Part shown: in pieces, positions 1-64,000 of the stretch
Position numbering within the stretch: the stretch's first letter is position 1
How the letters are laid out: each line of letters starts with the position of its first letter
DNA from: Gemmata massiliana
Lineage (GTDB): Bacteria; Planctomycetota; Planctomycetia; Gemmatales; Gemmataceae
Assembly (NCBI GenBank): GCA_000531095.1
Contig: HG799464.1
Span: forward strand, 828,339-892,338
Direction of reading: 5' to 3'
DNA: 64,000 nucleotides
Position numbers and translations under genes: made by a program
The notes under the pieces: generated by a model
The model's input: the letters and a program-made list of their open reading frames with translations, nothing else
Told to the model about the DNA's origin: nothing
Database searches by the model: none

Positions 1-1
1 G

Positions 2-835
2 CCGAGCCAACCGCGCGCACTCCGCGAAGGCAGCGGGCGGAAGGAACTCGCCGAAGCGATCGTTTCCGACGCGACCGGGCTGACCGCCCGCGTGTTCGTG
101 AACCGGACCTGGGGGTGGGTGTTCGGCCGGTCCATCGTGACCACCCCGAGCAACTTCGGCGCGCTCGGCGACCGCCCGACGCACCCCGAACTGCTCGACG
201 ACCTCGCCGGCCGGTTCGTGGCCAATCGCTGGTCGATCAAGTGGCTGGTCCGCGAACTGGTGACGTCCACGACGTACCGCCAGTCGAGCCGACACAACGA
301 GAAGTTCGCGGCGGCGGACCCGGACGACCGATACTTGTGGCGCGCCCCGCGCAAGCGCCTGGAACTCGAAGCGTGGCGCGACGCGACGCTCCAGGTCAGC
401 GGCCAACTCGACCTCACCGGCGGCGGACCCTCGGACAACCTGGACAGCCCGCGGAGCGCTCGCCGAACGGTTTACGGCAAGGTGAGTCGCGGGGAGCGCC
501 CGGCCGACATTCACCGTCTGTTCGATCTGCCCGACCCGAAAGCCCACGGGGAGAAGCGCGACGCGACGACCACACCGGTCCAGCAGCTCTACTTCCTCAA
601 CAGCCCGTTCGTCCGCCAGTCGGCCACGGCACTGGCCAAAACCGCGACCGCGGTGCGATCGACCGACCTCGGCGTTCGCGCGCTGTTCCGGCGCGTGCTC
701 CTACGCGACCCGACCGCCGACGAGTTGGAAACCGCCAAGCGCCTGATCCGGCCCGCGCGCGAAGGCGCCCCGCCCGCGTGGGACTTGCTCGCCCAGGCAC
801 TTCTGGCGAGCAACGAGTTCCTGTTCCTCAACTGA
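2..835 (+). CDS. DUF1553 domain protein, 3' part
   Basis: This is the C-terminal part of a DUF1553 (PSD1-type) protein. The reading frame is already open at base 2, so the start lies outside the window. Visible family signatures are RVFVNRTWGWVFGRSIV, TPSNFGALGDRPTHPELL and STTYRQSS near the middle, then a stretch ending in ALLASNEFLFLN, as is usual for the family C-terminus. DUF1553 proteins are abundant in planctomycetes, are usually secreted and often carry an upstream DUF1549 or cytochrome domain that would lie off the window. The next gene is DUF1501 about 15 bases downstream, the standard pairing. The biochemical function of the family is not established. Confidence 0.9.
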   Translation, partial: PSQPRALREGSGRKELAEAIVSDATGLTARVFVNRTWGWVFGRSIVTTPSNFGALGDRPTHPELLDDLAGRFVANRWSIKWLVRELVTSTTYRQSSRHNEKFAAADPDDRYLWRAPRKRLELEAWRDATLQVSGQLDLTGGGPSDNLDSPRSARRTVYGKVSRGERPADIHRLFDLPDPKAHGEKRDATTTPVQQLYFLNSPFVRQSATALAKTATAVRSTDLGVRALFRRVLLRDPTADELETAKRLIRPAREGAPPAWDLLAQALLASNEFLFLN

Positions 836-850
836 CCGCGAGTGCCTCCG

Positions 851-2239
851 ATGATCCGACCCGATCTGACCGACCCGTTCGGACCGACTCGCCGGCAGTT
901 CATCCGCGAACTCGGCGGGAGCATGGGGCTACTCGGGCTGGCGAGCTACCTGCGCGCCACCGAACCATCGGCCGCCCCGGTGCCAACGGTCGCGTTGGGG
1001 AAGCCACACTTTAAGCCGCGTGCGAAGCGCGTCATTTTCCTGTTCATGGCGGGCGGGCCGTCGCACCTCGACACGTTCGACCCGAAACCGGTGCTCGCCA
1101 AACACACCGGTCAGCGCCCCGGCGCGGCCGACCTGCGCACCGAGCGCGTGACGGGCGGACTACTTCCCTCCCCCTTCAAGTTCCAACCGGGCGGGAAGTC
1201 CGGCCTGCCGGTGAGCGACCTGCTCCCGAATATCCGGGAGTGTGCGGACGAACTGTGCGTGCTTCGAGGCGTCCACGCGATCAACCCGAACCACTCGCCG
1301 GCCGCCAACTTCCTGGCCAGCGGGCGCATCGACGCGGTCCACCCCGGGATCGGGTCGTGGGTCTCTTACGGTCTGGGTTCCGAGAACGCGGACCTGCCCG
1401 GGTTCGTCTCGCTCGGGGGCGGGTTCGGTCAAGCGGGGTTCGAGCGGAGCGGGTACCTTCCCGGTCAGTTCCAAGCGACCCGCGTGGCGGCGTCGGAAAC
1501 CGACCCGGAGAAGATGATCCGGCACTTGCGAAACCCGAACATCAGCTCCGAGGACCAGAAGCGCCAGCTCGAAGCACTCCAGTCTCTCAACCGCACGCAC
1601 GCCGCGGCCAACGGTAACGACCCACAACTGGAAGCGCGCATCCGTGCGATGGAAACGGCGTTCCGGATGCAGTCCGCGGCCGGCGAAGCGTTCGACATTC
1701 GCCGCGAAACGGTCCGCGTGCGGGAAGCCTACGGGAACGGGGAGTTCGCACGCGGGTGCCTGCTCGCCCGGCGCCTCGTCGAGCGCGGCGTGCGGTTCGT
1801 GCAACTCTCGATCGGCGGCTGGGACCACCACGCCCGGATCAACAACGAATTGAAGAAGTTGTGCGGTACAATCGACCAACCGATCGCCGCGCTACTGAGG
1901 GACTTGCGCCAGCGCGGGCTTCTGGACGACACGCTGGTCGTTTGGGGCGGCGAGTTCGGGCGCACGCCGGTGTCGGAGAACGGCGACGGCCGGGACCACA
2001 ACCATTACGGGTTCACCGTGTGGATGGCGGGCGGCGGGGTGAAGGCCGGCACCACCTACGGCGCCACCGACGAGTTCGGGTTCAAGGCGACGGAGGGCCG
2101 CGTCAGCGTTCACGACCTGCACGCGACCATCCTTCACATGCTCGGACTCGACCACGAAAAGCTCACCTACCGCTACAGCGGGCGCGACTTCCGCCTCACG
2201 GACGTCCACGGCCGCATCGTGAACGAAATCCTGGCGTAG
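851..2239 (+). CDS. DUF1501 domain protein (sulfatase-fold), Tat-type leader
   Basis: DUF1501 protein of 462 residues from ATG 851; a GTG at 842 is an alternative start, and neither has a clear ribosome binding site. The N-terminus contains TRRQFIRELGGSMGLLGLA, a twin-arginine-like export signal with a short hydrophobic stretch. The body shows the alkaline-phosphatase/sulfatase-like features of the family: FLFMAGGPSHLDTFDPKP near the N-terminus, VWGGEFGRTP and GRDHNHYGF near residues 370-395. It follows the DUF1553 gene closely, as in most planctomycete genomes, so co-transcription is likely. Proposed roles in breakdown of sulfated or complex polysaccharides are inference from genomic context in this phylum; no substrate can be read from the sequence. 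Confidence 0.9.
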   Translation: MIRPDLTDPFGPTRRQFIRELGGSMGLLGLASYLRATEPSAAPVPTVALGKPHFKPRAKRVIFLFMAGGPSHLDTFDPKPVLAKHTGQRPGAADLRTERVTGGLLPSPFKFQPGGKSGLPVSDLLPNIRECADELCVLRGVHAINPNHSPAANFLASGRIDAVHPGIGSWVSYGLGSENADLPGFVSLGGGFGQAGFERSGYLPGQFQATRVAASETDPEKMIRHLRNPNISSEDQKRQLEALQSLNRTHAAANGNDPQLEARIRAMETAFRMQSAAGEAFDIRRETVRVREAYGNGEFARGCLLARRLVERGVRFVQLSIGGWDHHARINNELKKLCGTIDQPIAALLRDLRQRGLLDDTLVVWGGEFGRTPVSENGDGRDHNHYGFTVWMAGGGVKAGTTYGATDEFGFKATEGRVSVHDLHATILHMLGLDHEKLTYRYSGRDFRLTDVHGRIVNEILA

Positions 2240-2531
2240 CCTTGTACGGGCGAACGGCGGTGAACCCACCCGCCAGGGCGGTAGGTGGCTCTAACACTTC
2301 AAAACGCAGCGGGTGGGAAGTGCGATCTCAGGAGCGAGCCAAACAATACTGAGCCCTTGACTCGTGGGTTCACTCAATTGGAGCCGATGCAATTTGCGTT
2401 TCGAGTGTCCCGCCCCTAGCCGGTCACGCTCTTGTGGCGTGAGGCCAACCTTCCCCGGACCGCTACAATCACGTCGCCGACATTAACTCGGTCGACTCTC
2501 CGATTGCGTGATGTTTCTTAAGGAAATTTGT

Positions 2532-3944
2532 ATGCAACGCCCGTACTTCTTGCGATCGCCCGCGTTCCACCCCCGCTGGCTTCTGTCGGCGGTTGCCGCG
2601 ATGCTGTTCGTGAGCTCGCTGCACGCCGCGCCACCCGCGTTCAATGCCGCGGAAGCCCGGAAAAGTGTCGTGTACATCAAGCGTATCACTCCGGGCTTGG
2701 GGCCGGCGGTGGGGTCTGGTTTTCTCGTCAGTCACGACGGCCTGATTTTCACCAACCGACATGTGGCCCTACCGTCCGATGAGGGGATCAAGGGGTCGAT
2801 CACCCTGGTCGGTGTTCCTTCCGTCAAAGATCCTGATGTACTCGACTACTTCCGAGCCGAAACCGTCTACACACCGGAGAAGAAAGAAAACCTGGACTTC
2901 GCGGTTCTCAAGATCGAAGCCCGCAAGGACGGGCCGAAGTTCCGGCCACTGCCGCTCTCCTACGACAAGCTCGACCTCGGGAGCGATGTGGCCGTTCTCG
3001 GATACCCATACGTCCAGGAGAATCAGCCCAACTTGTCGTTCAACAAGGGCAGTATTTCGGCTACCCGCGTTCGGATCGGGGACCGGTCGTTCTATCAGAC
3101 GGATGCCGCCATCAATCCCGGCAACTCGGGTGGACCGCTTCTGAACAAGAATGGGGAGGCGGTCGGGGTCGTCACATTCAAGAAGGGGAACGCCAATAAC
3201 ATCGGCTTCGCTTTAAACCTCGGTGAGGTCAAGGCCGCGGCGGAGCAGGCCGAGAAGAAGGCTGCGAGCGTAAAGCCCGTACCCGGGCCGCTCGATCCCG
3301 CCGCCCTACCGGTCATCGCCGGCATTGCTCCCAAGAAGGACAACTGGGAGGCGACAACCGGTGAGTTGCGCGAGCACAAGGGGGCACTCGTCCTGGACAA
3401 CAATGGAGGCCCTTACTGGATCACGAGCAAGGAACCATTGCCCCAAAATTTCCAGCTGGTTGTCCAATGCCGCATCGAGTTTCTGAAGGGTAACCAGCAA
3501 CTCCAGCCCTCGCAGCGATCCATTTTGCGAACCCTCTGTGTCCGCTTCGACAGCCCGGACACCAAGACGATGATCCTGGAACGTAAGGGCAGCCTCGTGG
3601 AGTTCAGCCACGAACTGCTGATCCTCTCTAAGGAGGGCGCAGGCGACGCGGTCAAGGTCGAACGGAAGGGGAACTCCGAGGAGCCGTTCGTTCTGGTGAT
3701 TACCAAAGTGGGCGGCGACTACACGATCGCCGTGGATGGCGAGATCCTGCTGAAATACCACGACGACAAGCCACTGAAAGGGGGGCACAAGTTCTGTTTG
3801 GGTGGCTTCCTTTCGCGTCTCTACGTTGGTGACGTCTCTGTCATCAAGTTGGAAGCCACGCCCGCAAAAGCAGGCGGAGAGCCGTCGCCCTCCAAGCCGG
3901 ACAAGCAGTCGAGCCCCGATTCCAAGGGGCCGAGGTCGATGTGA
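2532..3944 (+). CDS. Secreted trypsin-like serine protease with C-terminal beta-domain
   Basis: S1C/HtrA-like serine protease of 470 residues. ATG 2532 is chosen over upstream starts at 2508 and 2511 because AAGGAAA ends 5 bases before it. A Sec signal peptide (LLSAVAAMLFVSSLHAAPP) precedes the protease domain. The triad is visible: His in FTNRHVALP, Asp in ENLDFAVLKIEA and Ser in NPGNSGGPLLN. No PDZ domain follows. Instead about 200 residues resemble a concanavalin/laminin-G or DUF1080-like beta-sandwich (LVVQCRIEFLKG, FVLVITKVGGDYTIAVDGE), then a Ser/Pro/Lys-rich tail. It is probably extracytoplasmic and may bind a ligand through the second domain; that role is inferred. The roughly 290 bases upstream contain no gene I can support. 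Confidence 0.88.
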   Translation: MQRPYFLRSPAFHPRWLLSAVAAMLFVSSLHAAPPAFNAAEARKSVVYIKRITPGLGPAVGSGFLVSHDGLIFTNRHVALPSDEGIKGSITLVGVPSVKDPDVLDYFRAETVYTPEKKENLDFAVLKIEARKDGPKFRPLPLSYDKLDLGSDVAVLGYPYVQENQPNLSFNKGSISATRVRIGDRSFYQTDAAINPGNSGGPLLNKNGEAVGVVTFKKGNANNIGFALNLGEVKAAAEQAEKKAASVKPVPGPLDPAALPVIAGIAPKKDNWEATTGELREHKGALVLDNNGGPYWITSKEPLPQNFQLVVQCRIEFLKGNQQLQPSQRSILRTLCVRFDSPDTKTMILERKGSLVEFSHELLILSKEGAGDAVKVERKGNSEEPFVLVITKVGGDYTIAVDGEILLKYHDDKPLKGGHKFCLGGFLSRLYVGDVSVIKLEATPAKAGGEPSPSKPDKQSSPDSKGPRSM

Positions 3945-4020
3945 AATCGCCCGAGCTACCAGGGGTCACACCCGAATTTGATAGGGCATGCTCGGGGGCG
4001 TCGATTTAAAGCCGCCCCCC

Positions 4021-4071
4021 CCACCCGAAGTACGGGCATGGTCAAAATGGCCGCGCCCGTACTTCGGGTGG
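4021..4071. repeat. Perfect 17-bp inverted repeat
   Basis: CCACCCGAAGTACGGGC at 4021-4037 is matched exactly by its reverse complement at 4055-4071, with a 17-base spacer. It lies between two convergent genes (protease ending 3944, deaminase-like ending 4176). There is no T-run on either side, so it is an atypical intrinsic terminator. A small mobile or REP-like palindrome is the alternative. Confidence 0.8.
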
Positions 4072-4175
4072 CGCAGCGTTTAATGCAACGTCGGGCCGTC
4101 GAATCACACGAACCGGTGTGTCGACGGGCGGGACGTTTCACGCCCCGCTGCCCGTTTGCCGACGTTAATTGCCGC

Positions 4176-4697
4176 TCATTTAACAATAGTTGTCACGCGC
4201 TTGTCCGCAATCAGCCTGAGCTTCCCTTCGTCGTATGAAAACCAGGTAACTTTCCAGGCGGAATTGAGGTTCGCAAGGTAGTACCCGCTCGCTTCGTTCT
4301 CGTCCTTAAATGATCCCTTGGCGTCGCTGGTAGTCGTGTAGATGTTCAGAAACCCCAGTTTCATGGCCGCAAAACGGGCACCGTATGTTTCCGCGATGTA
4401 CTTGAGTGCGACGACGGTGCACCGCTTGCACGGGGACTTGGTGAGACACAGGTAGAGTCGCAAGTTCTTGTGCCCGGGACCGATCTTCGGCATAACGATG
4501 TCGAGCCACTGCTTGAACTTCGTTTCGGTGTGTACCGTGGTATCGGAGACGGAATCGTCGAGCGTGAATTTTGCGACCTCGTAACTGTAACCGGACCAGA
4601 TGCCCCCGACCCCGGCCACGTGCCCGGCGAGGTTGTCCTTGTTGAAGTTTTTCAGACCGTGAACGAGGCGGTTCTTGTACACCGTTAACTTTCCCAT
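4176..4697 (-). CDS. Stand-alone cytidine-deaminase-fold protein
   Basis: Predicted 173-residue protein. The start is ATG 4697, preceded by AAAGG; longer in-frame starts read into low-quality sequence. Two zinc-site motifs of the cytidine deaminase superfamily are visible in the right order and spacing: HTE at residues 56-58 and PCKRC at 89-93. The length and the compact alpha/beta pattern fit a single deaminase domain. No signal peptide, membrane segment or toxin-delivery domain is present, so it is not an obvious polymorphic toxin, although its divergence from housekeeping CDD or TadA suggests the toxin-like or nucleic-acid deaminase groups. No immunity gene is recognisable next to it. Its base composition looks less GC-rich than its neighbours, hinting at transfer. 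The substrate is unknown. Confidence 0.6.
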   Translation of the reverse strand: MGKLTVYKNRLVHGLKNFNKDNLAGHVAGVGGIWSGYSYEVAKFTLDDSVSDTTVHTETKFKQWLDIVMPKIGPGHKNLRLYLCLTKSPCKRCTVVALKYIAETYGARFAAMKLGFLNIYTTTSDAKGSFKDENEASGYYLANLNSAWKVTWFSYDEGKLRLIADKRVTTIVK

Positions 4698-5271
4698 GAC
4701 GACCTTTCTGACCCCACGGATGATCCGCGGAGTTATTTGTTGAGAGGCAGTTGTGTGGTGACGGACGATTTGTCGGGTGCAGGTGCCTGGCCGGATGTGC
4801 CAAATCAGGCAACCGCCCCCAATAATTAACTGGGACAAACTCGATCGCGGGCCGCGGCACCCAGCGCACTGGGACGGCCACCCGACCCGCACGAGGCCCG
4901 GGGCCGATTCGCGCGATCAACGCGACCGGTTCTCGCGGTCTAGCAAAATCACCGCAGAGACCAAATGTCACTCTCGCTAGTGTTACGCTCTATCGAGAGC
5001 ACGTCTTTCACTTGCGTTTAGAACATTTTCGCCGAAGTGACACAAATAACAAAGGAGTTACGGAGCACCAACGGGAGCTTTACAGTGGCCAAAAGTGAAG
5101 AAGCGTAATCGGCTAACGAGGAACTCGCGACGACGAACTGAAGAGCCCGCGGCACTGCAATTCCGAACTGGAACGTGAGTTTCGCTAAAGAGTTGGTGGT
5201 CGCGGGGGCAATCCCTTCCTATTATAAAATTCTTCGCTTGTGCGTTTCGTATTCTGTTTTGGGTTGAGCCA
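4698..5271. other. Intergenic region upstream of the deaminase-like gene and rplU
   Basis: About 570 bases without a convincing gene. It must hold the divergent promoters of the deaminase-like gene (minus) and rplU (plus). An AT-rich TATTATAAAATTC near 5219-5231 is a possible -10 region for rplU, but I see no well-spaced -35. No tRNA or recognisable riboswitch was seen. Confidence 0.4.
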
Positions 5272-5598
5272 ATGTACGCGATTTTTGAAGACGGGTCGCG
5301 GCAGTACCGCGTCGAAGCCGGGTCCACGGTTGTGATCGACCACCGCGAAGCCGAACTTCGCCAGCGGCTCGAACTGAACAAGGTGCTGCTCCTGTCCAGC
5401 ATGGCCGACACGCTGATCGGGCTCGCGCTGGTGGAAGGCGCGCGAGTTCTGGCCGAAGTCGTGGACTTCCCGCGGGTCAAGACGATCACCCAGAAGTTCC
5501 GCCGGCGCAAGGCGTCGCGGCGTTTGAAGGGCCACACGCAGCCGCACGTGCGCGTGAAGATCACCCACATCCTGAAGGCCGGCGAATCCGCGAGCTAA
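5272..5598 (+). CDS. rplU: Ribosomal protein bL21
   Basis: Ribosomal protein bL21 of the large subunit, 108 residues, the usual length. It starts MYAIFEDGSRQYRVEAG and contains the family pattern through RVLAEVVDFPRVKTITQKFRRRK and RLKGHTQPHVRVKITHI, which is the bL21 23S rRNA-binding signature. In most bacteria rplU is followed directly by rpmA (bL27). Here a hairpin and an unrelated secreted-protein gene follow, and no rpmA is found in the window, so the usual operon is broken. Confidence 0.95.
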   Translation: MYAIFEDGSRQYRVEAGSTVVIDHREAELRQRLELNKVLLLSSMADTLIGLALVEGARVLAEVVDFPRVKTITQKFRRRKASRRLKGHTQPHVRVKITHILKAGESAS

Positions 5599-5637
5599 GT
5601 GACCGCACTTTGCTCACCCGGAAGCCAACAACATTCT

Positions 5638-5670
5638 GCCGCCGTCACGTTCGCATTGCGTGACGGCGGC
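5638..5670 (+). terminator. Hairpin downstream of rplU
   Basis: Perfect 12-bp stem GCCGCCGTCACG (5638-5649) and its complement (5659-5670) around a 9-base loop, 40 bases after the rplU stop. The T-run is weak, so it is a likely but imperfect intrinsic terminator. Confidence 0.6.
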
Positions 5671-5722
5671 GAGTTCGTTTACAGTGTCGCTCCGATCGCT
5701 TCGCAGCCACGGAGGGCACAAC

Positions 5723-7114
5723 ATGCGGCGAACACTTTTTGCGTCCGGAATTGTCGTTTTGCTCGTTGTGGTCGTAGTGGCCGCTCAACCGCCGGTGGCC
5801 CCTCCACTTACTCCACCAACACCCACGGCGCCGCCGGGCGTTCCGTCGATCGCTCCTCCGGGGGCAACCAATACCCCAACACCGCCTGCACCGCCGAAGC
5901 CGTTCCCCGGTGCCCCGAGTGGGCCTTCCGTTGCTCCCACAGTTCCCGCTGCTGCCGTAGAAGCGCCGCTCAGCAAGTTCGCGCACATTGAAACGTTCCC
6001 GCAAAACACGCAGTTCGCGGTTCGCGGATCGCTCATGGCGGCGGAATGGCTGGCCAAGATGGGTCAGCCGCACGGCCGGTTCCTGCACGGCTACCTGCCG
6101 GCGCTCCGCCAGCCCATGAACGGCGATCACGATCTGCGACAGGCCCAGGCTACACTCGCGATGGCTCAAACTGCCAAATTCAGCGGCGATCAAAAGCACG
6201 CGGCCATTGCGAGTCAGGCGGTTCTCGCGATGCTCGCGTCCACGAAGGTCGACGCGAACGACCCGAACTGCCGCGTTCCGGTGCAGATGTCGTTCGTGTG
6301 TAACCGCGTCGGGTTTGCGTCCCTCGTTGTGCTCGCGATCGTCGAACTCCCGAACCCGAGCGACAAACTCCTGGACGACGCCGAGCGCCTGTGCGTGTTC
6401 CTTCGCACACAACTTCGCACCGACGGCTCGGTTCATTACACCGACACCCCCACCGACGACCCCACGAAGCTCGACCCGGCCGGGTTCAACGAGTATCCGG
6501 GGCTTGCCCTCCACGCACTGGCGGCCAGCAACCGCGTGCGCCCGGCGGACTGGAAAAAGGACGCGGTGAAGAAGGGCGTCGCGTACTACCACGCCGCGTT
6601 CCGCGCGAAACCGCACCCCGCTCTGGTCGCGGCCGTAACTCCGGCCGCCACCGAACTGTACCTCCAGACGAAAGCAACCGAGGCCGCGACCGCCGCGTTC
6701 GAGATGAACGACTGGCTCTGTGCGCTGCAAATTACGGGTAACGACACGCGCATGCCGCAATGGGCCGGCGGGTTCCGTTCGGTCGTGGAAGGGCGCGCGG
6801 TCGATGCGCCGCCCAGCTCATTCGACACCGGGCGCTACATCCACAGCCTCGCGTGCGCGTACCAACTCACCCGCGTCATCGGCGATTTGACGCACGAGGA
6901 GAAGTACCGCCCGGCGCTCTCGTCCGCGGTGCAGTTCCTCTACGGGCTCCAATTCCTCGAAACGAACACGCGGCACTTCGAGGACAATTTCCGCGCGAAG
7001 ATGCTGATGGGCGCGTTCCACCTGTCGCCGACCGATGGCAACCTCCGCATTGATGCGACCGCCAGTGCCATGACCGGCCTCCTGCGGTTCCTCTCGTGTG
7101 GCGCGGAGCGGTAA
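5723..7114 (+). CDS. Secreted proline-rich protein with alpha-helical toroid-like domain
   Basis: Predicted 463-residue exported protein. ATG 5723 is preceded by GGAGGGC; an upstream in-frame ATG at 5660 lies inside the hairpin and is unlikely. The N-terminus (RRTLFASGIVVLLVVVVVAA) is a signal peptide or anchor. It is followed by about 70 residues rich in Pro, Ala and Thr, then about 370 residues of helical sequence with repeated Leu/Ala helices and pieces such as GFNEYPGLALHALAAS and YIHSLACAYQLTRV. This pattern recalls alpha/alpha-toroid folds (terpene cyclase, prenyltransferase or lyase-like), but I see no DXDD or other catalytic motif, so I do not assign a reaction. It is probably periplasmic. 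Confidence 0.7.
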   Translation: MRRTLFASGIVVLLVVVVVAAQPPVAPPLTPPTPTAPPGVPSIAPPGATNTPTPPAPPKPFPGAPSGPSVAPTVPAAAVEAPLSKFAHIETFPQNTQFAVRGSLMAAEWLAKMGQPHGRFLHGYLPALRQPMNGDHDLRQAQATLAMAQTAKFSGDQKHAAIASQAVLAMLASTKVDANDPNCRVPVQMSFVCNRVGFASLVVLAIVELPNPSDKLLDDAERLCVFLRTQLRTDGSVHYTDTPTDDPTKLDPAGFNEYPGLALHALAASNRVRPADWKKDAVKKGVAYYHAAFRAKPHPALVAAVTPAATELYLQTKATEAATAAFEMNDWLCALQITGNDTRMPQWAGGFRSVVEGRAVDAPPSSFDTGRYIHSLACAYQLTRVIGDLTHEEKYRPALSSAVQFLYGLQFLETNTRHFEDNFRAKMLMGAFHLSPTDGNLRIDATASAMTGLLRFLSCGAER

Positions 7115-7331
7115 TTTCAGCGGCTCGAAAACACAAACGTGCCTCGGAACTCGCGCGAGAACAATGCTGTTTCTCCCGCAAGTCACGAGGCATGCGCCTT
7201 TGATGTGTCTACTTTTCGGCTTCCCCGCGTCTCCGCTCGGGAACTCTGGAACCGCGGAGCCGGGCGGTTCCTATAATCCCTACTTACGGTTTGCGGGTAT
7301 ACGACCCGACCTTAGTGCGGATTCCGAACCG

Positions 7332-8351
7332 ATGAGCAGCGAGCGAGCTTCGACGCGACCGAAATGCCGGTCACTGATGGGCGTCCGCGTAGTCGGTACC
7401 GGTAAGTACGTCCCGGACATGGTCGTCGCGAACGAGCACCTCCACGCCCGCCTCGGGTTCGATTCCGACTGGATCGTGAAGCGCACCGGCATCCTCGAAC
7501 GGCGGCACGCGGCACCGAACCAGGCCACCTCCGATTTGTGCGTAGAAGCCGCAAACGACCTGTTCGCCAAGACCGGGCACACAGCCAAAGAGTGCGACCT
7601 CCTCGTGCTCGGTACGTTCACCCCGGACATGTCCTTCCCGTCAACCGCGTGCCTCGTCCAAGACCGCCTCGGATTAGTCGGCCCCGCGATCGAAGTGGAA
7701 GCCGCGTGTGCCGGCTTCATGTACGCGCTCATCACCGCAGCGGCTTACGTGAAAGCGGGTCTGAGTGATCGCGCGCTGGTCATCGGCGGCGATACGAACA
7801 GCCGCGTGCTGAACCCCACCGACATCAAGACGTACCCGCTGTTCGGCGACGGAGCCGGTGCGGTGTTCGTCGAACCCGCGGGACCGGATCGCGGCATTCT
7901 AGCGTACAGCATGGGGTCGGAAGGCTCGGGCGGTCCGCTGCTCCAGCGCGAGGCGTGTGGCAGCCGCACCCCGATCACGCCGGAGCTGATCGCCGAAGGC
8001 AAGCACTTCATGTACATGGACGGCTACGCGGTGTTCAAGTGGGCCGTGAACATCCTTTGTGACACGATCCGCGAAGTGCTCGCGGCGGCGAAACTCACGG
8101 TCGACGACATCGGGCTGTTCGTGGCGCACCAGGCGAACATCCGCATCATCAACGCGGCCATCGATTCGCTCAACATCCCCCGCGCGAAGGTCTACAACAA
8201 CCTCGAACGCTACGGGAACACCTCGGCCGGCAGCATCCCGATCGCGCTCGACGAAGCCGCGGCCGAAGGGCGCCTCAAATCCGGCGACTACGTCGTGCTG
8301 AGCGGCTTCGGCGCCGGCCTCGCTTGGGGTACGGCCGTCATCCGGTGGTGA
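7332..8351 (+). CDS. fabH: Beta-ketoacyl-ACP synthase III
   Basis: KAS III, which condenses acetyl-CoA with malonyl-ACP to begin fatty acid synthesis. ATG 7332 gives 339 residues, close to the family norm; ATG 7377 would give 324. The frame is open further upstream but without family similarity. The active-site Cys is residue 126 in EVEAACAGFMYAL, and the His and Asn are in LFVAHQANIRI and YNNLERYGNTSAGSIP, the complete Cys-His-Asn triad of FabH. The start of the enzyme (GVRVVGTGKYVPDMVV) is also typical. It is the first gene of a closely spaced run ending in rtcB, an unusual neighbourhood because fabH normally sits with plsX, fabD or fabG. Confidence 0.93.
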   Translation: MSSERASTRPKCRSLMGVRVVGTGKYVPDMVVANEHLHARLGFDSDWIVKRTGILERRHAAPNQATSDLCVEAANDLFAKTGHTAKECDLLVLGTFTPDMSFPSTACLVQDRLGLVGPAIEVEAACAGFMYALITAAAYVKAGLSDRALVIGGDTNSRVLNPTDIKTYPLFGDGAGAVFVEPAGPDRGILAYSMGSEGSGGPLLQREACGSRTPITPELIAEGKHFMYMDGYAVFKWAVNILCDTIREVLAAAKLTVDDIGLFVAHQANIRIINAAIDSLNIPRAKVYNNLERYGNTSAGSIPIALDEAAAEGRLKSGDYVVLSGFGAGLAWGTAVIRW

Positions 8352-8366
8352 GCAAAGGGACTGCCC

Positions 8367-9251
8367 ATGTCCGAGCGAACCGCGTTCATCAACGCGATTC
8401 TCGACAACCCAACCGACGATACTGCGAGACTCGTTTTCGCAGACTGGCTGGAAGAACGTGGTGAGCGAGAACGAGCCGAGTTCATCCGCTTGCAGATCGA
8501 AGCCGATAAATCACCAACGTCCGAACACCACAGAAACGCTCTCCGCGCGCGGACCACGGGGGTTGAGGCCGTACACGGAGCCACTTGGCGCGCGGCCGTC
8601 GGCATCGACCAACGTAGGGGCGTGTACGAATGTGGCTTCCTTACCAAGCTCGAATTTCTCTCCACTCTGTTCCCTATACTCGCTGAGGCACTGCTGACAG
8701 TCGAGCCAGTCACAGTCACTATTCACCTCGTCGGCCAACACGAAGACGATTCCGCCGTCACTCTCGAAGAAATCGATGAGTTTGCTTCGGACCCATATCT
8801 TCGCGCGGTCACAAAAATATCGAGCCAGGGCGGGTTCGGCAGGGAACGGTTTGTGCGGCTGATGAAATCACCGTATCTCATTAACTTGCGTGAGATCGAC
8901 ATTTTTCAAGAGCCACTCGGGGCGGACGGCATTGAGGCCGTTGTGAACGCACCGGCCTCATTCAAACTCGAATCCTTGACGCTCAACGAAGCACTACAAG
9001 ACGACAGTGGCGATGAAGGGCGCGCGGTGGAACTTCTCGCGACCTCGCCAAGATTTGCATCGCTCAAAGCCCTCGGACTCATGTTCAACGAACTCACGGA
9101 CGAGAGTATCCGGGTACTCCTCGCGTCGAAAACTCTTCCCCGTACCATGAGGATCGAGCTAGAAGACAACGCATACGACGAGGAAGAGTTTGCAGAATCG
9201 CTTGCGGCGCGCTTCGGGGTCGAGTCTGATGGAGACAGCGGAGACGAGTAG
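8367..9251 (+). CDS. TIGR02996 domain protein with leucine-rich-like repeats
   Basis: 294-residue protein starting 15 bases after fabH. The first 50 residues (FINAILDNPTDDTARLVFADWLEERG, quoted in part: LVFADWLEERGERERAEFIRL) match TIGR02996, a domain seen mainly in Gemmata-like planctomycetes and described as companion to repeat proteins. The rest has leucine-rich-repeat-like spacing (FKLESLTLNEAL, FASLKALGLMFNELTDESI) and an acidic C-terminus. There is no signal peptide, so it is probably cytoplasmic. The function is unknown; the repeats suggest protein-protein interaction. It may be co-transcribed with fabH and the next gene, which carries the same N-terminal domain. Confidence 0.8.
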   Translation: MSERTAFINAILDNPTDDTARLVFADWLEERGERERAEFIRLQIEADKSPTSEHHRNALRARTTGVEAVHGATWRAAVGIDQRRGVYECGFLTKLEFLSTLFPILAEALLTVEPVTVTIHLVGQHEDDSAVTLEEIDEFASDPYLRAVTKISSQGGFGRERFVRLMKSPYLINLREIDIFQEPLGADGIEAVVNAPASFKLESLTLNEALQDDSGDEGRAVELLATSPRFASLKALGLMFNELTDESIRVLLASKTLPRTMRIELEDNAYDEEEFAESLAARFGVESDGDSGDE

Positions 9252-9272
9252 ACCGCACCACCGGGGCACGTC

Positions 9273-10283
9273 ATGCAGAAGCACCCCGACGCCGATGCGT
9301 TCGTTCGCGAATACCTGACCCGGCCCACGGACGCCACCCTTCGGCTCGTGTTCGCGGACTGGCTCGAAGAGACCGGCGTCTCGCACAACGCGGCGTGGGC
9401 GCACTTCATTCGCCTGCGTGATGAGGCCGAGCGCTACGGCTCCGACAGCGACGAGCGCCTCGAACTGCTCCGGCAAGCCGACAAGTACGTGCCGAAGATC
9501 CGCGCGCAGCTCACCATTGCCGCGAGTCTCTTCGTTGGTTACCCCAAGTCACTTGTTCAACTGCTCCCCGCACCGAACATCACCGTCCGCCTCACGAACT
9601 ACACGATTCCTCGCGGGGTTCTCGAGCTCGTGCCGGAGTCAGTTGCCCGCGAGAATCTCGTCTTACCACTCGACGCTCAAGAGCGAACGCTGCTCGTCGC
9701 GGCCGCCGATCCGCACGACTGCGACACCGCGCAGAAGCTCGAATTTATTCTGGACCGCGACATTGTGTTCGTCGGCGCGCTCCGCGCCGACGTTCAAGAC
9801 GCTATCAACCGCGACTACGGACGGACCGAGACGGAATCGGTTGATAGCGTCCTAGTCGATTTCGCGGACCCAGTGTGGGACTATTTTCCGTACCGCAGTT
9901 CGCTCGAACTCGCACCGGAAACCTCGCCCCCCATCGTCGCGCTCGTAAATCTGATACTAACTGAAGCACTTAACCTTCGCGCGGATCGAATACTCCTCTA
10001 CCCCGATATCGAAGCCCTTGGTATTCGCTACCGCATCGACGGCAAGTGGGTTGAACGCGATCCCGCACCGATTCGGCTCTTGAACCCGATCACAACCCGC
10101 CTTGCGCTCAGGGGCCAGATCGACCCCAATCACATCTTCGCTCAACCCTTCGGAATGGAACTCTTAACGGGCGCGTTCGTGATCCGCGTTCACGAGCGCC
10201 GGTTCCGCCTGCGCGTCACGGTCCAGCCGTCCCCGGACGGCCCGACAACGCAGATTGACATCGCGCGTGACGGTGACAATTGA
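9273..10283 (+). CDS. TIGR02996 domain fused to GspE-like N-terminal regions, no ATPase
   Basis: 336 residues in three parts. Residues 1-50 are a TIGR02996 domain (RLVFADWLEETG). Residues about 100-180 resemble the N-terminal domain of type II secretion/type IV pilus ATPases GspE/PilB (ENLVLPLDAQERTLLVAAADP, LEFILDRDIVFVGA). Residues about 215-300 resemble the start of the ATPase proper (IVALVNLILTEALNLRADRI, LGIRYRIDGKWVE). The Walker A, Asp box and Walker B portions are missing, so it cannot be a secretion motor by itself. A decoy, scaffold or nucleotide/c-di-GMP-sensing role is possible but inferred. It lies between the other TIGR02996 gene and archease on the same strand. Confidence 0.75.
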   Translation: MQKHPDADAFVREYLTRPTDATLRLVFADWLEETGVSHNAAWAHFIRLRDEAERYGSDSDERLELLRQADKYVPKIRAQLTIAASLFVGYPKSLVQLLPAPNITVRLTNYTIPRGVLELVPESVARENLVLPLDAQERTLLVAAADPHDCDTAQKLEFILDRDIVFVGALRADVQDAINRDYGRTETESVDSVLVDFADPVWDYFPYRSSLELAPETSPPIVALVNLILTEALNLRADRILLYPDIEALGIRYRIDGKWVERDPAPIRLLNPITTRLALRGQIDPNHIFAQPFGMELLTGAFVIRVHERRFRLRVTVQPSPDGPTTQIDIARDGDN

Positions 10284-10336
10284 GAATTCGTGGCCCCCGA
10301 ACCCCCGCCCTTCCCCGCGTGTCCGTAACACCGCCG

Positions 10337-10747
10337 ATGCACGAGTTATTTGAACACACTGCCGACCTCGGACTGCGGGCGACCGCACCGGCCCTCGACG
10401 CGCTGTTCGCGGAGGTGGCCGCGTGCCTCGTTTCCGCGATGGTCGAAGACCCGGCGCGGGTCCAGCCGGCGCAGGAGTTGCAAATCGAAATTGCGGGAAC
10501 CGACCGCGAGTTCCTGCTCTTCGATTGGCTCAAAGAACTCCTGCTCCGGTTCGAGACCGACCGAATACTGTTCGCGGCGTTCGACGTGCGCATCGGCGAA
10601 ACGGGGTTAACCGCGACCGTTCGCGGCGAACCGTTCGACCCGGATCGGCACACGTTCGCGCACGAAGTGAAGGCGATCACTTATCACGAGTTGAAGGTGG
10701 TCGAAGTTGATGGTGCGTGGCTCGCGGAAGTCATTGTCGACATTTGA
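10337..10747 (+). CDS. Archease (RtcB cofactor)
   Basis: Archease, 136 residues, the normal size. It activates the RNA ligase RtcB by promoting guanylation and allowing multiple turnover. ATG 10337 is chosen because MHELFEHTADLGLRA is the conserved archease start; the frame opens 57 bases earlier. Other signatures are DREFLLFDWLKELLLRFET, GEPFDPDRHTF and HEVKAITYHELKV, including the acidic residues near the metal site. The rtcB gene follows on the same strand after a 100-base spacer holding an inverted repeat, so the two form the classic functional pair. Confidence 0.92.
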   Translation: MHELFEHTADLGLRATAPALDALFAEVAACLVSAMVEDPARVQPAQELQIEIAGTDREFLLFDWLKELLLRFETDRILFAAFDVRIGETGLTATVRGEPFDPDRHTFAHEVKAITYHELKVVEVDGAWLAEVIVDI

Positions 10748-10755
10748 AAAAATCA

Positions 10756-10830
10756 GCCACGGATAACAGCGATAACACGGATCGGAAGAATTTGATCTTT
10801 CTGATCTGCGTTATCGGTGTCATCTGCGGC
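10756..10830. repeat. Imperfect inverted repeat between archease and rtcB
   Basis: Left arm 10756-10783 and right arm 10803-10830 (28 bases each) match at 22 of 28 positions when one is inverted. Five of the six mismatches are A/G changes, several of which would still form G-U pairs in RNA. The units contain GGATAACA-type words known from dispersed repeats in environmental bacterial genomes. It may fold in the archease-rtcB mRNA. Confidence 0.65.
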
Positions 10831-10847
10831 TCTTCTGGATTGTGTTC

Positions 10848-12308
10848 ATGAAGAGTGAATTTGCCGGTCCGTTGGAAAGTATCGGCTGTTGCTGCCACCG
10901 CATCCCGAAGAGCTACAAGGCCGGGATGCGCGTGGACGGGCACATCTACGCGAACGACAAGCTTCTGGAAGCCATCCGTAAGGACCAGGCGCCGGACCAG
11001 GTCGCGAACGTGGCGATGCTCCCGGGCATCCAGGTCGCGAGCATCGCGATGCCGGACATCCACTGGGGCTACGGGTTCTGCATCGGCGGCGTCTGCGCGA
11101 CCGATCCGGAAGAGGGCGGCGTCATTTCGCCCGGCGGCGTCGGGTACGACATCAATTGCGGCGTCCGGTTCATCAAGACCAATCTCTATCTCGATGACGT
11201 CAAGCACCACATGAAGGAACTGGTGAAGGCGCTGTTCTACACCGTTCCGAGCGGGGCCGGGCGCACCGGGCGCTACAAGTTCGACCCCACCGAGACGCGC
11301 CGGCTGATGGGCGAAGGCCCGCGCTTCGTGATCGACCGCGGACTGGGCGTGGCGCGCGACCTAGACCACACCGAGGCGAACGGCCGTATCAACGACGCGG
11401 ACCCGCACCAGGTCTCCGACCACGCGGTGAAGCGCGGCGCGGAACAGTGCGGCACGCTCGGCAGCGGGAACCACTTCCTCGAAGTGCAGGTCGTTGACAG
11501 CGTCTTCGACGCGGACGTTGCGAAGGTGTTCGGCCTGGAACTGAACCAGGTGTGCGTGATGATCCACTCGGGCAGCCGCGGGCTGGGCTACCAGGTGTGC
11601 GACGACTCGCTCGCCGCGTTCCGCAACTGCCCGACGAAGTACGGCTTCGAGCTGCCCGACCGACAGCTCGCGTGCGCCCCGGTCGATTCGCCCGAGGGCC
11701 GCAAGTACATCGCCGCGATGCGGGCCGCCGCGAACTACGGGTTCTGCAACCGGCAGCTCCTCATGCAGCAGGCGCGCGAGGTGTTCGCGGGCGTGTTCGG
11801 CCGGTCGTGGGAAGACCTCGGCATGGAGCAGCTCTACGACGTCGCGCACAACATCGCGAAGCTCGAAGAGCACACAGTGGACGGGAAGAAAAAGAAGGTC
11901 TGGGTCCACCGCAAGGGCGCGACGCGGGCGTTCCCGGCCGGACACCCGGAAGTACCCGAGAAGTACCGCGCGGTCGGGCAGCCGGTGATTATCCCGGGCG
12001 ACATGGGCCGCGCGTCGTGGGTACTGGTCGGTTCGCAGGGCGCGATGGAGAAAACCTTCGGCACCACGTGCCACGGGGCCGGGCGCGCGATGAGCCGCGC
12101 CGCAGCGCTCAAGGACGGGGCGGGGCGGAAGATCGATCGCGAACTCGAACACCGGGGCGTAATCGCGATGGCGAGCAGCCGCAACGGGCTCGCGGAGGAA
12201 CAACCGAAGGCGTACAAGAACGTGGACGATGTGGTGGACGTCGTCCACGAAGCCGATTTGTCGCGCCGCGTCGCGCGGATGCGGCCCCTCGGCGTGATTA
12301 AGGGCTGA
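10848..12308 (+). CDS. rtcB: RNA-splicing ligase RtcB
   Basis: RtcB joins RNA 2',3'-cyclic phosphate or 3'-phosphate ends to 5'-OH ends using GTP and Mn2+. The protein has 486 residues from ATG 10848 (a GTG lies two codons earlier), the usual size. Diagnostic motifs include GGVGYDINCGVR with the metal-binding Cys, GTLGSGNHFLEV, HSGSRGLGYQV, and CHGAGR near the C-terminus, which holds the His that becomes guanylated. It ends at a strong hairpin shared with the convergent lipoprotein gene. Its partner archease is immediately upstream. RNA repair of damaged tRNA or rRNA is the likely bacterial role. Confidence 0.96.
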   Translation: MKSEFAGPLESIGCCCHRIPKSYKAGMRVDGHIYANDKLLEAIRKDQAPDQVANVAMLPGIQVASIAMPDIHWGYGFCIGGVCATDPEEGGVISPGGVGYDINCGVRFIKTNLYLDDVKHHMKELVKALFYTVPSGAGRTGRYKFDPTETRRLMGEGPRFVIDRGLGVARDLDHTEANGRINDADPHQVSDHAVKRGAEQCGTLGSGNHFLEVQVVDSVFDADVAKVFGLELNQVCVMIHSGSRGLGYQVCDDSLAAFRNCPTKYGFELPDRQLACAPVDSPEGRKYIAAMRAAANYGFCNRQLLMQQAREVFAGVFGRSWEDLGMEQLYDVAHNIAKLEEHTVDGKKKKVWVHRKGATRAFPAGHPEVPEKYRAVGQPVIIPGDMGRASWVLVGSQGAMEKTFGTTCHGAGRAMSRAAALKDGAGRKIDRELEHRGVIAMASSRNGLAEEQPKAYKNVDDVVDVVHEADLSRRVARMRPLGVIKG

Positions 12309-12360
12309 ACTGAACGTGTGAGGGCACCACACGCAGCGGGTGCCCTTCACACGTTCAGTT
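12308..12360. terminator. Bidirectional hairpin between rtcB and convergent lipoprotein gene
   Basis: A long inverted repeat, AACTGAACGTGTGA plus GGGCACC on the left (12308-12328) and its near-perfect complement on the right (12338-12360), with one bulged base and a 9-base loop. It overlaps the stop regions of both convergent genes, fitting a shared terminator. Confidence 0.75.
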
Positions 12361-12996
12361 CTTCGGAATGGTGACCTCAACCACTTCTTCGTTCGTGGTG
12401 TTCGCCAGCGTGGACTGCTTCATGACCTGCTTGACGATCCGCCCGGGCATTTCCTCGCTCAGCCAGAGCTTCACTTCGAGCGGCCCGGCCTCGGTCGAGT
12501 CGCTCCACGAGTAGACCGTCGCCTTGTACTTCTTCCCCAGCACGGTCACGTCCTCTTCGCCGGTCACTTTCGCCTTGCGCGAGGGCTTGTTGAAATCGTC
12601 CGCGGTCATCCCGTTCGGGATCGCGAACTGCCGGTTGAAGCGGTTGGTCTCACCGGGGTTCACGGCCGGCGCGGTGCCGTCCCCGCGGTCCGTCGTGTTC
12701 TGGCGCGTCACTTCAATGACGTCCGCGCCGACAGTACGGAGCGTGTAGGTGTTCACGCTCGTGACTTTGTTCGTGGAGCGTTCCGTCGAGGTCACCGACT
12801 TCCGCTTGACCGTCGTACCCACCGGGAACCGCTTCCAATTCGCGTACTCGAGCGTGTCGAACATCGGCCCGGCGGGAGCCGCGCTGGGGGCCACGGTCAC
12901 CGCGCCGGCGCCGGGCGCGGGTGGGGCAGAGCTACCGCCGCATCCGGCCGTACAAACGACAACGAGTGCCAGGGAAATAAAGGTGAAGAGGCGCAT
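12355..12996 (-). CDS. Hypothetical lipoprotein
   Basis: 213-residue lipoprotein. The N-terminus MRLFTFISLALVVVCTAGCGG is a lipoprotein signal with lipobox TAGC, followed by an Ala/Pro-rich linker. The mature part is mostly beta-type sequence rich in Thr and Lys (FPVGTTVKRKSVTSTERS, EEDVTVLGKKYKATVYSW) and includes LWLSEEMPGRIVKQVM, which resembles planctomycete proteins that convert or scale a measured quantity, but I do not recognise a named family. It is the last gene of the minus-strand DUF1559/lipoprotein group and is separated from the next upstream gene by a terminator-like hairpin at 13037-13064, so it may have its own promoter. Confidence 0.75.
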   Translation of the reverse strand: MRLFTFISLALVVVCTAGCGGSSAPPAPGAGAVTVAPSAAPAGPMFDTLEYANWKRFPVGTTVKRKSVTSTERSTNKVTSVNTYTLRTVGADVIEVTRQNTTDRGDGTAPAVNPGETNRFNRQFAIPNGMTADDFNKPSRKAKVTGEEDVTVLGKKYKATVYSWSDSTEAGPLEVKLWLSEEMPGRIVKQVMKQSTLANTTNEEVVEVTIPKN

Positions 12997-13036
12997 GATT
13001 TAAAAACCTTCAATAAATGTGGGTCGGTAAGTGCAA

Positions 13037-13064
13037 ACGGACGGAGCCTTCTGGCTCCGTCCGT
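13037..13064 (-). terminator. Hairpin terminator downstream of small lipoprotein gene
   Basis: Perfect 12-bp stem ACGGACGGAGCC with loop TTCT, 20 bases after the stop of the small lipoprotein gene on the minus strand. Only a few T residues follow. Confidence 0.65.
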
Positions 13065-13083
13065 CCGCGCGTCGGTGTCGGGG

Positions 13084-13281
13084 TTACTTCTTGCCGCCCT
13101 TCTTGGGCGGTGTCTTACCCGCGGTACCGCCACTCTCTTCGTCGGCGGTCCGTTTGTCTTCTTCGGCGATCTGTCGTTTCTGCTCGTCGGTCAGTGGCGT
13201 CGTGTTGATCGTCGTCTTCGCCCCGCACCCGCTCAGCCCCAGAGCGGCCCCCACGAGCGCAATCAGAATATAGTTCCGCAC
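13084..13281 (-). CDS. Small lipoprotein
   Basis: 65-residue predicted lipoprotein: MRNYILIALVGAALGLSGCGA is a signal with lipobox LSGC, and the remainder is short, charged and probably disordered (EEDKRTADEE, then TPPKKGGKK). It lies 22 bases downstream of a DUF1559 prepilin-like gene on the same strand. Small lipoproteins of this kind commonly accompany DUF1559 genes in Gemmataceae. The function is unknown; a pilus or pseudopilus assembly link is inferred from position only. Confidence 0.75.
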   Translation of the reverse strand: MRNYILIALVGAALGLSGCGAKTTINTTPLTDEQKRQIAEEDKRTADEESGGTAGKTPPKKGGKK

Positions 13282-13303
13282 GATACCTCTCGTGGTAAGT
13301 GGA

Positions 13304-14362
13304 TTAGAACTGGCTCGCGTCGATGACCTGGCCGTCGTCGATCACGCACGCCCGCATCCAGGCGACCGGATCAACGTTGAACCGCACGAAGCGGACCGAG
13401 CCGTCACCGAACACCGCGTTCAGGCCGCCGGTGTGGGCCGAACCGAAGTACCGGCGCCACGTGTTCGTGCCGTCCGGGTTCAGCGGAATGTTAGCCGGGT
13501 CGGTGTCGTGCTTCGGCGGGAAGTGGTAGCGGATCACGCACTCGTCCCAGCCGGCGTTGTTCCAGCGCTCGTTGTCCCCGCCGTCGGCGCCCTGGCGGCT
13601 CGGGGGCAGGGCCTTTTCAGCGGCCAGCACGCTGTTCGACAGGCCGTCGGTCGCGTCGGTGATCCGGCGCTTGGCCCCTTGAGCGGACCACACGATCATC
13701 CCCTTGCGCCCCGGGTAGTCGCCGAAGTTTTCCGGGGTACGCTCGTTGCGCCGCGGGGTCATCCCGATCGGCGGGGCCGGGATATCCCCCTGGTTTTCAT
13801 GCACTTCGCCCTGGTAGAAGCCGGCGCTCCCGGCGTAATCGCACCGGCCGAACTGCCCCGAGCCGTAGCCCGTAGGGGCGCGGCGGGACGGGCAGTAGTA
13901 GGTCTTGATGAGGGCGCGGGCGACGTCGTCTTCGCCGTTGTAGTTCGCCGGGCGCCCACTGTGGATCGGGGGCAGGTCGAACTTGGCGAGCTTGTAAACG
14001 TTGTCCTGTTCGATGTACGGCAGGATCTTGAACCAGTGGCTCCAGCCGTCCGGGTGCGCGGCGTTGCAGCAGGTGGTGCCGCTCTCGTAGGCGCCGACCG
14101 GCTCGTTGTACACCATACCCGGCAACCGGGGGTCGCCGTCGTAGGGGCCTTGCGGGAAGTGGCTGTTGGCGCTCTCGAAGTTGTGGAACGCGAGCCCGAT
14201 CTGCTTCATGTTGTTGGAGCACTGCATCCGGGCCGCGGCCTCACGGACCTTCTGGACCGCGGGCAGGAGGAGCCCAATGAGAATGGCGATAATCGCAATG
14301 ACGACGAGCAACTCGATCAATGTGAATGCCGACCGAGAACCGTTCCGGTACCTATGACCCAT
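13304..14362 (-). CDS. DUF1559 prepilin-like protein, H-X9-DG type
   Basis: 352-residue prepilin-like protein. ATG 14362 is preceded by GGAG and gives a short basic leader; an upstream ATG at 14398 is less likely. The type IV prepilin signature is [20 protein letters not shown] with Glu5 after the cleavage position, followed by the amphipathic helix [19 protein letters not shown]. The DUF1559 body includes [12 protein letters not shown], and the C-terminus has [12 protein letters not shown], the H-X9-DG processing-associated motif. Such proteins are highly duplicated in planctomycetes. They are membrane anchored and processed by a prepilin peptidase; whether they form pseudopili is not known. 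Confidence 0.92.
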
Positions 14363-14546
14363 CGAAGTACTCCGAGAGTGGGCGACGGAAATGAACACCG
14401 CGAACGTGGGTTAACATTGGCAACCTCCACCGCGTTCCTCCAGGGCATCCGACCAATATTCGCACAACTCTCAACATCTACACATGGCACTTGAGCGCCG
14501 TGCTCATCGTTCCATCACATTCATCAAACACGAACACAAACGACAT

Positions 14547-14583
14547 AAAAAAATTACGCGGCACCGGAATAACCGGCACCGCG
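14547..14583 (-). terminator. Intrinsic terminator downstream of 14615-15112
   Basis: On the minus strand, an 11-base stem (CGCGGTGCCGG type with one 2x2 internal mismatch, loop TTATT, 14557-14583) is followed by TAATTTTTTT. It ends the transcript of the lipoprotein gene and separates it from the next DUF1559 gene. Confidence 0.75.
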
Positions 14584-14614
14584 TGAGGGTTAGCACCAAA
14601 GCACTATCAAGCGG

Positions 14615-15112
14615 TCAGTTCCGCCCCGGTATCCCCTGCACCGCACCCGCCGGGCGCGTGATTTTAGGGATGTTGATGGTCGGAACTTCGTTCGCTCCCG
14701 GCTTCACGCGGACGTTGACCGGTGAGTGACCGGTGTCGTACCACCCCATGAGCCGATCCATGTCCTTCGCCGCGTCCGACGTTTCGCCCTTTGCAGCGAG
14801 TTCCGCCGGGTCATACGGCCACGCGAGTATCACCTGGTACCCGCCCTCTGCCGCACCATCACCCTCTTTAAAAGTTGTGATGGCAAAAGTACCGTCTTCC
14901 TTTGTCGTCCCGTAAGGATTCTGAGGGATCTTCGGCACCATCGGTGCATCGGTCGGAATGAGAACGACCGACACCCCAGCAACGGGCTTACCGTCGTAAA
15001 TCACGCGCCCGCTCACCGGATGCGCCGTGATCGCTCGCGCTTCAGTACCCTCCCCTCCGCACCCGCTCACGAGGGCAATTGTCAACGGGACGAGGGCTAA
15101 TGCAAATCGCAT
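14615..15112 (-). CDS. Lipoprotein with carboxypeptidase-regulatory-like beta fold
   Basis: 165-residue lipoprotein with signal MRFALALVPLTIALVSGCGG (lipobox VSGC). The mature region begins HPVSGRVIYDGKPVAGVSVVLIP, and continues TKEDGTFAITTFKEGD and GGYQVILAWP, the layout of carboxypeptidase-regulatory/transthyretin-like domains that are common in planctomycete lipoproteins adjacent to DUF1559 genes. It lies 15 bases after a DUF1559 gene on the same strand, so co-transcription is likely, and it ends at an intrinsic terminator. It probably sits on the periplasmic side of a membrane; the ligand and partner are unknown. Confidence 0.82.
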   Translation of the reverse strand: MRFALALVPLTIALVSGCGGEGTEARAITAHPVSGRVIYDGKPVAGVSVVLIPTDAPMVPKIPQNPYGTTKEDGTFAITTFKEGDGAAEGGYQVILAWPYDPAELAAKGETSDAAKDMDRLMGWYDTGHSPVNVRVKPGANEVPTINIPKITRPAGAVQGIPGRN

Positions 15113-15127
15113 ATCCGGCCCTCCGAG

Positions 15128-16084
15128 TTAGTAGTCCGACGGGGGGATGTCCCCGGCCCGACGGGTGATGAACTTCACGAACTGACGGATGTCCATGTTC
15201 ACGCTGATAAAGTGAACGGACCCGTCCGCGAACACGTGGTTAGCCCCACCCATGTGGAAACTGTACACTTCGTTGCCGTTGTTGCAGTTGGTGTGGCACG
15301 GCCCCGGGGCGGTGACCCCGTCCGAAGCCAGTGCCCCGTGAACGATGTACTCGTTGTCCCGGTTCGCCCACCCGCCGTCCTGCCCGCCGCCGGCGGTCAC
15401 CATTTTCCCCTTGACCCACCGGTCCGGGCGCCCGGCGCACTCGGAAAGCATCAACGTGTTCGAGGTGCCGTCGACGATTTCGGGAATGGTCCACGTCCGG
15501 CTCACTTGCATGGCCCCCGTATAGTCCGCCACTACGTCACAAAGGCCACTACCCGCGAGAGTGCTTGCGCTCCCGTTCGAGTAAGCATTATTCGGTGCGT
15601 AGTCGCTCGGCGGGTTGTTCACCCCGCCCCCGGTGCACACGCGGGTGCCGGCGCCCGGGGTCGAGGGGCATTGGAACGCGGGGATCACGTTGGCGATCGC
15701 GGCCTGGTTCGCCGAGTTGTTCCAGTTGACCGTCCACGAGTACTGTTTGTACACGTTGTCCTGCTCGATGTACGGCAACAGGAACGGGGACCAACTGTGG
15801 ATCACGCCCGGCGTGGTGACCCCGACCCGGCGCGCGGCCGAGAGCGCAACATTGTCGGTCGCCCCGGACAGCCCGCCCGGGGGGAAGCACCCGTAAGCGG
15901 AGTGGAAGTTGTTCAGCGCCAGCCCGACCTGCTTCAAGTTGTTCTGGCACTTCATGCGCGCCGCGGACTCGCGCACCTTCTGCACCGCGGGGAGCAAGAG
16001 CCCGATCAGGATCGCGATGATCGCGATCACCACGAGCAATTCAATGAGCGTGAACCCGCGGCGCGGGCTCGCGTGAGCGGTCAT
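15128..16084 (-). CDS. DUF1559 prepilin-like protein, H-X9-DG type
   Basis: 318-residue prepilin-like protein. The leader [10 protein letters not shown] is followed by [20 protein letters not shown] and [19 protein letters not shown], the type II/IV pilin N-terminal signal and helix. The body carries [16 protein letters not shown] and [15 protein letters not shown]; the C-terminus has [12 protein letters not shown], the H-X9-DG motif. It is the second of three similar genes in this minus-strand group, between another DUF1559 gene (70 bases upstream) and a lipoprotein gene (15 bases downstream). The protein is probably anchored in the cytoplasmic membrane after peptidase processing. Confidence 0.92.
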
Positions 16085-16153
16085 GTGGAACCTCGAAGAA
16101 TATTTAAAAGAGGCCCGCCGGCCCAGCGCCGGTGGGAGACCGGTGGGTGCGGA

Positions 16154-17062
16154 CTAGTAATCGGCGTTAATCACTTGGCCGTCGTTGATGAGGCACAGGC
16201 GCATCCAGTTCGTGGCGTCGATCCCGTACCGCATGAAGCGGACCGAGCCGTCGCCCATCACCGCATTAAACCCGCCCGGGTGCGAGCTGCCGAACCGAAC
16301 CGACCAGAACGAGGCCGACCGCGCGTCCGGGTGGTTGGCGTCGGAGTCGGGAACGGCCTCACCGAACCGCACGTGGTCCTGGTCCCAGCCGGAGTTGTTC
16401 CACACCTCGTTGTCCCCGCCGGAGCTACCGAGCACGGTGGGGTGGCACTGCTTGTCGCCGGCCAGAACGGTATTCGAGAGGCCGTCACTCACGTCGGTGA
16501 GGGTGCGCGTCTGCTCGATCGGGGCGTTCGCGGCTTTGGCGGTGAAGGTGGGTTTGAACTTCCACTGCCGAACGAGCATCCCCTCGCGCCCCTCACCGTC
16601 CATGTCCCGCCCGCCGTTCCCAGCGTAGTCGGCCCGGGCCCCGTTCGAGTACACGGTCGGGGAGCGACGGGACGGGCAGTAATACGTCTTGATCGCGGTC
16701 ATCGCAACGGCCGTGTCGGTCGGGTTGTTGTAAACGTTATCTTGTTCGATGTACGGGGTGATGTGGTAGAGCCACGTCCACCCCGGGCGGTACGAGCCCG
16801 CGCTACAACACGGCGCGGTGCTCGGAGGAGTGCCACCGCCCGGGCCATCGGACCCGGCGCTCGGGAACCGGCTCTGGGCGCCGTGGTAGTTGTGGAACGC
16901 GAGCCCGATTTGCTTCATGTTGTTGGAGCAGCTCATGCGCGCGGCGGCCTCGCGCACCTTCTGAACCGCGGGCAGCAGCAGCCCGATCAAGATGGCGATG
17001 ATTGCAATAACAACCAGCAGCTCGATCAAAGTGAATCCACGTGGCGCGTTTTGTCGCGTCAT
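16154..17062 (-). CDS. DUF1559 prepilin-like protein, H-X9-DG type
   Basis: 302 residues from ATG 17062 (an in-frame ATG at 17092 would add ten residues). The prepilin signature [19 protein letters not shown], the helix [19 protein letters not shown] and HPGGFNAVMGDG at the C-terminus identify a DUF1559 H-X9-DG protein. The last residues (WMRLCLINDGQVINADY) resemble those of the 13304-14362 protein, so the two are close paralogues. It is the first gene of the group, so the main promoter should lie in the 437-base gap upstream. The role in pilus-like structures or secretion is inferred. Confidence 0.92.
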   Translation of the reverse strand: MTRQNAPRGFTLIELLVVIAIIAILIGLLLPAVQKVREAAARMSCSNNMKQIGLAFHNYHGAQSRFPSAGSDGPGGGTPPSTAPCCSAGSYRPGWTWLYHITPYIEQDNVYNNPTDTAVAMTAIKTYYCPSRRSPTVYSNGARADYAGNGGRDMDGEGREGMLVRQWKFKPTFTAKAANAPIEQTRTLTDVSDGLSNTVLAGDKQCHPTVLGSSGGDNEVWNNSGWDQDHVRFGEAVPDSDANHPDARSASFWSVRFGSSHPGGFNAVMGDGSVRFMRYGIDATNWMRLCLINDGQVINADY

Positions 17063-17499
17063 CCGAGGGAGCCTCGAGAAGATTAGGGGCAAGCGGGGCG
17101 AGGTTTGGGGAGAGGGGCGAAGGCGGGAAGAACGAGCACCAAATCAATGGCACACACGATCCCAACACACCCAATCTACCCCCGCAAAAGCGGCCGAAGT
17201 GTGCTTCACAGTTTCTTCAGTGACATTCCACATTCAAGGGCGTTGCAAAAACGACAAATCGTTTACGGAAAATGACTTACGCCACACGATGAGGAAATAG
17301 TGAAGGAATTTTGAGGACATTTGATGTGATTGGCCGGCCAATCCACTCACCAAAGAGCTTGCCCATAAACATGAGTCGTTCGCGAGCCACAACATTCATC
17401 TATCACCAAGAATTCACATGCCGCATTAACTCTCTCGATCTGATCGCGATCGAACAGCCTGGTAAGTACCACACCGTTCGATCACCGCGAAGAATCGGA
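17063..17499. other. Intergenic region between DUF1559 group and sigma factor gene
   Basis: 437 bases without a supported gene. It holds the promoter of the minus-strand DUF1559 group and the 3' end of the sigma factor transcript, which is read in the same direction. The part from about 17200 to 17460 is visibly less GC-rich. No clear -35/-10 pair, terminator or RNA gene could be assigned. Confidence 0.4.
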
Positions 17500-19725
17500 T
17501 TATTTCTCGGCCTTCACCTGCACAAAGAGTTGGTCGCCCGCCTTGAGCTGATAGTTGGTGTGCGTCACGCCGTTTTTGATCCCGGGAAGATCGATCGGCA
17601 GAACCTCCTTGCCGCGAACCAACCAGGTGCTCACGGTTCCCGTCATAATCGGAACATCGTCGATCGCGTGGATCAGTCCGTCAATGACACATTCGCTGCC
17701 GGTCGCCTTCACGTTGACGACCTTCTCCGCCGCGGTGAGCGTGCGGATGTGGACCGTGAACACCGAACCCGCGGGGGCGACACCGCCCGGCGCGACCGCG
17801 GGCACCGGTTTGTTTTTAGCCGCTCGTGCCGCCTTCGCGTCCTCGTACTCGCGGACGGCCAGTTGCCACCGCTGGTTCGCCCCGGCCCACCGCGCCTCGG
17901 CGAGGTCGGCGGCCTCTTTCGTGATCTGGAGCTGCGCGGTCGCCTGAGCGAGATCGAGCTTGGCCTGTTTTGATTCGAGTTGAGTGTTCTCGACAAGCGC
18001 CAAGAGCTGCGCGAGCGCGAGGTCGCGCACTCGGTCGTCACCGGTTTTCTTGGCGAGCGCAGCCAACTGAGACTTCAGTTCGCGCCACCGCTCGTCGTCG
18101 GTGCCTACGGGCTTCGCATCGGCACGGGCCATCTCGAACACGATGACTCCTTCCCCACCGAACTTCGTGGGGCGCTTACCGTCGATCGTGAACGCCAGCC
18201 GCAAACCGACCGCGTGCTTCGGTGCCTTGTCCTTGAGGGCCGGTTCACACAAGGCGTTCTCGTTCGGGAACCGCCCGGCCACAAGGGTGCGCAAGTTGTC
18301 GCTTGCCTTGTGGCACTGCATGCACGCGAACTCCGACGCGGTGAACTCGTAGATCCCGCGGCCCACCGGTTCGCGCGGGGCGATCAGGTCGATCGTGTTG
18401 CGCTGCATGATGGAGTCGGGCTTCTGTAGGGCGAACTCGACCGCGATCTTGTAATCACGTTGCTTCCACGCACCGGTCGCGTCCCGGTACGGCATCTTCA
18501 TGGTGCTCCCGCTGATTTCGATCACCCACGGGTCGCCCGGCTCGATCTTCAAATTCTTGCTCCCGTCCTTCACGCTCGTAACGCGCCACGACCCTTGAAG
18601 CGGATCGAGATCGGCCCCGGGCTTCGTGGGTGGGTCCGCGGGCATCATCCCGTCGTTCGTGTCGAGCAGCCGACCGATCACATCGATCCGCGCCCGCAAC
18701 CGGGCCAGTGCCTCGGGGTCCGCGTTCTGCTTGTTTGCGGCTTTTAGTTCCTCGATCAGAACTAGCAGTTCCTCTTGCGCGAGGCCCAACCGCGGGCCGC
18801 GTTGAACGGTTCCCTTCGCGGGTGGCTCGCCCGGTTTCCTGGCCACCGGAACCGGCGCGCTCGATTTCTGACTCTGGCCCGGTTGCGTGCCGGCGCCGTC
18901 GCCACGGCCCGAGCCGGAAGCCGCGAACGCGCCGAAGCCGAGCGCGCAGGCCGCGAACACGACCGCCGTCATTGCTTTGAGCTTGAAGAGCGCCATACTG
19001 GAAACCACCCCTTCGGTAAGAGCCGCGACGGGCGCCGAAACGCCCGGCCCGGCTCCGATCGCGAGATCGATTGTTGATTGAATTGTCGCGGCCGGCGCAC
19101 TTTCTGGTGCCGCACACACGGCCGCCAGTCCGCCCGCGGGTAACACAAGCCCGACGCGCCTGAGCCGCGTGGCGAGCAACTCGCGCGCACGAGAGAGTCG
19201 GCCGGAGAGCGTCCCCTCGCTCCACCCCAAGCGCTCCGCGGCCTCTTTTCGGCTCAGCCCCTGAAGGTCACACGCGACAACAGCCGAACGGTAGATTTCC
19301 GGCAGTCGGCACACGATGCGGTGAACCACTTCTGCGAGATCGGAGTCGGGTCGGGCCGGTTCAGTCGTGGCAACGTCTTCGAGCGGACACTCGCGTGTGG
19401 CGCGCCGAGTACGCACCGCCCGAGCCCTGAGCGAAACTCGGCGCGCCACGCCGAACAACCACGACGCGACCGCTTCACGCGGCCAAATGTCTCCCGCTCG
19501 GCGCGCGAGAACCAGGAACGTGGCCTGGAGCGCGTCTTCTGCGTCCTGTCGGTGGTGCAAAATGCGTTGACAGGACGCGAAAACCAGCCCCGCGTACCGG
19601 TGAACCAGCACGGCAAATGCGCTCTGGTCACCCGCGAGGAACGCCGTGAGCAACGCCCCGTCGGAAGAAGCACCGGGGGCCGTCGATAATCGATTCAACT
19701 TGGTGAGGATCGCGTTCACCGCCAC
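17500..19725 (-). CDS. ECF sigma factor with membrane segment and C-terminal sensor-like region
   Basis: 741-residue fusion starting at GTG 19725. Residues about 20-85 form sigma region 2 (AFLAGDQSAFAVLVHRYAG, HHRQDAEDALQATFLVLAR) and about 150-200 form region 4 (LPEIYRSAVVACDLQGLS, RLGWSEGTLSGRLSRARE). After an Ala/Pro-rich linker, a hydrophobic segment at about 245-270 (AMTAVVFAACALGFGAFAA) should span the membrane. The C-terminal half contains a TIGR03067-like LQGSWRVTSVKDG region, a single CMQCH motif (residues 468-472), a long helical stretch, and an SLBB-like end (PGIKNGVTHTNYQLKAGDQL). Membrane-tethered ECF factors are known in planctomycetes, usually without a separate anti-sigma factor, and none is visible here. 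The CXXCH could bind heme c if this part is outside the cytoplasm. Confidence 0.85.
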   Translation of the reverse strand: MAVNAILTKLNRLSTAPGASSDGALLTAFLAGDQSAFAVLVHRYAGLVFASCQRILHHRQDAEDALQATFLVLARRAGDIWPREAVASWLFGVARRVSLRARAVRTRRATRECPLEDVATTEPARPDSDLAEVVHRIVCRLPEIYRSAVVACDLQGLSRKEAAERLGWSEGTLSGRLSRARELLATRLRRVGLVLPAGGLAAVCAAPESAPAATIQSTIDLAIGAGPGVSAPVAALTEGVVSSMALFKLKAMTAVVFAACALGFGAFAASGSGRGDGAGTQPGQSQKSSAPVPVARKPGEPPAKGTVQRGPRLGLAQEELLVLIEELKAANKQNADPEALARLRARIDVIGRLLDTNDGMMPADPPTKPGADLDPLQGSWRVTSVKDGSKNLKIEPGDPWVIEISGSTMKMPYRDATGAWKQRDYKIAVEFALQKPDSIMQRNTIDLIAPREPVGRGIYEFTASEFACMQCHKASDNLRTLVAGRFPNENALCEPALKDKAPKHAVGLRLAFTIDGKRPTKFGGEGVIVFEMARADAKPVGTDDERWRELKSQLAALAKKTGDDRVRDLALAQLLALVENTQLESKQAKLDLAQATAQLQITKEAADLAEARWAGANQRWQLAVREYEDAKAARAAKNKPVPAVAPGGVAPAGSVFTVHIRTLTAAEKVVNVKATGSECVIDGLIHAIDDVPIMTGTVSTWLVRGKEVLPIDLPGIKNGVTHTNYQLKAGDQLFVQVKAEK

Positions 19726-20596
19726 TCCTGGGTTCGCGTCTCTAACCTGAGATTGCCCGCCTCACTGCGGGCGCGTACAGAATTTCACGAACCGGATTTT
19801 TGTTCCCCGCCCACCCAGCACACCAGCGGTGGCTCGAAATGGCTTCCTCTACCCTCGCGGGGCGAGGCTAACATTTGCTAACCTTTTGCCCCGGCGCGTA
19901 GCAGAATCACTCAAAAATCGGAGCGAATGGCTACAAGTTAGTGGATATTCACACCTCGAACGGCCTTGCGTGAGGGGCGCGCAACTAACATTCGCACACA
20001 ATTCGTCCCCGTTTCCTTCGTCCCTCTGACGCGGTTGCTGCCGACGTGCCTGCGCGCGAACCACCAGCATCACTCAATTTTAGCCGATTAGTGTACTAAA
20101 ATCCATTAAATTTACCCACGCCCGTCGACTTTCTGCTTCCAGTGCAAAGTGAGGCCCCCCGAACTCGCCACTTCAGCGCAACAACCGCGCGTGAAAAGCA
20201 GAACATCGAACAGGAACTGGACGTTTCCGTTGCAGAGCTACTTTGCTCTCGCCATAATGAGCCTCAAGCCTCGCACGGTCACGGTCGACCGCGCGGGATT
20301 ATCCCGGTCGCGGATGTACCGCCGCCGGTCTACCACGGACGGCTCGCGCTCCGTTTTACTTAAATAAAGACCCCGGTTCGCCCGTCGCACCTCGGACCCG
20401 CGCTGGAGGCGGGACTTGACACCGACGAACGCGGCCCGCGATCGCTCGCACCGCGACTGTCCGATCATGTGGGGTTCGGGACTGGATTCGTGACTCGTGA
20501 CGCGCACCCGACTGCCCGGTCGGGCGCCGCGTGTGGTATTTGTCCCGGCCCCGCTGCCGAGCTTCGACGGGCCACCGGTTTGGAGTGGCCCTCATC
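19726..20596. other. Long non-coding stretch before RNase Y
   Basis: About 870 bases in which I see no supportable gene. Short open frames exist but have no family similarity or good ribosome binding sites. Two loosely similar segments, near 19851-19890 and 19960-20005, share GGGGCG and CTAACATT words and may be decayed dispersed repeats. The promoter of rny and that of the minus-strand sigma factor gene must lie here. Confidence 0.35.
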
Positions 20597-20725
20597 ATGG
20601 AACCGCTGTTGATCGGCGGGCTCGTCGTCGTCGCTGCCCTGATGGGCATCGGCGGCACGTACCTTGTCGTGCGCCGATCGCCCCCCGTCACCGTCCGCGA
20701 ACCCGCCCCCCCGATCCCGAAGTGA
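20597..20725 (+). CDS. RNase Y membrane anchor, out of frame with the enzyme
   Basis: A 42-residue reading frame, [20 protein letters not shown] followed by [22 protein letters not shown], is a typical single N-terminal transmembrane anchor of RNase Y. It ends at TGA 20723-20725, which overlaps ATG 20725 of the enzyme body (TGATG). A seven-C run sits at 20706-20712; one more C would join both frames as [18 protein letters not shown]. It is therefore the 5' part of rny, interrupted by a real or apparent single-base loss, rather than an independent gene. If the break is real, translational coupling at TGATG could still make both pieces. Confidence 0.7.
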
Positions 20726-22194
20726 TGCGCCGCGCCGAAGCGCGCGGCGAGGAACTCGTCGAACAGTCCCGGCGCGACGCCGAGCGCATCGTGCGCGAGG
20801 CCGAACTGAAAGCCCGGGACGAGGCCGTCCGGCGCCGCGAGGAACTGAGCCGCGAACTCGATACCGCCCGGTCCGAGGTGCGCGACCTGGAGCGCCGAGT
20901 TGAGAAGCGCGAGGACGCGGTCGAGCAGCACCAGCGCGAACTCGCCCGCAAAGAAAAGTACGTGGACGGGCTGAAAGAGAAGATCGCCGAGCGCGAGGAC
21001 GCGCTCGATAAGAAGGCCCACCACCTCGACGGCCTCATCGACAAGCAGACGAAGCAGCTCCACGAACTCAGTGGGCTGTCGCGCGAGGACGCGCAGAAGT
21101 TGCTCCTTGAGCGCCTGGAGCGAGAGCTTTCCGACGAGATCGCGAAGAAGATCCGTCAGCACGACGAGCGGATGAAGCAGCAGGCCGAGGCCACCGCGCG
21201 CGAGATCGTCACCATCGCCATCCAGCGCTACGCCGCCCACCAGACCGCGGGCGCCACCGTGAGCACGGTGGACATCCCGTCCGACGACATGAAGGGCCGC
21301 ATCATCGGGCGCGAGGGGCGGAACATCCGCACGTTCGAGAAGCTGACCGGCGTGGACGTGATCGTGGACGACACCCCGGGCGTGGTGATCGTGTCCGCGT
21401 TCGATAACGTGCGCCGCGAAACGGCCCGGATCGCGCTCACGAAGCTCATCCAGGACGGGCGCATCCACCCGACCCGCATCGAAGAAGTGGTTGCGGAAAC
21501 ACAGGCCGAGATGGAGAAGCACATCCAGGAACTCGGCACCCAGGCGGTGCTCGACGCGGACGTGCAAATGCCGCACGAGAAGCTGGTGTACCTCCTGGGC
21601 CGGCTCCGGTTCCGCACCAGTTACAGCCAAAACGTGCTGGCCCACTCGGTCGAGGTCGCGCACCTGTGCGGGATCATGGCGTCCGAACTCGGTCTGAGCC
21701 CCGCGATCGCGCGCCGGTGCGGGTTGCTCCACGACGTGGGTAAGGCCGCGGACCACGAGATGGAGGGCGGGCACCCAAAGGTCGGGGCGGAACTCGCGAA
21801 GCGGTACGGTGAGACGAGCAAGGAAGTATTGCACGCGATCGCCGGGCACCACGACGACATCACGATCGACAACATCTACACGGTGCTTGTGGCCTCGGCC
21901 GACGCGATCAGTGCGTCTCGGCCCGGTGCGCGGCGCGAGACGCTCGAAAAGTACGTGAAGCGCCTCGCGGACCTGGAAGCAGTGGCGTGCGGGTTCCCGG
22001 AGGTAGATCAGGCATTCGCGATCCAGGCCGGGCGCGAGTTGCGAGTCATTGCGAACGCCCAGCGCACCAACGACGCGGACGCGGTGCGCATCTGCCGCGA
22101 CATCGCCCGGTCTATTGAGCAGCAGCTCGATTACCCGGGGGAGATTAAGGTTACTGTGATCCGCGAGAGCCGCGCGACCGATACTGCGAAGTGA
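20725..22194 (+). CDS. rny: Ribonuclease Y, soluble part
   Basis: RNase Y is a membrane-anchored endoribonuclease that starts mRNA decay. The body from ATG 20725 has 489 residues. It opens with the usual long charged coiled coil (about residues 1-180), then a KH domain ([20 protein letters not shown]) and an HD domain with metal-binding His-Asp in [14 protein letters not shown] and further His residues in EGGHPKVG and IAGHHDDI. The C-terminal [15 protein letters not shown] is also characteristic. The normal N-terminal transmembrane segment is present just upstream but in another frame, see 20597-20725. A frame open from 20497 reads into unrelated sequence and is not a credible N-terminus. Confidence 0.92.
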
Positions 22195-22206
22195 TGTGAA
22201 ATGACT

Positions 22207-22231
22207 ACGGGCGCTGCACAACAGCGCCCGT
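22207..22231. terminator. Hairpin between rny and convergent membrane gene
   Basis: Perfect 10-bp stem ACGGGCGCTG with a 5-base loop, 12 bases after the rny stop and between two convergent genes. The T-run is weak. Confidence 0.6.
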
Positions 22232-22254
22232 GAGTGTGGTAAGTACAAGCCAGA

Positions 22255-22470
22255 TTACATTTCCTCGCGACGCCCGTTGCTGGCGAGCAGAATCAGGCCG
22301 CTTACCACCGCGATCCCACTCACGAGCGGTGGAACCCAGACGGTTCTCTCTTTTTCGCGCCACACAGCGTTGGGACCGTCCTCGGTCTTCTCGATCGTGA
22401 CGTAGCTGAAGCCCTGCCAGCCCAGGCCCAGCGCGCCGAGGGCAACGAGTATGATTCCCACGATTCGCAC
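22255..22470 (-). CDS. Small two-TM membrane protein
   Basis: 71-residue membrane protein. GTG 22470 is chosen because GGGGAGGGGACC directly precedes it. Two hydrophobic segments (RIVGIILVALGALGLGWQGF and VPPLVSGIAVVSGLILLAS) flank a charged loop with TIEKTEDGPN. The pattern resembles small DUF3185-like or inner membrane proteins found near envelope-stress genes; the family call is tentative. It is downstream of the DUF3618 and Holin-X genes on the same strand, with a 72-base gap, and may share their transcript. Confidence 0.65.
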   Translation of the reverse strand: MRIVGIILVALGALGLGWQGFSYVTIEKTEDGPNAVWREKERTVWVPPLVSGIAVVSGLILLASNGRREEM

Positions 22471-22542
22471 GGTCCCCTCCCCCCTCAATCGTTCCGCGAC
22501 CGGATCTCGTTAGTGTCCGGTCACAGAATCACCGTTCGAGTT

Positions 22543-23202
22543 TCATGCGGAAGTTCTGCGGGCATCGAGCCGGGCAGCGAAAGCGGCTGTGTCGGATTCC
22601 GCACTGTTGCGATCGGTCAACGCAGTGGCGGCTTCGTCCACGAGGCGCGGAACGCCACTCTCGATGTTCGCTTTCAGCGATGCCGAGACGGAGTTGAGCG
22701 CGGTTTCGGCCAGTTCCCTCAACTTGCCACCAATCATCCCCATGAACTCGTCCGCGATTCCCGGCTCCTGTGGCACCGATGGCGCGGATGGGGTCAGCGT
22801 CGGTTGCGGCGGAACCGGGGCCGACACCGCAGCAAGCGCGCTGAACGACTCGCGCCGCGACGCCGTCAGGAATCCGACGATCCCGCCGAGCAGCGCTGAA
22901 ATCCCGACCGCGGCCAACGGGTTCTGGCGCACGTGCGACGAAATATCAAATGCGCCTTTCATACTTTCGCTCACAGCGGCCGTGGCTTGCTTGACCGTTT
23001 CGCTTACCGTTTCCGGGGCCTGCGATACGAACGAGCGGACCGCGCTGACGGTATCGGAGATCGTGTCCGCCGCGGTCTGCACCGTCCCGACCACTTGGTT
23101 CTCCAGAGCGGTCACCTTTTCGGTCAGGGACTCGCGCGTCTGAAGCATGTCCCGCTCGATCTCCTCGGGCGTCTTTTCGGCGGGGGTTACTTGGTCTGCC
23201 AC
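22543..23202 (-). CDS. DUF3618 family membrane protein
   Basis: 219-residue protein from GTG 23202, preceded by AAGGAG with 8-base spacing. This start overlaps the end of the Holin-X gene by 16 bases, implying translational coupling. The N-terminus TPEEIERDMLQTRESLTEKV is the DUF3618 signature. It is followed by a long amphipathic helical stretch, then a hydrophobic glycine-containing segment (NPLAAVGISALLGGIVGFL) preceded by VRQ, similar to the YqjD/ElaB membrane anchor, then a Pro-rich linker and a second helical part. DUF3618 genes generally pair with Holin-X/YqjE-type genes and are associated with stationary-phase or envelope stress. Confidence 0.85.
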   Translation of the reverse strand: MADQVTPAEKTPEEIERDMLQTRESLTEKVTALENQVVGTVQTAADTISDTVSAVRSFVSQAPETVSETVKQATAAVSESMKGAFDISSHVRQNPLAAVGISALLGGIVGFLTASRRESFSALAAVSAPVPPQPTLTPSAPSVPQEPGIADEFMGMIGGKLRELAETALNSVSASLKANIESGVPRLVDEAATALTDRNSAESDTAAFAARLDARRTSA

Positions 23203-23624
23203 GAGATGTTCTCCTTGAGCGCGTTGAAGGTTTTGTCCGGGAGCGGATTGAATCGTTCGAGCAAGCCGTAGCTCAACCAGCCGAGTACCCCGCCGGCCAC
23301 CAGGAACAGGCTGCCCACGATGCCCCACGACGCCCACATCGGGAAGTGGAACTGTTCGTGCAGTAAGTACGCCAGCGCGGTGATTAACCCCAGTGCGCCG
23401 ACGGTGGCGAACACGATGCCCAGCGCGCCGAACTCCGCGGCCCGTTTCGAGCGCTTGAAGTCCTCGCGCACTTCCGACTTCAGCATCTCGGCCTGTTGGC
23501 GGAGGAGCGTTTGCGCGTCGCTGATGATGCCCGAGACGAGCCCGGCCACGGAGGTCGAGGGATCGGTCGCGGCCCGGTTGGAACCGTCGTATGTGTTGGG
23601 AGGAACGGCTTCGGTGGTAGCCAT
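23187..23624 (-). CDS. Holin-X family (YqjE-like) membrane protein
   Basis: 145 residues. A polar N-terminus is followed by an amphipathic helix (SDAQTLLRQQAEMLKSEVRE) and two strong transmembrane segments, FGALGIVFATVGALGLITAL and WGIVGSLFLVAGGVLGWL, the layout of the putative Actinobacterial Holin-X/superfamily III holin family. In genomes without prophage these proteins accompany DUF3618 and act in the envelope rather than in lysis. A sigma-54-type promoter (23663-23679) lies 39 bases upstream. It is the first gene of a likely operon with DUF3618 and the small membrane protein. Confidence 0.85.
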   Translation of the reverse strand: MATTEAVPPNTYDGSNRAATDPSTSVAGLVSGIISDAQTLLRQQAEMLKSEVREDFKRSKRAAEFGALGIVFATVGALGLITALAYLLHEQFHFPMWASWGIVGSLFLVAGGVLGWLSYGLLERFNPLPDKTFNALKENISWQTK

Positions 23625-23662
23625 CGGGTTCTCCTGGAGCTGTTAACCAATGCACCACTCGA

Positions 23663-23679
23663 ATGCACGTTGCGTGCCG
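23663..23679 (-). promoter_or_regulatory. Sigma-54 promoter for Holin-X/DUF3618 operon
   Basis: Minus-strand CGGCAC-GCAAC-GTGCAT fits the -24/-12 consensus TGGCAC-N5-TTGCA with exact GG-N10-GC spacing, 39 bases before the start codon at 23624. Confidence 0.65.
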
Positions 23680-23824
23680 CGGGCAGAAACGCCCATGCGG
23701 TTACTGGCAGGCCCTGTTTTGCACGTGTGGACCGTCGTCTGATGTGCGGTGCTAGATAAGGGGCGCGCCCGCAAGTCTCGGGCCGCGCATGGGAGTGCCC
23801 CCAAATGGGCACACCGGCGCCGGC

Positions 23825-23862
23825 AAAAAAGAAAGGGGCCGACCAGTTTCCCAGTCGGCCCC
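23825..23862 (-). terminator. Intrinsic terminator of the YihY-GH13 transcript
   Basis: On the minus strand, stem GGGGCCGAC/GTCGGCCCC (23835-23862) is followed by TTTCTTTTTT (23834-23825). This is a textbook Rho-independent terminator, 22 bases after the stop of the gene at 23885. Confidence 0.85.
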
Positions 23863-23884
23863 CACGCGAGTCAGGCCCCACGAA

Positions 23885-24397
23885 TTAGTGCCTGGCCGCT
23901 TGGATAACGATCTTCACAGCGTCCTTCGCGTCGGTCTTCGATTCCTCCGGGTCGAAGGCGATCCCGCCCTCCCCCTCCAACCGCGAAATATCGTCCTTGC
24001 TCTCGATCTCGTGAACCGTCGGGAGGTTCTTGAAGTCACCTCGAAGCGCCCGCAATGCGAACCGCTCCTGGTCGATGTCCGATCCCGACCGGAACCCCAT
24101 CTCGCGGAACGTTGCGCCCAACCACGACGAGCGCCCGAACAGGTACTGGAGCAGGAACACCCCACCGGCGGCCGGGAGCACCAGCCACCACGGGTTCGAG
24201 AGCGCGGTTAAAGCCAGGCCCGCCACGATCAGCACACCGATCGTCGCCTTCGTCATCCGTCCCGCGCTCCACTCGCGCTCCAGTTGCGCGATCCGATCCG
24301 AAATGGCCTGCGGGCCGGCGTCCGCCAGGCACGCGAGGCGGCTCTCGAGCGAATTCTCCTTCAGGCACTCGCGGTTCGCGGTGATACGGAGGTTCAT
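23885..24397 (-). CDS. Membrane protein with DUF2892-like segment
   Basis: 170-residue protein. The N-terminal third is helical and charged. Two adjacent hydrophobic stretches (TIGVLIVAGLALTALSNPWW and LVLPAAGGVFLLQYLFGRSS) form a hairpin resembling DUF2892/YgaP-type inner membrane domains. The C-terminus is acidic and soluble (ESKDDISRLEGEGG). It starts 9 bases after the stop of the GH13 gene and ends at a strong terminator, so it is the last gene of a YihY-GH13-membrane protein transcript under a sigma-54-type promoter. The function is unknown. Confidence 0.75.
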   Translation of the reverse strand: MNLRITANRECLKENSLESRLACLADAGPQAISDRIAQLEREWSAGRMTKATIGVLIVAGLALTALSNPWWLVLPAAGGVFLLQYLFGRSSWLGATFREMGFRSGSDIDQERFALRALRGDFKNLPTVHEIESKDDISRLEGEGGIAFDPEESKTDAKDAVKIVIQAARH

Positions 24398-24406
24398 GGT
24401 GCGTCC

Positions 24407-26278
24407 TCAGGAGTTATGAGCTTGTGCGAACACCAGCACGCTGTACGGGCCGATGTTCACGGCCGCGTGGTTCGGCAACCCGTCGCACTCGCCGACTTCG
24501 GCAGTCACGTCGGAGGAAGGGTGGTTGCCGAACAGCGTGCTGTAACCCTCCCAGTCTGAGTTAAGAAGCAACTTCCATGCCCCAGGCGCGGGAAAACCGA
24601 TGCGAAAATCCGCGCGCGCGTCGCGGTGGAAGTTCGCAACTACAATCACAGAATCATTTTCCCCGCCGTCCATCCACCGGTGAAACGCGATCACTTTTGC
24701 GGTCTCATCGGCCCGAATAACCTGGATATGTTGCCCGGCAAGCCCGCGCGTTTGCCCGCCCCGGTTCAACCGCAGATTAATCAAATCGCGGTACATCCGA
24801 ACGATGCCCTTAAATTCCGCACGTTTGTCCCAGTCCACGGGGACGGTGTCGCGGAACCACTCGCCCTCGAGAAACTCCTGCCCCTGAAAGAGCATCGGAA
24901 TGCCCGGTGCCGTGAACACCAGTGCCGCGGCGAGCGTGGACCGTTTCTGCGCGAACCAGTTTTTCGGATCGCCCGGTGCGATCTCGTGGACCACGCGCGC
25001 CTTCCCGTTGGCTACCTCGTCGTGGCTCTCGCTGTAAATCACGCGCTGGAAGACGTCCGCGTTGTAGCGGTTCGTGAGTGCCGCCGCGACCGCCTCCATC
25101 GACCGGTGCTCGTCCTCGGCCGCAATGACGGCCTCGCGGATCGGGTGAACGAACTGGTCGTCCCACTGGCTCCCGTACCCGGCCCCGCCCTCCCCCACCG
25201 GCTTCGTGATCCAGTCGTTGTGCTGCAGGTCTTCGGCGATGGTGATCGTGTTCGGGTGTTTCTCCCGGATCTCGCCGTTGATCCACTGCATCAGTGTCCA
25301 GCCGTCCGGGAGGTTCGGCTCCCCGTCCGCGCGCACGCTGCGAATGTAGAGTGTCATGTCCATGCGGAGGCCGTCAATGTGGTAGTCCTCGACCCACATC
25401 AGGGCGTTATCGCGAACGAACTGGCGCACTTCGGGGCGCCCGTAATCGGGCCGCGTCGCGCCCCACGGGGTCTCGTTCCGCCAGTCCTGGTAAAAGTAGA
25501 TCCCGCCGCCGTTGTTCTCGCTCCACCCGTCGAACCGCCACAAATCGAGGTCGCTCGGGCCGAAGTGGTTGTAGACCACGTCCAGAATGACCGCGAACCC
25601 GTTGCGGTGCGCCTCGCGCACGAATTCCTTGAACTTCCGCGGCCCGCCGTAAGAACTCTCCACCGCGAAGATGTGGGCCGGGTTGTATCCCCAGGACCGG
25701 TCGCCCGCGAACTCCGCGACCGGCATCACCTGAATGCAGTTCACGCCCAGGCGCTTGAGGTGATCGAACCGCCGGACGATGCTCTCGAACGTCGCGGGCA
25801 GCGGGTCGTCTGGCTTCTCGTCGTTGAACGTGCCGACGTGCAGTTCGTAGATGACCATTTCGTTCCACTTCGGGCTGGGGAAGAACTCCTCGCCCCAATC
25901 GAAGTTCGGGTCGTGGACGACGCCGTTGCCGACGGAGTTGGTCACTTCGCGTGCGTAGGGATCGATCTTCGAGAGTTCGCCGGTAGGTGTGTTGAGAACG
26001 AACCGGTACTCCGCGCCGATCTTCGCGCCGGGCACGTCCACGTACCAGTACCCCTCGCCGTTCTCGCGGGTGAACAGGTTCTTGGTCTTGTCCCAGTCGT
26101 TAAACGTCCCGACCACGGCCACGCTCTCGGCGTGCGGCGCCCACACGCGGAACGCGACCCCGGTCGCGTGGGGAATCGCCCCCATGCCGGGGTGAACGGT
26201 CGCCGTCGAGGTCCGCCCGCGCCGAACTTCTGCGGCGGGGTACGGGCGGGTGCGTGCGATGGGCTTCGTCGCGGGCAT
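24407..26278 (-). CDS. GH13 alpha-glucan branching enzyme-like protein
   Basis: 623 residues from ATG 26278, preceded by AGGAG. The N-terminal CBM48/E-set domain (VAFRVWAPHAESVAVVGTFN) precedes a GH13 barrel with conserved GVNCIQVMPVAEF, VILDVVYNHFGPSD, the nucleophile region HIDGLRMDMT, the acid/base in TITIAEDL and the third carboxylate in YSESHDEV. The C-terminal beta domain ends SVLVFAQ. This order fits 1,4-alpha-glucan branching enzymes or the related trehalohydrolases; branching is the more likely call. It lies between YihY (80 bases upstream) and a small membrane protein (9 bases downstream) and is probably expressed as part of the stress island, linking glycogen or compatible-solute metabolism to it. 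Confidence 0.85.
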   Translation of the reverse strand: MPATKPIARTRPYPAAEVRRGRTSTATVHPGMGAIPHATGVAFRVWAPHAESVAVVGTFNDWDKTKNLFTRENGEGYWYVDVPGAKIGAEYRFVLNTPTGELSKIDPYAREVTNSVGNGVVHDPNFDWGEEFFPSPKWNEMVIYELHVGTFNDEKPDDPLPATFESIVRRFDHLKRLGVNCIQVMPVAEFAGDRSWGYNPAHIFAVESSYGGPRKFKEFVREAHRNGFAVILDVVYNHFGPSDLDLWRFDGWSENNGGGIYFYQDWRNETPWGATRPDYGRPEVRQFVRDNALMWVEDYHIDGLRMDMTLYIRSVRADGEPNLPDGWTLMQWINGEIREKHPNTITIAEDLQHNDWITKPVGEGGAGYGSQWDDQFVHPIREAVIAAEDEHRSMEAVAAALTNRYNADVFQRVIYSESHDEVANGKARVVHEIAPGDPKNWFAQKRSTLAAALVFTAPGIPMLFQGQEFLEGEWFRDTVPVDWDKRAEFKGIVRMYRDLINLRLNRGGQTRGLAGQHIQVIRADETAKVIAFHRWMDGGENDSVIVVANFHRDARADFRIGFPAPGAWKLLLNSDWEGYSTLFGNHPSSDVTAEVGECDGLPNHAAVNIGPYSVLVFAQAHNS

Positions 26279-26358
26279 TTGCGCTAACTCCTGAATGACG
26301 TCAGCGGGTGACAATCGCACCCGCCGACCGAAAGGAAAAGAAAACGTGAACCGTTCCG

Positions 26359-27285
26359 TTAACTCACGGCCGCCGGAGCGAGGTCCGGCGTCGTCGCGGC
26401 ACGCGGTTCCACCAGCGCGCCGTCCGCGGTGCGGACCCCGGAACCGAATCGCTGGGCGTACACGAACGTGAGTTCCGCACCGAACAGCAGGATTTGCGTC
26501 GAGTAATAGATCCACACCAAGAGTACCACGAACGCGCCCGCGGCACCGTATGTCGATCCGACCGCGGCCTTCCCGAGGTACAGCCCGATCAGGTAGCGCC
26601 CGATCGAGAACAGGCCCGCGGTCACGCAGGCACCGATCCCCACGTCGCGCCACGCGAGCTGCGTTTCCGGCAGCCACTTGAAGATCATCGCGAAAAGCGC
26701 CGCGGTGAGTGCGAAGTTCAGTCCGAAGTTAATTACCTGTGCCAGTGAGTCCATTCCGGGCATCCACCCGGCGATGTGGCTGTTGACCCCTGCTAGTACC
26801 GCGGTCACCACGAGCGAAACGAGTAACAAGAACGCAGCCCCGCACACGAGCGAGAACGAGAGCAAACGCTCCTTGATGATGACGAGAACCCCGCCCTCGG
26901 GCTTACGGCCCGGCACCTTCCAGATCGTGTTCAGCGCGCTCTGCATGTCCGAGAACACACCCGACGCCCCGAAGAACAGCACCCCGAGCGCGATCACCGT
27001 AGCGATGATACCGTCGGACTGCGACGAGCTTTTCAGCACGAGTTGCTCCACGAAACTCGCGGCCTCGACGCCGATCGTGTCGCGGAACTGCTCGACGATC
27101 TCGCCCCGCGCAGCTTCCTGACCGAACGCGAGCCCCGCGATCGCGACCACCGCGAGTAGCAGCGGCGACAGCGACAGTGCGGTGTAGTACGCGAGCGCGG
27201 CCCCGATCCGCGGGGCCTTGTCCTCAATGAACTTCGAGCCGGAATCTCTCAACAGATTCCAAGTGTCTCGTGGTGTGATCTTCAT
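26359..27285 (-). CDS. YihY/BrkB family inner membrane protein
   Basis: 308 residues from ATG 27285. The family start (RIGAALAYYTALSLSPLLLAV) is clear, followed by GVFSDMQSALNTIWKVP and six predicted membrane segments, ending with GAFVVLLVWIYYSTQILLFG AE, a conserved YihY block. Members are polytopic inner membrane proteins; the old RNase BN name is wrong for this family and the real function is unknown. A consensus sigma-54-type promoter (27315-27330) is 30 bases upstream. It is the first gene of a likely three-gene transcript ending at the terminator near 23.8 kb. Confidence 0.92.
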   Translation of the reverse strand: MKITPRDTWNLLRDSGSKFIEDKAPRIGAALAYYTALSLSPLLLAVVAIAGLAFGQEAARGEIVEQFRDTIGVEAASFVEQLVLKSSSQSDGIIATVIALGVLFFGASGVFSDMQSALNTIWKVPGRKPEGGVLVIIKERLLSFSLVCGAAFLLLVSLVVTAVLAGVNSHIAGWMPGMDSLAQVINFGLNFALTAALFAMIFKWLPETQLAWRDVGIGACVTAGLFSIGRYLIGLYLGKAAVGSTYGAAGAFVVLLVWIYYSTQILLFGAELTFVYAQRFGSGVRTADGALVEPRAATTPDLAPAAVS

Positions 27286-27314
27286 TGCTTTGACCTCGCT
27301 GGTGACAAGCCCAT

Positions 27315-27330
27315 TGCAACGTGCGCGCCA
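27315..27330 (-). promoter_or_regulatory. Sigma-54 promoter for YihY-GH13 operon
   Basis: Minus-strand TGGCGC-GCACG-TTGCA, exact GG-N10-GC spacing, 30 bases before the YihY start codon. Confidence 0.75.
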
Positions 27331-27343
27331 AATACCGGCCCAA

Positions 27344-27374
27344 AAACACAGCAACCCACCCGGACTGGGTGGGT
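27344..27374 (-). terminator. Terminator downstream of DUF1328 gene
   Basis: Minus-strand stem ACCCACCC/GGGTGGGT with a 5-base loop (27354-27374), followed by a T-rich stretch containing GTTTTTG. It separates the DUF1328 transcript from the YihY promoter. Confidence 0.6.
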
Positions 27375-27398
27375 CACTGCGAGCGGCACTGTTTACCG

Positions 27399-27572
27399 CT
27401 AGACAACGTCTCTGGTGGACCGGCCCCCCAAGACGAGGGACACGACGAACATCACCAAGAAGACGAAGAACAGGATCTTAGCAGCAACCATCGAGGTACC
27501 GGCCACATCGGTGAACCCGAACAGGGCCGAAATCAGCGCGACGACCAAGAACATGAGTGCCCAGCGGAGCAT
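27399..27572 (-). CDS. DUF1328 (YtjA family) small membrane protein
   Basis: 57-residue protein with two membrane segments, MLRWALMFLVVALISALFGF and AKILFFVFLVMFVVSLVLGG, joined by TDVAGTSMVA. This is the complete DUF1328/YtjA pattern and usual length. ATG 27572 is used; longer in-frame starts lack similarity. YtjA-like genes are widely induced by osmotic or envelope stress, though the molecular role is unknown. A sigma-54-type promoter lies 172 bases upstream (27744-27759), leaving a leader of about 160 bases that contains a 10-bp hairpin at 27619-27644. Confidence 0.9.
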   Translation of the reverse strand: MLRWALMFLVVALISALFGFTDVAGTSMVAAKILFFVFLVMFVVSLVLGGRSTRDVV

Positions 27573-28019
27573 GACTATCTCCCAGTTAGTGGTAAGTGAG
27601 TGAAAGAGTATTGGTGAACTGTCGCGCCTCGTCGGGCGCGACAGGTTGACACGAAAATCAAGTCGTTTGTATTGTTTCTGTTGATCTGTTCGATCAGCAG
27701 TTTGTTCTATCATCCCGCCTTACGGCGAGTTGATTGATACTGATGCAGCCTTCGTGCCAATTCGCTATCCACCAATTCCCCACGACGCGAAACGCGGTAC
27801 AAACAAGCCGCCAAACGCTAGAAATCGCAGCATTTTCCTGCTTCACACGCGACGCGACTCGTTTGTCGAGTTCGCGATTTTTATCTTTGCCGCGCGACTC
27901 AGAGCAGAGAAGTTCCCAACGTGATTTGTGGATTTCGCGCTCTGCGTAAAATGGTGCGTCCGGTCGACTGCTACCGGGCGATTCCCTAGCGCACTTCGCC
28001 TCTCAATCTGGAGAAACAC
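27573..28019. other. Divergent intergenic region of DUF1328 and DUF2934 genes
   Basis: 447 bases without a gene. It contains a hairpin CTGTCGCGCC/GGCGCGACAG (27619-27644) in the predicted DUF1328 leader, the sigma-54-type site 27744-27759 on the minus strand, and an AT-richer stretch of about 27840-27900. No sigma-54-type site was found in the orientation needed for DUF2934. Confidence 0.5.
27744..27759 (-). promoter_or_regulatory. Sigma-54 promoter for DUF1328 gene
   Basis: Minus-strand TGGCAC-GAAGG-CTGCA with exact GG-N10-GC spacing. It lies 172 bases before the DUF1328 start, further than in the other cases. Confidence 0.6.
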
Positions 28020-28256
28020 ATGGCCAATAAACCGTCCTCCCCCGCGCAGAGCAACCACACACCGGTCAGTCAACGCACGAACCCGGCAGCCGCGTCGGAA
28101 TCGGTGTCACTGCAACCCGCTTCCCATCCCGCGAAAGTGAGCACCGACAAGATTCGAGCACGAGCGTTCTTCTTGTGGGAACAGGCCGGCCAACCGGAAG
28201 GTGACGGGGTCGAGTTCTGGTTGCGTGCGGAACAGGAGCTGGCCGCCCCGCGGTAG
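28020..28256 (+). CDS. DUF2934 domain protein
   Basis: 78-residue protein; ATG 28020 is preceded by GGAG at suitable spacing. The first 45 residues are low-complexity (Ser, Pro, Ala, Asn). The C-terminal part, KIRARAFFLWEQAGQPEGDG then FWLRAEQEL, is the DUF2934 motif, a short helical domain often attached to stress or regulatory proteins in proteobacteria and planctomycetes. No membrane segment is present. It is the only plus-strand gene in the first half of the island. The stop codon overlaps the start of a dispersed repeat at 28255. Confidence 0.8.
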   Translation: MANKPSSPAQSNHTPVSQRTNPAAASESVSLQPASHPAKVSTDKIRARAFFLWEQAGQPEGDGVEFWLRAEQELAAPR

Positions 28257-28391
28257 GTTGTGGCTGTGACCCCTCCCCAACCCCTCCCCTAAACGGAGAG
28301 GGGCTTCAAACCGTCTCGGACCGTATTGTGTCTGCTGTTTTTAGTTTCTGTTCCCCCTTCCTTCTTAGGGAAGGGGGTTAGGGGTTAGGTT
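28255..28391. repeat. Dispersed repeat, copy A
   Basis: About 137 bases related over nearly their whole length to 48509-48645 in the opposite orientation. Shared blocks are AGGTTGTGGCT, CCCCTCCCCAACCCCTCCCC, GGAGAGGGGCTT and TTCTGTTCCCCCTTCCTT, ending GGGTTAGG. Inside are two short palindromes (CCCCTCCCCTAAA..GGAGAGGGG and CCCCCTTCCTTCTTAGGGAAGGGGG). It follows the DUF2934 stop codon. Confidence 0.8.
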
Positions 28392-28444
28392 GCCTTCCCT
28401 TCAGGATGGGGGGGGGTAGGTTCGGACTCCCACCAGAAACACAA

Positions 28445-28473
28445 GCGGCCCGCTCGATGTTCGAGCGGGCCGC
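28445..28473 (-). terminator. Hairpin terminator of TspO operon
   Basis: Perfect 13-bp stem GCGGCCCGCTCGA with a 3-base loop. On the minus strand it lies 28 bases after the TspO stop and is followed by CTTGTGTTTCT. Confidence 0.7.
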
Positions 28474-28500
28474 CTCTGTTGTCAGGTTGACTCATACTTC

Positions 28501-29016
28501 TCAGCCACCGTGAATCACGATCGTGGCGTTCAGGGCCGCCGCGAACGTGACCCATAACCAGTACGGCACCATGAGCAGCCCCGCGACTCGCGACACCAGG
28601 AAGAACTCGGCCATCGTGACCGCGACCATAACCCACAAAAGGCAGATGTCGAGAAAGCCCAAGAGCGGGCTGTGCAGACCGAAGAAGCACACGCTCCACG
28701 CGAGATTAAGCCCCAGTTGCACGCCGAACGCACTCAACGGGCAACACACGTCGTCGCTGTTGCGCTCGACCCAGACGATCGAGGCCGCGATCGCCATCAT
28801 CGCGTACAGCGCCGCCCAGACCGGGCCAAACACCCAATCGGGCGGGGTCCACGTCGGCTTCGAGAGTTCGCGGTACCAACTGTCCACCGCGGGAGCGGTG
28901 ATAAGACCACCGAGCACACCAACGAGAGCGGTCGCGGAAACGATCACCGCGACCCCGGTCAACCCCGGCCCCGGCTTGGTCGTGCTACCGACAGAATTGC
29001 ACGTGAGTGAAGACAT
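28501..29016 (-). CDS. TspO/MBR family tryptophan-rich sensory protein
   Basis: 171 residues with five predicted membrane helices, from ATG 29016. The family core SWYRELSKPTWTPPDWVFGP followed by VWAALYAMMAIAA, and LNLAWSVCFFG later, identify TspO/MBR. Members bind porphyrins and related ligands in the membrane and respond to oxidative or light stress. It has a longer polar N-terminus than usual. It lies 38 bases after the DUF2383 gene and ends at a strong hairpin, so it is the last gene of a lipoprotein-DUF2383-TspO transcript with a sigma-54-type promoter at 30073-30088. Confidence 0.92.
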   Translation of the reverse strand: MSSLTCNSVGSTTKPGPGLTGVAVIVSATALVGVLGGLITAPAVDSWYRELSKPTWTPPDWVFGPVWAALYAMMAIAASIVWVERNSDDVCCPLSAFGVQLGLNLAWSVCFFGLHSPLLGFLDICLLWVMVAVTMAEFFLVSRVAGLLMVPYWLWVTFAAALNATIVIHGG

Positions 29017-29054
29017 GACGGAAATCCTTTCGGGCGCCGCGGTGCCTTTACCAC

Positions 29055-29519
29055 TCAATCGTGGTGACTGCAACCGAGAAGGTGATTCAATCCCTCGACG
29101 TGCCTCCGGCACGCGGGCAGCAGGTCACCGCGAATCATCCGGTGGCAGTCCGGGTGGATGTCCTCGTTGTGGAGCGCGTCCTCGTATGCGCCGATCCCGT
29201 GTTCTTCGCCCTGACGCAGCGCCGCCAGCACGGTCGCGGGGCCGAGAGCTTTTGCGGTCGCGGTTACGGTCGCGGTGAACGTTCCCCAAACTTCGGAGCT
29301 TTCCGCGGGTGCCCCGCCGAACGTAATCACGTGGTCGCGCAGCTCGCGCACCGCGCGGCTGTGTTCGTCGCGGATCTTTTGCAGTTCGGCGACGACTTCC
29401 GGGTCGTCGAACTTGCCCATCGCCTGGGTGTACGTTTCGACCGCCGACAGCTCGCCCCGCAACAGTGAGTTCAGGGCGTCGGTATCGCAGGTCATCGTTT
29501 CATGCGTTGCAGTGCTCAT
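29055..29519 (-). CDS. PA2169/DUF2383 four-helix-bundle protein
   Basis: 154-residue ferritin-like protein from ATG 29519. DALNSLLRGELSAVETYTQA and FDDPEVVAELQKIRDEHSRA show the Glu and ExxH positions of a four-helix bundle, and VLAALRQGEEHGIGAYEDAL carries a second E/H set, consistent with the DUF2383/PA2169 family. It could bind metal or act as a stress-protective bundle, which is not proven for the family. There is no signal peptide. It lies between a lipoprotein gene and TspO on the same strand. Confidence 0.88.
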   Translation of the reverse strand: MSTATHETMTCDTDALNSLLRGELSAVETYTQAMGKFDDPEVVAELQKIRDEHSRAVRELRDHVITFGGAPAESSEVWGTFTATVTATAKALGPATVLAALRQGEEHGIGAYEDALHNEDIHPDCHRMIRGDLLPACRRHVEGLNHLLGCSHHD

Positions 29520-29586
29520 CGGGGACTCCTCATGTGAAACGCCCGCCGGCGGGTGCCGACGGGCCGGGACGTGCGCCGCCGATCGG

Positions 29587-30012
29587 TCACTTGTTCTCAA
29601 GTACCTTCACTTTGAAGGTGCCGCTCGTGGGCTGCCCCTCAGCCGGCGTACCGGTGATCTTGATTTCGTGCTCGCCGATCGCCGCGTCCTTCGCGGGCGT
29701 TACGGTGATCGTGAATTTCGTATCGCCCTCTCCCGCCTTGATCGAATCCTTGTTCAACTTGACGTCGATCTTCTCCGGCTTCGACGCGACGGACAGCTTC
29801 ACGTCTTTCTTGAAATCGGAGCCGCGATCGATGCTTGCGTCGTAACTCTCGGAATTACCCTGCTTCACGTCTTTAGCAAGGGTGGAACTAGTACCACCGG
29901 GCAGCGAGAGTTTAAACGAAGCGTTCGTCCCGGGCGTACCACCCTCGGGGCTCTTGTTGCACCCGAGTCCGAACGCCACCAGTGCCGCGGCCGCGGTATA
30001 CCAAACGCGCAT
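29587..30012 (-). CDS. Lipoprotein with single beta-sandwich domain
   Basis: 141-residue lipoprotein: MRVWYTAAAALVAFGLGCNK has lipobox GLGC. The mature part is a Lys/Asp-rich beta-type domain (KDVKLSVASKPEKIDVKLNK, TKFTITVTPAKDAAIGEHEI) resembling immunoglobulin-like or NEW3-type folds, ending in TFKVKVLENK. The ligand is unknown. It is the first gene of the transcript containing DUF2383 and TspO, with a sigma-54-type promoter 61 bases upstream, opposite a second sigma-54-type promoter reading the other way. Confidence 0.78.
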   Translation of the reverse strand: MRVWYTAAAALVAFGLGCNKSPEGGTPGTNASFKLSLPGGTSSTLAKDVKQGNSESYDASIDRGSDFKKDVKLSVASKPEKIDVKLNKDSIKAGEGDTKFTITVTPAKDAAIGEHEIKITGTPAEGQPTSGTFKVKVLENK

Positions 30013-30072
30013 TATGTGTCCTCTTGGGATCAGCAGATTCTCCCGACGGGAGTGTCGGGTACGACTGAGTTA

Positions 30073-30088
30073 CGCAACCGCTGTGCCA
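30073..30088 (-). promoter_or_regulatory. Sigma-54 promoter for lipoprotein-DUF2383-TspO operon
   Basis: Minus-strand TGGCAC-AGCGG-TTGCG, a full match to the -24/-12 consensus with exact spacing, 61 bases before the start at 30012. Confidence 0.8.
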
Positions 30089-30103
30089 TACCGACCCGCG
30101 CCG

Positions 30104-30120
30104 CGGCATGAGCGTTGCAT
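30104..30120 (+). promoter_or_regulatory. Sigma-54 promoter for 30191 membrane protein
   Basis: Plus-strand CGGCAT-GAGCG-TTGCAT with exact GG-N10-GC spacing, 70 bases before ATG 30191. It is divergent from 30073-30088, with only 15 bases between the two. Confidence 0.65.
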
Positions 30121-30190
30121 TGAAAGGAGTCAGTAGGTCGTAACTGGAACGGGCCAGCGGCCCTTAACTCATGCGAATTGGAGCAGGATC

Positions 30191-30595
30191 ATGCCCATGC
30201 TTTCCCACCCGGCATTCGGTCCGCGGACGGCCCTCGGATACGTCACCGGCGGTTCCTTGTTATGCGTGTGGACCCTCGTGTGGTACTTCACGCGCGAGTA
30301 CGAGTTGAACCGGTCTCAGTGGTTCTGGGTCGCGGGCCTGTTCCTTACGGGCACGACATTTATTTTCCTGGGTCTTATCCTCGGGCCGCTCGGTCGTGCG
30401 GCCCGGCAATCGGAACTGCCCCCGCAAGCAGCGCTTAATGCCGAAGCCATTATCCAACAAACTGCGGCCGCACACCCGCCCGCGGTCGTCGCGCCGGCCA
30501 ACACGATTCCGGCCGCGCCCGTTGCTCCCGTGGTGACAACGGCCCCCACCACAGCGGCACCACAAGCACCGCCGCAAATCGTCCCCGCGCACTGA
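30191..30595 (+). CDS. Two-TM membrane protein with Ala/Pro-rich tail
   Basis: 134 residues. ATG 30191 follows AGGATC. Two membrane segments, GYVTGGSLLCVWTLVWYF and FWVAGLFLTGTTFIFLGLIL, are joined by a charged loop (TREYELNRSQ). The C-terminal half is disordered and rich in Ala, Pro, Val and Thr. I do not recognise a named family. It is expressed alone, from a divergent sigma-54-type promoter to a strong intrinsic terminator, so it appears to be a regular member of the island. Confidence 0.75.
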   Translation: MPMLSHPAFGPRTALGYVTGGSLLCVWTLVWYFTREYELNRSQWFWVAGLFLTGTTFIFLGLILGPLGRAARQSELPPQAALNAEAIIQQTAAAHPPAVVAPANTIPAAPVAPVVTTAPTTAAPQAPPQIVPAH

Positions 30596-30621
30596 GAGCT
30601 CGCGATCTTCGACCCAACGCG

Positions 30622-30656
30622 AACCGCTCCCGAACTTCGGGAGCGGTTTTGTTTTT
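30622..30656 (+). terminator. Intrinsic terminator of 30191 gene
   Basis: Stem AACCGCTCCCGAA and its complement (30622-30648), running into TTTTGTTTTT. A strong Rho-independent terminator, 26 bases after the stop. Confidence 0.88.
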
Positions 30657-30726
30657 CCGGGCCATTCGCACCCGCTTGAGTTACGCGCCCTCTTCGGTCG
30701 GTGAAAGGCGCAAGCAAGAAGCATTT

Positions 30727-30813
30727 TTTTGACAGGATTAACAGGATCAATCGGATAAGACCGAACGCGAGATTGTCTTCTGAATCCTGTCGATCCTGTT
30801 AATCCTGTCAAAA
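30727..30813. repeat. Inverted repeat of the GACAGGATTAACAGGAT type
   Basis: Arms 30727-30756 and 30784-30813 (30 bases each) are near-perfect inverted copies containing TTTTGACAGGATTAACAGGAT-type words (quoted core GACAGGATTAACAGGAT), with a 27-base spacer. Such elements recur in many unrelated environmental bacterial genomes. Confidence 0.8.
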
Positions 30814-30953
30814 CTCTTCTGCTCTGTAACTGGAGACCTGCACCGGCGGCCCACACCGACCGTTCGCCCAGAAAGCCCCTGACAAACCGCGAGTGTTAAC
30901 GGACGGATTGGCGCTCTGTCCTGCCCCCGCAATAAAAGCCCCAGGAAAACAAC

Positions 30954-30977
30954 CGCGGCCGGGAATCCCCGGCCGCG
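30954..30977 (-). terminator. Terminator of ferritin-like gene
   Basis: Stem CGCGGCCGGG/CCCGGCCGCG with a 4-base loop. On the minus strand it lies 27 bases after the stop at 31005 and is followed by GTTGTTTTCC. Confidence 0.75.
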
Positions 30978-31004
30978 ATGACGTTCGATTGTCACATTCC
31001 GTTC

Positions 31005-31478
31005 TCATTTCGCTCCGCTCCGCTGCCGCCCGGCAATCAGTTCGGCGAGCGGCTTCGCGGCCCGTTTCGCGGCAATGATCCGGCGCACGCGCTTCGCAAG
31101 TCCTGGCTCACCCGCGGCACGGAGTTGGCCCGCGCGCTCGTGGAGCCGACGCAGCGTTTCCGCGGTCCAATCGGCCGCGGCCACACGGTCGGCGTTCAGC
31201 ACCGCGTTGAGTTCGTCGAGGTCATTCGCGACGACCCCGCCGTAGTCGTAGATGAGCTGACAGAGTGCCAGCGACGCGAGGACCGTTTCCTGACCGGCCC
31301 GCGTGACGGCGGCTGATGCCGCGGCGTCCGTGTCTTTAAGGCGCTCCGCGAACACCGCGTGCGCGTATACCGCCCGGCACTCGCGCGTGAAATCATCATT
31401 GAGTAGTTCGAGCAGATCGTTTTTTGTGACGACGGATGGTGCGTATTTCGAGCGACGTTGAGTAATAGGGGTGACCAT
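31005..31478 (-). CDS. Ferritin-like helical protein
   Basis: 157 residues from ATG 31478. The helical core (DLLELLNDDFTRECRAVYAH followed by AVFAERLKD) resembles the first ferritin-like helix with a Glu and a His in the metal positions, and QETVLASLALCQLIYDYGG resembles the matching helix, but the usual ExxH is incomplete, so metal binding is uncertain. The C-terminus is Arg/Lys/Ala-rich and could bind nucleic acid or membrane. It is monocistronic between a consensus sigma-54-type promoter (31519-31534) and a terminator. The family call is moderate. Confidence 0.65.
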   Translation of the reverse strand: MVTPITQRRSKYAPSVVTKNDLLELLNDDFTRECRAVYAHAVFAERLKDTDAAASAAVTRAGQETVLASLALCQLIYDYGGVVANDLDELNAVLNADRVAAADWTAETLRRLHERAGQLRAAGEPGLAKRVRRIIAAKRAAKPLAELIAGRQRSGAK

Positions 31479-31518
31479 CGAATTGGGCCTCCGTGACATT
31501 GGGCGCACGTCGCAGAAT

Positions 31519-31534
31519 CGCAAAGTATGTGCCA
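31519..31534 (-). promoter_or_regulatory. Sigma-54 promoter for ferritin-like gene
   Basis: Minus-strand TGGCAC-ATACT-TTGCG, a full consensus match with exact spacing, 41 bases before the start at 31478. Confidence 0.8.
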
Positions 31535-31575
31535 CTCGTCACTTATTACCAAAGCAACGATACAAACGACAGCGA

Positions 31576-31595
31576 CCCCGGGAACACTCCCGGGG
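31576..31595 (-). terminator. Hairpin downstream of the YqjD/DUF883-like gene
   Basis: Stem CCCCGGG/CCCGGGG with a 6-base loop, 28 bases after the stop at 31623 on the minus strand. The following T-run is weak. Confidence 0.55.
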
Positions 31596-31622
31596 CCGCT
31601 GCGGTACGTCACCGTTCCGAGA

Positions 31623-32030
31623 TCAGAGCGCGCGCGCGGTGCGCCCGATGAGCAGCCCGACGCCGAAGCCGATGAGCAGAGCCGGGAGCGGGTGCTTGCG
31701 GACGAGGTTCGTCACTTCGCGCCCGAAGTCACCGACCGAATCGGACGCCGTGCTGTAGGCGTCTTCCGCCCACTGTTCCGCCTTGCCACCCGCGTGCCGA
31801 ACAGTTTCACGCGCGTCGCCGGCCCACTCCTGGAGCTTTTCGCGCGCTTGACCGGCCACGTCGCCGGCACGGTCGATCAGCCCCTGTGCGTTATCGCGCA
31901 CGCGGTCGACGACGTTCTGCCCCTCTTGCTTCGCGCCCTGAGCAGCCCCCGCGGCTTTGTCGGTCGCGTTCTTGGCGGCGTCGGCGGCGTTATCGATACC
32001 GGTCTTCATGCGGTCTTTGAGATCAGCCAC
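31623..32030 (-). CDS. YqjD/ElaB (DUF883)-like or LEA-like helical membrane protein
   Basis: 135 residues from GTG 32030, preceded by AGGAGG with 7-base spacing. Residues 1-105 are an Ala/Asp/Lys-rich amphipathic helix with 11-residue-type repeats (DNAADAAKNATDKAAGAAQG), like late-embryogenesis-abundant or CsbD-type stress proteins. The C-terminus VRKHPLPALLIGFGVGLLIG is the glycine-zipper membrane anchor of YqjD/ElaB/DUF883 proteins, which associate with stalled ribosomes at the membrane in enterobacteria. It is controlled by its own sigma-54-type promoter, located inside the 3' end of the AI-2E gene. Confidence 0.82.
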   Translation of the reverse strand: MADLKDRMKTGIDNAADAAKNATDKAAGAAQGAKQEGQNVVDRVRDNAQGLIDRAGDVAGQAREKLQEWAGDARETVRHAGGKAEQWAEDAYSTASDSVGDFGREVTNLVRKHPLPALLIGFGVGLLIGRTARAL

Positions 32031-32092
32031 AGTAGAACCTCCTAAGAGTTTGAAGTCCGGGGGAAACCCGTTCTCCCGATGACACCACACCG

Positions 32093-33907
32093 TTATGCAC
32101 CCGCCGTGCCAACCAGTTCAGTTCCGGCCCGCGTCAGACGCTCCGTACCCGATGTCTTTTGAGGTAGTAGAGTTGGGTGCATCTCGGCGAGTCGCTTGCG
32201 CGTATCGCCCAGGGTCCGGTCGATCCCGTCCGTATTCTTGATGGTTTCGCTGCGCGGATCGAGTACCGCCGATTCACAACCCCAGCGCCCTACGAGGAGT
32301 TTCACGTCCGAGAACCGCTGGCGCATCCGGGCCAACAGGTAGCGCGCGTGAGACACGCCGCCGGGCGGCATCGTGGCGATTACGACCACCGCGGGCCGGA
32401 ACTCGGCGACCAGTTCCATCAGTTCGGAAGCCAGCGTCTCATCGCCCGCGACCTTCACTTCCCAGCGGGTCACGTCGAGGGTCATCGCGAACACTTCGGC
32501 AGTCACGTGCTCGGCTTCGTCCCGAGCGGGAACCACGAGCACGCGCACCCGCGCGTCCGTCGCCCCGGTAGCAGGCGCCCGGAGTTCCGCGATCTCCTCC
32601 GCGACTTCGCGCGTCGCGCCGACCACGAACCGCAGATCGGCCTTATCCAAATCCCCCGCGTCGTGGTCGCGCCGCGCCAGACAGAGTGCCGGAACAATGA
32701 TCTGATCGAACGCGGTATCGGGTCCGTGTTCTCCCGCCACGGCCAGCGCGATTTCGGCGGCTTCGTCTTGGTCGCGTGCCGTGAGACGCTGGTAGAACGC
32801 GACTTGCGGTTCCAGTGCGGGTTCGTCGCCGAGCAGCACAACGAAAAACTCGAACTGCCGGACGTGGCGCCCCAACACCAGAAGGCACACGGTGAGCGGA
32901 CCGGACAGGATCAGGCCGATCGGCCCCCACAGGAACGCCCAGAACGCCGCAGCCACAAGTTGTGCCACTTCCGACAAGCCCATGCTCTTGCCGTACAGCG
33001 TCGGCTCGACCACGTTGTTGCAGAACGTTTCCAGCCCGATGAACAGAGCGAGGACCGCAACCGGTTGCCCCCACCCGCCGCCCCAATCGGGAGCCGTTGC
33101 GAACGAGAACAGTACCGGCGGGATCAACCCCACCCACGTTCCGATGTACGGCACGTAGCGCATCAGCGTGGCGATGAACCCCCACAACAGACAATACTTC
33201 ACTCCCAGAATGAACAGGCCGACCGTAATGATGGCCCCGAACGCACTGTTCACCATCAGTTGGCTGAACAGGTATCGGCTGATGCGCTGGGACGCATCGT
33301 CCACGGCCTTCGTAGTTGTGGTCACCTTCCCGGAACCCAGGAGTCGAATCATCCGGTTGCGCAGATCTTCGCGCTTCAGGAGCATGAACACGGTCAGGAT
33401 GAACGTGAACGCCGCTTGCCCCAGGAATTCGGCCGCGGGACCGAGGTACACGTCCAACTGAGAAGTGAACGACGACGATTGCGTTTCAACCACCATCGGG
33501 GGCGTCGCAGGCTTCGGGGACACGGCGTTCGATACGTCGTCGATCAGTTCCCCGAACCGACTATTCCCGTTCCCAACAACCCATTCCTTCGCGGCCGTGA
33601 CCTTCTGCCGGATCGTGTCCCTTTTGTCCGGGAGCGTGTCGGCCAGTTGCGTGACCTGCTGCGTGATCGCGGCCCCGACCCCCGCGGTCACGAGGACCAG
33701 GAGCCCGACCGTAACGATAACGGCCGGGGTTCGCCCCAACCCGCGCCGCTGCAACCGGTTCACGACCGGCGCCAGCACAAACGACAGGAAGACCGCGAGC
33801 GTTACGGGAATGAAAATTGAGCGCGCCCAAAAGAGCAGCGCGATGAGCGCTGTACCGACGACCGTCGCGGAGAGCGCGACGAGAGCGCGTTGCCAGTCCG
33901 ATGCCAT
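32093..33907 (-). CDS. AI-2E family transporter with C-terminal B12-binding-like domain
   Basis: 604 residues. The first 350 are an AI-2E/PerM-type exporter: FWARSIFIPVTLAVFLSFVL, WGFIATLMRYVPYIGTWVG, and VVEPTLYGKSMGLSEVAQLV are the conserved blocks, with about eight membrane helices. The C-terminal 230 residues are cytoplasmic and include RVRVLVVPARDEAEHVTAEV, EVKVAGDETLASELMELVAE and RPAVVVIATMPPG, which looks like the Rossmann-type B12-binding fold but without the DxHxxG histidine. The fusion suggests a ligand- or partner-sensing module on a membrane exporter. A consensus sigma-54-type promoter is 50 bases upstream. Confidence 0.85.
   Translation of the reverse strand: MASDWQRALVALSATVVGTALIALLFWARSIFIPVTLAVFLSFVLAPVVNRLQRRGLGRTPAVIVTVGLLVLVTAGVGAAITQQVTQLADTLPDKRDTIRQKVTAAKEWVVGNGNSRFGELIDDVSNAVSPKPATPPMVVETQSSSFTSQLDVYLGPAAEFLGQAAFTFILTVFMLLKREDLRNRMIRLLGSGKVTTTTKAVDDASQRISRYLFSQLMVNSAFGAIITVGLFILGVKYCLLWGFIATLMRYVPYIGTWVGLIPPVLFSFATAPDWGGGWGQPVAVLALFIGLETFCNNVVEPTLYGKSMGLSEVAQLVAAAFWAFLWGPIGLILSGPLTVCLLVLGRHVRQFEFFVVLLGDEPALEPQVAFYQRLTARDQDEAAEIALAVAGEHGPDTAFDQIIVPALCLARRDHDAGDLDKADLRFVVGATREVAEEIAELRAPATGATDARVRVLVVPARDEAEHVTAEVFAMTLDVTRWEVKVAGDETLASELMELVAEFRPAVVVIATMPPGGVSHARYLLARMRQRFSDVKLLVGRWGCESAVLDPRSETIKNTDGIDRTLGDTRKRLAEMHPTLLPQKTSGTERLTRAGTELVGTAGA
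32096..32111 (-). promoter_or_regulatory. Sigma-54 promoter for DUF883-like gene
   Basis: Minus-strand TGGCAC-GGCGG-GTGCA with exact spacing, 66 bases before GTG 32030 and inside the last codons of the AI-2E gene. Confidence 0.7.
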
Positions 33908-33956
33908 GATGAGTCCCCTTCCGTGTCAGAAGCACCAGCAAATGTGCTTCAATACA

Positions 33957-33972
33957 CGCAAGGGGAGTGCCA
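33957..33972 (-). promoter_or_regulatory. Sigma-54 promoter for AI-2E transporter gene
   Basis: Minus-strand TGGCAC-TCCCC-TTGCG, a full consensus match with exact spacing, 50 bases before the start at 33907. Confidence 0.8.
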
Positions 33973-34053
33973 CCGCGCGCGGCAACTTGGTGCCCGGTCG
34001 AGCGAACCGAGGTGCGCGGTTAGAAGTGTCGAATCTGCTTCAATTACTGCGAA

Positions 34054-35238
34054 TCAGGCCGAGCGGGTGACGGGCAAGTGAACGGTAAACGTGGCCCCGG
34101 TACCCGGCCCTTCACTGTGTGCAGAGACCGTGCCGCCGTGCATCTCCACGAGCTTGCGCACGAGCGCCAGACCGATCCCCAATCCGGCCTGCGACCGGTT
34201 CAATGTGCGGTCGACCTGCGTGAACAGCCCGAAGAGTTGCGGGAGCACGGCGGCCGAGATGCCGACCCCCGTGTCGCGCACGCTCACCGTCACGCGCCCT
34301 CCAACGGGCTTCACGGTGAGCCACACCCGACCGCCCGGTTCGGTGAACTTGCTCGCGTTGTTGAGGATGTTGCCGAACACCTGCGTGAGCCGAACCCGGT
34401 CACCGTCCAGTTTCACCGGGGCGGTTGGAACATCCACGATCAGTTCCAGTCCGGCTTTCTCGAACAGCGACCGGCTCATATCGAGTACGGACTCCATGAT
34501 GTCCTGAACCGTCAGCGTCTCGATGGTCAAGCGCAGCTTCCCGGTGGTGATCCGGGACACGTCCAGGAGGTCTTCCACGAGGCGCTTGAGCTGCGCGACT
34601 TGGCGCTCCATGCGCTCGCGCTGGCGCCGGACCGTGTCGCCCGTATCGTTCGCGAGTCGCAGGATTTCCAGGGCGTTCGTGATGGGGGTGAGCGGGTTCC
34701 GCAGTTCGTGGGCCAGGAGCGCGAGGAACTCGTCCTTGCGCTTGTCGGCCTCGCGCAGAGCAGCGTTCGCGCGCGCCAGTTCCTCCGTGCGCTCCTGGAC
34801 CTTGCGCTCCAGTTCGGCCGCGGCCCGAGATTGGGCCACCGCGAACCGGATCGCCCGGTCCAGAAGTGAAGAAGTGAGTCCGGCCTTCTCCAGATAGTCG
34901 TCCGCACCCGCGTCGAGTGCCTCGAGGTCCGTGCGCGAGTGCGCCTGCCCGGTGAACAGAATCACCGGCGCCGAGCGCCCGCGGGCGCGGGCCTCGCGGA
35001 GCAACTCGATGCCGGTGCGCGCTCCGAGGTGAAAATCCAACAGGTACACGTCGTGGGTACCGGTGCAGATCGCCTCAAGCCCCTCCCCGTAATGGGGCGT
35101 CCAGTCCAGGGTGTACGGCCGACCGGGAACGTCCGCCAAGCGCTCCTCAGTCAAGAACCGGTCGTCCTCGTCGTCGTCGATTAGCAGTACCCGGGTGGCG
35201 AGTCCGGGGGCGCGGTCAGCCTTGAGATCCGTTCCCAT
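34054..35238 (-). CDS. Hybrid receiver-histidine kinase
   Basis: 394 residues from ATG 35238. An N-terminal receiver domain (RVLLIDDDEDDRFLTEERL; phosphoacceptor Asp in VYLLDFHLG) is followed by a coiled linker, HisKA (DEFLALLAHELRNPLTPITN with the phosphorylated His) and HATPase_c with N, G1 and G2 boxes (FGNILNNASKF, VSVRDTGVGI, GLGIGLALVRKL). There is no membrane segment or output domain. The start overlaps the end of the upstream response regulator by 23 bases, so the two are translationally coupled. Together with the large kinase it forms a three-gene relay operon. It likely receives a phosphate on its receiver from another kinase and re-phosphorylates a further regulator. Confidence 0.92.
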   Translation of the reverse strand: MGTDLKADRAPGLATRVLLIDDDEDDRFLTEERLADVPGRPYTLDWTPHYGEGLEAICTGTHDVYLLDFHLGARTGIELLREARARGRSAPVILFTGQAHSRTDLEALDAGADDYLEKAGLTSSLLDRAIRFAVAQSRAAAELERKVQERTEELARANAALREADKRKDEFLALLAHELRNPLTPITNALEILRLANDTGDTVRRQRERMERQVAQLKRLVEDLLDVSRITTGKLRLTIETLTVQDIMESVLDMSRSLFEKAGLELIVDVPTAPVKLDGDRVRLTQVFGNILNNASKFTEPGGRVWLTVKPVGGRVTVSVRDTGVGISAAVLPQLFGLFTQVDRTLNRSQAGLGIGLALVRKLVEMHGGTVSAHSEGPGTGATFTVHLPVTRSA

Positions 35239-35683
35239 CGGGGGGCAGCTCCACAATTTCCAACCAATACTTCCCAAGCGTTCTCACCACGTCGACCAGG
35301 CGCTCAAAGGTGACCGGTTTCGTGATGTACGACGCGGCCGACAAATCGTAACTCCGCAGCACGTCCTCTTCGGCCTTGGAGGTCGTCATGACCACAACAC
35401 GAATGTTGCGCAAGCGCGGGTTCGCTTTAATCTCCTGGAGGGCCTCGCGCCCGTCCTTCCGCGGCATGTTCAGATCAAGGAGGATCAATCCCGGGAGGGG
35501 CGCCGCTCCTTCCCCGGCGAACTTCCCGCGCTGGTTCAAATAATCGAGTAGCTCCTCCCCGTCCTCAACGAACCGCAAATCGTTGGCCAAATGGTTCTCC
35601 TCGAACGCCTCCCGGGTCAGTTGCCGGTCATCGGGATCGTCATCGGCCATCAGGATGGTGATCGGTTTGCTCCGGTCGGACAT
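35216..35683 (-). CDS. Single-domain response regulator, Rcp1-like
   Basis: 155-residue receiver-only protein from ATG 35683. The acidic triad DDDPDD, phosphoacceptor in LILLDLNMPRKDG, Thr/Ser in VVMTTSKAEED and Lys in YITKPV are present. The extra loop between the receiver strands (residues about 48-60) and the RKDG after the phosphoacceptor are typical of Rcp1/phytochrome-kinase-associated regulators. It overlaps the preceding kinase by 44 bases and the following hybrid kinase by 23 bases. Such regulators normally pair with phytochrome- or ETR1-type kinases like the one upstream, acting as a shuttle in a phosphorelay. Confidence 0.93.
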   Translation of the reverse strand: MSDRSKPITILMADDDPDDRQLTREAFEENHLANDLRFVEDGEELLDYLNQRGKFAGEGAAPLPGLILLDLNMPRKDGREALQEIKANPRLRNIRVVVMTTSKAEEDVLRSYDLSAASYITKPVTFERLVDVVRTLGKYWLEIVELPPDGNGSQG

Positions 35684-36775
35684 CGGTCTTATTACCCTCG
35701 TGCGGTTGAGTTTGGTGGACCGGGACGGTAACCACAAACGTGGTCCCCTCCCCCGGCCGGCTGTGGGCCGTGATCGTCCCGCCGTGCCGCTCGGCGATCT
35801 TGCGACAAATAGCGAGCCCGACCCCGGTCCCCTCGTACTCGTCCCGCCCGTGGAGCCGCTGGAACACTTCAAAGATCCGGTCCCGGTACTTCTCGTCGAA
35901 CCCGATCCCGTTGTCCCGCACGCAGAAGCGGTAAAACGGTCGGCCCGCCCCGGGCTCGTTCGGATCCGGGGCCACGAGTTCGGACGTGATCTCCACCACG
36001 GGTGGGACACCCGGCCGGTGAAATTTTACCGCATTGGCGATCAGGTTCTGAAACAACTGCCGCATCTGCGTCGGGTCCGCGTGGACCGCGGGCAGCGCAC
36101 CGATTACGACCCGCCCGTTCGCCTGCCCGATCCGAATGTCGAGGTCCGACACGACCTCCCGGACCAGTTTGTCCAAATCGATCTGCTTGAACGGGCGCTG
36201 TTGCGTGGTGACGCGGGAGAACGTGAGCAGGTCATCAATGAGCCGGCGCATCCGACCCGCCGCGGTCAGCATGCGGTCGACGTACTCTTTTCCCTTGTCC
36301 GGCAGTTCCTCGCGGCACTTGGTGACGAGCCGGTCGCCGAACGCCTGGATCTTGCGGAGCGGTTCCTGCAAATCGTGCGAGGCGATGTAAGCGAACTTCT
36401 CCAGTTCCCCGTTGCTGCGTTCCAGTTCCGCGGCCACCGCCCGGACCTTCTGTTCGGTCCCCTTCCGCACCTCGATTTCGCCGGTCAGGGCCACGTTCGC
36501 CTGTTCCAGCGCGGCCGTGCGCTCGCGCACCACGTGTTCGAGAAAATCCCGCTGGCGCTTCTGGTCGTCGATGTCGGTGAGCGTCCCGACCCACTCGCCG
36601 ACCGCCCCCGTGGGGTCGCGCAGGGGAATGGCCGCGGAGAGGAACCAGCGGTACTCGCCGTCGGACGCCCGGCGCAAGCGGAACTCCTGCGAGAACCCGT
36701 CGGCCCGTTGCGCGACCGCGAGCTGCCACCCGGCGCGGAGCCGGTCCGCGTCGTCCGGGTGGAGCAACTCGCCCC
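35640..36775 (-). CDS. Large sensor kinase, C-terminal part (after frameshift)
   Basis: About 378 residues that continue the protein encoded at 36776-39835 in another frame. They include the end of the last PAS domain (ELLHPDDADRLRAGWQLAVA, WVGTLTDIDDQKRQRDFLEH), a coiled coil, HisKA of the phytochrome type (FAYIASHDLQEPLRKIQAFG, His in SHDLQ) and HATPase_c (LFQNLIANAVKFHRPG, CVRDNGIGFDEKYRDRIFEV, GTGVGLAICRKIAERHGG). The join is at a C4 run on the plus strand (36772-36775); one more base restores a continuous protein reading QTGFGGELLHPDD. If the frameshift is real, the sensor half lacks its kinase. Confidence 0.8.
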
Positions 36776-39700
36776 GAACCCGGTCTGGCGCCCGGACTCC
36801 AGTTCCGCTCCGGTGAACTCGGTCCAGCGCCGGTTGAAGAACGTCACCGCGCCCTGCGGGTCGGAAGTCCAGACGATTTGCGGAACGGTCTCGGTCAGCG
36901 TCCGGAACCGCAACTCGCTGGCCCGCATTTGCTCCTCGGCCCGGCGCTGCTCGGTCACGTCGCGCGACACCCCGAGCAACCGGTCCGGTTGACCGTTCGC
37001 GCCCGGGAGCGGGGCCACCGACACGTCCCAGTACCGCGGCGTACCTTTCGCGGTCGGGCAGAATCCCTGGAACCGCCCGACGGTTCCGGCCCGGGCGCCC
37101 GTAACGACTTCGCGGATCGTTTCGCGGTTCGCCACCGGCCACTGCTCGGCCCACGAGCTCCCTCGAATCGCATCGAAGTCGTCCACTTCCATGAGCCGGC
37201 ACCCGGCCTCGTTCATCTCCAGCACGCGCCCGTCGAGGTCGAACACCTTGAGGCAGTCGGGGCTGTTCTCGAACACGCTCCGGCGGAACGCCTCGCTCGC
37301 GCGGATCTTCTCCACGGCCGTTTTCTGGTCGTGGATATCGGCCATCGATCCGATCCACTGGTCCACGCGCCCGTCCGCGTGACGCAGCGGAACCGCGACA
37401 CTTTGGAACCAACGGTAGGCGCCGGTCCCGGTGTGCATCAACCGGAACTCCTCCCCGAACCGGTCCGCGGTGCCGGCCGCCGCATGGTTCACGGTTTCCT
37501 GCCACGCGGTGTACACGCGGTCCCGGTCGTCGGGGTGAATCGCTTGTGTCCACCCGCGCCCGTGAGCCTCGTCGAGTTGCAGCGCGGTCTGTTCGATCCA
37601 GCGCTGGTTGAAGTACGTGATCTCGCCGTTCGCGTCCGCGTTCCAGACGATGTGCGGCACGGCCTCGGTCAGAGTCCGGTAGCGTTCCTCGCTCCGGCGC
37701 ACCGCGAGTTCGGCGTCGCGCTGGTCGGTGATGTCCAGGCACAAGCCTGCGAACCCCACGAACGTGCCCCCGGCCGTGTGGCGCGGGGTGCCGCGCGCCA
37801 GCACCCACCGGTACTCCCCGTCGTGCCGGCGCAGGCGGTACTCCAGCCCGAACGGTTCGCGCCGGTCGGCGGCACCGTTGTAGGCGTCCATATACCGGGC
37901 GCGGTCGTCGGGGTACACGTCGTCGACCCAGCCGAACCCGGCCAGTTCACCCGGAGAGCGTCCGGTGAACGCCAGCCACGTCTTGTTGAAGTACGTGCGG
38001 CGCCGGTCCGGTTCCGAGAGCCAGATGAGGGCCGGGGAGCTGTCGGCCATCGTCCGGAACCGCTCCTCGCTCTCGCTCAGCGCGCCGCTCGTCCGGCGCC
38101 GGTCGATGTACTGCGCGACGCTCGCGGCGATCGGGTCGAGGTCCGCGATTAGCGCCCCGGAGAGTCGCGTGCCCGAAACGAGTTCCAACACGCCGAAGGC
38201 GCGCCCGTCCACGGTCAGGGGGTAGCCGGCAAAGGCGCGCACTCCCGGTTGACCCAAATCCGGGTCGTTCCGCGCGTCGTTCGTCACGTGCGGGCGCCCG
38301 GTCCGGGCGATCCGGCCGATCAGAGAATCGGACATCGCCACGCGATCGGGAGCGACCGGGAGGTCGTCCGAGCCGGCCCCGGCAATTCGTTCCAGCCCCT
38401 CGCCGCTCGCGTCGGCGAGCCAAATACGCGCGCACGCCATATCGAGCGCGTCCGCCAGCGTTTCCACGCAATTCTGGAGCGCGGGGGTCGTTTCGCGAGT
38501 GGTCGCGAGGGCCGAGGCCACGTCCGCCCGGAGCGCGGTCGCCCGGGCGCGCTCGGCCAGTTCGTCGGCCGTGCGCTTCTGCTCCGTGATGTCGTGGAGC
38601 ACGACCCCGGCCCCAAGTGTCCGCCCGTCCGCGCGGCGCACGGGGAACGCGGTCACGTGCCACGCCAGCGTGCCGTTCTCGATGGCGTGGTTGGGGCGCT
38701 GAAGGGTGCCCGAAAACCCGCCGATCGCGCCGGTCGCGATCAGCCGATACGTTTCGGCCACGTCGCTCGGGAAATCGGGCAGTACGTCCGTGAGTTTGCG
38801 CCCCAAGTGCTCGCTCACCGGCTTGCCGTTCGCCGCGGCGAGGTACGTGTTCACCTTCTCGTATCGCAACTCGGGATCGAAGAACACGATCCCCACTGGC
38901 GCGTTGTCGAAGAACGCATCCAACCGCGCGAGTGCTTCGGCGGCCTGGTTCCGCGCGGCCGTCAGTTCGCTCTCGTTCTGACGCAAGGCCGCCTCCACGA
39001 CCCGGCGCCGGACCACCTCGGATTCTAACTCCTCCTGGCGGTTCAAGGCCGACGCGAGCGCGGCCCGCGCCCGGCGCTGAGCAACCCGTTGCGACTCCCC
39101 CAGCGCCGCACACGCCACGCCGCAGAAGAAGAACAGCGCGCTCGCCAACTGGTTCCCCAACCCCGTAATGAAGAGCGTCCCCCGCGGGGCCAAGAAAAAG
39201 TACATGTACCCGACTACGCTGATAATCAGGGTCACCAGCGCGGGCCGGAACCCGTGTTGCCAGCTCACGTACACGACCCCGAGCAGCGCGACGACGAAGA
39301 TCTGGTCACTACTCAAAAGCGGGTCCACGACCCCGCGCACGAGCAGCGCGAGAACCCCGACCAGGATGCCGATGATGTAAGCGCGCCAGGGCACCCCGCG
39401 CACAGCACCTCGGGTGAGCGGCCGGTGCAACTTGGTGCCGGTGTCGGCCACGGACACGGCCTCGGCCACTGTGGGCATGACCCGCGGGATCACCTGGATC
39501 AGAGCCACCACCGCGACCCACGACAGGACCGCGGTGACGGCCTTCATCACCCCCTCGAACCGGTACACCGGGTACTCGAACAGCAGCGCGTCGATCAGGT
39601 GCGTGGTTCCGCACGCGAGGATGAACAGCGCGAAGAGGACGAACAGGCGCGGGAACGGCAGGTCGCGGCGCCGCGTAAAATAGAACAGCACCAGCGGAAT

Positions 39701-39835
39701 CGAAACGTAGGCCAACCAGATCAAAAAGTCGCTGGTCGCGTGCAGCCAGATCAGGGCGGGGGTCCAACCGCTTCCACCCTCCCCGCGGCGCGTGAAGTCC
39801 GCGGGGTCGAACAGGCCGGTGAGTACCTCGAACAT
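36485..39835 (-). CDS. Ethylene-receptor-like multi-PAS sensor kinase, N-terminal part
   Basis: From ATG 39835 (preceded by AGGGGAG) the protein is in frame to about residue 1020 (base 36776); the frame then runs out of register to 36485. Residues 28-120 form three membrane helices matching the ETR1 ethylene-binding domain: SDFLIWLAYVSIPLVLFYF and FALFILACGTTHLID. All ETR1 residues known to matter for binding have counterparts: Asp36, Tyr43, Ile46, Pro47, Ile72, Cys75, His79; Cys and His hold Cu(I) in ETR1. Next come a DUF4118-like membrane part (about 145-240), a coiled coil, PAS (300-425), GAF (440-590) and three to four more PAS domains. The transmitter is at 35640-36775. The whole would be about 1400 residues. 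Confidence 0.85.
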   Translation of the reverse strand: MFEVLTGLFDPADFTRRGEGGSGWTPALIWLHATSDFLIWLAYVSIPLVLFYFTRRRDLPFPRLFVLFALFILACGTTHLIDALLFEYPVYRFEGVMKAVTAVLSWVAVVALIQVIPRVMPTVAEAVSVADTGTKLHRPLTRGAVRGVPWRAYIIGILVGVLALLVRGVVDPLLSSDQIFVVALLGVVYVSWQHGFRPALVTLIISVVGYMYFFLAPRGTLFITGLGNQLASALFFFCGVACAALGESQRVAQRRARAALASALNRQEELESEVVRRRVVEAALRQNESELTAARNQAAEALARLDAFFDNAPVGIVFFDPELRYEKVNTYLAAANGKPVSEHLGRKLTDVLPDFPSDVAETYRLIATGAIGGFSGTLQRPNHAIENGTLAWHVTAFPVRRADGRTLGAGVVLHDITEQKRTADELAERARATALRADVASALATTRETTPALQNCVETLADALDMACARIWLADASGEGLERIAGAGSDDLPVAPDRVAMSDSLIGRIARTGRPHVTNDARNDPDLGQPGVRAFAGYPLTVDGRAFGVLELVSGTRLSGALIADLDPIAASVAQYIDRRRTSGALSESEERFRTMADSSPALIWLSEPDRRRTYFNKTWLAFTGRSPGELAGFGWVDDVYPDDRARYMDAYNGAADRREPFGLEYRLRRHDGEYRWVLARGTPRHTAGGTFVGFAGLCLDITDQRDAELAVRRSEERYRTLTEAVPHIVWNADANGEITYFNQRWIEQTALQLDEAHGRGWTQAIHPDDRDRVYTAWQETVNHAAAGTADRFGEEFRLMHTGTGAYRWFQSVAVPLRHADGRVDQWIGSMADIHDQKTAVEKIRASEAFRRSVFENSPDCLKVFDLDGRVLEMNEAGCRLMEVDDFDAIRGSSWAEQWPVANRETIREVVTGARAGTVGRFQGFCPTAKGTPRYWDVSVAPLPGANGQPDRLLGVSRDVTEQRRAEEQMRASELRFRTLTETVPQIVWTSDPQGAVTFFNRRWTEFTGAELESGRQTGFGASCSTRTTRTGSAPGGSSRSRNGPTGSRRSSACAGRPTASTAGSSPRPFPCATPRGRSASGSGRSPTSTTRSASGIFSNTWCASARPRWNRRTWP

Positions 39836-40054
39836 GGCTCCCCTGGGTCGGGCGAAGGGCCGAACGGGTCGGCGCAACCGGCACACTCCGTGTACCGTGA
39901 CGCCGAACGGCGGGCGCGGCTGCTCTTATTTGTGTCGACCCAGAATTCGGAACGCAACGGATCCGAAAACACTCGGGTCAAAGTGCGGGTGTGTTCCACA
40001 GGACCAGTCCGGGGTGTAGAATACACGAGCAGACAATCAACGTGGGAACAGCGC

Positions 40055-41509
<1,455 letters not shown>

Positions 41510-41602
41510 GCGGTGAAGTGCGCAACACTCGGCACTGCTCCTGCCAGTGATCCTGGGACGGCGGGCGAAAACCCGCGATCATGCTCTCACAATAAGCTCA
41601 CC

Positions 41603-41640
41603 AAAAAGGCGGACGAGACCATTCTCGTCCGCCCTTGTGT
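41603..41640. terminator. Bidirectional terminator between NtrC-type and DUF1559 genes
   Basis: Perfect 11-bp stem GGCGGACGAGA with a 4-base loop (41608-41633). The minus-strand side runs into TTTTTGG, so it is strongest for the DUF1559 gene. Confidence 0.8.
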
Positions 41641-41676
41641 TTAGTTACTGCACCGTTCGTGTTCCAGAGAAAGACG

Positions 41677-43588
41677 TCACTTCGGCGCTACTTTCACGGC
41701 CGGCGGAGGAGCCGTGCGCGCCCCGAGTGGCGGGCGATTGGAGCCTGCTGCGTCCTCGGGATCGACGGTCACTTCGCCCCCGTCGATCGTGACATACGGC
41801 CAGAACAATTCCGGTTTGAGGTTGGTCGGGAACAAGCTCACGCTACCGTCGAAGCGCAGCGCTGGGGTGCGGTCCCAGCCCTTGTCGCCGAGTGGAGGAA
41901 CCGCCCCACCGAACGGCAGGTCTGCGGGCTTCGACCAGATGACGCCCTCACCGGCTTCGATCACGGCGAGCGTGTTCGAGGTGCCGTCGTGGATCGATGT
42001 GATCGCGAGACCAGTCTTTTCCCCCTGCCGCAGCCACGGGCGCCCGAAAATTCCCTTTGGCTGCCCCTTTTGCGGATCAGAACCAATGAATCCCTGATAG
42101 AACGTCTCGCCCTTCGCATGGTCCCGGTCGGGCGCGAGGTACACCTTCGGCATCTTCTCGATGAGCGCCTTGTTGTTCGGGCCGTCCCACGCCTCGTCCA
42201 TCTTGAACTGCCGGTAAAGATTGTCCTGTTCCAGATACGGCAGCAGGTGAACGCGCCAACTGAGTAGCACTTCGCCCTTCGGCCCGTAGACGTTCGTAGG
42301 GAACCGGCCGTTTGCGTCGTGATAACTGTGAAGCGCGATGCCGATCATTTTCAGGTTGTTCATCCGCTGCTCGGCCTTCTTACGGCTCTGAACGGCCTGG
42401 AGCAAATCACCGAACGCCTTCGACGCGACCGGACCGGCATCGACCTCGGTGCTCGCGAGCACAGCCGCACCTTCGGTCTTCACGCTGACCTTCTTCAAGC
42501 TCGCGGCGAACGTGCTCACGATCGGCGCCGCGGACTTCTCGAACGGCCGGCGGCTCTCCTTCATCTCCGCGGCCCACTCGTTCAGCTTCTCGGCGACCGT
42601 CCCGATGCCCTCTTCGAGCACCGGCGCGGCCCTCTTCGCAGCCGTCGCGTCGTCGAACGTGAGCGTCAGTTTGAGTTTCGCGGACTCGTTGAGGTCGCCC
42701 GTAATGACCGCGTTGCGCGCCGCCAGGAGCGCGGTGTACGGCACCAGATCGCGCGGCACGTGGCGATCGAATTCGCGGAACAGCGGCGACAGGTGAACGC
42801 CCGCCGCGAACGTGTGGTTCCCCGCGGCCGCGAGCGCGTCGGCGAGCGGCCCGGTCGCGTTCTTCTTCAGGCTCGCGCCGAGCAGGGCCAACCGTGTGAG
42901 TTCGCCGTTCCGCTCCCCCGGGAGAAACACAAGCGTGCGGTCGTCCACCAGGAACAGCACCGAGAACACGTTGCGTGCGAGCGAGTAGCACAACGGTTCC
43001 GCGTCTCCACCGTCCGCAGTCGCCGAGCACGAGTCCGCGTCCTTGGGATCGGGAACCACTTCGACCGGGCGCTCGACGGGAGTAGGCGACTTCGCCTCGA
43101 TTCGCGGCGGGGCACCACCAAAAGCACGCTGACCGGGGAGCAAATGGCTCTCGAATACCGGTTCGGCCTTCAGGTTCTTCAGCACGCGGACTTCGTTGAA
43201 TGGGGCGGTCGTGGTCACGACCAGGATCGGCTCCGCCCCACCGTGCGGCACGAGGCGCGGCCAGAACAGCGTGACGCGATCGATCTCCATCGGCGAAACA
43301 CCGATCACTTCGGTCAGCCCCGCGAAGCGCGTCCGGTTGCTTTTCGCGAGTTTGCGCGAAGTACGGCCTTTCAAAATCGGGGTTGCGCGCGAGGTCAGAA
43401 AACCTTTGAGCGTGACGAACGCGCCGGCCGACTTTCGGCACGACCGGCAGTGCGGAAGCCGCTGGTGACGCCTCACCGGGTCCGCTTCCCGGTAAAGGTG
43501 GTTGTTGTGCGGTCGAGGGTGCGTACAGGGATAGCCCGGCTATCAGCGCCAGCCCGGGCAGGAGTCGTGCCTGGATCACGGTGAACAC
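41677..43588 (-). CDS. Secreted DUF1559 protein, N-terminus disrupted by frameshifts
   Basis: The main frame (41677-43476, up to 599 codons) has no start with a signal peptide. The signal peptide (MFTVIQARLLPGLALIAGLS) lies in another frame starting at 43588. Comparison with the adjacent paralogue (43648-45261) suggests the protein path ALPVVPK, then AGAFVTLK, then FSDLARNPDFERPYF, then AKSNRTRFAGLTEV, alternating between two frames: three single-base indels (+1, -1, +1) between about 43340 and 43450. The rest matches its paralogue: a 330-residue domain, then RMNNLKMIGIALHSYHDANG, LLPYLEQDNLYRQFK and DGTSNTLAVIEAGEG of DUF1559. No prepilin FTLIELL signal is present. It is a broken gene or a sequence-error patch. 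Confidence 0.7.
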
Positions 43589-43647
43589 CTCGGGAAGAGG
43601 TCGGTGTTGAGTGTGAAGCGGCGGCTCACGTTGACCGCCGCACCCGA

Positions 43648-45261
43648 TTACGGCAGGTTGATGACTTCGCCGCCCTGAATCGTGACGAGTGAGCGGAGCG
43701 TTTGTTCCCCGACCTTGCTCGGCCGGAGGATACGAACGCTCCCGTCACCCATCGCAGCGATGAACTTGTCCGCGTCCTTGTCGCCGAGTTGCGGGAACGG
43801 GATCTTGCCGTCGAACGCGAGCACGTCCGGCTTGTACCACGGCACCGCTTCACCGGCTTCGACGATCATGAACGTGTTGCTCGTACCGTCGGTGATCTCA
43901 GTAACTCGCGGCCCCTTTTGTCCTTCCGTGAGCAACGGGCGATCGGTCCCCTTCGCGCCCTTTGGAAGAGTGAAGATGCGGAAGTACGTGTGCCCCTTCG
44001 GGGCCGGGCGCCCCGGGATCTCGAACACCTTCGGCATCTCCATCGCTTCGAGCTTCTTCAGGTTGGCGGGATCGTCCCAGGATTTCGTGAGGTCGAGCAC
44101 CTTATACAAATTGTCCTGCTCGATGTACGGGAGGATTTGGACGCGCCAGCTCCACGCGGGCGGTTTATCGCCGAACGGATACACGTCACTCGGGAAGAAT
44201 CCCAACGCGCTTTCGTAGTTGTACATCCCGAGCGCGAGTTGCTTGAGGTTGTTGAGCCCGCGTGCGCTGTTTGCGGCGGCCGCGTAGGACTTGGGCAGCG
44301 CCGTGGCGATCTTCGCGATTGCGTCCTGGTAGGGCAGGTCGGCGGTCGCGAAGACATCAACCCCGTTGGCCTCGATCTTTGCCGCTTTCAGGACCGCGAT
44401 AAACACTCCGAGCAGCGCGTGTTCGGCCGAGTCCTCTTTCTCCTTGCGGCTCGCAAGCCCCTTCTCGGCTGCGTCCGTGATCTCACTCACCCCCTCCTTG
44501 AGGACAGGTGCCGCGCGTTGCGCGCTCGCCTCGTTGGGGAACGTGATCTTCAACGCGCCTCGCGCGGTCTTGTCGAAATCCGCCGCGAACGTCACCGTGC
44601 GTGCTTTGAGGAGGGAAACATAGGGTGCCAGTTCTCTGATCTCAGAGGCTCGCGCGAACTCAGCGAGCGGGCGGGCGTCGAGTGCGAACGCGATGTCGTG
44701 CTTCGCGGCGTCGGCCAGTGCGACCGCCAGCGGGCCGTCCGTCTTTTTCGCAACGAGCTGGCCGACCAGTCCGGCGAGTGTGAATTGACCGCGTTCGGGG
44801 ACGTACAGCACGGTGCGGTCATCAGCCAACACGATCAGCGAGAACGCGCCGCCCTTGGTGCGAATGACGTTGCTGTGCGCTCGCGATTCGCGTTCGCCGT
44901 TCAAGAGTTTGATTAATTTCGCTTCGTTGTACGGCTTCTTCGTCGTGACGAGCAGCAAAGGTTCCGGATCGCGCATCAGGGCCGGTACGAACACCGTCAG
45001 GCGCTCGATGTCGCCCATCGGCACGCCGATCGCGTCTTCCGTGGGGCCGGACTTTTGTGCGACGAACCAGTCGCGGAGCGGCTTGAAGTCGGGGTTGTCC
45101 CACAATTTCCCGACGTTCACCGTGAAGAACGCGAACGAGTCGGTGGGAACCCCTGCGAGTGCCTCTGGTTTCGCAACCTGGGCAGGCGGCTGTGAGATCG
45201 CCGGGGGTGCCGTGGCCGAAACAAGCAAGAGCGGCACAAACAACGCGAGACGGGTGCGCAT
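43648..45261 (-). CDS. Secreted DUF1559 protein without prepilin signal
   Basis: 537 residues from ATG 45261. A Sec signal (MRTRLALFVPLLLVSATAPP) replaces the type IV prepilin signal of canonical DUF1559 proteins. Residues about 30-350 form a domain of repeated alpha/beta units with motifs GVPTDSFAFFTVNVGKL, DIERLTVFVPAL and LILLDDRTVLYVPE-like segments. The C-terminal part is DUF1559 ([61 protein letters not shown]). It is the upstream, intact paralogue of the disrupted 41677-43588 gene, 60 bases away on the same strand. It is probably periplasmic or surface-exposed; function unknown. Confidence 0.85.
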   Translation of the reverse strand: MRTRLALFVPLLLVSATAPPAISQPPAQVAKPEALAGVPTDSFAFFTVNVGKLWDNPDFKPLRDWFVAQKSGPTEDAIGVPMGDIERLTVFVPALMRDPEPLLLVTTKKPYNEAKLIKLLNGERESRAHSNVIRTKGGAFSLIVLADDRTVLYVPERGQFTLAGLVGQLVAKKTDGPLAVALADAAKHDIAFALDARPLAEFARASEIRELAPYVSLLKARTVTFAADFDKTARGALKITFPNEASAQRAAPVLKEGVSEITDAAEKGLASRKEKEDSAEHALLGVFIAVLKAAKIEANGVDVFATADLPYQDAIAKIATALPKSYAAAANSARGLNNLKQLALGMYNYESALGFFPSDVYPFGDKPPAWSWRVQILPYIEQDNLYKVLDLTKSWDDPANLKKLEAMEMPKVFEIPGRPAPKGHTYFRIFTLPKGAKGTDRPLLTEGQKGPRVTEITDGTSNTFMIVEAGEAVPWYKPDVLAFDGKIPFPQLGDKDADKFIAAMGDGSVRILRPSKVGEQTLRSLVTIQGGEVINLP

Positions 45262-45382
45262 AAGAGAACTCCGAGAGCGAGACGTGCGGGGCCGCCGGTC
45301 CCAGAGATAATACCGCGAAGCGCGCGCCGGGGCCAACACCCACCAACGGGCTTTATCACGTCTTCACACCGGAGTCATTTCA

Positions 45383-46783
45383 TCAATATGCGTGTTTCTG
45401 CTTTGAAAAGAGCATGCGCCAGACCGTGAGGAACACGATCCGCAGATCAAAAAGTGGGTTCCAGTGACTGATGTAATAGAGGTCGAACTGGACGCGCTTG
45501 CGGAGCGACGAGTTGCCGCGCCAGCCGTTTACCTGCGCCCACCCGGTGATACCGGCCTTCACCGCATGACGTGCGTTGTAGTTGGGGATCGACTTCGCGA
45601 ACTGCCGCACGAACACCGGGCGCTCCGGGCGCGGGCCGACGATGCTCATGTCGCCCCACAATACGTTGAAGAATTGTGGGAGTTCGTCCATGTTCGTGGC
45701 CCGAAGCACGGCCCCCAGGCGCGTGCGCCGCGGATCGTTCTTCGCGGTCATTTGCGGACCGTTGGCTTCCGCGTCCACTCGCAGCGAACGGAACTTCATC
45801 ATCATGAACGAGCGCCCGTTCAGACCGCACCGCTCTTGCCGATAGAGAACCGGACCGGGACTGGTGAGTTTGACGAGAGCGGCGATCAGCGCCATCAGTG
45901 GAGCGGTCAGCGTGATCGCGATGAGCGCGAGCACGATGTCCATCGCGCGTTTCACGATCACGTTCAGCCCGTGGTGCGGGTTCTCGCGCAGCCCGACCAC
46001 CGTCATGCCGTGGATCTGCGTCGTGGTGAACGTCATCCCCGCCACGGCGGGAAGATCCGCGATAAGTTGTACGTCCACGACCGTTTGCGACAGGGCCGTG
46101 AACACCCGGCGCGCGTCCGCGTAGCGGTTCAGCGGGAGCGCGACGAAAACGTGTTCGATGTGGTGTTTCTCGACGAGTTGCGGCAGTTCCGCGAGCGAGC
46201 CGAGGAGCGGCAAATCGGCCCCGGAACCGCGGTGCCCTTCGTCCTCGACATACCCCACGGGTTGAATGCCGGACCAGTTCACCGCGCGCAGCGTGCGGAC
46301 CGTGCGCCGCGCGAGCCGACCCGTCCCGACGATGAGCGCGTGGCTCTGGTTCACCCCGCGTGCGCGTAACCGGCGCATCCCGGTCCAACTGATGCGCCGG
46401 GCGATGAGCAGGGAACAGAGGGTGCCCACGGCGAACATCACCATCGCGCCGCGGGACTCGTACTGGGCTTGCCGGGCGAAACTGGTCGCCATCACGAGCA
46501 GGGCCATCAGCCCGACGCCGCGCGCCGCGGCCGCAAGCTCCTCGCGGAACCGGCGCAACCGGTGGACCTCGTACATCCCCGCGAACCGGTACGCGATCCC
46601 CGCCACGAGCATAATGAGTGGGAGCGTTCGCAGATACAGGGTGAAATCTGGGACACCCCGGTGCGCGGTGAACAGTCCGGAGTAGAACCGCACCGAGTAT
46701 GCGGCAAGCCACGTTCCCGCGGTGAGGACGACGTCCCACACGAAGAACCAAGCGACGAGCGACTGACTGACACGGCGAACCAT
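45383..46783 (-). CDS. Undecaprenyl-phosphate sugar phosphotransferase (WcaJ-like)
   Basis: 466 residues. ATG 46783 is chosen because AGGGG precedes it; ATG 46804 is an alternative. Four N-terminal membrane helices (WFFVWDVVLTAGTWLAAYSV and others) and a nucleotide-binding-like middle (SHALIVGTGRLARRTVRTLR) precede the C-terminal bacterial sugar transferase domain (VKRAMDIVLALIAITLTAPL, SPGPVLYRQERCGLNGRSF, NMDELPQFFNVLWGDMSIVG PRPE, WAQVNGWRG). This order fits the TIGR03023/WcaJ type that transfers glucose-1-phosphate to undecaprenyl phosphate, the first step in exopolysaccharide assembly. It is not next to other polysaccharide genes, so it is an orphan initiating enzyme. Confidence 0.9.
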   Translation of the reverse strand: MVRRVSQSLVAWFFVWDVVLTAGTWLAAYSVRFYSGLFTAHRGVPDFTLYLRTLPLIMLVAGIAYRFAGMYEVHRLRRFREELAAAARGVGLMALLVMATSFARQAQYESRGAMVMFAVGTLCSLLIARRISWTGMRRLRARGVNQSHALIVGTGRLARRTVRTLRAVNWSGIQPVGYVEDEGHRGSGADLPLLGSLAELPQLVEKHHIEHVFVALPLNRYADARRVFTALSQTVVDVQLIADLPAVAGMTFTTTQIHGMTVVGLRENPHHGLNVIVKRAMDIVLALIAITLTAPLMALIAALVKLTSPGPVLYRQERCGLNGRSFMMMKFRSLRVDAEANGPQMTAKNDPRRTRLGAVLRATNMDELPQFFNVLWGDMSIVGPRPERPVFVRQFAKSIPNYNARHAVKAGITGWAQVNGWRGNSSLRKRVQFDLYYISHWNPLFDLRIVFLTVWRMLFSKQKHAY

Positions 46784-46931
46784 CGGGCGCCCCTGCCCTT
46801 CCATTCTGCGGCGCCATCTTGGCGCGCGGTCCGAAACGGTAGCACCCGCGCCGCGCCGCGTCAAGATGGGTAGAATTCCCATCGACACCGCGCGACCGCC
46901 GCGCTCAGTTCCAGTGCCCGAGGACCGACCC

Positions 46932-47105
46932 GTGCCGAACTCCGATCAGTTGCTCGCGAAGCTTTATGCGCTGCGTAAGGATTACGCCGACGATCCCGAA
47001 GACGAGACGTATCAGGCGCTGCACCACGCATTTCTGTTCATCAGCTACAACATGGCCGCGTTCAAGGACTACGTGAAGAAGGAAGCCGAGAAGGAAGAGA
47101 AATAA
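46932..47105 (+). CDS. Small conserved-looking hypothetical protein
   Basis: 57 residues from GTG 46932, preceded by GAGGA; an in-frame ATG at 46866 would add 22 Pro/Arg-rich residues. The sequence PNSDQLLAKLYALRKDYADD then ETYQALHHAFLFISYNMAAF is helical and ends in a Lys/Glu-rich tail. It resembles short planctomycete proteins of unknown function. It is divergent from the sugar transferase gene; no membrane segment is present. Confidence 0.6.
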   Translation: MPNSDQLLAKLYALRKDYADDPEDETYQALHHAFLFISYNMAAFKDYVKKEAEKEEK

Positions 47106-47417
47106 CAGAGATTTCGCTCACCGACGGGGCCGTTTAACGTGTGAAAGTGAGCAGGTATGGGGCACACCCGTGCGTGTCAACGCGCGGGGTGGAATTACAC
47201 AACAACGAGAACCCAACGAGGTTGCGCCGGGGCATTCTCTGATTCGTGGCTGAGCGTGTCTCGTTTGAGGAACGGGCGTCCCGGCAGTAGTGCGAAGAAC
47301 CGGGGGAGCCGGTCGTCTTGGCTCAACACCGCGGCCCGCAGTTGCAGGGGGCTTGTGCTGAATCTTGTGTCAGGAAGGCGGGGTGGTTATTCCCCATCCT
47401 TCTTGCCTTACGGCTCT
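47106..47417. other. Intergenic region between small protein and sulfatase-fold gene
   Basis: 312 bases, no supportable gene. A hairpin GAAGG-c-GGGG/CCCC-at-CCTTC at 47374-47402 lies just past the stop of the minus-strand sulfatase-fold gene and may terminate it, although the T-run is poor. Confidence 0.4.
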
Positions 47418-48821
47418 TCATTTCTGCAGTTCCGCGCGCAATTTCGCTTCGAGTTCGTCGGCCCGGTCGATGTTTCGCGCGCGGATGTCGTTGACCTCCC
47501 AGCGATCATCGGGCTTCTCGTACAGCAGCGGCTCGCGCGGAGCATCACCTTCGGGCACGCGGACCGGCACCAACAGGGCCGAATCTTCCGTGCGAATGGC
47601 AATTTCGGCCGCGTCACCGAGTTCGAGTTTCGTGCAGACGAAGGTGCGCGATGATTCCGCTTCGCCGTGCGCGAGCGGGAGAAGGCTGAAACCGCGAGAG
47701 TTGATAGGTGGAGTAGTCCCGAAGAGTGCGTGAAGGGTGTGGAACACGTCCGGCGGTTGCGTGAAGCCCAACACACGGCGCCCGGCTTGTTTCCCTTGGG
47801 GGAGGCGCATGATAAGAGGCAGGTGGACGAATTCTTCATGAAGCCAGGGGCGGTGCAACCCGATCTGCCCGTGTTCGCCGAGCGGGTGACCGTAATCCGA
47901 TGTCACGACCCACGCTGCGGATTGGTCCAGCCCGCGCTCGCGCAGGTGCTCGAAAAGGCCACCGAGTTCGGCGTCGAGTTTCGTCACGACGGCTGCGAAT
48001 GTGCGGTGCAGCCAGTCCCAGGCGTCGAGATCGCCCCGGTCGAATGGTCCGGTAGGCGGGTCGGCGAACGGTGTTACCGGTTCCTCTTCGGGCAATGGCT
48101 GAGGATCAGTTTCGACCTCAACGTCCGGCTCCTCAAGATCCTCAGTTTCGTGTTCAGCGACTTCCCCCTCACCGTCAATTTCGTCCGCGTTGTCCGGGTC
48201 ATCCTCGCTTTGGTGGTCCGAATCCTCTTCGGGTTCCAGCTCCTCCGTGTCTTCCAAGTACGCTTCAAACACGTCCTGTTGCACGTCCCACGGCGGAATG
48301 AGTCGATCGGTCTCGACCCAGAGCAGGAAATCGGGAACGTCCGCGAGTCGATCGAGGATCGCGGGGAACGTGCGGAGCAACGCTTCGAGCGGGGAATCAT
48401 CGGTCGCTTGCGGTCGGGCGTCGAACACTTCGTCCCAGCCGGCGTAGAACCAGTCGGGAGCGTCCGTATCGGGGTGATTCGCGCGAATGAGAATGGATCG
48501 GGGAGCAGAACCTAACCCCCTACCCTCCTTCCCTAGGAAGGAAGGGGGAACAGAACCAAACGCAACCGGCGCCACGCCGCTCTCACTGCTTTTAAGCCCC
48601 TCTCCATTTAGGGGAGGGGTTGGGGAGGGGTTCGAGCCACAACCTGCCCCCAGCCACGCCCGGCGCGCGGCGGTCGGTTCGGGGCAGTCACTGATGTGCC
48701 GGTCGAACGTGACGGCTTCGGACGCGAGGCGGTCGAGGTGCGGGGTGCCGACCCAATCGTTACCGTAAGCGCCCAGCCAACTGGCCGGGCACCCGTTCAG
48801 TGCGAAGAAGATGACTTTCAT
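47418..48821 (-). CDS. Sulfatase-fold protein containing an in-frame dispersed repeat
   Basis: 467 residues. The start MKVIFFALNGCPASWLGAYG and GTPHLDRLASEAVTFDRHIS, and the later WVVTSDYGHPLGEHGQIGLH (quoted in part) and FVHLPLIMRLPQGK, identify the alkaline-phosphatase/sulfatase fold. The active-site position that is CxPSR in sulfatases reads PTAAR, so formylglycine formation is not possible as written. Residues about 60-107 are encoded by a dispersed repeat (48509-48645) that keeps the reading frame open immediately after that signature. A second insert at about 190-245 is extremely acidic. No signal peptide is visible. Hydrolase activity is doubtful; a binding or degenerate role is possible. 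Confidence 0.72.
   Translation of the reverse strand: MKVIFFALNGCPASWLGAYGNDWVGTPHLDRLASEAVTFDRHISDCPEPTAARRAWLGAGCGSNPSPTPPLNGEGLKSSESGVAPVAFGSVPPSFLGKEGRGLGSAPRSILIRANHPDTDAPDWFYAGWDEVFDARPQATDDSPLEALLRTFPAILDRLADVPDFLLWVETDRLIPPWDVQQDVFEAYLEDTEELEPEEDSDHQSEDDPDNADEIDGEGEVAEHETEDLEEPDVEVETDPQPLPEEEPVTPFADPPTGPFDRGDLDAWDWLHRTFAAVVTKLDAELGGLFEHLRERGLDQSAAWVVTSDYGHPLGEHGQIGLHRPWLHEEFVHLPLIMRLPQGKQAGRRVLGFTQPPDVFHTLHALFGTTPPINSRGFSLLPLAHGEAESSRTFVCTKLELGDAAEIAIRTEDSALLVPVRVPEGDAPREPLLYEKPDDRWEVNDIRARNIDRADELEAKLRAELQK
48509..48645. repeat. Dispersed repeat, copy B, inside a coding sequence
   Basis: Inverted relative to copy A (28255-28391), with the same ordered blocks: GGGTTAGG end, AAGGAAGGGGGAACAGAA, AAGCCCCTCTCC and GGGGAGGGGTTGGGGAGGGG, then AGCCACAACCT. 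It lies wholly within the sulfatase-fold gene on the minus strand and is read through in frame as a Ser/Pro/Gly-rich segment. Confidence 0.82.
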
Positions 48822-48922
48822 ACGAGACGGATTCTTCCGGGTGCGAGTAGGTTCGCGAAGACTATTCTCTGCGGTCTTTGATGATAAGCTAGCGGGGTCC
48901 GTATCAGGACGGGAGGTTCAGC

Positions 48923-50767
48923 GTGCTCGGTCCGATCTTTTCGCGGGAACTCGTGACCGTGCCGCGCCGCAGCGGCCACTATGCCCAGCGCATGGCGCTC
49001 GTCGGGTTGCTCGGGATTCTGGGTATCACCACCTGGCAGGCCACAATCGGGTTCGCACGCGACGCGACCCTCGGTGAAGCTGCGAACGTCGGATTGCTCC
49101 TGTTCCAGATCGTCGCGTTCGTCCAGTTGCTCCTCACGCTGTTCTTCGCAACCCTCTCGGCCGCCAGCGCGGTTTCGCAGGAAAAAGACCGCCGGACGTT
49201 CGTGCTGCTCCTGCTCACGGATATGCGCGATTACGAAATCGTGCTCGGAAAACTCGTCGGTGCGCTGTTGCCGATTCTGATCCTGCTATTCGTGAGCGCG
49301 CCCGTTTTGTCCATGCTGCTGTTACTCGGCGGCATCAGTCCCGAGCAGGTACTTCAAGCGGTTCTGGTTCTGTTCTCGTCGGCGATTGCGGCCGGTTCGC
49401 TCGGCGGGTTGATCGCACTGTGGCGCGAGAAGACCTATCAGGCACTCGCCCTTTCGGTGCTGTTCCTCGTCCTGTACGTCTGCGTCACCCAGGGGGTCAC
49501 GTCGGTCGGCCCGCTCGTTTCGAGCGACGTGGATTGGGCCAGCGCGCAAGCGTGGCTCGACCCGTTTATCGCGATGCAGTCGGTGCTCGAACCGCCGACC
49601 GACGGCTGGCAGGGAATTGCCCCCGCTTACGGGTTCTTGGTGGTAATGTTCGTGCTGTGCGCCGCGATGAACGGCGTGGGAATCTGGAAACTGCGGAAGT
49701 GGAACCCGAGTGGCGAACCGATCATGCAGCGCGAGGGCGCGGCGGAAGTCGAAGACCTCGAATCGGACGTGGCAATCGCGGCCGAGAAGCGGGCAAAAGC
49801 ACACGCGGCGCCGGGCGAAGTCCGACAAGTGTGGCCCAACCCGATCCTGTGGCGCGAAACCCGCACGCTCGCTTATGGTCGGCGCCCGCTGCTCGTGAAG
49901 TTCGCGTTCGGAATCGTGCTCGCGCTCATCCTGTACTTCGCCGTGAGCGAACTGAACCGCCCCGGCGGGCGCCCCAGTTTCGCCGCCGCTTACGGACTCG
50001 TTCCGGTCGCCGTGCTGAGCCTCCTGCTCGTTGCGGCACAGGCCGTCACCTCGATCACGTCCGAGCGCGACGGCGGTGCGCTCGACGTCCTGCTGGTGAC
50101 CGACGTTTCGCCGAAAGAGTTCGTCTTCGGCAAGCTCCTTGGTGTGCTCTACAACACAAAGGAATACATCATTCCGCCACTGCTGCTCGCTGGCTTCTAC
50201 GCGATCCGCGGGGCGCTCACGCGGACACCACCGGGAACACCCACAGGCGAAGCGCTCGCCACGAACCTCGGCCCGCTCGTCGCAGTGTGCGGCGCGCTGA
50301 TCGTGTTGTTCGGGTTCGCGGTTACGCTCGGTTTGCACGTCTCGCTCCGCATCGTGCAGAGCCGGCTCGCGATCGCACACACACTGGGAACCGTCTTCTT
50401 CCTCTCGGTCGGCACGCTCATCAGCATCTACCTGATCGTCATCAACGGGGGCAGCTTCGGGAACCAGTGGTTCAGCTTCATCTCGTTCCTCATTCTCGGC
50501 ATCGGCGGGTTGCTCTACGTGCTCAGCGCGGATCGGCCGGCCACCGCGCTCACGATCGCGAGTGTGATGTGCCCGCTCGCCATGTTCTACTGCGTGGTGA
50601 ACGTCCTGATCGGTGGGAAGCCGGGCACGGACGAATCGGGCGACCCGCTCATCCCGTTCCTCATGCTCGGGGCCGCGTTCGGGTTCGCCATCTTCTCGAT
50701 GCTGTTCCCGCTCGTGACCGACTTCGACGTGTCGCTCGGGCGCACCGCTCAACCGAACGAGAGCTGA
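48923..50767 (+). CDS. ABC-2 type transporter permease, internally duplicated
   Basis: 614 residues from GTG 48923, which follows GGGAGG with suitable spacing. About twelve membrane segments occur in two groups. Each half carries the same short motif near a helix start: SQEKDRRTFVLLLLTDMRDY and TSERDGGALDVLLVTDVSPK, followed by EIVLGKLVGAL and EFVFGKLLGVL. This points to an internal duplication typical of ABC-2 permeases in planctomycetes. A soluble charged linker (EVEDLESDVAIAAEKRAKA) joins the halves. No ATPase gene is adjacent in the window, so the partner must be elsewhere. The substrate is unknown. Confidence 0.85.
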   Translation: MLGPIFSRELVTVPRRSGHYAQRMALVGLLGILGITTWQATIGFARDATLGEAANVGLLLFQIVAFVQLLLTLFFATLSAASAVSQEKDRRTFVLLLLTDMRDYEIVLGKLVGALLPILILLFVSAPVLSMLLLLGGISPEQVLQAVLVLFSSAIAAGSLGGLIALWREKTYQALALSVLFLVLYVCVTQGVTSVGPLVSSDVDWASAQAWLDPFIAMQSVLEPPTDGWQGIAPAYGFLVVMFVLCAAMNGVGIWKLRKWNPSGEPIMQREGAAEVEDLESDVAIAAEKRAKAHAAPGEVRQVWPNPILWRETRTLAYGRRPLLVKFAFGIVLALILYFAVSELNRPGGRPSFAAAYGLVPVAVLSLLLVAAQAVTSITSERDGGALDVLLVTDVSPKEFVFGKLLGVLYNTKEYIIPPLLLAGFYAIRGALTRTPPGTPTGEALATNLGPLVAVCGALIVLFGFAVTLGLHVSLRIVQSRLAIAHTLGTVFFLSVGTLISIYLIVINGGSFGNQWFSFISFLILGIGGLLYVLSADRPATALTIASVMCPLAMFYCVVNVLIGGKPGTDESGDPLIPFLMLGAAFGFAIFSMLFPLVTDFDVSLGRTAQPNES

Positions 50768-50881
50768 GTTTCGGGTCGCGCAATTCGCTCTCGGCACCGG
50801 ATGTGACGGAGATTATCCTACTCTGGTGGCACAGCCTTCGGGCCATGTCACCATTTGAGTCATTTCGTAGAGGAACTCGGT

Positions 50882-52018
50882 ATGAAGCGATTCCTGCTCT
50901 CCGCGCTATTCATTGCCATCGTCCCCGTCGCACGAGCGGAGGAGCCGAAATCGTTCCCGGCCGCGAAGCACGGTGCGGGTGAACTGAAGTTCGTGGAGAA
51001 GGTTCCGGTCCTCGTCGTAAAGGGAAAACCGACGGAGATGGGCGAACAGTTCGGTAAGCTCGCTGTCGCGAACGCACCGAACCTCACGAAGCTTCACGCA
51101 CAGTTTCTCGAAGACGCGGGTCAAACGAAAAAGTACCCGTTCATCGAGATCATGGCGAAGCGGCTGAAGCAGAGCTTCCCTCCGCACATCGCGACCGAAC
51201 TCGAAGCGGTCGCGAAGGCGTCCGGGCGCACGGAAGGGTTCCTCCTGTTCGCGAACACCGTCGCGGACCTCACGAGTGGAATGGGGTGCTCGACGGTCAT
51301 CGTGGAAAAGGACCGGAGCAAAACCGGTTCGCCGATCTTCGGCCGCAACTTCGATTGGGTACCCACGAAGGGGATCACCGAACACACGCTCGTCGTCGTC
51401 TACAAGGGCGAGGGCAAGCGCGCGTTCGCTGCGGTTACGGTCGCCCCGATCGAGGGCGTGATTAGCGGCATGAACGACGCGGGGCTGTGCGTCACGATCA
51501 ACGAAATCAGCATTAAACAGAGCAAAGACACCCCGGAATTCAACTGGAAGGGTACGCCGCTGCTCCTGAGCTTCCGTCGCGTGCTGGAAGAGTGCGGGAC
51601 AGTTGCCGAGGCCGAAAAGCTCCTTCGGAACATGCCCCGCACCTCGACCTGTTGCATGACGATCTGCGACAAGACCGGCGGCGCGGTGTTCGAGATGACG
51701 CCGAAGAACCTGGAAGTTCGCACCCACGAGAACGGCGTGTGCTGCTGCACGAATCACTTCCGCAGCGAAAAATTGTGTGTGGACAACAAGTGTGAGCGGT
51801 ACGACGCGCTTCTGCCCCTTCAAAAGAAGGACGCACCGAAGCTGGGTGTGAAGGACGTGTTCACGGAACTGGCCAAGGTGCAACAGGGGACGCACACGCT
51901 CCAGTGCATGGTGTTCGAGCCGGCCGACCGCGTCCTTCACCTCGCCTACGGCACCGGTCCCGCAACGAAGCTCCCGCCCACGAAGTTGGAACTGGGCAAG
52001 ATCTTTGACGAGAAGTGA
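50882..52018 (+). CDS. Secreted C45-family Ntn hydrolase
   Basis: 378 residues from ATG 50882, preceded by AGAGGAA. A signal peptide (MKRFLLSALFIAIVPVARAE) is followed by a proline-containing helical domain and then the Ntn-hydrolase core. Gly135-Cys136 (LTSGMGCSTVIVEKD) is the expected self-cleavage site with the nucleophile Cys, and GRNFDWVP and GMNDAGLCVTINEIS are conserved active-site blocks. This fits C45 acyltransferase/hydrolase (6-aminopenicillanate acyltransferase-like, also choloylglycine hydrolase-related). The substrate is unknown; amide bonds of N-acyl compounds are the family norm. The C-terminal half contains several Cys residues. Confidence 0.85.
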   Translation: MKRFLLSALFIAIVPVARAEEPKSFPAAKHGAGELKFVEKVPVLVVKGKPTEMGEQFGKLAVANAPNLTKLHAQFLEDAGQTKKYPFIEIMAKRLKQSFPPHIATELEAVAKASGRTEGFLLFANTVADLTSGMGCSTVIVEKDRSKTGSPIFGRNFDWVPTKGITEHTLVVVYKGEGKRAFAAVTVAPIEGVISGMNDAGLCVTINEISIKQSKDTPEFNWKGTPLLLSFRRVLEECGTVAEAEKLLRNMPRTSTCCMTICDKTGGAVFEMTPKNLEVRTHENGVCCCTNHFRSEKLCVDNKCERYDALLPLQKKDAPKLGVKDVFTELAKVQQGTHTLQCMVFEPADRVLHLAYGTGPATKLPPTKLELGKIFDEK

Positions 52019-52024
52019 TTGCAG

Positions 52025-52161
52025 CCACTGAGCCACAGGGCTTACGCCCTGTGCTACGTCAGTCGGCCCCTACCGGGGCGAAGGCAAACACCCTTGATGC
52101 CTTTCACGCCGCGGAGCGACCGGCGTCCGTAGCACAGGGCGGAAGCCCTGTGGCTCAGTGG
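52025..52161. repeat. 137-bp nested inverted repeat
   Basis: Arms 52025-52058 and 52128-52161 (34 bases each) are inverted copies with one mismatch. Each arm also contains its own palindrome (CACAGGGC-TTAC-GCCCTGTG in the left one). The 69-base centre holds further GGCCCC/GGGGC pairing. It fills the space between the C45 hydrolase stop and the Rieske start. Confidence 0.85.
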
Positions 52162-52180
52162 TACTCTCGTAAGGTGCCCC

Positions 52181-53290
52181 ATGCCGACCGGTACACTTCA
52201 CAGTCTGCTCGCGGCATTCGATCCCGACGTGCCGCTGGAGCGCGGGAGCACGATCCCAAACACTTGGTACACGTCGCCGGAAGTGTACGCCCTCGAACGC
52301 GACCTCGTGTTCGCCCGCACGTGGCAGATGGTCGGTTTGCGGGAGCGAGTCGCAAAACCGGGGCAGTTTCTCACCGCGGACATCGCGGGAGAACCGGTGC
52401 TCGTGGTCCGAGGAGAAGACGGCGTGTTGCGCGCGTTCTTCAACGTGTGCCGCCACCGCGCAGCTCGACTCTGTACCGACGAGTGCGGCACGGCGACAAA
52501 GCTCCGGTGCCACTACCACGGCTGGACCTACGACCTGAGTGGGAATCTTCGCGGCGTGCCGGAATTTGATGGCGTTCAAAACTTTCGCCGCGAGGACAAT
52601 GGGCTCCCTCCTATTGCTGTTGAAGAGTGGGGTGCGTTCGTCTGGGTCCATCTCACGGAACCGCGCGAACCGTTGACGGAGTTCCTGGGTCCGTTAACCG
52701 CGTGGGCCGAATCACAGCAGGTGTTTAGTGGACTGAAATGGTACGCCCGGAAGAGTTACGATCTCGCGTGTAACTGGAAGGTGTATGCCGACAACTATCT
52801 CGACGGCGGCTACCACGTGAACACGGTTCACCCGGCACTGGCGGGATCGCTCGATTACACGAAGTACCGCACCACCTGTGACGGGAACGCGGTCCTGCAA
52901 AGTGCCCCGACAAAGCCCGCGGACGGTGACGCGGGCCGCACGCGAACCGGCGACGCGGCTTACTGGTGGCTGTACCCGAACTTCATGCTGAATTCTTACG
53001 AAGGTGTGCTAGATACCAATTTGGTTCTGCCACTCAGCGTGGACCGCTGCCGCGTGATCTTCGACTTCTACTTTGCCGAATCGCTACCGGATGATTTCAA
53101 GCGGCAAAGTATCGAGGTCGCGGAGCAGGTACAGATCGAAGACATCGGCGTGTGCGAAGAGGTCCAGCGGAATCTGCACAGCCGCAGTTTCACGACCGGG
53201 CGGTTCAGTGTGAAACGCGAGAACGGGGCCCATCACTTTCACACGAAATTGGGGCGCGTGCTGCAACAACACAGCAGCCCACCGGTATAA
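52181..53290 (+). CDS. Rieske-type ring-hydroxylating oxygenase alpha subunit
   Basis: 369 residues from ATG 52181 (AAGGTG precedes). The Rieske [2Fe-2S] ligands are Cys90, His92, Cys110 and His113 in FNVCRHRAARLC and LRCHYHGWTYDLSG. The mononuclear iron site is in NWKVYADNYLDGGYHVNTVH, with the Asp and two His residues in the expected order. The C-terminal domain ends with long Tyr/Phe-rich strands (CRVIFDFYFAES). Length and arrangement fit the aromatic-ring dioxygenase or choline/carnitine-type monooxygenase group; the substrate cannot be told. No reductase or ferredoxin gene is next to it. Confidence 0.9.
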   Translation: MPTGTLHSLLAAFDPDVPLERGSTIPNTWYTSPEVYALERDLVFARTWQMVGLRERVAKPGQFLTADIAGEPVLVVRGEDGVLRAFFNVCRHRAARLCTDECGTATKLRCHYHGWTYDLSGNLRGVPEFDGVQNFRREDNGLPPIAVEEWGAFVWVHLTEPREPLTEFLGPLTAWAESQQVFSGLKWYARKSYDLACNWKVYADNYLDGGYHVNTVHPALAGSLDYTKYRTTCDGNAVLQSAPTKPADGDAGRTRTGDAAYWWLYPNFMLNSYEGVLDTNLVLPLSVDRCRVIFDFYFAESLPDDFKRQSIEVAEQVQIEDIGVCEEVQRNLHSRSFTTGRFSVKRENGAHHFHTKLGRVLQQHSSPPV

Positions 53291-53349
53291 GCAGGCTCTG
53301 AGTACGGGCTGCACGCTGTCGATTCGCCCATCATATAGGAATCGCCCAC

Positions 53350-53371
53350 ACGGTCGGCTCGTGCCGACCGT
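53350..53371 (+). terminator. Hairpin downstream of Rieske gene
   Basis: Perfect 8-bp stem ACGGTCGG with a 6-base loop, 60 bases after the Rieske stop. A weak T-run follows. Confidence 0.5.
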
Positions 53372-53427
53372 TCGCCACTTTGGGCGCTGACTGGCACCAG
53401 TTGGTTGTCCACATACGGAGGTTTTCG

Positions 53428-54417
53428 GTGTCCGATCCGAACGCGGCACAGTTTCGGTCCGGTCTGACCTACGGCCTGGTCGCGTACCTGTGGTGGGGAA
53501 TGGTGCCGCTGTACTTCGCCGCGCTCGCAAAATTCGGGGTGCCCGCTTGGGAGATCCTCGCGCATCGGATCGCGTGGTCGCTGCCGATCATGTTCCTGCT
53601 GACGATGCTGGCCGCGGGTTGGACTGATGTCTTTCGCGTCCTGCGCTCGCGAAAGTTGGTCCTTACACTCCTCGGGTCCGCGCTGTTCCTCGCGCTCAAC
53701 TGGCTCATTTACATCTACGCGACCGTAACTGGGCGCGTGGTTGACGCGAGCCTCGGGTACTACATCCTCCCGCTCGTGAACGCGGCGTTCGCCACGGTCT
53801 ATCTCAAAGAGCGTCTCCGCCCCGCGCACTACCCTGCCCTTGTGCTTGTTCTCGTTGGCGTGGCGATCCCGTGCGTCGCGGTGGGCTATTTACCGTGGAT
53901 CGCGGTCGCGCTGCCGATCACGTTCGGCGTTTACGGGCTGATGCGGAAGCAAGCCCCCGTCGAAAGCATGACGGGCTTAACGATCGAAACGCTCCTGATG
54001 CTCCCGGTATCACTCGGGTTCCTGATTTACCTCTCGGTTCGCGGTGAAAACCACATGTCCGCGAATGATTGGGGGCTGAACGCTCTTATCGCGTTCAGCG
54101 GTATCGTGACCGTGGTCCCGCTGCTCACCTACACTCTTTCGCTCCGCCGGCTGCCGCTCCTCGCGGTCAGCTTCATTCAGTTCCTCTCACCGACCGCGCA
54201 AATGCTGATCGCGATCTTCTGGCTCGGCGAGAAGCACCGGCTCACCCCGGAAAACATCGCCGCGTTCGCGTGCGTGTGGGCCGCCATCGGCATCTTCATC
54301 GTGGACGCGGTACTGCAAGTCCGACAAAAGCGCCGACGCGACCCGCTTCGCGGTTCCCCCGCGATGACTGTTACACCAAAATTCGGTGTACTTCCGTCTG
54401 CGGTTCCCCGCCGGTAA
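53428..54417 (+). CDS. rarD: RarD-type EamA-family transporter
   Basis: 329 residues from GTG 53428, which follows GGAGG. About ten membrane helices in two EamA repeats: LTYGLVAYLWWGMVPLYFAA, WEILAHRIAWSLPIMF and LNWLIYIYATVTGRVVDASL are typical RarD sequences, as is GVYGLMRKQAPVESMTGL. RarD proteins are presumed exporters of unknown substrate. The last 47 bases overlap the 3' end of the convergent M24 peptidase gene, so the extended, basic C-terminus (QKRRRDPLRG) may be a late addition. Confidence 0.9.
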   Translation: MSDPNAAQFRSGLTYGLVAYLWWGMVPLYFAALAKFGVPAWEILAHRIAWSLPIMFLLTMLAAGWTDVFRVLRSRKLVLTLLGSALFLALNWLIYIYATVTGRVVDASLGYYILPLVNAAFATVYLKERLRPAHYPALVLVLVGVAIPCVAVGYLPWIAVALPITFGVYGLMRKQAPVESMTGLTIETLLMLPVSLGFLIYLSVRGENHMSANDWGLNALIAFSGIVTVVPLLTYTLSLRRLPLLAVSFIQFLSPTAQMLIAIFWLGEKHRLTPENIAAFACVWAAIGIFIVDAVLQVRQKRRRDPLRGSPAMTVTPKFGVLPSAVPRR

Positions 54418-55552
54418 CGTGGACCTTGCCGTCCTTGTCGATGTACACGTCTACCTCGCTCCGGACGCCGAACTCGGGGAGGTAGATCCCCGGTTCGATG
54501 CTGAAGCAGGTCCGCGGGATGATGCGCCGGTCCTCGCGCGTTTCGAGACCGTCGATGTGCGCGCCGTTGCCGTGAACTTCCTGACCGATGTTGTGCCCGG
54601 TGCGGTGCGTGTAGAACTCCCCGTACCCGGCGTTCTCGATCACGGCCCGGGTCGCGTTGTCCACTTCCCAACCCAAAAGCGGCTTCCCGCTCGCGAAGGT
54701 GTCCTTCACCTTCTTGATCCCGGCGTCCCGTGCCGCGGCCACGATGTTAAAGATTTTCGTGTACTGCTCCGGCACCGTCTCACCCACATATGCGGTGCGG
54801 GTGTAGTCCGCGTACACCGAGCGCGGGCGGTTCATCTTCGCCCATAGGTCGATTAGTACCCACGAGCCGCGCTGGATCGGGACGTCCGTCTCGGGGGCCG
54901 TATCGAAGTGCGGGTCACCGCTGTGCGGCCCGACGCCCACGATCGGCGGACTGTACGTCGTCATGCCGTTGTCCGCGAAGTGCTTCATGATGCGGGCCTG
55001 AACCGCCGTTTCCAGCACGCCGCCCTTCGCCTTAATTTCACTCGCGATGAAATTGAACGCGACGTCGTAGGCTTCGCGGCACAGCTTCGCGGCCTCGAAG
55101 TGCGATTTCTCCTGATCGTCGTCCCAAACGGCCTCGAACTGTTGGATCAGATCCCCCGACGCCGCGACCGTGCAGCCGAACGACTTCACGAGTTCGATGG
55201 TGCCCGCGTCGACTCGCCCGATGTAGGGGTTCGCGTTGCGTTCGCTGTACTCCATCGCGACGAGCTTCGCCCCGCTTACGAGTGCCCCGACCCCGGCTTC
55301 GAGATCCTGCCACTTGCGGTACACGGTCTTGTTCGCGCCGGGCAGGTGGTCGAGCGAACTCGGCTCGATGGCGTGAACGAGCTTCTTGGGCTCGCCGGTC
55401 GCGGGGACGAAGTAAAACCACCGGCGCGACAACTTGGGACCGACGCCCGCGACGCGCTGGGCGAGGACGTTCAGCCCGCGGAAATCGTACAGCAGCCAGC
55501 CATCAAAACCGGCTTCGCGGATCGCGGACTGAACGGCGGATAAATCGAACAT
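54371..55552 (-). CDS. M24 family metallopeptidase (Xaa-Pro peptidase-like)
   Basis: 393 residues. An N-terminal creatinase-like domain (DGWLLYDFRGLNVLAQRV) precedes the pita-bread catalytic domain. Candidate metal ligands are Asp in WVLIDLWAK, Asp in VYADYTRTAYVG, His in HRTGHNIGQEVH, and two Glu in FSIEPGIYLPEFG VRSEVDVY. These fit Xaa-Pro aminopeptidase/dipeptidase or related creatinase-type enzymes with two divalent metals. No signal peptide is present, so it is probably cytoplasmic. It is convergent with, and overlaps, rarD. Confidence 0.9.
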   Translation of the reverse strand: MFDLSAVQSAIREAGFDGWLLYDFRGLNVLAQRVAGVGPKLSRRWFYFVPATGEPKKLVHAIEPSSLDHLPGANKTVYRKWQDLEAGVGALVSGAKLVAMEYSERNANPYIGRVDAGTIELVKSFGCTVAASGDLIQQFEAVWDDDQEKSHFEAAKLCREAYDVAFNFIASEIKAKGGVLETAVQARIMKHFADNGMTTYSPPIVGVGPHSGDPHFDTAPETDVPIQRGSWVLIDLWAKMNRPRSVYADYTRTAYVGETVPEQYTKIFNIVAAARDAGIKKVKDTFASGKPLLGWEVDNATRAVIENAGYGEFYTHRTGHNIGQEVHGNGAHIDGLETREDRRIIPRTCFSIEPGIYLPEFGVRSEVDVYIDKDGKVHVTGGEPQTEVHRILV

Positions 55553-55676
55553 GGTATCGTGGCTCCTGGCGCACTGCGTTGAGTCGCGGCTAACCTAGCG
55601 TTTCCCCTTGCGACCGCCACCGGCATCGGGATAATCAACTACTCCCCGGCCCTCCCAGACCCGCACTCGCCACCCA

Positions 55677-58600
55677 ATGCGATACCGCCTGCTCCTCCTC
55701 GCGCTCGCCGCGCTGCTGCCTGCGCAATCCGCCCGCGCGATCGAACCCGCGGACCTGAAACCCGGACTCGTCGCCACGTTCAGTTCCCCCGCGAACGCCC
55801 CGGGAACGAAGGCCGCGGCCGTTACTCGACTCGAACCGACGGTCGCGTTCGCACTCAACGCGGGCGAATCCGCTCACCCCAAATTGGGGGTCACTGCGGT
55901 CACGGAGTGGACCGGATACATCAACATCACGCGCACGGGGAAGTACACGTTTTCGGCCCTGGTTCGCGGGGGCGCCCTAACGGTGAAAGTAGGCGGGAAG
56001 CAAGTCGCTTCCGCCGGTCCGCAAGGAACTACCGAAGACGTCGTGAACCTGGAAGGCGGGGTTCAAACGTTTGAAGCGCGGTTCGTGCGCGGAAACGAAC
56101 CAACGGCCCGCGTCGAACTGTTCTGGCAGGGAGCCGGGTTCATTAAAGAACCGCTCCCGAACCAGTTCCTCGGTCACCTGGCGAAAGACCGGCCCAAGCA
56201 CTTCACGTCCGACGCGGCACTCGAACATGGGCGCTTCAAGTTCGAGGAACTCGGGTGCGTGAAGTGCCACCGTGCGAGTGCCGACGACAAGATGGCCCGG
56301 GGACTTGTCGAGCACACAGGACCGAACCTGACCGAAATCGCCAATCGCGCATACCCGGGGTGGATCTACACCTGGCTCGAAGACCCCGCGAAGCTCCGCA
56401 CCCATACGACGATGCCGCAGACCTTCAGCAAGGACGCCACCGGCGCCGCGGAGCGTTTCGCCGTCACCCAATACTTGATCTCACTCGCAGGTAAACCGCT
56501 CGACGTTTACAAGCTGCCGACCATCCCTTCGGACCAAATCAAACAAAGCATGGACCGCGGGCGCGTGTTGTACAGCGTGGCCGGTTGCGCGGCCTGCCAC
56601 TCGGACCCCCTTCCCAAGAAGAAAAAAGACGACGATGAGGAAAAGGAGCCGCTCGCCCCGATCGATTTCGTGTACGGCCTCGGAACGCTGAGTGGCCCCA
56701 CTCCCAAATACAGTCTCGGCGGGTTGGGCAGCAAGACGCGCCCGGAATCGCTGGCGGCGTACCTCGTGAACCCGCTGAAAACGAACCCGCACGGGCGCAT
56801 GCCGAACATGAACCTCAATGCGGGCGAGGCCATCGATCTCGCGCGGTACTTGTGTCGCGTGCCGGACGAGAACGTGACGCCCGAGATGCCCGAACCCGAG
56901 TCCACACCCATTGCCCTTCTTCCGACCGTATTTCCAAAGCTCACCGCTGAAGAGCAGAAGCGGTTCGCACGACTCAAACCGCAAGCACAGTGGGTTGAAC
57001 TGGGCGCGCAACTCGCGCTCACGAAGGGTTGCGTCAACTGCCACAGCATCGAGCAAAACGGTAAGCCGGTCCAGCCGCTGCAAACAGATGCAGCGCCCAC
57101 ACTCGATCAGATCAAAAAGGCGAGCACGAAGGGCTGCCTCACCGAGAAGCCCAATGCGACAAAAGCGGCGGCCTACAAACTCGATCCGAAGGAACGCGAG
57201 GACGTTGCGGCGTTCGTCCGGGCCGGTCTTGAGGGCGACGGCGCGCCGGCCCCTGCATTCCAGGCACGGGTTGCGCTCCGCAGATTCAACTGCCTCAACT
57301 GCCACCAGCGCGACGGAGAGGGCGGGATTCCGACCGAACTCGCCGATCAGATGCGTCAGCTTGAAAAGGCCGAGAACGCGGACGATGTGCGCCCGCCGAT
57401 GCTCACCGGCGTCGGTCATAAAACGCGAACGAGTTGGCTGAAAGCGGTTCTCACTCAAAGCGGCCGGGCTCGGCCGTGGATGCAGCTCCGCATGCCGCAG
57501 TACGGCGAGCCGAACGTCGGGTTCCTACCCGAAGCGGTCGCAGCGCTCGAAGGCACGGTACCGGACGACAAGGTTCACGTCGTCGAACGCACCGCGGCCA
57601 AGGTCGCGGCCGGGCGCGAAATCATCGGCAAAGGCGGGCTGGGGTGCATTTCGTGTCACGACATCGGCGGGTACACGAACACCGGAACGCGCGGTCCGAA
57701 CCTCGCCACGATCGACCAGCGCGTGCGCTACGAGTGGTACGAGCGCTGGCTCAGCCAGCCCCTCCGGATGGCGCCTGGCACCCGAATGCCGCAAGCGTTC
57801 GTGGACGGCAAATCCACGCTCACAACGATGCTCAACGCCAGCCCGCACTTGCAGGCCGAAGCAATGTGGGCGTACCTCGCACTCGGGCCGGATCTGCCGC
57901 TGCCGGACGGCCTCGAGCCCCCGCGGGGCGTGGTGGTCGCGGTCAAGGATCGGCCGGAAGTGCTCCGCACGTTCATGCCGGACGCGGGCAGTAAGGCTGT
58001 CGCGGTGGGGTACCCGGGTTACGTGTCGGTCGCGTTCAGCGCGGACCAGTGCCGCACCGCGTATGCGTGGGGCGGGAACTTCCTTGATGCGTCCCCGGTG
58101 TGGGCGAACCGCGGGGGTAATCCGGCGAAACTGCTCGGCCAAAAGTTCTGGACCGCCCCACCCGGCCATCCGTGGGGATTAACGAAAGCTGGCGCGGCAC
58201 CGCCGGACTTCCTCGCCCGTGCGAACAACCCCGCATTCGGGTTACCCATGCCGCTCGAACCGGCCCGTATCTACGACGGCCCGATGGCTGTGAAGTTCGA
58301 TGGCTACAGCCTGGATAAAGACGGCAAACCGACGTTCCGCTACCGACTCGACGAGACGCTGAAGGGGCAACCGGAACTCGCCGTGGCCGAAACACCGGCG
58401 CCGCTCAAGGGATCAGTGGCCACGGGACTCGGTCGCAAGTTCGAGTTGGTGATTCCGGGCGGTTCCCAGGCGTGGTTCCTTGCGGGGGTAACCAACACAA
58501 GTCCGCGCCTCTACGACGCAACCGGAAAGGCGATCACGCTCGACCTGAAGGCCGAAGAAGTAACGGCTCCCGCAACGGCCCGCGTGATCCTCTCCGCAGA

Positions 58601-58799
58601 CGGTCGGGCTACACTCGTTGATGCTGCCGGCGTGCCGGATGGGAGTTCGTGGCGCTTCGTGCCGACCAAGAACGGCGGGTGGCTCGCAATGTTAAAGCTC
58701 CCCAGTGCGAAGGACGAGAAGATCGTGAGATTCGCGCTGAACCTGTGGGCACTCCCGAAGGACGACGATACGATTTTAAAGGAACTGTTTGGGCGATAA
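55677..58799 (+). CDS. Secreted pentaheme PA14-cytochrome c protein
   Basis: 1040 residues with signal MRYRLLLLALAALLPAQSAR. Residues about 40-155 resemble a PA14 beta-barrel (TEWTGYINITRTGKYTFSAL, TFEARFVRGNEPTARVELFW), a possible carbohydrate-binding module. Then five CXXCH heme sites follow: CVKCH, CAACH, CVNCH, CLNCH and CISCH, each within a cytochrome-c-like unit, with Met-containing axial regions such as RMPNM and RMPQA. The C-terminal 250 residues are beta-rich and end in a helical tail. Multiheme PA14 proteins are characteristic of planctomycetes. The protein is likely periplasmic or surface-bound and takes part in electron transfer coupled to polymer breakdown, which is inferred. Confidence 0.88.
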   Translation: MRYRLLLLALAALLPAQSARAIEPADLKPGLVATFSSPANAPGTKAAAVTRLEPTVAFALNAGESAHPKLGVTAVTEWTGYINITRTGKYTFSALVRGGALTVKVGGKQVASAGPQGTTEDVVNLEGGVQTFEARFVRGNEPTARVELFWQGAGFIKEPLPNQFLGHLAKDRPKHFTSDAALEHGRFKFEELGCVKCHRASADDKMARGLVEHTGPNLTEIANRAYPGWIYTWLEDPAKLRTHTTMPQTFSKDATGAAERFAVTQYLISLAGKPLDVYKLPTIPSDQIKQSMDRGRVLYSVAGCAACHSDPLPKKKKDDDEEKEPLAPIDFVYGLGTLSGPTPKYSLGGLGSKTRPESLAAYLVNPLKTNPHGRMPNMNLNAGEAIDLARYLCRVPDENVTPEMPEPESTPIALLPTVFPKLTAEEQKRFARLKPQAQWVELGAQLALTKGCVNCHSIEQNGKPVQPLQTDAAPTLDQIKKASTKGCLTEKPNATKAAAYKLDPKEREDVAAFVRAGLEGDGAPAPAFQARVALRRFNCLNCHQRDGEGGIPTELADQMRQLEKAENADDVRPPMLTGVGHKTRTSWLKAVLTQSGRARPWMQLRMPQYGEPNVGFLPEAVAALEGTVPDDKVHVVERTAAKVAAGREIIGKGGLGCISCHDIGGYTNTGTRGPNLATIDQRVRYEWYERWLSQPLRMAPGTRMPQAFVDGKSTLTTMLNASPHLQAEAMWAYLALGPDLPLPDGLEPPRGVVVAVKDRPEVLRTFMPDAGSKAVAVGYPGYVSVAFSADQCRTAYAWGGNFLDASPVWANRGGNPAKLLGQKFWTAPPGHPWGLTKAGAAPPDFLARANNPAFGLPMPLEPARIYDGPMAVKFDGYSLDKDGKPTFRYRLDETLKGQPELAVAETPAPLKGSVATGLGRKFELVIPGGSQAWFLAGVTNTSPRLYDATGKAITLDLKAEEVTAPATARVILSADGRATLVDAAGVPDGSSWRFVPTKNGGWLAMLKLPSAKDEKIVRFALNLWALPKDDDTILKELFGR

Positions 58800-58838
58800 G
58801 CAGTAGCACTCCTCTCCCCGCGCACGTAGTCTGTTCTG

Positions 58839-58864
58839 CGGCGACCCCGGCGGGGTCGCCGTTT
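58839..58864 (+). terminator. Terminator of PA14-cytochrome gene
   Basis: Stem CGGCGACCCC/GGGGTCGCCG with a 3-base loop followed by TTT, 40 bases after the stop and just upstream of the nucleoside transporter start. Confidence 0.75.
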
Positions 58865-58881
58865 CACTTCAGGTTATACTC

Positions 58882-60363
58882 ATGATCGCGCCTGCGCCGG
58901 GCTCAACAACCACCGCTGATTCGGACGCCAATACCGCTCCACCCGAAATCGCCCTTCCCCCAACACCGAAAACGTGGCGGCTCGCGATCCTGGGAGCGAT
59001 CCTGCTAATTGGCGCGCTCGCTTATGTCGGACGGAACGCAGTGGCGAACCAACCCGAGATTGCGTACCGCGTTCAAGCGGGTTGCGGTGTGCTGTGTTTC
59101 CTCGGCCTCGCAGCGCTCTTCTCAAGCAGCCTGCAATCGGTTAACCGCAAGACGCTCCTGTGGGGCATCGGGTTGCAGTTCGCGCTGGCCGTCGCGGTTA
59201 TTCATTCGGAAGCCGTCCGGGAGGTGTTCAAAGTTGTCGGCGCCGGCATCAAGGCACTCATCACATCGTCCGATAAGGGCGCGGAGTTCGTGTTCGGGTC
59301 GCTCGCCAAGGTCGACGGACCGTCCGGGTTCGTCTTCGCGTTCAAGGTGCTCCCGCCCATCATCTTCGTGTCGTCGTTCTTCAGCGTGCTGTACTACCTG
59401 GGCGTGTTGCAGTTCTTCGTGCGCCTGATGGCCCGCGCGATGGTGTACCTGATGGGCACCAGCGGCGCGGAAACACTGTCCGTGTCCGCGAACGTGTTCA
59501 TGGGCCAAACCGAAGCCCCACTGATCGTGAAACCGTTCGTTCCGACGATGACCCGGTCCGAACTGCTCGCGCTCATGGGGAGCGGGATGGCGCACATCAG
59601 CGGCGGGATGATGGCCGTGTACATCAGCTACGGGGCCGACCCGGTCGCGATTCTCTGCACCGGTGTAATGGCGTGCCCGTGCAGCCTGTACCTCACGAAA
59701 CTGATCTCCCCCGAAGCGGGCAAACCGGTGACCGCCGGCACCGCGCCCATCGCGGTCGAAACACCCTACGTGAACATCATCGACGCGGCGGCGAGCGGGG
59801 TGAAGGACGGGCTGTGGCTCGCACTCAACGTGACCGCGATGCTAATCGCGTTCATCGCGTTCATCGCCCTATTCGACATCTGTTTAGCCGAGATCAAGCC
59901 CGGTGTCGGGTGGTGTGGGGCGTGGCTGAAAGACAACATCGGATTCGGGTTCACCACCGCCGAACTGGACTGGTGGCCGGACCGATTAAAACTGGAAACG
60001 ATTTTCGGCTGGTTGTTCGCGCCGGTCGCGTTCCTTATCGGTGTCCAGCCGGAGGAGTGCGAGCGCGTGGGCAGCCTGCTCGGGATCAAGCTCGCAGCAA
60101 ACGAGCACGTCGCGTACCTAACACTGAAACAATGGACGCAGAGCGGTGCTCCGCTAACGGAACGTTCCCGGTTGCTCGCCGTGTACGCACTGACGGGGTT
60201 CGCCAACTTCGCGTCGGTGGGTATTCAGCTCGGCGGGATCGGCGCGATGGCCCCGGGGCGCCGGGCCGATCTCGCAAAGCTGGGGATGAAGGCGCTGTTC
60301 ATCGGCTTCCTCGCGACGCTCATCAACGCGGCCGTCGCCGGAATGCTGATGAGCACAAGTTGA
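58882..60363 (+). CDS. CNT family nucleoside transporter (NupC-like)
   Basis: 493-residue concentrative nucleoside transporter with about ten helices. The conserved NVFMGQTEAPLIVKPFV and the C-terminal ALTGFANFASVGIQLGGIG are the nucleoside-binding and ion-site signatures of the CNT family. The polar N-terminus (TTTADSDANTAPPEIALPP) is longer than in NupC. It imports nucleosides with H+ or Na+; specificity is not readable. It lies between two hairpins and appears monocistronic. Confidence 0.92.
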   Translation: MIAPAPGSTTTADSDANTAPPEIALPPTPKTWRLAILGAILLIGALAYVGRNAVANQPEIAYRVQAGCGVLCFLGLAALFSSSLQSVNRKTLLWGIGLQFALAVAVIHSEAVREVFKVVGAGIKALITSSDKGAEFVFGSLAKVDGPSGFVFAFKVLPPIIFVSSFFSVLYYLGVLQFFVRLMARAMVYLMGTSGAETLSVSANVFMGQTEAPLIVKPFVPTMTRSELLALMGSGMAHISGGMMAVYISYGADPVAILCTGVMACPCSLYLTKLISPEAGKPVTAGTAPIAVETPYVNIIDAAASGVKDGLWLALNVTAMLIAFIAFIALFDICLAEIKPGVGWCGAWLKDNIGFGFTTAELDWWPDRLKLETIFGWLFAPVAFLIGVQPEECERVGSLLGIKLAANEHVAYLTLKQWTQSGAPLTERSRLLAVYALTGFANFASVGIQLGGIGAMAPGRRADLAKLGMKALFIGFLATLINAAVAGMLMSTS

Positions 60364-60393
60364 GACACAAAATGGCCGAAACCTGACTCGCTG

Positions 60394-60413
60394 GCGCTAA
60401 CCGTTGTTAGCGC
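60394..60413 (+). terminator. Hairpin downstream of nucleoside transporter gene
   Basis: Perfect 8-bp stem GCGCTAAC with loop CGTT, 30 bases after the stop. No T-run, so a moderate call. Confidence 0.5.
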
Positions 60414-60566
60414 GCAGAGCACGCCCGTCGGACTATGGAGGTACGCGCGAAAATCACGCCGTTGGCCGTCGAGCAAGTGTTCCTTTGCAGCAAATCAGCC
60501 CTGGAACTAACTCTAAGCGAGAGGCAACGTGTTGGTGGATCGAGTGTTCGAGCATAGCCCGCGAGC

Positions 60567-60588
60567 TACACGAAACCTTCACGAAACC
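60567..60588 (+). promoter_or_regulatory. PHO-box-like 11-bp direct repeat upstream of pstS
   Basis: Two adjacent 11-bp units TACACGAAACC and TTCACGAAACC (9 of 11 identical), 74 bases before ATG 60663. Direct repeats at 11-bp spacing are how PhoB-type regulators bind, although the unit sequence differs from the enterobacterial box. Confidence 0.5.
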
Positions 60589-60662
60589 CGGGCTGTTCGC
60601 AGGTGCCGGCAACGATAAGTTGTGCGCACACTGGCCCCGATCCGTCCCCACGGAGATACCTG

Positions 60663-61730
60663 ATGTCCCGGTACTTTGCCTTCGCCGTGTTGGTGTTCGC
60701 GCTTCCTTTCTTTAGCGGGTGCGGCGGGTGCGGTGGCGGGCAACCGGCTCAACGGGTCAGTGGCGGCGGCGCCACGTTCGTGAACCCGATCATGCAAAAG
60801 TGGTCGGGCGAGTACAAAACGGCCAAGAACGTCGAGATCGACTACGTCTCGAAGGGGTCGGGGTACGGCGTCGAGCAGATGACCGCGAAGACCAAGGACT
60901 TCGGGTGCTCGGACGCCCCGCTGACGAAGGAGCAGCTCGCCACCGCAAAGGAAAAGGGCGGCGACGTGGTCCACATCCCGCTGACGATGGGCGCGGTCGC
61001 GGTGGTCTACCACGTACCGGAAATTAGCGGAAAAGAACTGAAACTGACCGGGGACGTGCTGGCTGATATCTATCGCCGCGACCCGAGCGTGCAAAAGTGG
61101 AACGCCAAGCGGATCGCCGATCTGAACCCCGGCCTGTCGCTCCCGGACAAGGACATTGTGGTGGTCGCGCGGGCCGAAAAGAGCGGAACCTCGAACATCT
61201 TCTCCGAGTACCTCTCGAAGGCCAGCGGCGGCAAGATTAAGGCGAGCACCAAGCCGGACTGGGTTCAGGGTGTCGTCGGGCAAGAGGGCAACGATGGCGT
61301 GGCCGGGTTCGTTAAGGGCAATGCGGGCACCATCGGGTACGTCGAGTTGCTATTCGCCCGGAAGAACGAACTGGCGACAGCGAAGCTGAAAAACAAGGCC
61401 GGCGAGTGGGTCGGTGCAGAGGCCGACGGTGTGACCGCGGCGGCGGCCGAGGCGATCAAGTCGAAGCCGGACAAGGAGCCGTACTCGCTGCACGACCTCA
61501 CGTACTCGCTGACCGACACCGCGGGCGCGAAGTCGTACCCGATCTCCGGGATCAGCTACGCGATCCTGTTCGCCAAGCTGCCCAAAGACACCGGGCCGAC
61601 CATCGTCGACTTCCTGAAGTGGGCGACGACCGACGGGCAGAAGTTCGCCAAGGACATGGATTACGCCCCGCTCCCCGAAGAGTTGAGCAAGAAGATCCAG
61701 GAGAAGCTCGGCCAAGTGACGTTTGAGTAA
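60663..61730 (+). CDS. pstS: Phosphate ABC transporter substrate-binding lipoprotein
   Basis: 355 residues from ATG 60663 (GGAG precedes; an in-frame upstream ATG at 60603 lacks a signal). The signal YFAFAVLVFALPFFSGCGG has lipobox FSGC. Typical PstS features are GGGATFVNPIMQKWSGEYK, the phosphate-loop SKGSGYG and DFGCSDAPLTKEQL, and VVVARAEKSGTSNIFSEYLS. It binds inorganic phosphate and delivers it to the fused permease encoded 90 bases downstream. A PHO-box-like repeat lies upstream. No pstB or phoU is in the window. Confidence 0.94.
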   Translation: MSRYFAFAVLVFALPFFSGCGGCGGGQPAQRVSGGGATFVNPIMQKWSGEYKTAKNVEIDYVSKGSGYGVEQMTAKTKDFGCSDAPLTKEQLATAKEKGGDVVHIPLTMGAVAVVYHVPEISGKELKLTGDVLADIYRRDPSVQKWNAKRIADLNPGLSLPDKDIVVVARAEKSGTSNIFSEYLSKASGGKIKASTKPDWVQGVVGQEGNDGVAGFVKGNAGTIGYVELLFARKNELATAKLKNKAGEWVGAEADGVTAAAAEAIKSKPDKEPYSLHDLTYSLTDTAGAKSYPISGISYAILFAKLPKDTGPTIVDFLKWATTDGQKFAKDMDYAPLPEELSKKIQEKLGQVTFE

Positions 61731-61819
61731 CCGGCCGACGTCCCCGCTCACCATTCGCCCGGGGTGAACTTCGCCCCGGCGCCCTTCGGCTGCAAGTCCG
61801 GACCCCGAGCAAAGCCCAC

Positions 61820-63664
61820 ATGACCGCACACCAATCGCACCCACCGTCCCGCGGCGACTTCGTGTTCCGCTGGCTGTGTCAGTCCGCCGGCGGGTTCGTG
61901 CTCTCGGTCGCCGCGGCGCTGATCGCCGTTCTCGTGTACAAGGCGTGGCCGGTACTGTCCGAACCGGGCAAGTACCGGCTGCTGACGAGCACCAAGTGGT
62001 TCCCGGACGGCAACGAGTACGGGGCGCTGGTGTTCATCTATGGCACGGTCGTCACGTCTCTGATCGCGATGCTGATCGCGGTACCGCTCGGGGTCGGCGC
62101 CGCCGCTTACCTTTCGGAACTGGCACCGCCGCGGGTACGGAAGGTGTGCGCGTTCCTCCTTGAACTCCTCGCGGCGATTCCGAGCGTCGTATACGGGTTC
62201 TGGGGCCGCGAGTTCTTGGCGAAACAAGGGCTCGCGCCGTTCTTCGATGCGCTGGGTTTACCGAACGTCGCGTCCGGCCAGGGGATTCTGGCAGCCGGGC
62301 TGGTGCTGTCGGTCATGATCCTGCCGTACATCACCGCGGTCAGCTTCGACGTTATGCAGGCGGTCCCGCGGTCGCAGCGCGAGGGTTCGCTCGCTCTCGG
62401 TTCAACGCGGTGGCAAACGATCTGGCGCGTCGTGCTGCCCTACGCCCGTCCCGGTGTGATTGCCGCGTGCTTCCTCGCACTCGGGCGCGCGATCGGGGAA
62501 ACGATGGCCGTCACAATGGTGATTGCCAACTCGCAGTACCTCGATTTCCGGCTGAACGGGACCGGCGACACGATCCCCAGCGTAATCGCCAAGGAACTGT
62601 TTGAAGCCCCACCCGGTGTTAAACAAGGGGCACTCGTCGCCCTCGGGTTACTGCTTCTGGGCATCACACTCGTGATGAATTTTTCGGCCCGAATCGTGGT
62701 CCGGTGGATGTCGAAGCCCCACGCCCACCGCAACCGGTCGATCGAACTGGCCGAGGGCCAAATCGGGCAACCGGCTCGCACCGCAGAAGAACTCACCGCC
62801 AGCCGCGCTAAAGCCCAGCGCTCGGACCGCGTCATGCGAGGTGTACTGGCGCTGTGTCAGTTACTGACCGTGATCCCGCTGTTCCTGATCCTCGGGTACA
62901 TCACCGTCCGCGGGGCCGGGGGCGTGAACTGGGACTTCTTCACAAAGCTACCGAATGACAGTTCCGGACGCGGGCTCGCCCACGCACTTTACGGGAGCTG
63001 TATCCTCGTGGGGCTCGCGACCGCGTTCGCGGTGCCGGTGGGTGTGCTGACCGCGGTGTTTCTCGCCGAGTACCGGAACAACAGACTCGTGGTCCCGCTT
63101 CGGTTCGTGGCCGAAACGCTCGGCGCGGTGCCGTCAATCGTGATCGGGATCTTCGGGTACGCGATGTTCGTGTACCCGGTGTGGATGAACACCTCGCGCG
63201 GCCAGTTCTCCGGTTGGGCCGGGGCTTTCGCGCTGGGCGTGATGATGCTCCCGGTCGTGATCCGGGCCACGGAAGAAGCACTGCGACTGGTGCCAAACAG
63301 CTTACGGGAAGCGAGTTACGCGCTCGGTGCGAGCCGGTGGCAGACGGTGGTGAAGGTACTCCTCCCGGCCGCGCTTCCGGCAATCGTTACAGGGGTGTTC
63401 CTCGCGGTCGGGCGCATCGCGGGTGAAACGGCGCCACTCATTCTGACCGCGGGCGGGTCGCAGTACATGCCCCGAACCCCATCGGATTCGACCCCGTTCC
63501 TCCCGTTCTACATCTACGATTTCGCGAAGTACGCGCCGGGGTCGCCGGAGATCCAGCTCGCGTGGACCGCGGCATTTGTACTCGTGACGGTCGTGATGCT
63601 CCTCAACATCGGCGTGCGGATGCTGTCGGGCAAACGGGTCGTGGCCGCGGCACGAGCCGATTGA
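61820..63664 (+). CDS. Fused PstC-PstA phosphate permease
   Basis: 614 residues joining both permease subunits of the Pst transporter. The N-terminal half is PstC-like (GFVLSVAAALIAVLVYKAWP, SVVYGFWGREFLAKQGLAPF) with an EAA loop near QREGSLALGSTRWQTIWRVV. After a charged linker (EELTASRAKAQRSDRVMRGV), the second half is PstA-like (GAVPSIVIGIFGYAMFVYP) with its own EAA loop REASYALGASRWQTVVKVLL. About twelve helices in all. Separate pstC and pstA are the rule; the fusion fixes a 1:1 ratio. The gene follows pstS; the ATPase partner PstB must be outside the window. Confidence 0.9.
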   Translation: MTAHQSHPPSRGDFVFRWLCQSAGGFVLSVAAALIAVLVYKAWPVLSEPGKYRLLTSTKWFPDGNEYGALVFIYGTVVTSLIAMLIAVPLGVGAAAYLSELAPPRVRKVCAFLLELLAAIPSVVYGFWGREFLAKQGLAPFFDALGLPNVASGQGILAAGLVLSVMILPYITAVSFDVMQAVPRSQREGSLALGSTRWQTIWRVVLPYARPGVIAACFLALGRAIGETMAVTMVIANSQYLDFRLNGTGDTIPSVIAKELFEAPPGVKQGALVALGLLLLGITLVMNFSARIVVRWMSKPHAHRNRSIELAEGQIGQPARTAEELTASRAKAQRSDRVMRGVLALCQLLTVIPLFLILGYITVRGAGGVNWDFFTKLPNDSSGRGLAHALYGSCILVGLATAFAVPVGVLTAVFLAEYRNNRLVVPLRFVAETLGAVPSIVIGIFGYAMFVYPVWMNTSRGQFSGWAGAFALGVMMLPVVIRATEEALRLVPNSLREASYALGASRWQTVVKVLLPAALPAIVTGVFLAVGRIAGETAPLILTAGGSQYMPRTPSDSTPFLPFYIYDFAKYAPGSPEIQLAWTAAFVLVTVVMLLNIGVRMLSGKRVVAAARAD

Positions 63665-63676
63665 GGGCCGTACCGG

Positions 63677-64000
63677 TCATTTGCCAACGGGATAGAGCGC
63701 GAGGCGCATCGAATTCGCCAGCACCGCGAGTGTGCCGATACTCATCGCCGCGGTGCTCCAAACGGAGTTGATGAGCCCACCGCCGAGCGGGACCAACGCG
63801 CCGGCGGCGATCGGGATCGCGAACACGTTGAAGGCGAACGCGAGGATCAGGTTCCTGCGGATCGTTCGCACCGTTGCTCGGCTCAGCTCCCGGGCAGTTC
63901 CGAGCGCCCGAAGGTCCGAGCGCACCAGCGTCACCCCGGCCGTGCTGATCGCGGTTCGCGCGCCGCTCGCGAGCGTGATCCCCACGTCCGCCGCGACGAG
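63677..64000 (-). CDS. P1B-type (copper-like) ATPase, C-terminal end
   Basis: The last 107 residues of a heavy-metal P1B ATPase; the frame is open to the window edge, so the gene continues to the right on the minus strand. Visible are the end of the phosphorylation/hinge region (LVAADVGITLASGARTAIST, corresponding to the DVGIAMGTG region of CopA) and the last membrane helices with LILAFAFNVFAIPIAAGALV and WSTAAMSIGTLAVLANSMRL, where Met and Ser of the final transmembrane metal site occur (AAMSIGTLAVLANS fits the MxxSS-type position). Metal specificity is likely Cu+, by family resemblance. Confidence 0.85.
   Translation of the reverse strand, partial: LVAADVGITLASGARTAISTAGVTLVRSDLRALGTARELSRATVRTIRRNLILAFAFNVFAIPIAAGALVPLGGGLINSVWSTAAMSIGTLAVLANSMRLALYPVGK

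Follow-up and report, generated by a model that had tools for sequence, protein, structure and literature searches.

Organization of the sigma factor locus

The window analysed here, the whole stretch of 64,000 nucleotides, encodes on its reverse strand a sigma factor with a long C-terminal extension (Table 1). Regions 2 and 4 of the sigma domain both pass their curated Pfam cut-offs, on which basis the sequence is classed as an ECF sigma-70 factor, and neither region 3 nor region 1.1 is among the 10 Pfam families listed for the protein at E values up to 10. The extension holds one strongly hydrophobic segment with a mean Kyte-Doolittle value of 1.99, and all its other 19-residue stretches score 1.15 or less. 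By hydropathy, the protein qualifies as a membrane-tethered ECF sigma factor, with one predicted transmembrane segment after the sigma domain and the long extension beyond it. The first-pass annotation had described precisely this reading frame as a membrane-tethered sigma factor carrying CMQCH in its extension, and this description is confirmed. The present analysis adds a third invariant cysteine (C493), a C-terminal SLBB-like domain, and the placement of the motif within an inserted loop.

The annotated start codon may need revision. A second GTG, two codons downstream (positions 19717-19719, reverse strand), is common to all seven orthologues described below, and it may be the real start of the gene.

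Table 1. Features of the sigma factor gene and its product, with positions in the window.
Feature	Position	Strand	Residues	Basis or remark
Tethered ECF sigma factor gene	17500..19725	-	741 aa	Stop included; annotated GTG start at 19725
Upstream element GTACGCGCC-N12-GGCAAT	19752..19778	-		Conserved upstream of the sigma start
Sigma-70 region 2	19405..19608	-	40-107	Pfam PF04542, 32.1 bits (cut-off 24)
Sigma-70 region 4	19174..19329	-	133-184	Pfam PF08281 (Sigma70_r4_2), 47.9 bits (cut-off 25.7)
Predicted single transmembrane segment	18919..18975	-	~251-269	Hydropathy; FKLK just before
TIGR03067-like, lipocalin-like domain	18124..18612	-	372-534	NCBIfam, AF2 model, VIA-align
M411, only invariant Met of the extension	18493..18495	-	411	Orthologue alignment; alternative candidate for distal ligand
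Inserted loop	18211..18339	-	463-505	Alignment; model strands 81-91 and 136-142
CMQCH, candidate c-heme attachment site	18310..18324	-	468-472	C, C, and H invariant in 7/7 orthologues
C493, third invariant cysteine	18247..18249	-	493	Candidate for distal ligand of heme or for fourth ligand of zinc
Charged, Ala-rich linker	17806..18108	-	~540-640	Read by eye from the orthologue alignment
SLBB-like C-terminal domain	17503..17769	-	653-741	Homologue profile against Wza chains

Ten neighbouring genes were scanned, and none was recognised as anti-sigma-like, which agrees with the first-pass proposal that this sigma factor could act without an anti-sigma factor. The neighbours encode RNase Y, three DUF1559 pseudopilin-like proteins, a branching-enzyme-like protein, and smaller proteins, two of which match nothing. 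The three DUF1559 proteins carry N-methylation motifs; their genes and one for a small lipoprotein-like protein follow the sigma gene on its downstream side (13304-17092, reverse strand). Genes similar to these also adjoin the sigma gene in two other genomes (G001 and G003), and they are not all the same copies.

Upstream of the sigma start, the element GTACGCGCC-N12-GGCAAT occurs with constant spacing in six of the seven orthologues. In the remaining orthologue (G008), the gene begins close to the edge of its contig, and the element is absent from the 145 nucleotides upstream. With one mismatch, the same element also precedes the decayed relic of the gene in genome G016. It is a candidate autoregulatory promoter or operator. 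The genome holds one exact copy, and a genome search with the element revealed no regulon for this sigma factor. A shortened form of the element, when one mismatch was allowed, gave 20 genome sites compared to 5 for a reversed control, and these sites were not taken as a regulon.

Domains of the extension

The first domain of the extension aligns with TIGR03067, a family of Planctomycetes, at an E value of 3.5e-5 and with a score (24.0 bits) that misses the curated cut-off of 40.15; the alignment points to a distant relative of this family. The two share the LQGxW start, the GIYE strand, and the RPTxF end. Unlike TIGR03067, the window domain contains an insert of about 43 residues that holds three cysteines, and it is missing the single cysteine that canonical copies carry before RPTxF. 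We know of no ligand for the canonical TIGR03067 domains.

An AlphaFold2 model of the window domain forms a barrel (pLDDT 75.6), wherein the loop is the least confident part and falls below a pLDDT of 50 at domain residues 106-120. The corresponding domain of the G011 orthologue yields a better barrel (pLDDT 83.8, pTM 0.78). In that model, CXXCH is predicted to terminate a short helix situated between barrel strands, and the third cysteine would fall just before another helix. The top VIA-align match of both models is 4qrl, a Bacteroides lipocalin-like protein (Z 9.8, 93 aligned residues, rmsd 2.8 for the window model and 2.7 for the G011 model). A Foldseek search of the PDB with the window model returned nothing at an E value of 0.001 or better (best 0.024), and its rows include many lipocalins alongside plainly unrelated folds. 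We therefore describe the predicted fold only as lipocalin-like, on the strength of the VIA-align Z of 9.8 in both models. Lipocalin-like chains come first for both models where a Cache fold is concerned, a ranking that still leaves room for other folds, and the DUF3365/Tll0287 profile is absent from the Pfam matches of the extension at E values up to 10. When the lipocalin-like domain was compared by sequence with the PDB, NMD3 and other matches no better than chance were all that emerged, with E values of 0.07 or worse. Nitrophorins and a heme-bound plant lipocalin are among the fold matches, and nothing was drawn from them because a shared fold does not show function.

The linker that follows is probably a coiled coil, as judged by eye from the alignment. 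It matches the CHAD domain in Pfam below the cut-off (E 0.013 and 0.0013), and these matches were rejected as charge-rich coiled-coil similarity.

At the C-terminus, a profile built from 23 homologues matches PDB chains of Wza (E 2.6e-6). SLBB_2 is matched by 17 of these 23 homologues at E values up to 1 (best 2.7e-6), and one homologue sits within a Poly_export protein (PF02563, E 3e-25); the single sequence of the window protein itself has no SLBB match in Pfam. SLBB modules of this type are features of exported proteins, and this homology is therefore the best evidence that the C-terminus lies outside the cytoplasm. Together with the single transmembrane segment and the signal-like start (by eye) of an extension homologue that carries no sigma domain, it leads us to infer that the extension is extracytoplasmic. 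Charges on the two sides of the transmembrane segment are not decisive for its orientation. The first-pass annotation had named a cytoplasmic C-terminus as fatal to its own reading; no such placement was found, and the predicted topology favours the outside. A different combination of such parts is seen in a sigma-like protein of genome G090 (L053, 592-2763), which has a transmembrane segment, an SLBB-like domain, and a PPIC-type rotamase-like domain whose match falls just under the cut-off (E 1e-5).

Conservation of the CXXCH loop

The motif is spelled CMQCH in three orthologues and CQSCH, CISCH, CLQCH, or CLKCH in the others, and so the CXXCH that the first-pass annotation wished to see conserved is invariant in every sigma-bearing orthologue (7/7, from a single genus, with at least three of the genomes metagenome-assembled). 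Only C468, C471, H472, C493, and P495 are invariant within the loop, whose spacing can be written as C-X2-C-H-X(about 19-23)-C. Outside the motif, the loop is almost randomised, with identities between the window protein and four divergent orthologues of 7/33, 7/34, 6/31, and 4/32. The codons for C468, H472, and C493 vary synonymously (TGC/TGT and CAC/CAT) while the loop around them drifts, which argues that these amino acids are under selection. Five of the seven orthologues have no further cysteine in the extension, and the window protein and the L033 orthologue each have one more.

The genome offers a second way to judge the motif. We counted 74 proteins with a sigma domain in the fetched loci, keeping the longest copy per gene, and 68 of these are tethered; to be kept, a protein had to exceed a hydropathy of 1.6 and to have at least 60 residues of extension. 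The loci were drawn from 87 matches in the genome, less the short or non-tethered ones (open frames under about 280 aa) and a few fragments. Among the 68 tethered extensions, CXXCH occurs once, in the window protein, where residue shuffles give an expectation of 0.03. Even CXXC is absent from the remaining 67 extensions, which together comprise 30,212 residues and 160 cysteines. The CXXCH of the window protein is more than chance.

Distribution and origin of the loop

Orthologues that combine the sigma domain with the extension number seven and occur in 7 of the 19 genomes of the genus. None was found outside the genus among the 95 genomes of the family and 102 of the order that were searched, and a contig scan of GTDB r220 gave three loci, which are the copies in G008, G009, and G011. 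In six genomes (that of the window, G001, G003, G009, G018, and G011), the sigma gene is divergent from or near rny. Genome G016 has only a relic at this place (L162, 883-984), wherein 34 residues of a decayed sigma gene can be read beside rny before the sequence goes out of frame and is gone.

Two close homologues of the extension have no sigma domain, and both are without the CXXCH loop. One of them (L041/L083) adjoins the sigma gene in G011. The other (L052/L144) occupies the same rny-adjacent place in G006, where no sigma match was found in 16.5 kb. The sensor part is also found as a protein in its own right, at this place or close to it. Compared to these two homologues and to canonical TIGR03067, the loop is extra sequence that separates the GIYE strand from the strand preceding RPTxF. 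It accompanies the sigma fusion in 7/7 proteins and is present in 0/2 of the close homologues without sigma, which is a small sample. The best reading of these alignments is that the lipocalin-like domain acquired the loop in this lineage. Several other tethered sigma factors of the genome carry copies of TIGR03067, all of them without CXXCH. The genome also has a 1350-aa sigma-like frame whose extension holds four TIGR03067 matches (L130, G000:C5:93100-98300).

A candidate heme c sensor

CXXCH is the motif to which heme c could be attached, and the genome encodes machinery suited to this task. A frame of 1376 aa matches both ResB and Cytochrom_C_asm and carries the WWD motif as WGRFWGWD, features by which it is identified as a fused CcsBA-type system II cytochrome c synthetase. 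When purified, CcsBA can add heme to a peptide as short as a 9-mer, and it requires both thiols and the histidine but not helix 1 (PMC8112865). The residues that CcsBA requires are the same residues that are invariant in the loop, which we count in favour of heme attachment.

We therefore propose the following model. A cytoplasmic ECF sigma domain would be held at the membrane by a single transmembrane segment, and the extracytoplasmic part would comprise the lipocalin-like relative of TIGR03067, the probable coiled coil, and the SLBB-like domain. CcsBA would link heme covalently to C468 and C471. H472 would serve as the proximal ligand, and the distal one would be C493 or, with lower likelihood, M411. 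Redox state, NO, or another small ligand would change the oxidation or ligation of the heme and thereby the sensor domain, with the barrel and the SLBB domain reading the state of the heme. This would free or unmask the sigma domain. Cleavage within the long flexible linker and the membrane is the likeliest route to this, which is the weakest step of the proposal. A separate anti-sigma factor would not be needed.

We place the probability of this whole one-protein arrangement at about 0.5. That heme c is attached to the loop is a somewhat favoured proposition, with better than even odds. That an extracytoplasmic lipocalin-like sensor with Cys/His-ligated heme c reports redox state or NO to its own sigma domain is a more tentative claim, for which we would offer a little under even odds, and it would imply that no kinase, response regulator, or anti-sigma factor takes part. 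The heme could also sense NO or CO instead of redox state. The first-pass idea of a redox-sensing heme has therefore gained an invariant CXXCH, a C-terminus predicted to lie outside, and an encoded CcsBA; it has given ground in that three invariant cysteines and one histidine suit zinc as well, and in that a heme could serve to sense NO or CO.

Among the candidate distal ligands, M411 is methionine in 7/7 homologues with CXXCH and in 1/7 of those without, and it is replaced in the other 6/7. It was ranked below C493 because one homologue without CXXCH keeps the methionine, and its position, which probably faces the barrel core (by eye), was also counted against this role.

The main rival to heme is zinc. 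Three cysteines and one histidine fit a zinc site equally well, and C468, C471, H472, and C493 might bind zinc or another metal, for structure or for sensing, with no heme present. In that case, the signal that the sigma factor reads beyond the cytoplasm would be metal or thiol-oxidising stress, in the manner of CorE but in another compartment. All four potential ligands are invariant, whereas under the heme reading C493 needs a separate explanation, and metal-responsive ECF sigma factors with C-terminal extensions, CorE and CorE2, are already known (PMC8103513). Nevertheless, we consider a metal site unlikely, although it deserves to be taken seriously. An exact CXXCH with variable X residues is the substrate of the CcsBA encoded here, and an exported CXXCH would meet this enzyme. 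Adjacent cysteine and histidine residues are unusual as joint zinc ligands, which also counts against this reading. Furthermore, a loop profile matched 31 PDB chains at E values up to 10, of which 28 are c-heme proteins by title and the others are a zinc finger, a thioredoxin, and a carcinoembryonic antigen, a search that is biased by the presence of CXXCH in the profile itself.

Perhaps the cysteines act as a thiol/disulfide switch that senses oxidants without metal or heme, through a C468-C471 disulfide or by exchange with C493. Three invariant cysteines in an extension with almost no other would suit such a switch, which has no need of a histidine. H472 is nevertheless invariant in 7/7 orthologues while its codon varies synonymously, and we regard a switch of this kind as improbable.

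A further proposal is that the hydrophobic segment is an internal signal peptide, with G-F-G-A-F-A before the cut, so that signal peptidase would separate the heme domain from sigma. An A-x-A-like pattern does end the segment in 7/7 orthologues (by eye), and two homologues that consist only of the extension exist. However, CXXCH is found where sigma is fused and is absent in these two close homologues, and the transmembrane segments of the other tethered sigma factors in the genome differ in sequence, which together make this proposal more doubtful still. Least probable of all, with a very slim chance, is that this is an ordinary tethered sigma paralogue whose loop merely stabilises the fold and may bind heme without any signal: the 67 other tethered ECF sigma factors lack such a motif and several close relatives are without the gene or have it in a decayed form, but strict selection falls on precisely those residues that would bind heme or metal, in a loop that otherwise drifts.

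Comparison with known systems

Planctomycetes can possess dozens of tethered sigma factors, and we counted 68 in this genome. The three cysteines and the histidine provide a chemically specific handle that predicts a cofactor, and they could tie one tethered sigma factor to a signal. In general design, the window protein resembles other tethered ECF sigma factors of the Gemmataceae and Planctomycetes, with an N-terminal ECF domain, one transmembrane segment after region 4, and a long C-terminal extension; it is set apart from the others of its own genome by the motif. It is already known that ECF sigma factors of planctomycetes carry added domains. In Tuwongella, ECF sigma factors have been recovered from Triton- and SDS-soluble fractions (PMC8567305). 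We did not find a sigma factor with a c-heme site in the literature searched, which covered few subscription journals and none of the main papers on ECF classification.

ECF41, ECF42, and CorE are known examples of sigma factors regulated through a C-terminal extension (PMC8103513). As in these proteins, regulation of the window protein is expected from a fused C-terminal extension with no anti-sigma factor. Unlike it, their extensions are not described, in the part of that source available to us, as crossing the membrane or carrying heme c. The SLBB domain is homologous to that of Wza-type polysaccharide export proteins, whereas here it ends a sigma factor.

The closest parallel to the proposed heme site is sCache_heme (DUF3365/Tll0287; GSU0582 and GSU0935), in which a short CXXCH helix and loop lie between Cache beta strands. 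That work also reports Cys/His axial ligation of the Tll0287 heme and NO-binding behaviour in a signalling member (PMC12889525), and the term "sigma factor" is absent from its main text. In both cases, the latter by prediction for the window protein, a CXXCH helix or loop interrupts the beta strands of a sensor scaffold outside the cytoplasm, and by analogy the ligation in Tll0287 resembles the pair that H472 and C493 might form. The scaffold here is instead lipocalin-like and the output is a sigma factor. If heme is indeed bound, the window protein would add to sCache_heme a second, independent example of a small c-heme loop gained by a sensor domain, this time on another scaffold and with the c-heme sensor wired directly to a sigma factor.

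Follow-up and report, generated by a model that had tools for sequence, protein, structure and literature searches.

The window analyzed here, a 64,000-nucleotide stretch of the Gemmata massiliana genome, contains an open reading frame (positions 47418-48821, minus strand) for a 467-amino-acid protein with the sulfatase fold of the alkaline phosphatase superfamily. Its C-terminal half (aa 270-368) matches the Pfam profile Sulfatase (PF00884; E=3.6e-12), and the AlphaFold model resembles solved sulfatases and sulfamidases (Foldseek E about 1e-15). Since the formylglycine motif C/S-x-P-x-R is absent, the protein is unlikely to be a classical sulfatase; the corresponding stretch reads SDxPxPxAARRAWLG, and the Cys is not conserved among orthologues. 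With a signature this degenerate, the original prediction that a repeat lies directly after the active-site signature cannot be upheld in that form. The gene is present in 18 of the 19 genomes of the genus, and orthologues are encoded on contigs of Gemmata sp., Gemmataceae, Fimbriiglobus, and unclassified Planctomycetia metagenome-assembled genomes. Comparison of the own genome (G000) with that of the relative G008 gave a dN/dS of 0.11 outside the insert, which indicates purifying selection and thus does not bear out the objection, considered at the outset, that the gene is untranslated. At residues of about 193-250, the same protein carries a further low-complexity linker, acidic and rich in Asp/Glu, whose length varies greatly; it is not a hairpin repeat and is missing from the Fimbriiglobus orthologues.

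The repeat within this gene, copy B, is a 124-bp palindromic element of family 1 in element frame (+,0) (48509-48632, minus strand; profile positions 1-124, E=6e-35). It lies wholly inside the reading frame, which stays open over all 467 codons as had been predicted, and adds about 150 nt or about 48 amino acids, AGCGSNPSPTPPLNGEGLKSSESGVAPVAFGSVPPSFLGKEGRGLGSAPR. The consensus was derived from 30 genomic copies, in whose alignment the parts of copy B were delimited on the minus strand as the left hairpin arm AACCCCTCCCCAACCCCTCCCCTAAATGGAGAGGGGCTT (48594-48632), a variable spacer of unconserved columns separating the two hairpins (48554-48593, ends approximate), and the right hairpin arm, consisting of TTCCCCCTTCCTTCCTAGGGAAGGAGGGTAGGGGGTTAGGTT and a few preceding bases (48509-48553). 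The repeat had originally been drawn from 48509 to 48645; the 124-bp core up to 48632 stands, but positions 48633-48651 (minus strand) belong to a neighboring hairpin module and read directly as GGGGGCAGGTTGTGGCTCG, a conserved spacer plus the remnant end of an adjoining family-2 module. A similar sequence, GGGGGGTAGGTTGTGGCTGT, stands before many other copies in the 30-copy alignment. In the structural model, the insert (residues about 59-107) is predicted to be disordered, with residues 60-104 mostly at a pLDDT under 50, and is flanked on one side by a helix and on the other by a strand of the confident fold. Between G000 and G008, insert B differs by 2 changes in 150 nt (dS of 0.024 versus 0.23 elsewhere in the gene). 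The low divergence extends over positions 48470-48700 of the window, i.e., copy B plus its immediate flanks, and hints at recent recombination.

The profile built from the 30 genomic copies matches the window twice, at copy B and at copy A (28269-28391, plus strand; E=5e-33), and finds no third copy. They are oriented oppositely and 78.7% identical over 141 bp (E=8e-28), which confirms the dispersed repeat with two related, mutually inverted copies. Copy A is an intergenic family-1 element as predicted, but it is not quite free-standing, since it ends a small open reading frame of 78 amino acids (28020-28256, plus strand). The TAG stop of this frame (28254-28256) lies in the outer end of the copy A module, just as stops supplied by the ends of REP elements have been described in other bacteria.

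Anatomy and genomic distribution of the elements

In the 30-copy alignment, the 124-bp core of family 1 is composed of AACCCCTCCCCAACCCCTCCCCTAAACGGAGAGGGGCTTAAAACC, a variable stretch, and TGTATTTGGTTCTGTTCCCCCTTCCTTCTTAGGGAAGGGGGTTAGGGGGTTAGGTT; the element comprises a pair of G+C-rich hairpins, inverted relative to each other and separated by this variable spacer, with AACC and GGTT at the ends. Family 2 has the structure AACCTACCCCCCC-hairpin-spacer-hairpin-GGGGGGTAGGTT and often adjoins family 1 with a conserved spacer, and a third hairpin, CTCCGGCCCGCGAGAAGCTTCGCTGACAGGGCCGGAGAGC, is located within the hairpin loops of family 1. Several families end in the imperfect terminal inverted repeats AACCTA(A)CCCC / GGGG(T)TAGGTT. 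Another hairpin or terminus was found at a distance of 70 bp or less in 17 to 19 of 40 copies, compared with none of 452 background tiles. Family-1-type matches are confined to one taxonomic family within the order searched, and the right-arm type by itself is also present in other genera of that family. A search against Rfam returned no informative match, only a single chance match to a microRNA.

Two further kinds of repeat were observed. A palindromic family GGGGGGCGTAAGCCCCC ... GGGGGCTTACGCCCCCC fills two shared sites, L179 in an ABC gene of G001 and L201 in a P-ATPase gene of G016. The short dispersed repeat ACGCTCCCCTTCGGGTCGCGGCTAA stands at the sulfatase site of G004 and G009 and also elsewhere in G001 and G004, with copies at L039 position 2562 (minus), L044 position 1456 (plus), L179 position 1352 (minus), and L278 position 2280 (minus); it was not found in 464 kb of G008 and G000 sequence.

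In G000 (9.27 Mb, 22 contigs), scoring of 40 out of 145 candidates yielded at least 46 matches, and family 1 has no fewer than 40 copies in this genome. According to the codon-usage score, 14 of the 40 scored copies are situated at gene ends and 19 elsewhere, while the count of copies in genes called for by the original prediction came to 7, all in frame and flanked by coding sequence on both sides; some of these in-gene calls combine a simple codon-usage score with orthologue flanks. Conserved stops occur in four of the six element frames, and the in-gene copies use the two frames free of them, (+,0) and (-,2), which read NPSPTPPLNGEGLK...SVPPSFLGKGGRGLG and PNPLTPFPKKEGGTEPN...LSPSPFRGGVGEGL. 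The question whether one reading frame is open more often is answered by these stops: as they block four of the six frames, the frames used reflect a filter and are no proof of coding selection in intergenic copies. Coding selection deduced from open intergenic copies was rejected: 25 and 20 of the 40 copies are open in the two usable frames, about as many as expected by chance for a variable spacer some 15 codons long.

The complete genome G008 allowed an unbiased estimate. Six repeat clusters were counted in a 400-kb sample, and a single one lay in frame within a gene; this extrapolates to about 25 in-gene repeats per genome with a wide error. Since 23 of the 24 sites named below are occupied in G008, the range becomes 25 to 60, and a genome of this kind would carry about that many in-frame copies within its genes.

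Paired, inverted hairpins bring to mind REPINs, and three matches to the RAYT transposase domain (Y1_Tnp) were found in G000. That a RAYT moves them as canonical REP/REPIN elements is nevertheless very unlikely, given that the complete and insert-rich genome G008 has zero Y1_Tnp (PF01797) matches, that two of the three genes in G000 have no repeat nearby and a copy lies at about 1.2 kb from the third, which is the weakest match and a partial one, and that the ends AACCTA(A)CCCC/GGGG(T)TAGGTT lack a 5' GTAG or CGTC head. A RAYT as the necessary mobilizer was rejected, because a complete relative manages without any Y1_Tnp match. The elements are presumably mobile, as their distribution suggests; this is the sense in which the term is used, because neither a target-site duplication nor a transposase was found. 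In the comparisons of occupied and empty sites, no target-site duplication is visible, and no pair was close enough to decide.

Shared sites and their changing content

With respect to the sulfatase site, G003, G011, G013, G014, and G017 have orthologues without any insert, and G018 has a remnant at most, so the segment is not a constant part of the protein, which removes one objection anticipated in the original prediction. Copy B is common to G000 and G008, whereas G012 carries family 1 in the opposite orientation. Other palindromes occupy the site in G001, G007, G016, G005, and G010, and an apparently decayed one is found in G002. The family-1 search had no match in G009, G011, G013, G014, and G017, whose sulfatase genes have neither a family-1 nor a family-2 insert; G006 also had no match, yet its gene contains another palindrome. 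The insert starts directly past the codons for Trp-X-Gly, save in the group of G010, G006, and G018. Even sister species differ: G001 has a family-1-like palindrome and G004 a short, unrelated dispersed repeat, and G005 and G009 likewise carry different kinds. On the sulfatase gene tree, the insert label changes at least five times, with at least three changes forced by well-supported branches. The loop LGGxLPxGSRL of G004 and G009 had been taken for the ancestral empty site; this was withdrawn, as the loop is itself a copy of the short repeat that also occurs at other loci of G001 and G004.

A domesticated insert, i.e., a selected functional linker or an mRNA regulatory hairpin, would account for the persistence of occupied sites and for the near identity of insert B in G000 and G008 (dS of 0.024 versus 0.23, see above). 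It is hardly credible in view of the other species, whose inserts vary in sequence, length, and orientation, and of the many orthologues that have no insert. Because the low divergence reaches the flanks of copy B, local recombination is suggested rather than selection on the insert. Most likely, the insert is neutral or slightly costly linker DNA without a selected function.

The sulfatase gene is not an isolated case. At least 24 conserved genes in seven genomes of the genus have a repeat at the same codon-level site, and its family, length, or orientation depends on the species. Sixteen of these sites were ascertained in G000, G008, or G012, namely, the sulfatase site and those in 15 further genes with in-frame family-1 copies, which were compared with their orthologues. 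From knowledge of such sequences rather than a profile search, we take these 15 to be RecD2, RecO, RarA, SelB, ThiL, a P-type ATPase, an HpnE-like and an ATP-grasp protein, a DcuC-like protein, an IGHMBP2-like helicase, an ABC ATPase, a GT87-like, an amino-acid-kinase-like, and a PHP-like protein, and one unknown. The reciprocal set of eight, ascertained in G001 with its own repeat family, comprises the genes for NuoL, an ABC ATPase, QueG, and PlsC-like, IspA-like, CheA-like, CobW-like, and ArnT-like proteins. The identity of NuoL was confirmed, and its insert sits where solved homologues have a turn of 2 to 6 residues.

Outside the genomes of ascertainment, 52 of 100 pairs of site and genome are occupied, a site counting as occupied when its repeat was also present in at least two further loci fetched from that genome. 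Forty-nine of these 52 inserts are stop-free and a multiple of three in length (binomial p=2.8e-20 against 1/3); the test assumes independent sites, and since the species are related, this value is a guide and not an exact probability. Seven of the eight sites ascertained in G001 are occupied in G008, against the baseline of one in-frame in-gene repeat per 400 kb in the G008 sample. Judging from the conserved frame and the purifying selection on the flanks, the inserts are probably translated into protein. The different repeats at the sulfatase site and at least 23 others, nearly always in frame, lend support to the earlier proposal that the repeat may be a source of new protein segments.

An exception to the preserved frame is found in G000, whose reading frames are broken at 6 of the 16 examined sites (L148, L006, L152, L153, L151, and L011, i.e., RecO, AAK, SelB, P-ATPase, RarA, and ABC), although the same genes are intact in G008. 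Because the differences between both genomes at these sites mostly fall into C or G homopolymers, the breaks are likely draft assembly errors inside hairpins; real decay would be the alternative. An assembly artifact as the explanation of the whole phenomenon was rejected, since like inserts recur at these sites in multiple independent assemblies, one of which consists of a single contig.

The content of the sites was compared between species pairs. For G000 and G008 (96% flank identity), the mean similarity of inserts at the same locus is 0.56 versus 0.26 after permutation, and the same-locus insert is the best match in 11 of 16 cases. For G008 and G012 (91% flank identity), the values are 0.28 versus 0.23 (p=0.036), and in more distant pairs the similarity is near that of unrelated or permuted loci (p=0.74 for G008 and G016). 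Site content is accordingly inherited in the closest species pair and nearly all replaced at 91% flank identity, while the sites persist. The orientation at one site flips in the sulfatase gene (G000/G012), the ATP-grasp gene (G000/G008), and the PHP-like gene (G008/G012). Even between G000 and G008, the ATP-grasp site is altered in both orientation and content, and the HpnE and GT87 sites have gained or lost family 1.

Origin of the inserts

The repeats are dispersed, their sites are held in common by most of the species that bear repeats, the contents of these sites are altered beyond the closest species pair, and the reading frame is preserved in nearly all species. We consider it probable that a genus-level set of nonautonomous palindromic elements is responsible, a minority of which stands in frame in conserved genes at sites that persist while their contents turn over. 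Paired G+C-rich hairpins of about 100 to 150 bp per family, often nested, would have spread through the genomes of Gemmata-like planctomycetes, where most copies would survive at gene ends or between genes. An in-frame minority would survive at loops and turns, read by the host as disordered linkers rich in Pro, Ser, and Gly. A site once occupied would presumably remain a target, with new copies entering or adjoining old hairpins; arms would invert, copies would be deleted or converted, and outcomes that break the frame would be removed by selection. Because selection purges such outcomes, the site would persist and its content turn over. Loops of proteins thus seem to be rewritten repeatedly by otherwise selfish DNA.

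A single ancestral insertion per gene, followed by concerted evolution through gene conversion, inversion, and deletion, would require no repeated targeting. The sites are shared far above chance, the inserts of G000 and G008 are inherited, as seen from the same-locus best matches, and the same alternative has been proposed for RPE-4/6/7 in a study of Rickettsia japonica (PMC3767692). Such a history is rather unlikely to be the full explanation, for sister species (G001/G004 and G005/G009) have different kinds of repeats at the sulfatase site, the insert label changes repeatedly on the gene tree, partly along well-supported branches, and conversion leaves the changes of orientation and composite structure at one site unexplained.

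Insertion anywhere in the genome would also be compatible with the surviving inserts being nearly all in frame and most copies lying outside genes, if only a few dozen loops tolerated 50 extra residues and were hit independently in each species; the examined sites do lie in disordered or turn regions. As a pure filter of tolerance this is unlikely, since in many species the left junction varies by no more than a few bases, as after the Trp-X-Gly codons of the sulfatase gene. Moreover, a proteome should in our judgment offer far more tolerant loops, whereas in-gene copies coincide at least about half of the time. The ancestral insertion and the independent hits on tolerant loops each explain part of the data.

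Directed insertion, in which new copies would use existing hairpins as landing pads or the DNA of the loop would itself be recognized, so that in each species a fixed set of a few dozen core-gene sites is rewritten by whichever family is active, is possible, though we lean toward doubting it. If true, selfish DNA would replace protein loops as a standing, recurrent process, with RecO, RarA, SelB, ThiL, and NuoL among the sites. In a genus with large genomes and many sequenced species, the choice between a hotspot and one old insertion is directly testable. Among the species, a single loop of one and the same housekeeping enzyme is extended by about 0, 20, 50, or 100 residues, a ready-made series for comparison. 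For annotators, peptides like PLPEGKGE or PSPTPPLNGEG in these proteins are recognizable as derived from DNA repeats.

Relation to known palindromic elements

Most work on protein-coding palindromes has concerned Rickettsia and Wolbachia. Our literature search found no report of such in-gene repeats in Gemmata-like bacteria. Family 1 belongs in this category as a dispersed palindrome of 124 bp with at least 40 copies; in-frame inserts are present in 24 genes, and empty orthologues exist.

Elements with paired hairpins inside open reading frames are also known from intragenic GTAG/CGTC REPs, which occur in many replication and repair genes and whose ends supply stop codons; in recB of Xanthomonas, different REPs stand at about the same site (PMC3733652). 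The elements described here are longer, have two hairpins and no GTAG/CGTC head, abound in G008 without a Y1_Tnp match there, and are found in genes for respiration, biosynthesis, and transport as well. Neither tetranucleotide stands at the 5' foot of the hairpin, as family 1 ends in AACC.. and ..GGTTAGGTT and family 2 has GTAG on the 3' side only. Two REP-like hairpins in inverted orientation, as in a REPIN, are present, but a RAYT gene flanked by the repeat is not. Bacterial MITEs, e.g., ERIC and Correia elements, are small, have imperfect terminal inverted repeats, and form in-frame fusions with open reading frames (PMC2229807). Imperfect terminal inverted repeats are likewise present in several families of the Gemmata-like elements, for which the occupied and empty sites compared show no target-site duplication and no parent insertion sequence came to light.

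The closest counterparts are the RPE families of Rickettsia (Ogata et al. 2000, 2002), palindromic and dispersed, with a fraction in frame in unrelated conserved genes (PMC2229807, PMC10969869). The likeness to Rickettsia palindromic elements, suggested from the beginning, is supported as one of kind: the elements are alike in their size of about 100 to 150 bp, dispersal, and tolerance in frame. Unlike RPEs, those of Gemmata-like bacteria occur in a different phylum and nest with other families, and the reciprocal test in seven genomes revealed sites that persist while their content is replaced. For RPE-4/6/7, different groups were found in Rickettsia orthologues at one site or close to it, and the choice between a hotspot and a common origin was left open (PMC3767692). 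Here, by comparison, whole families, orientation, and length differ at a site, and the constraint on the reading frame was tested on sites outside the discovery set.
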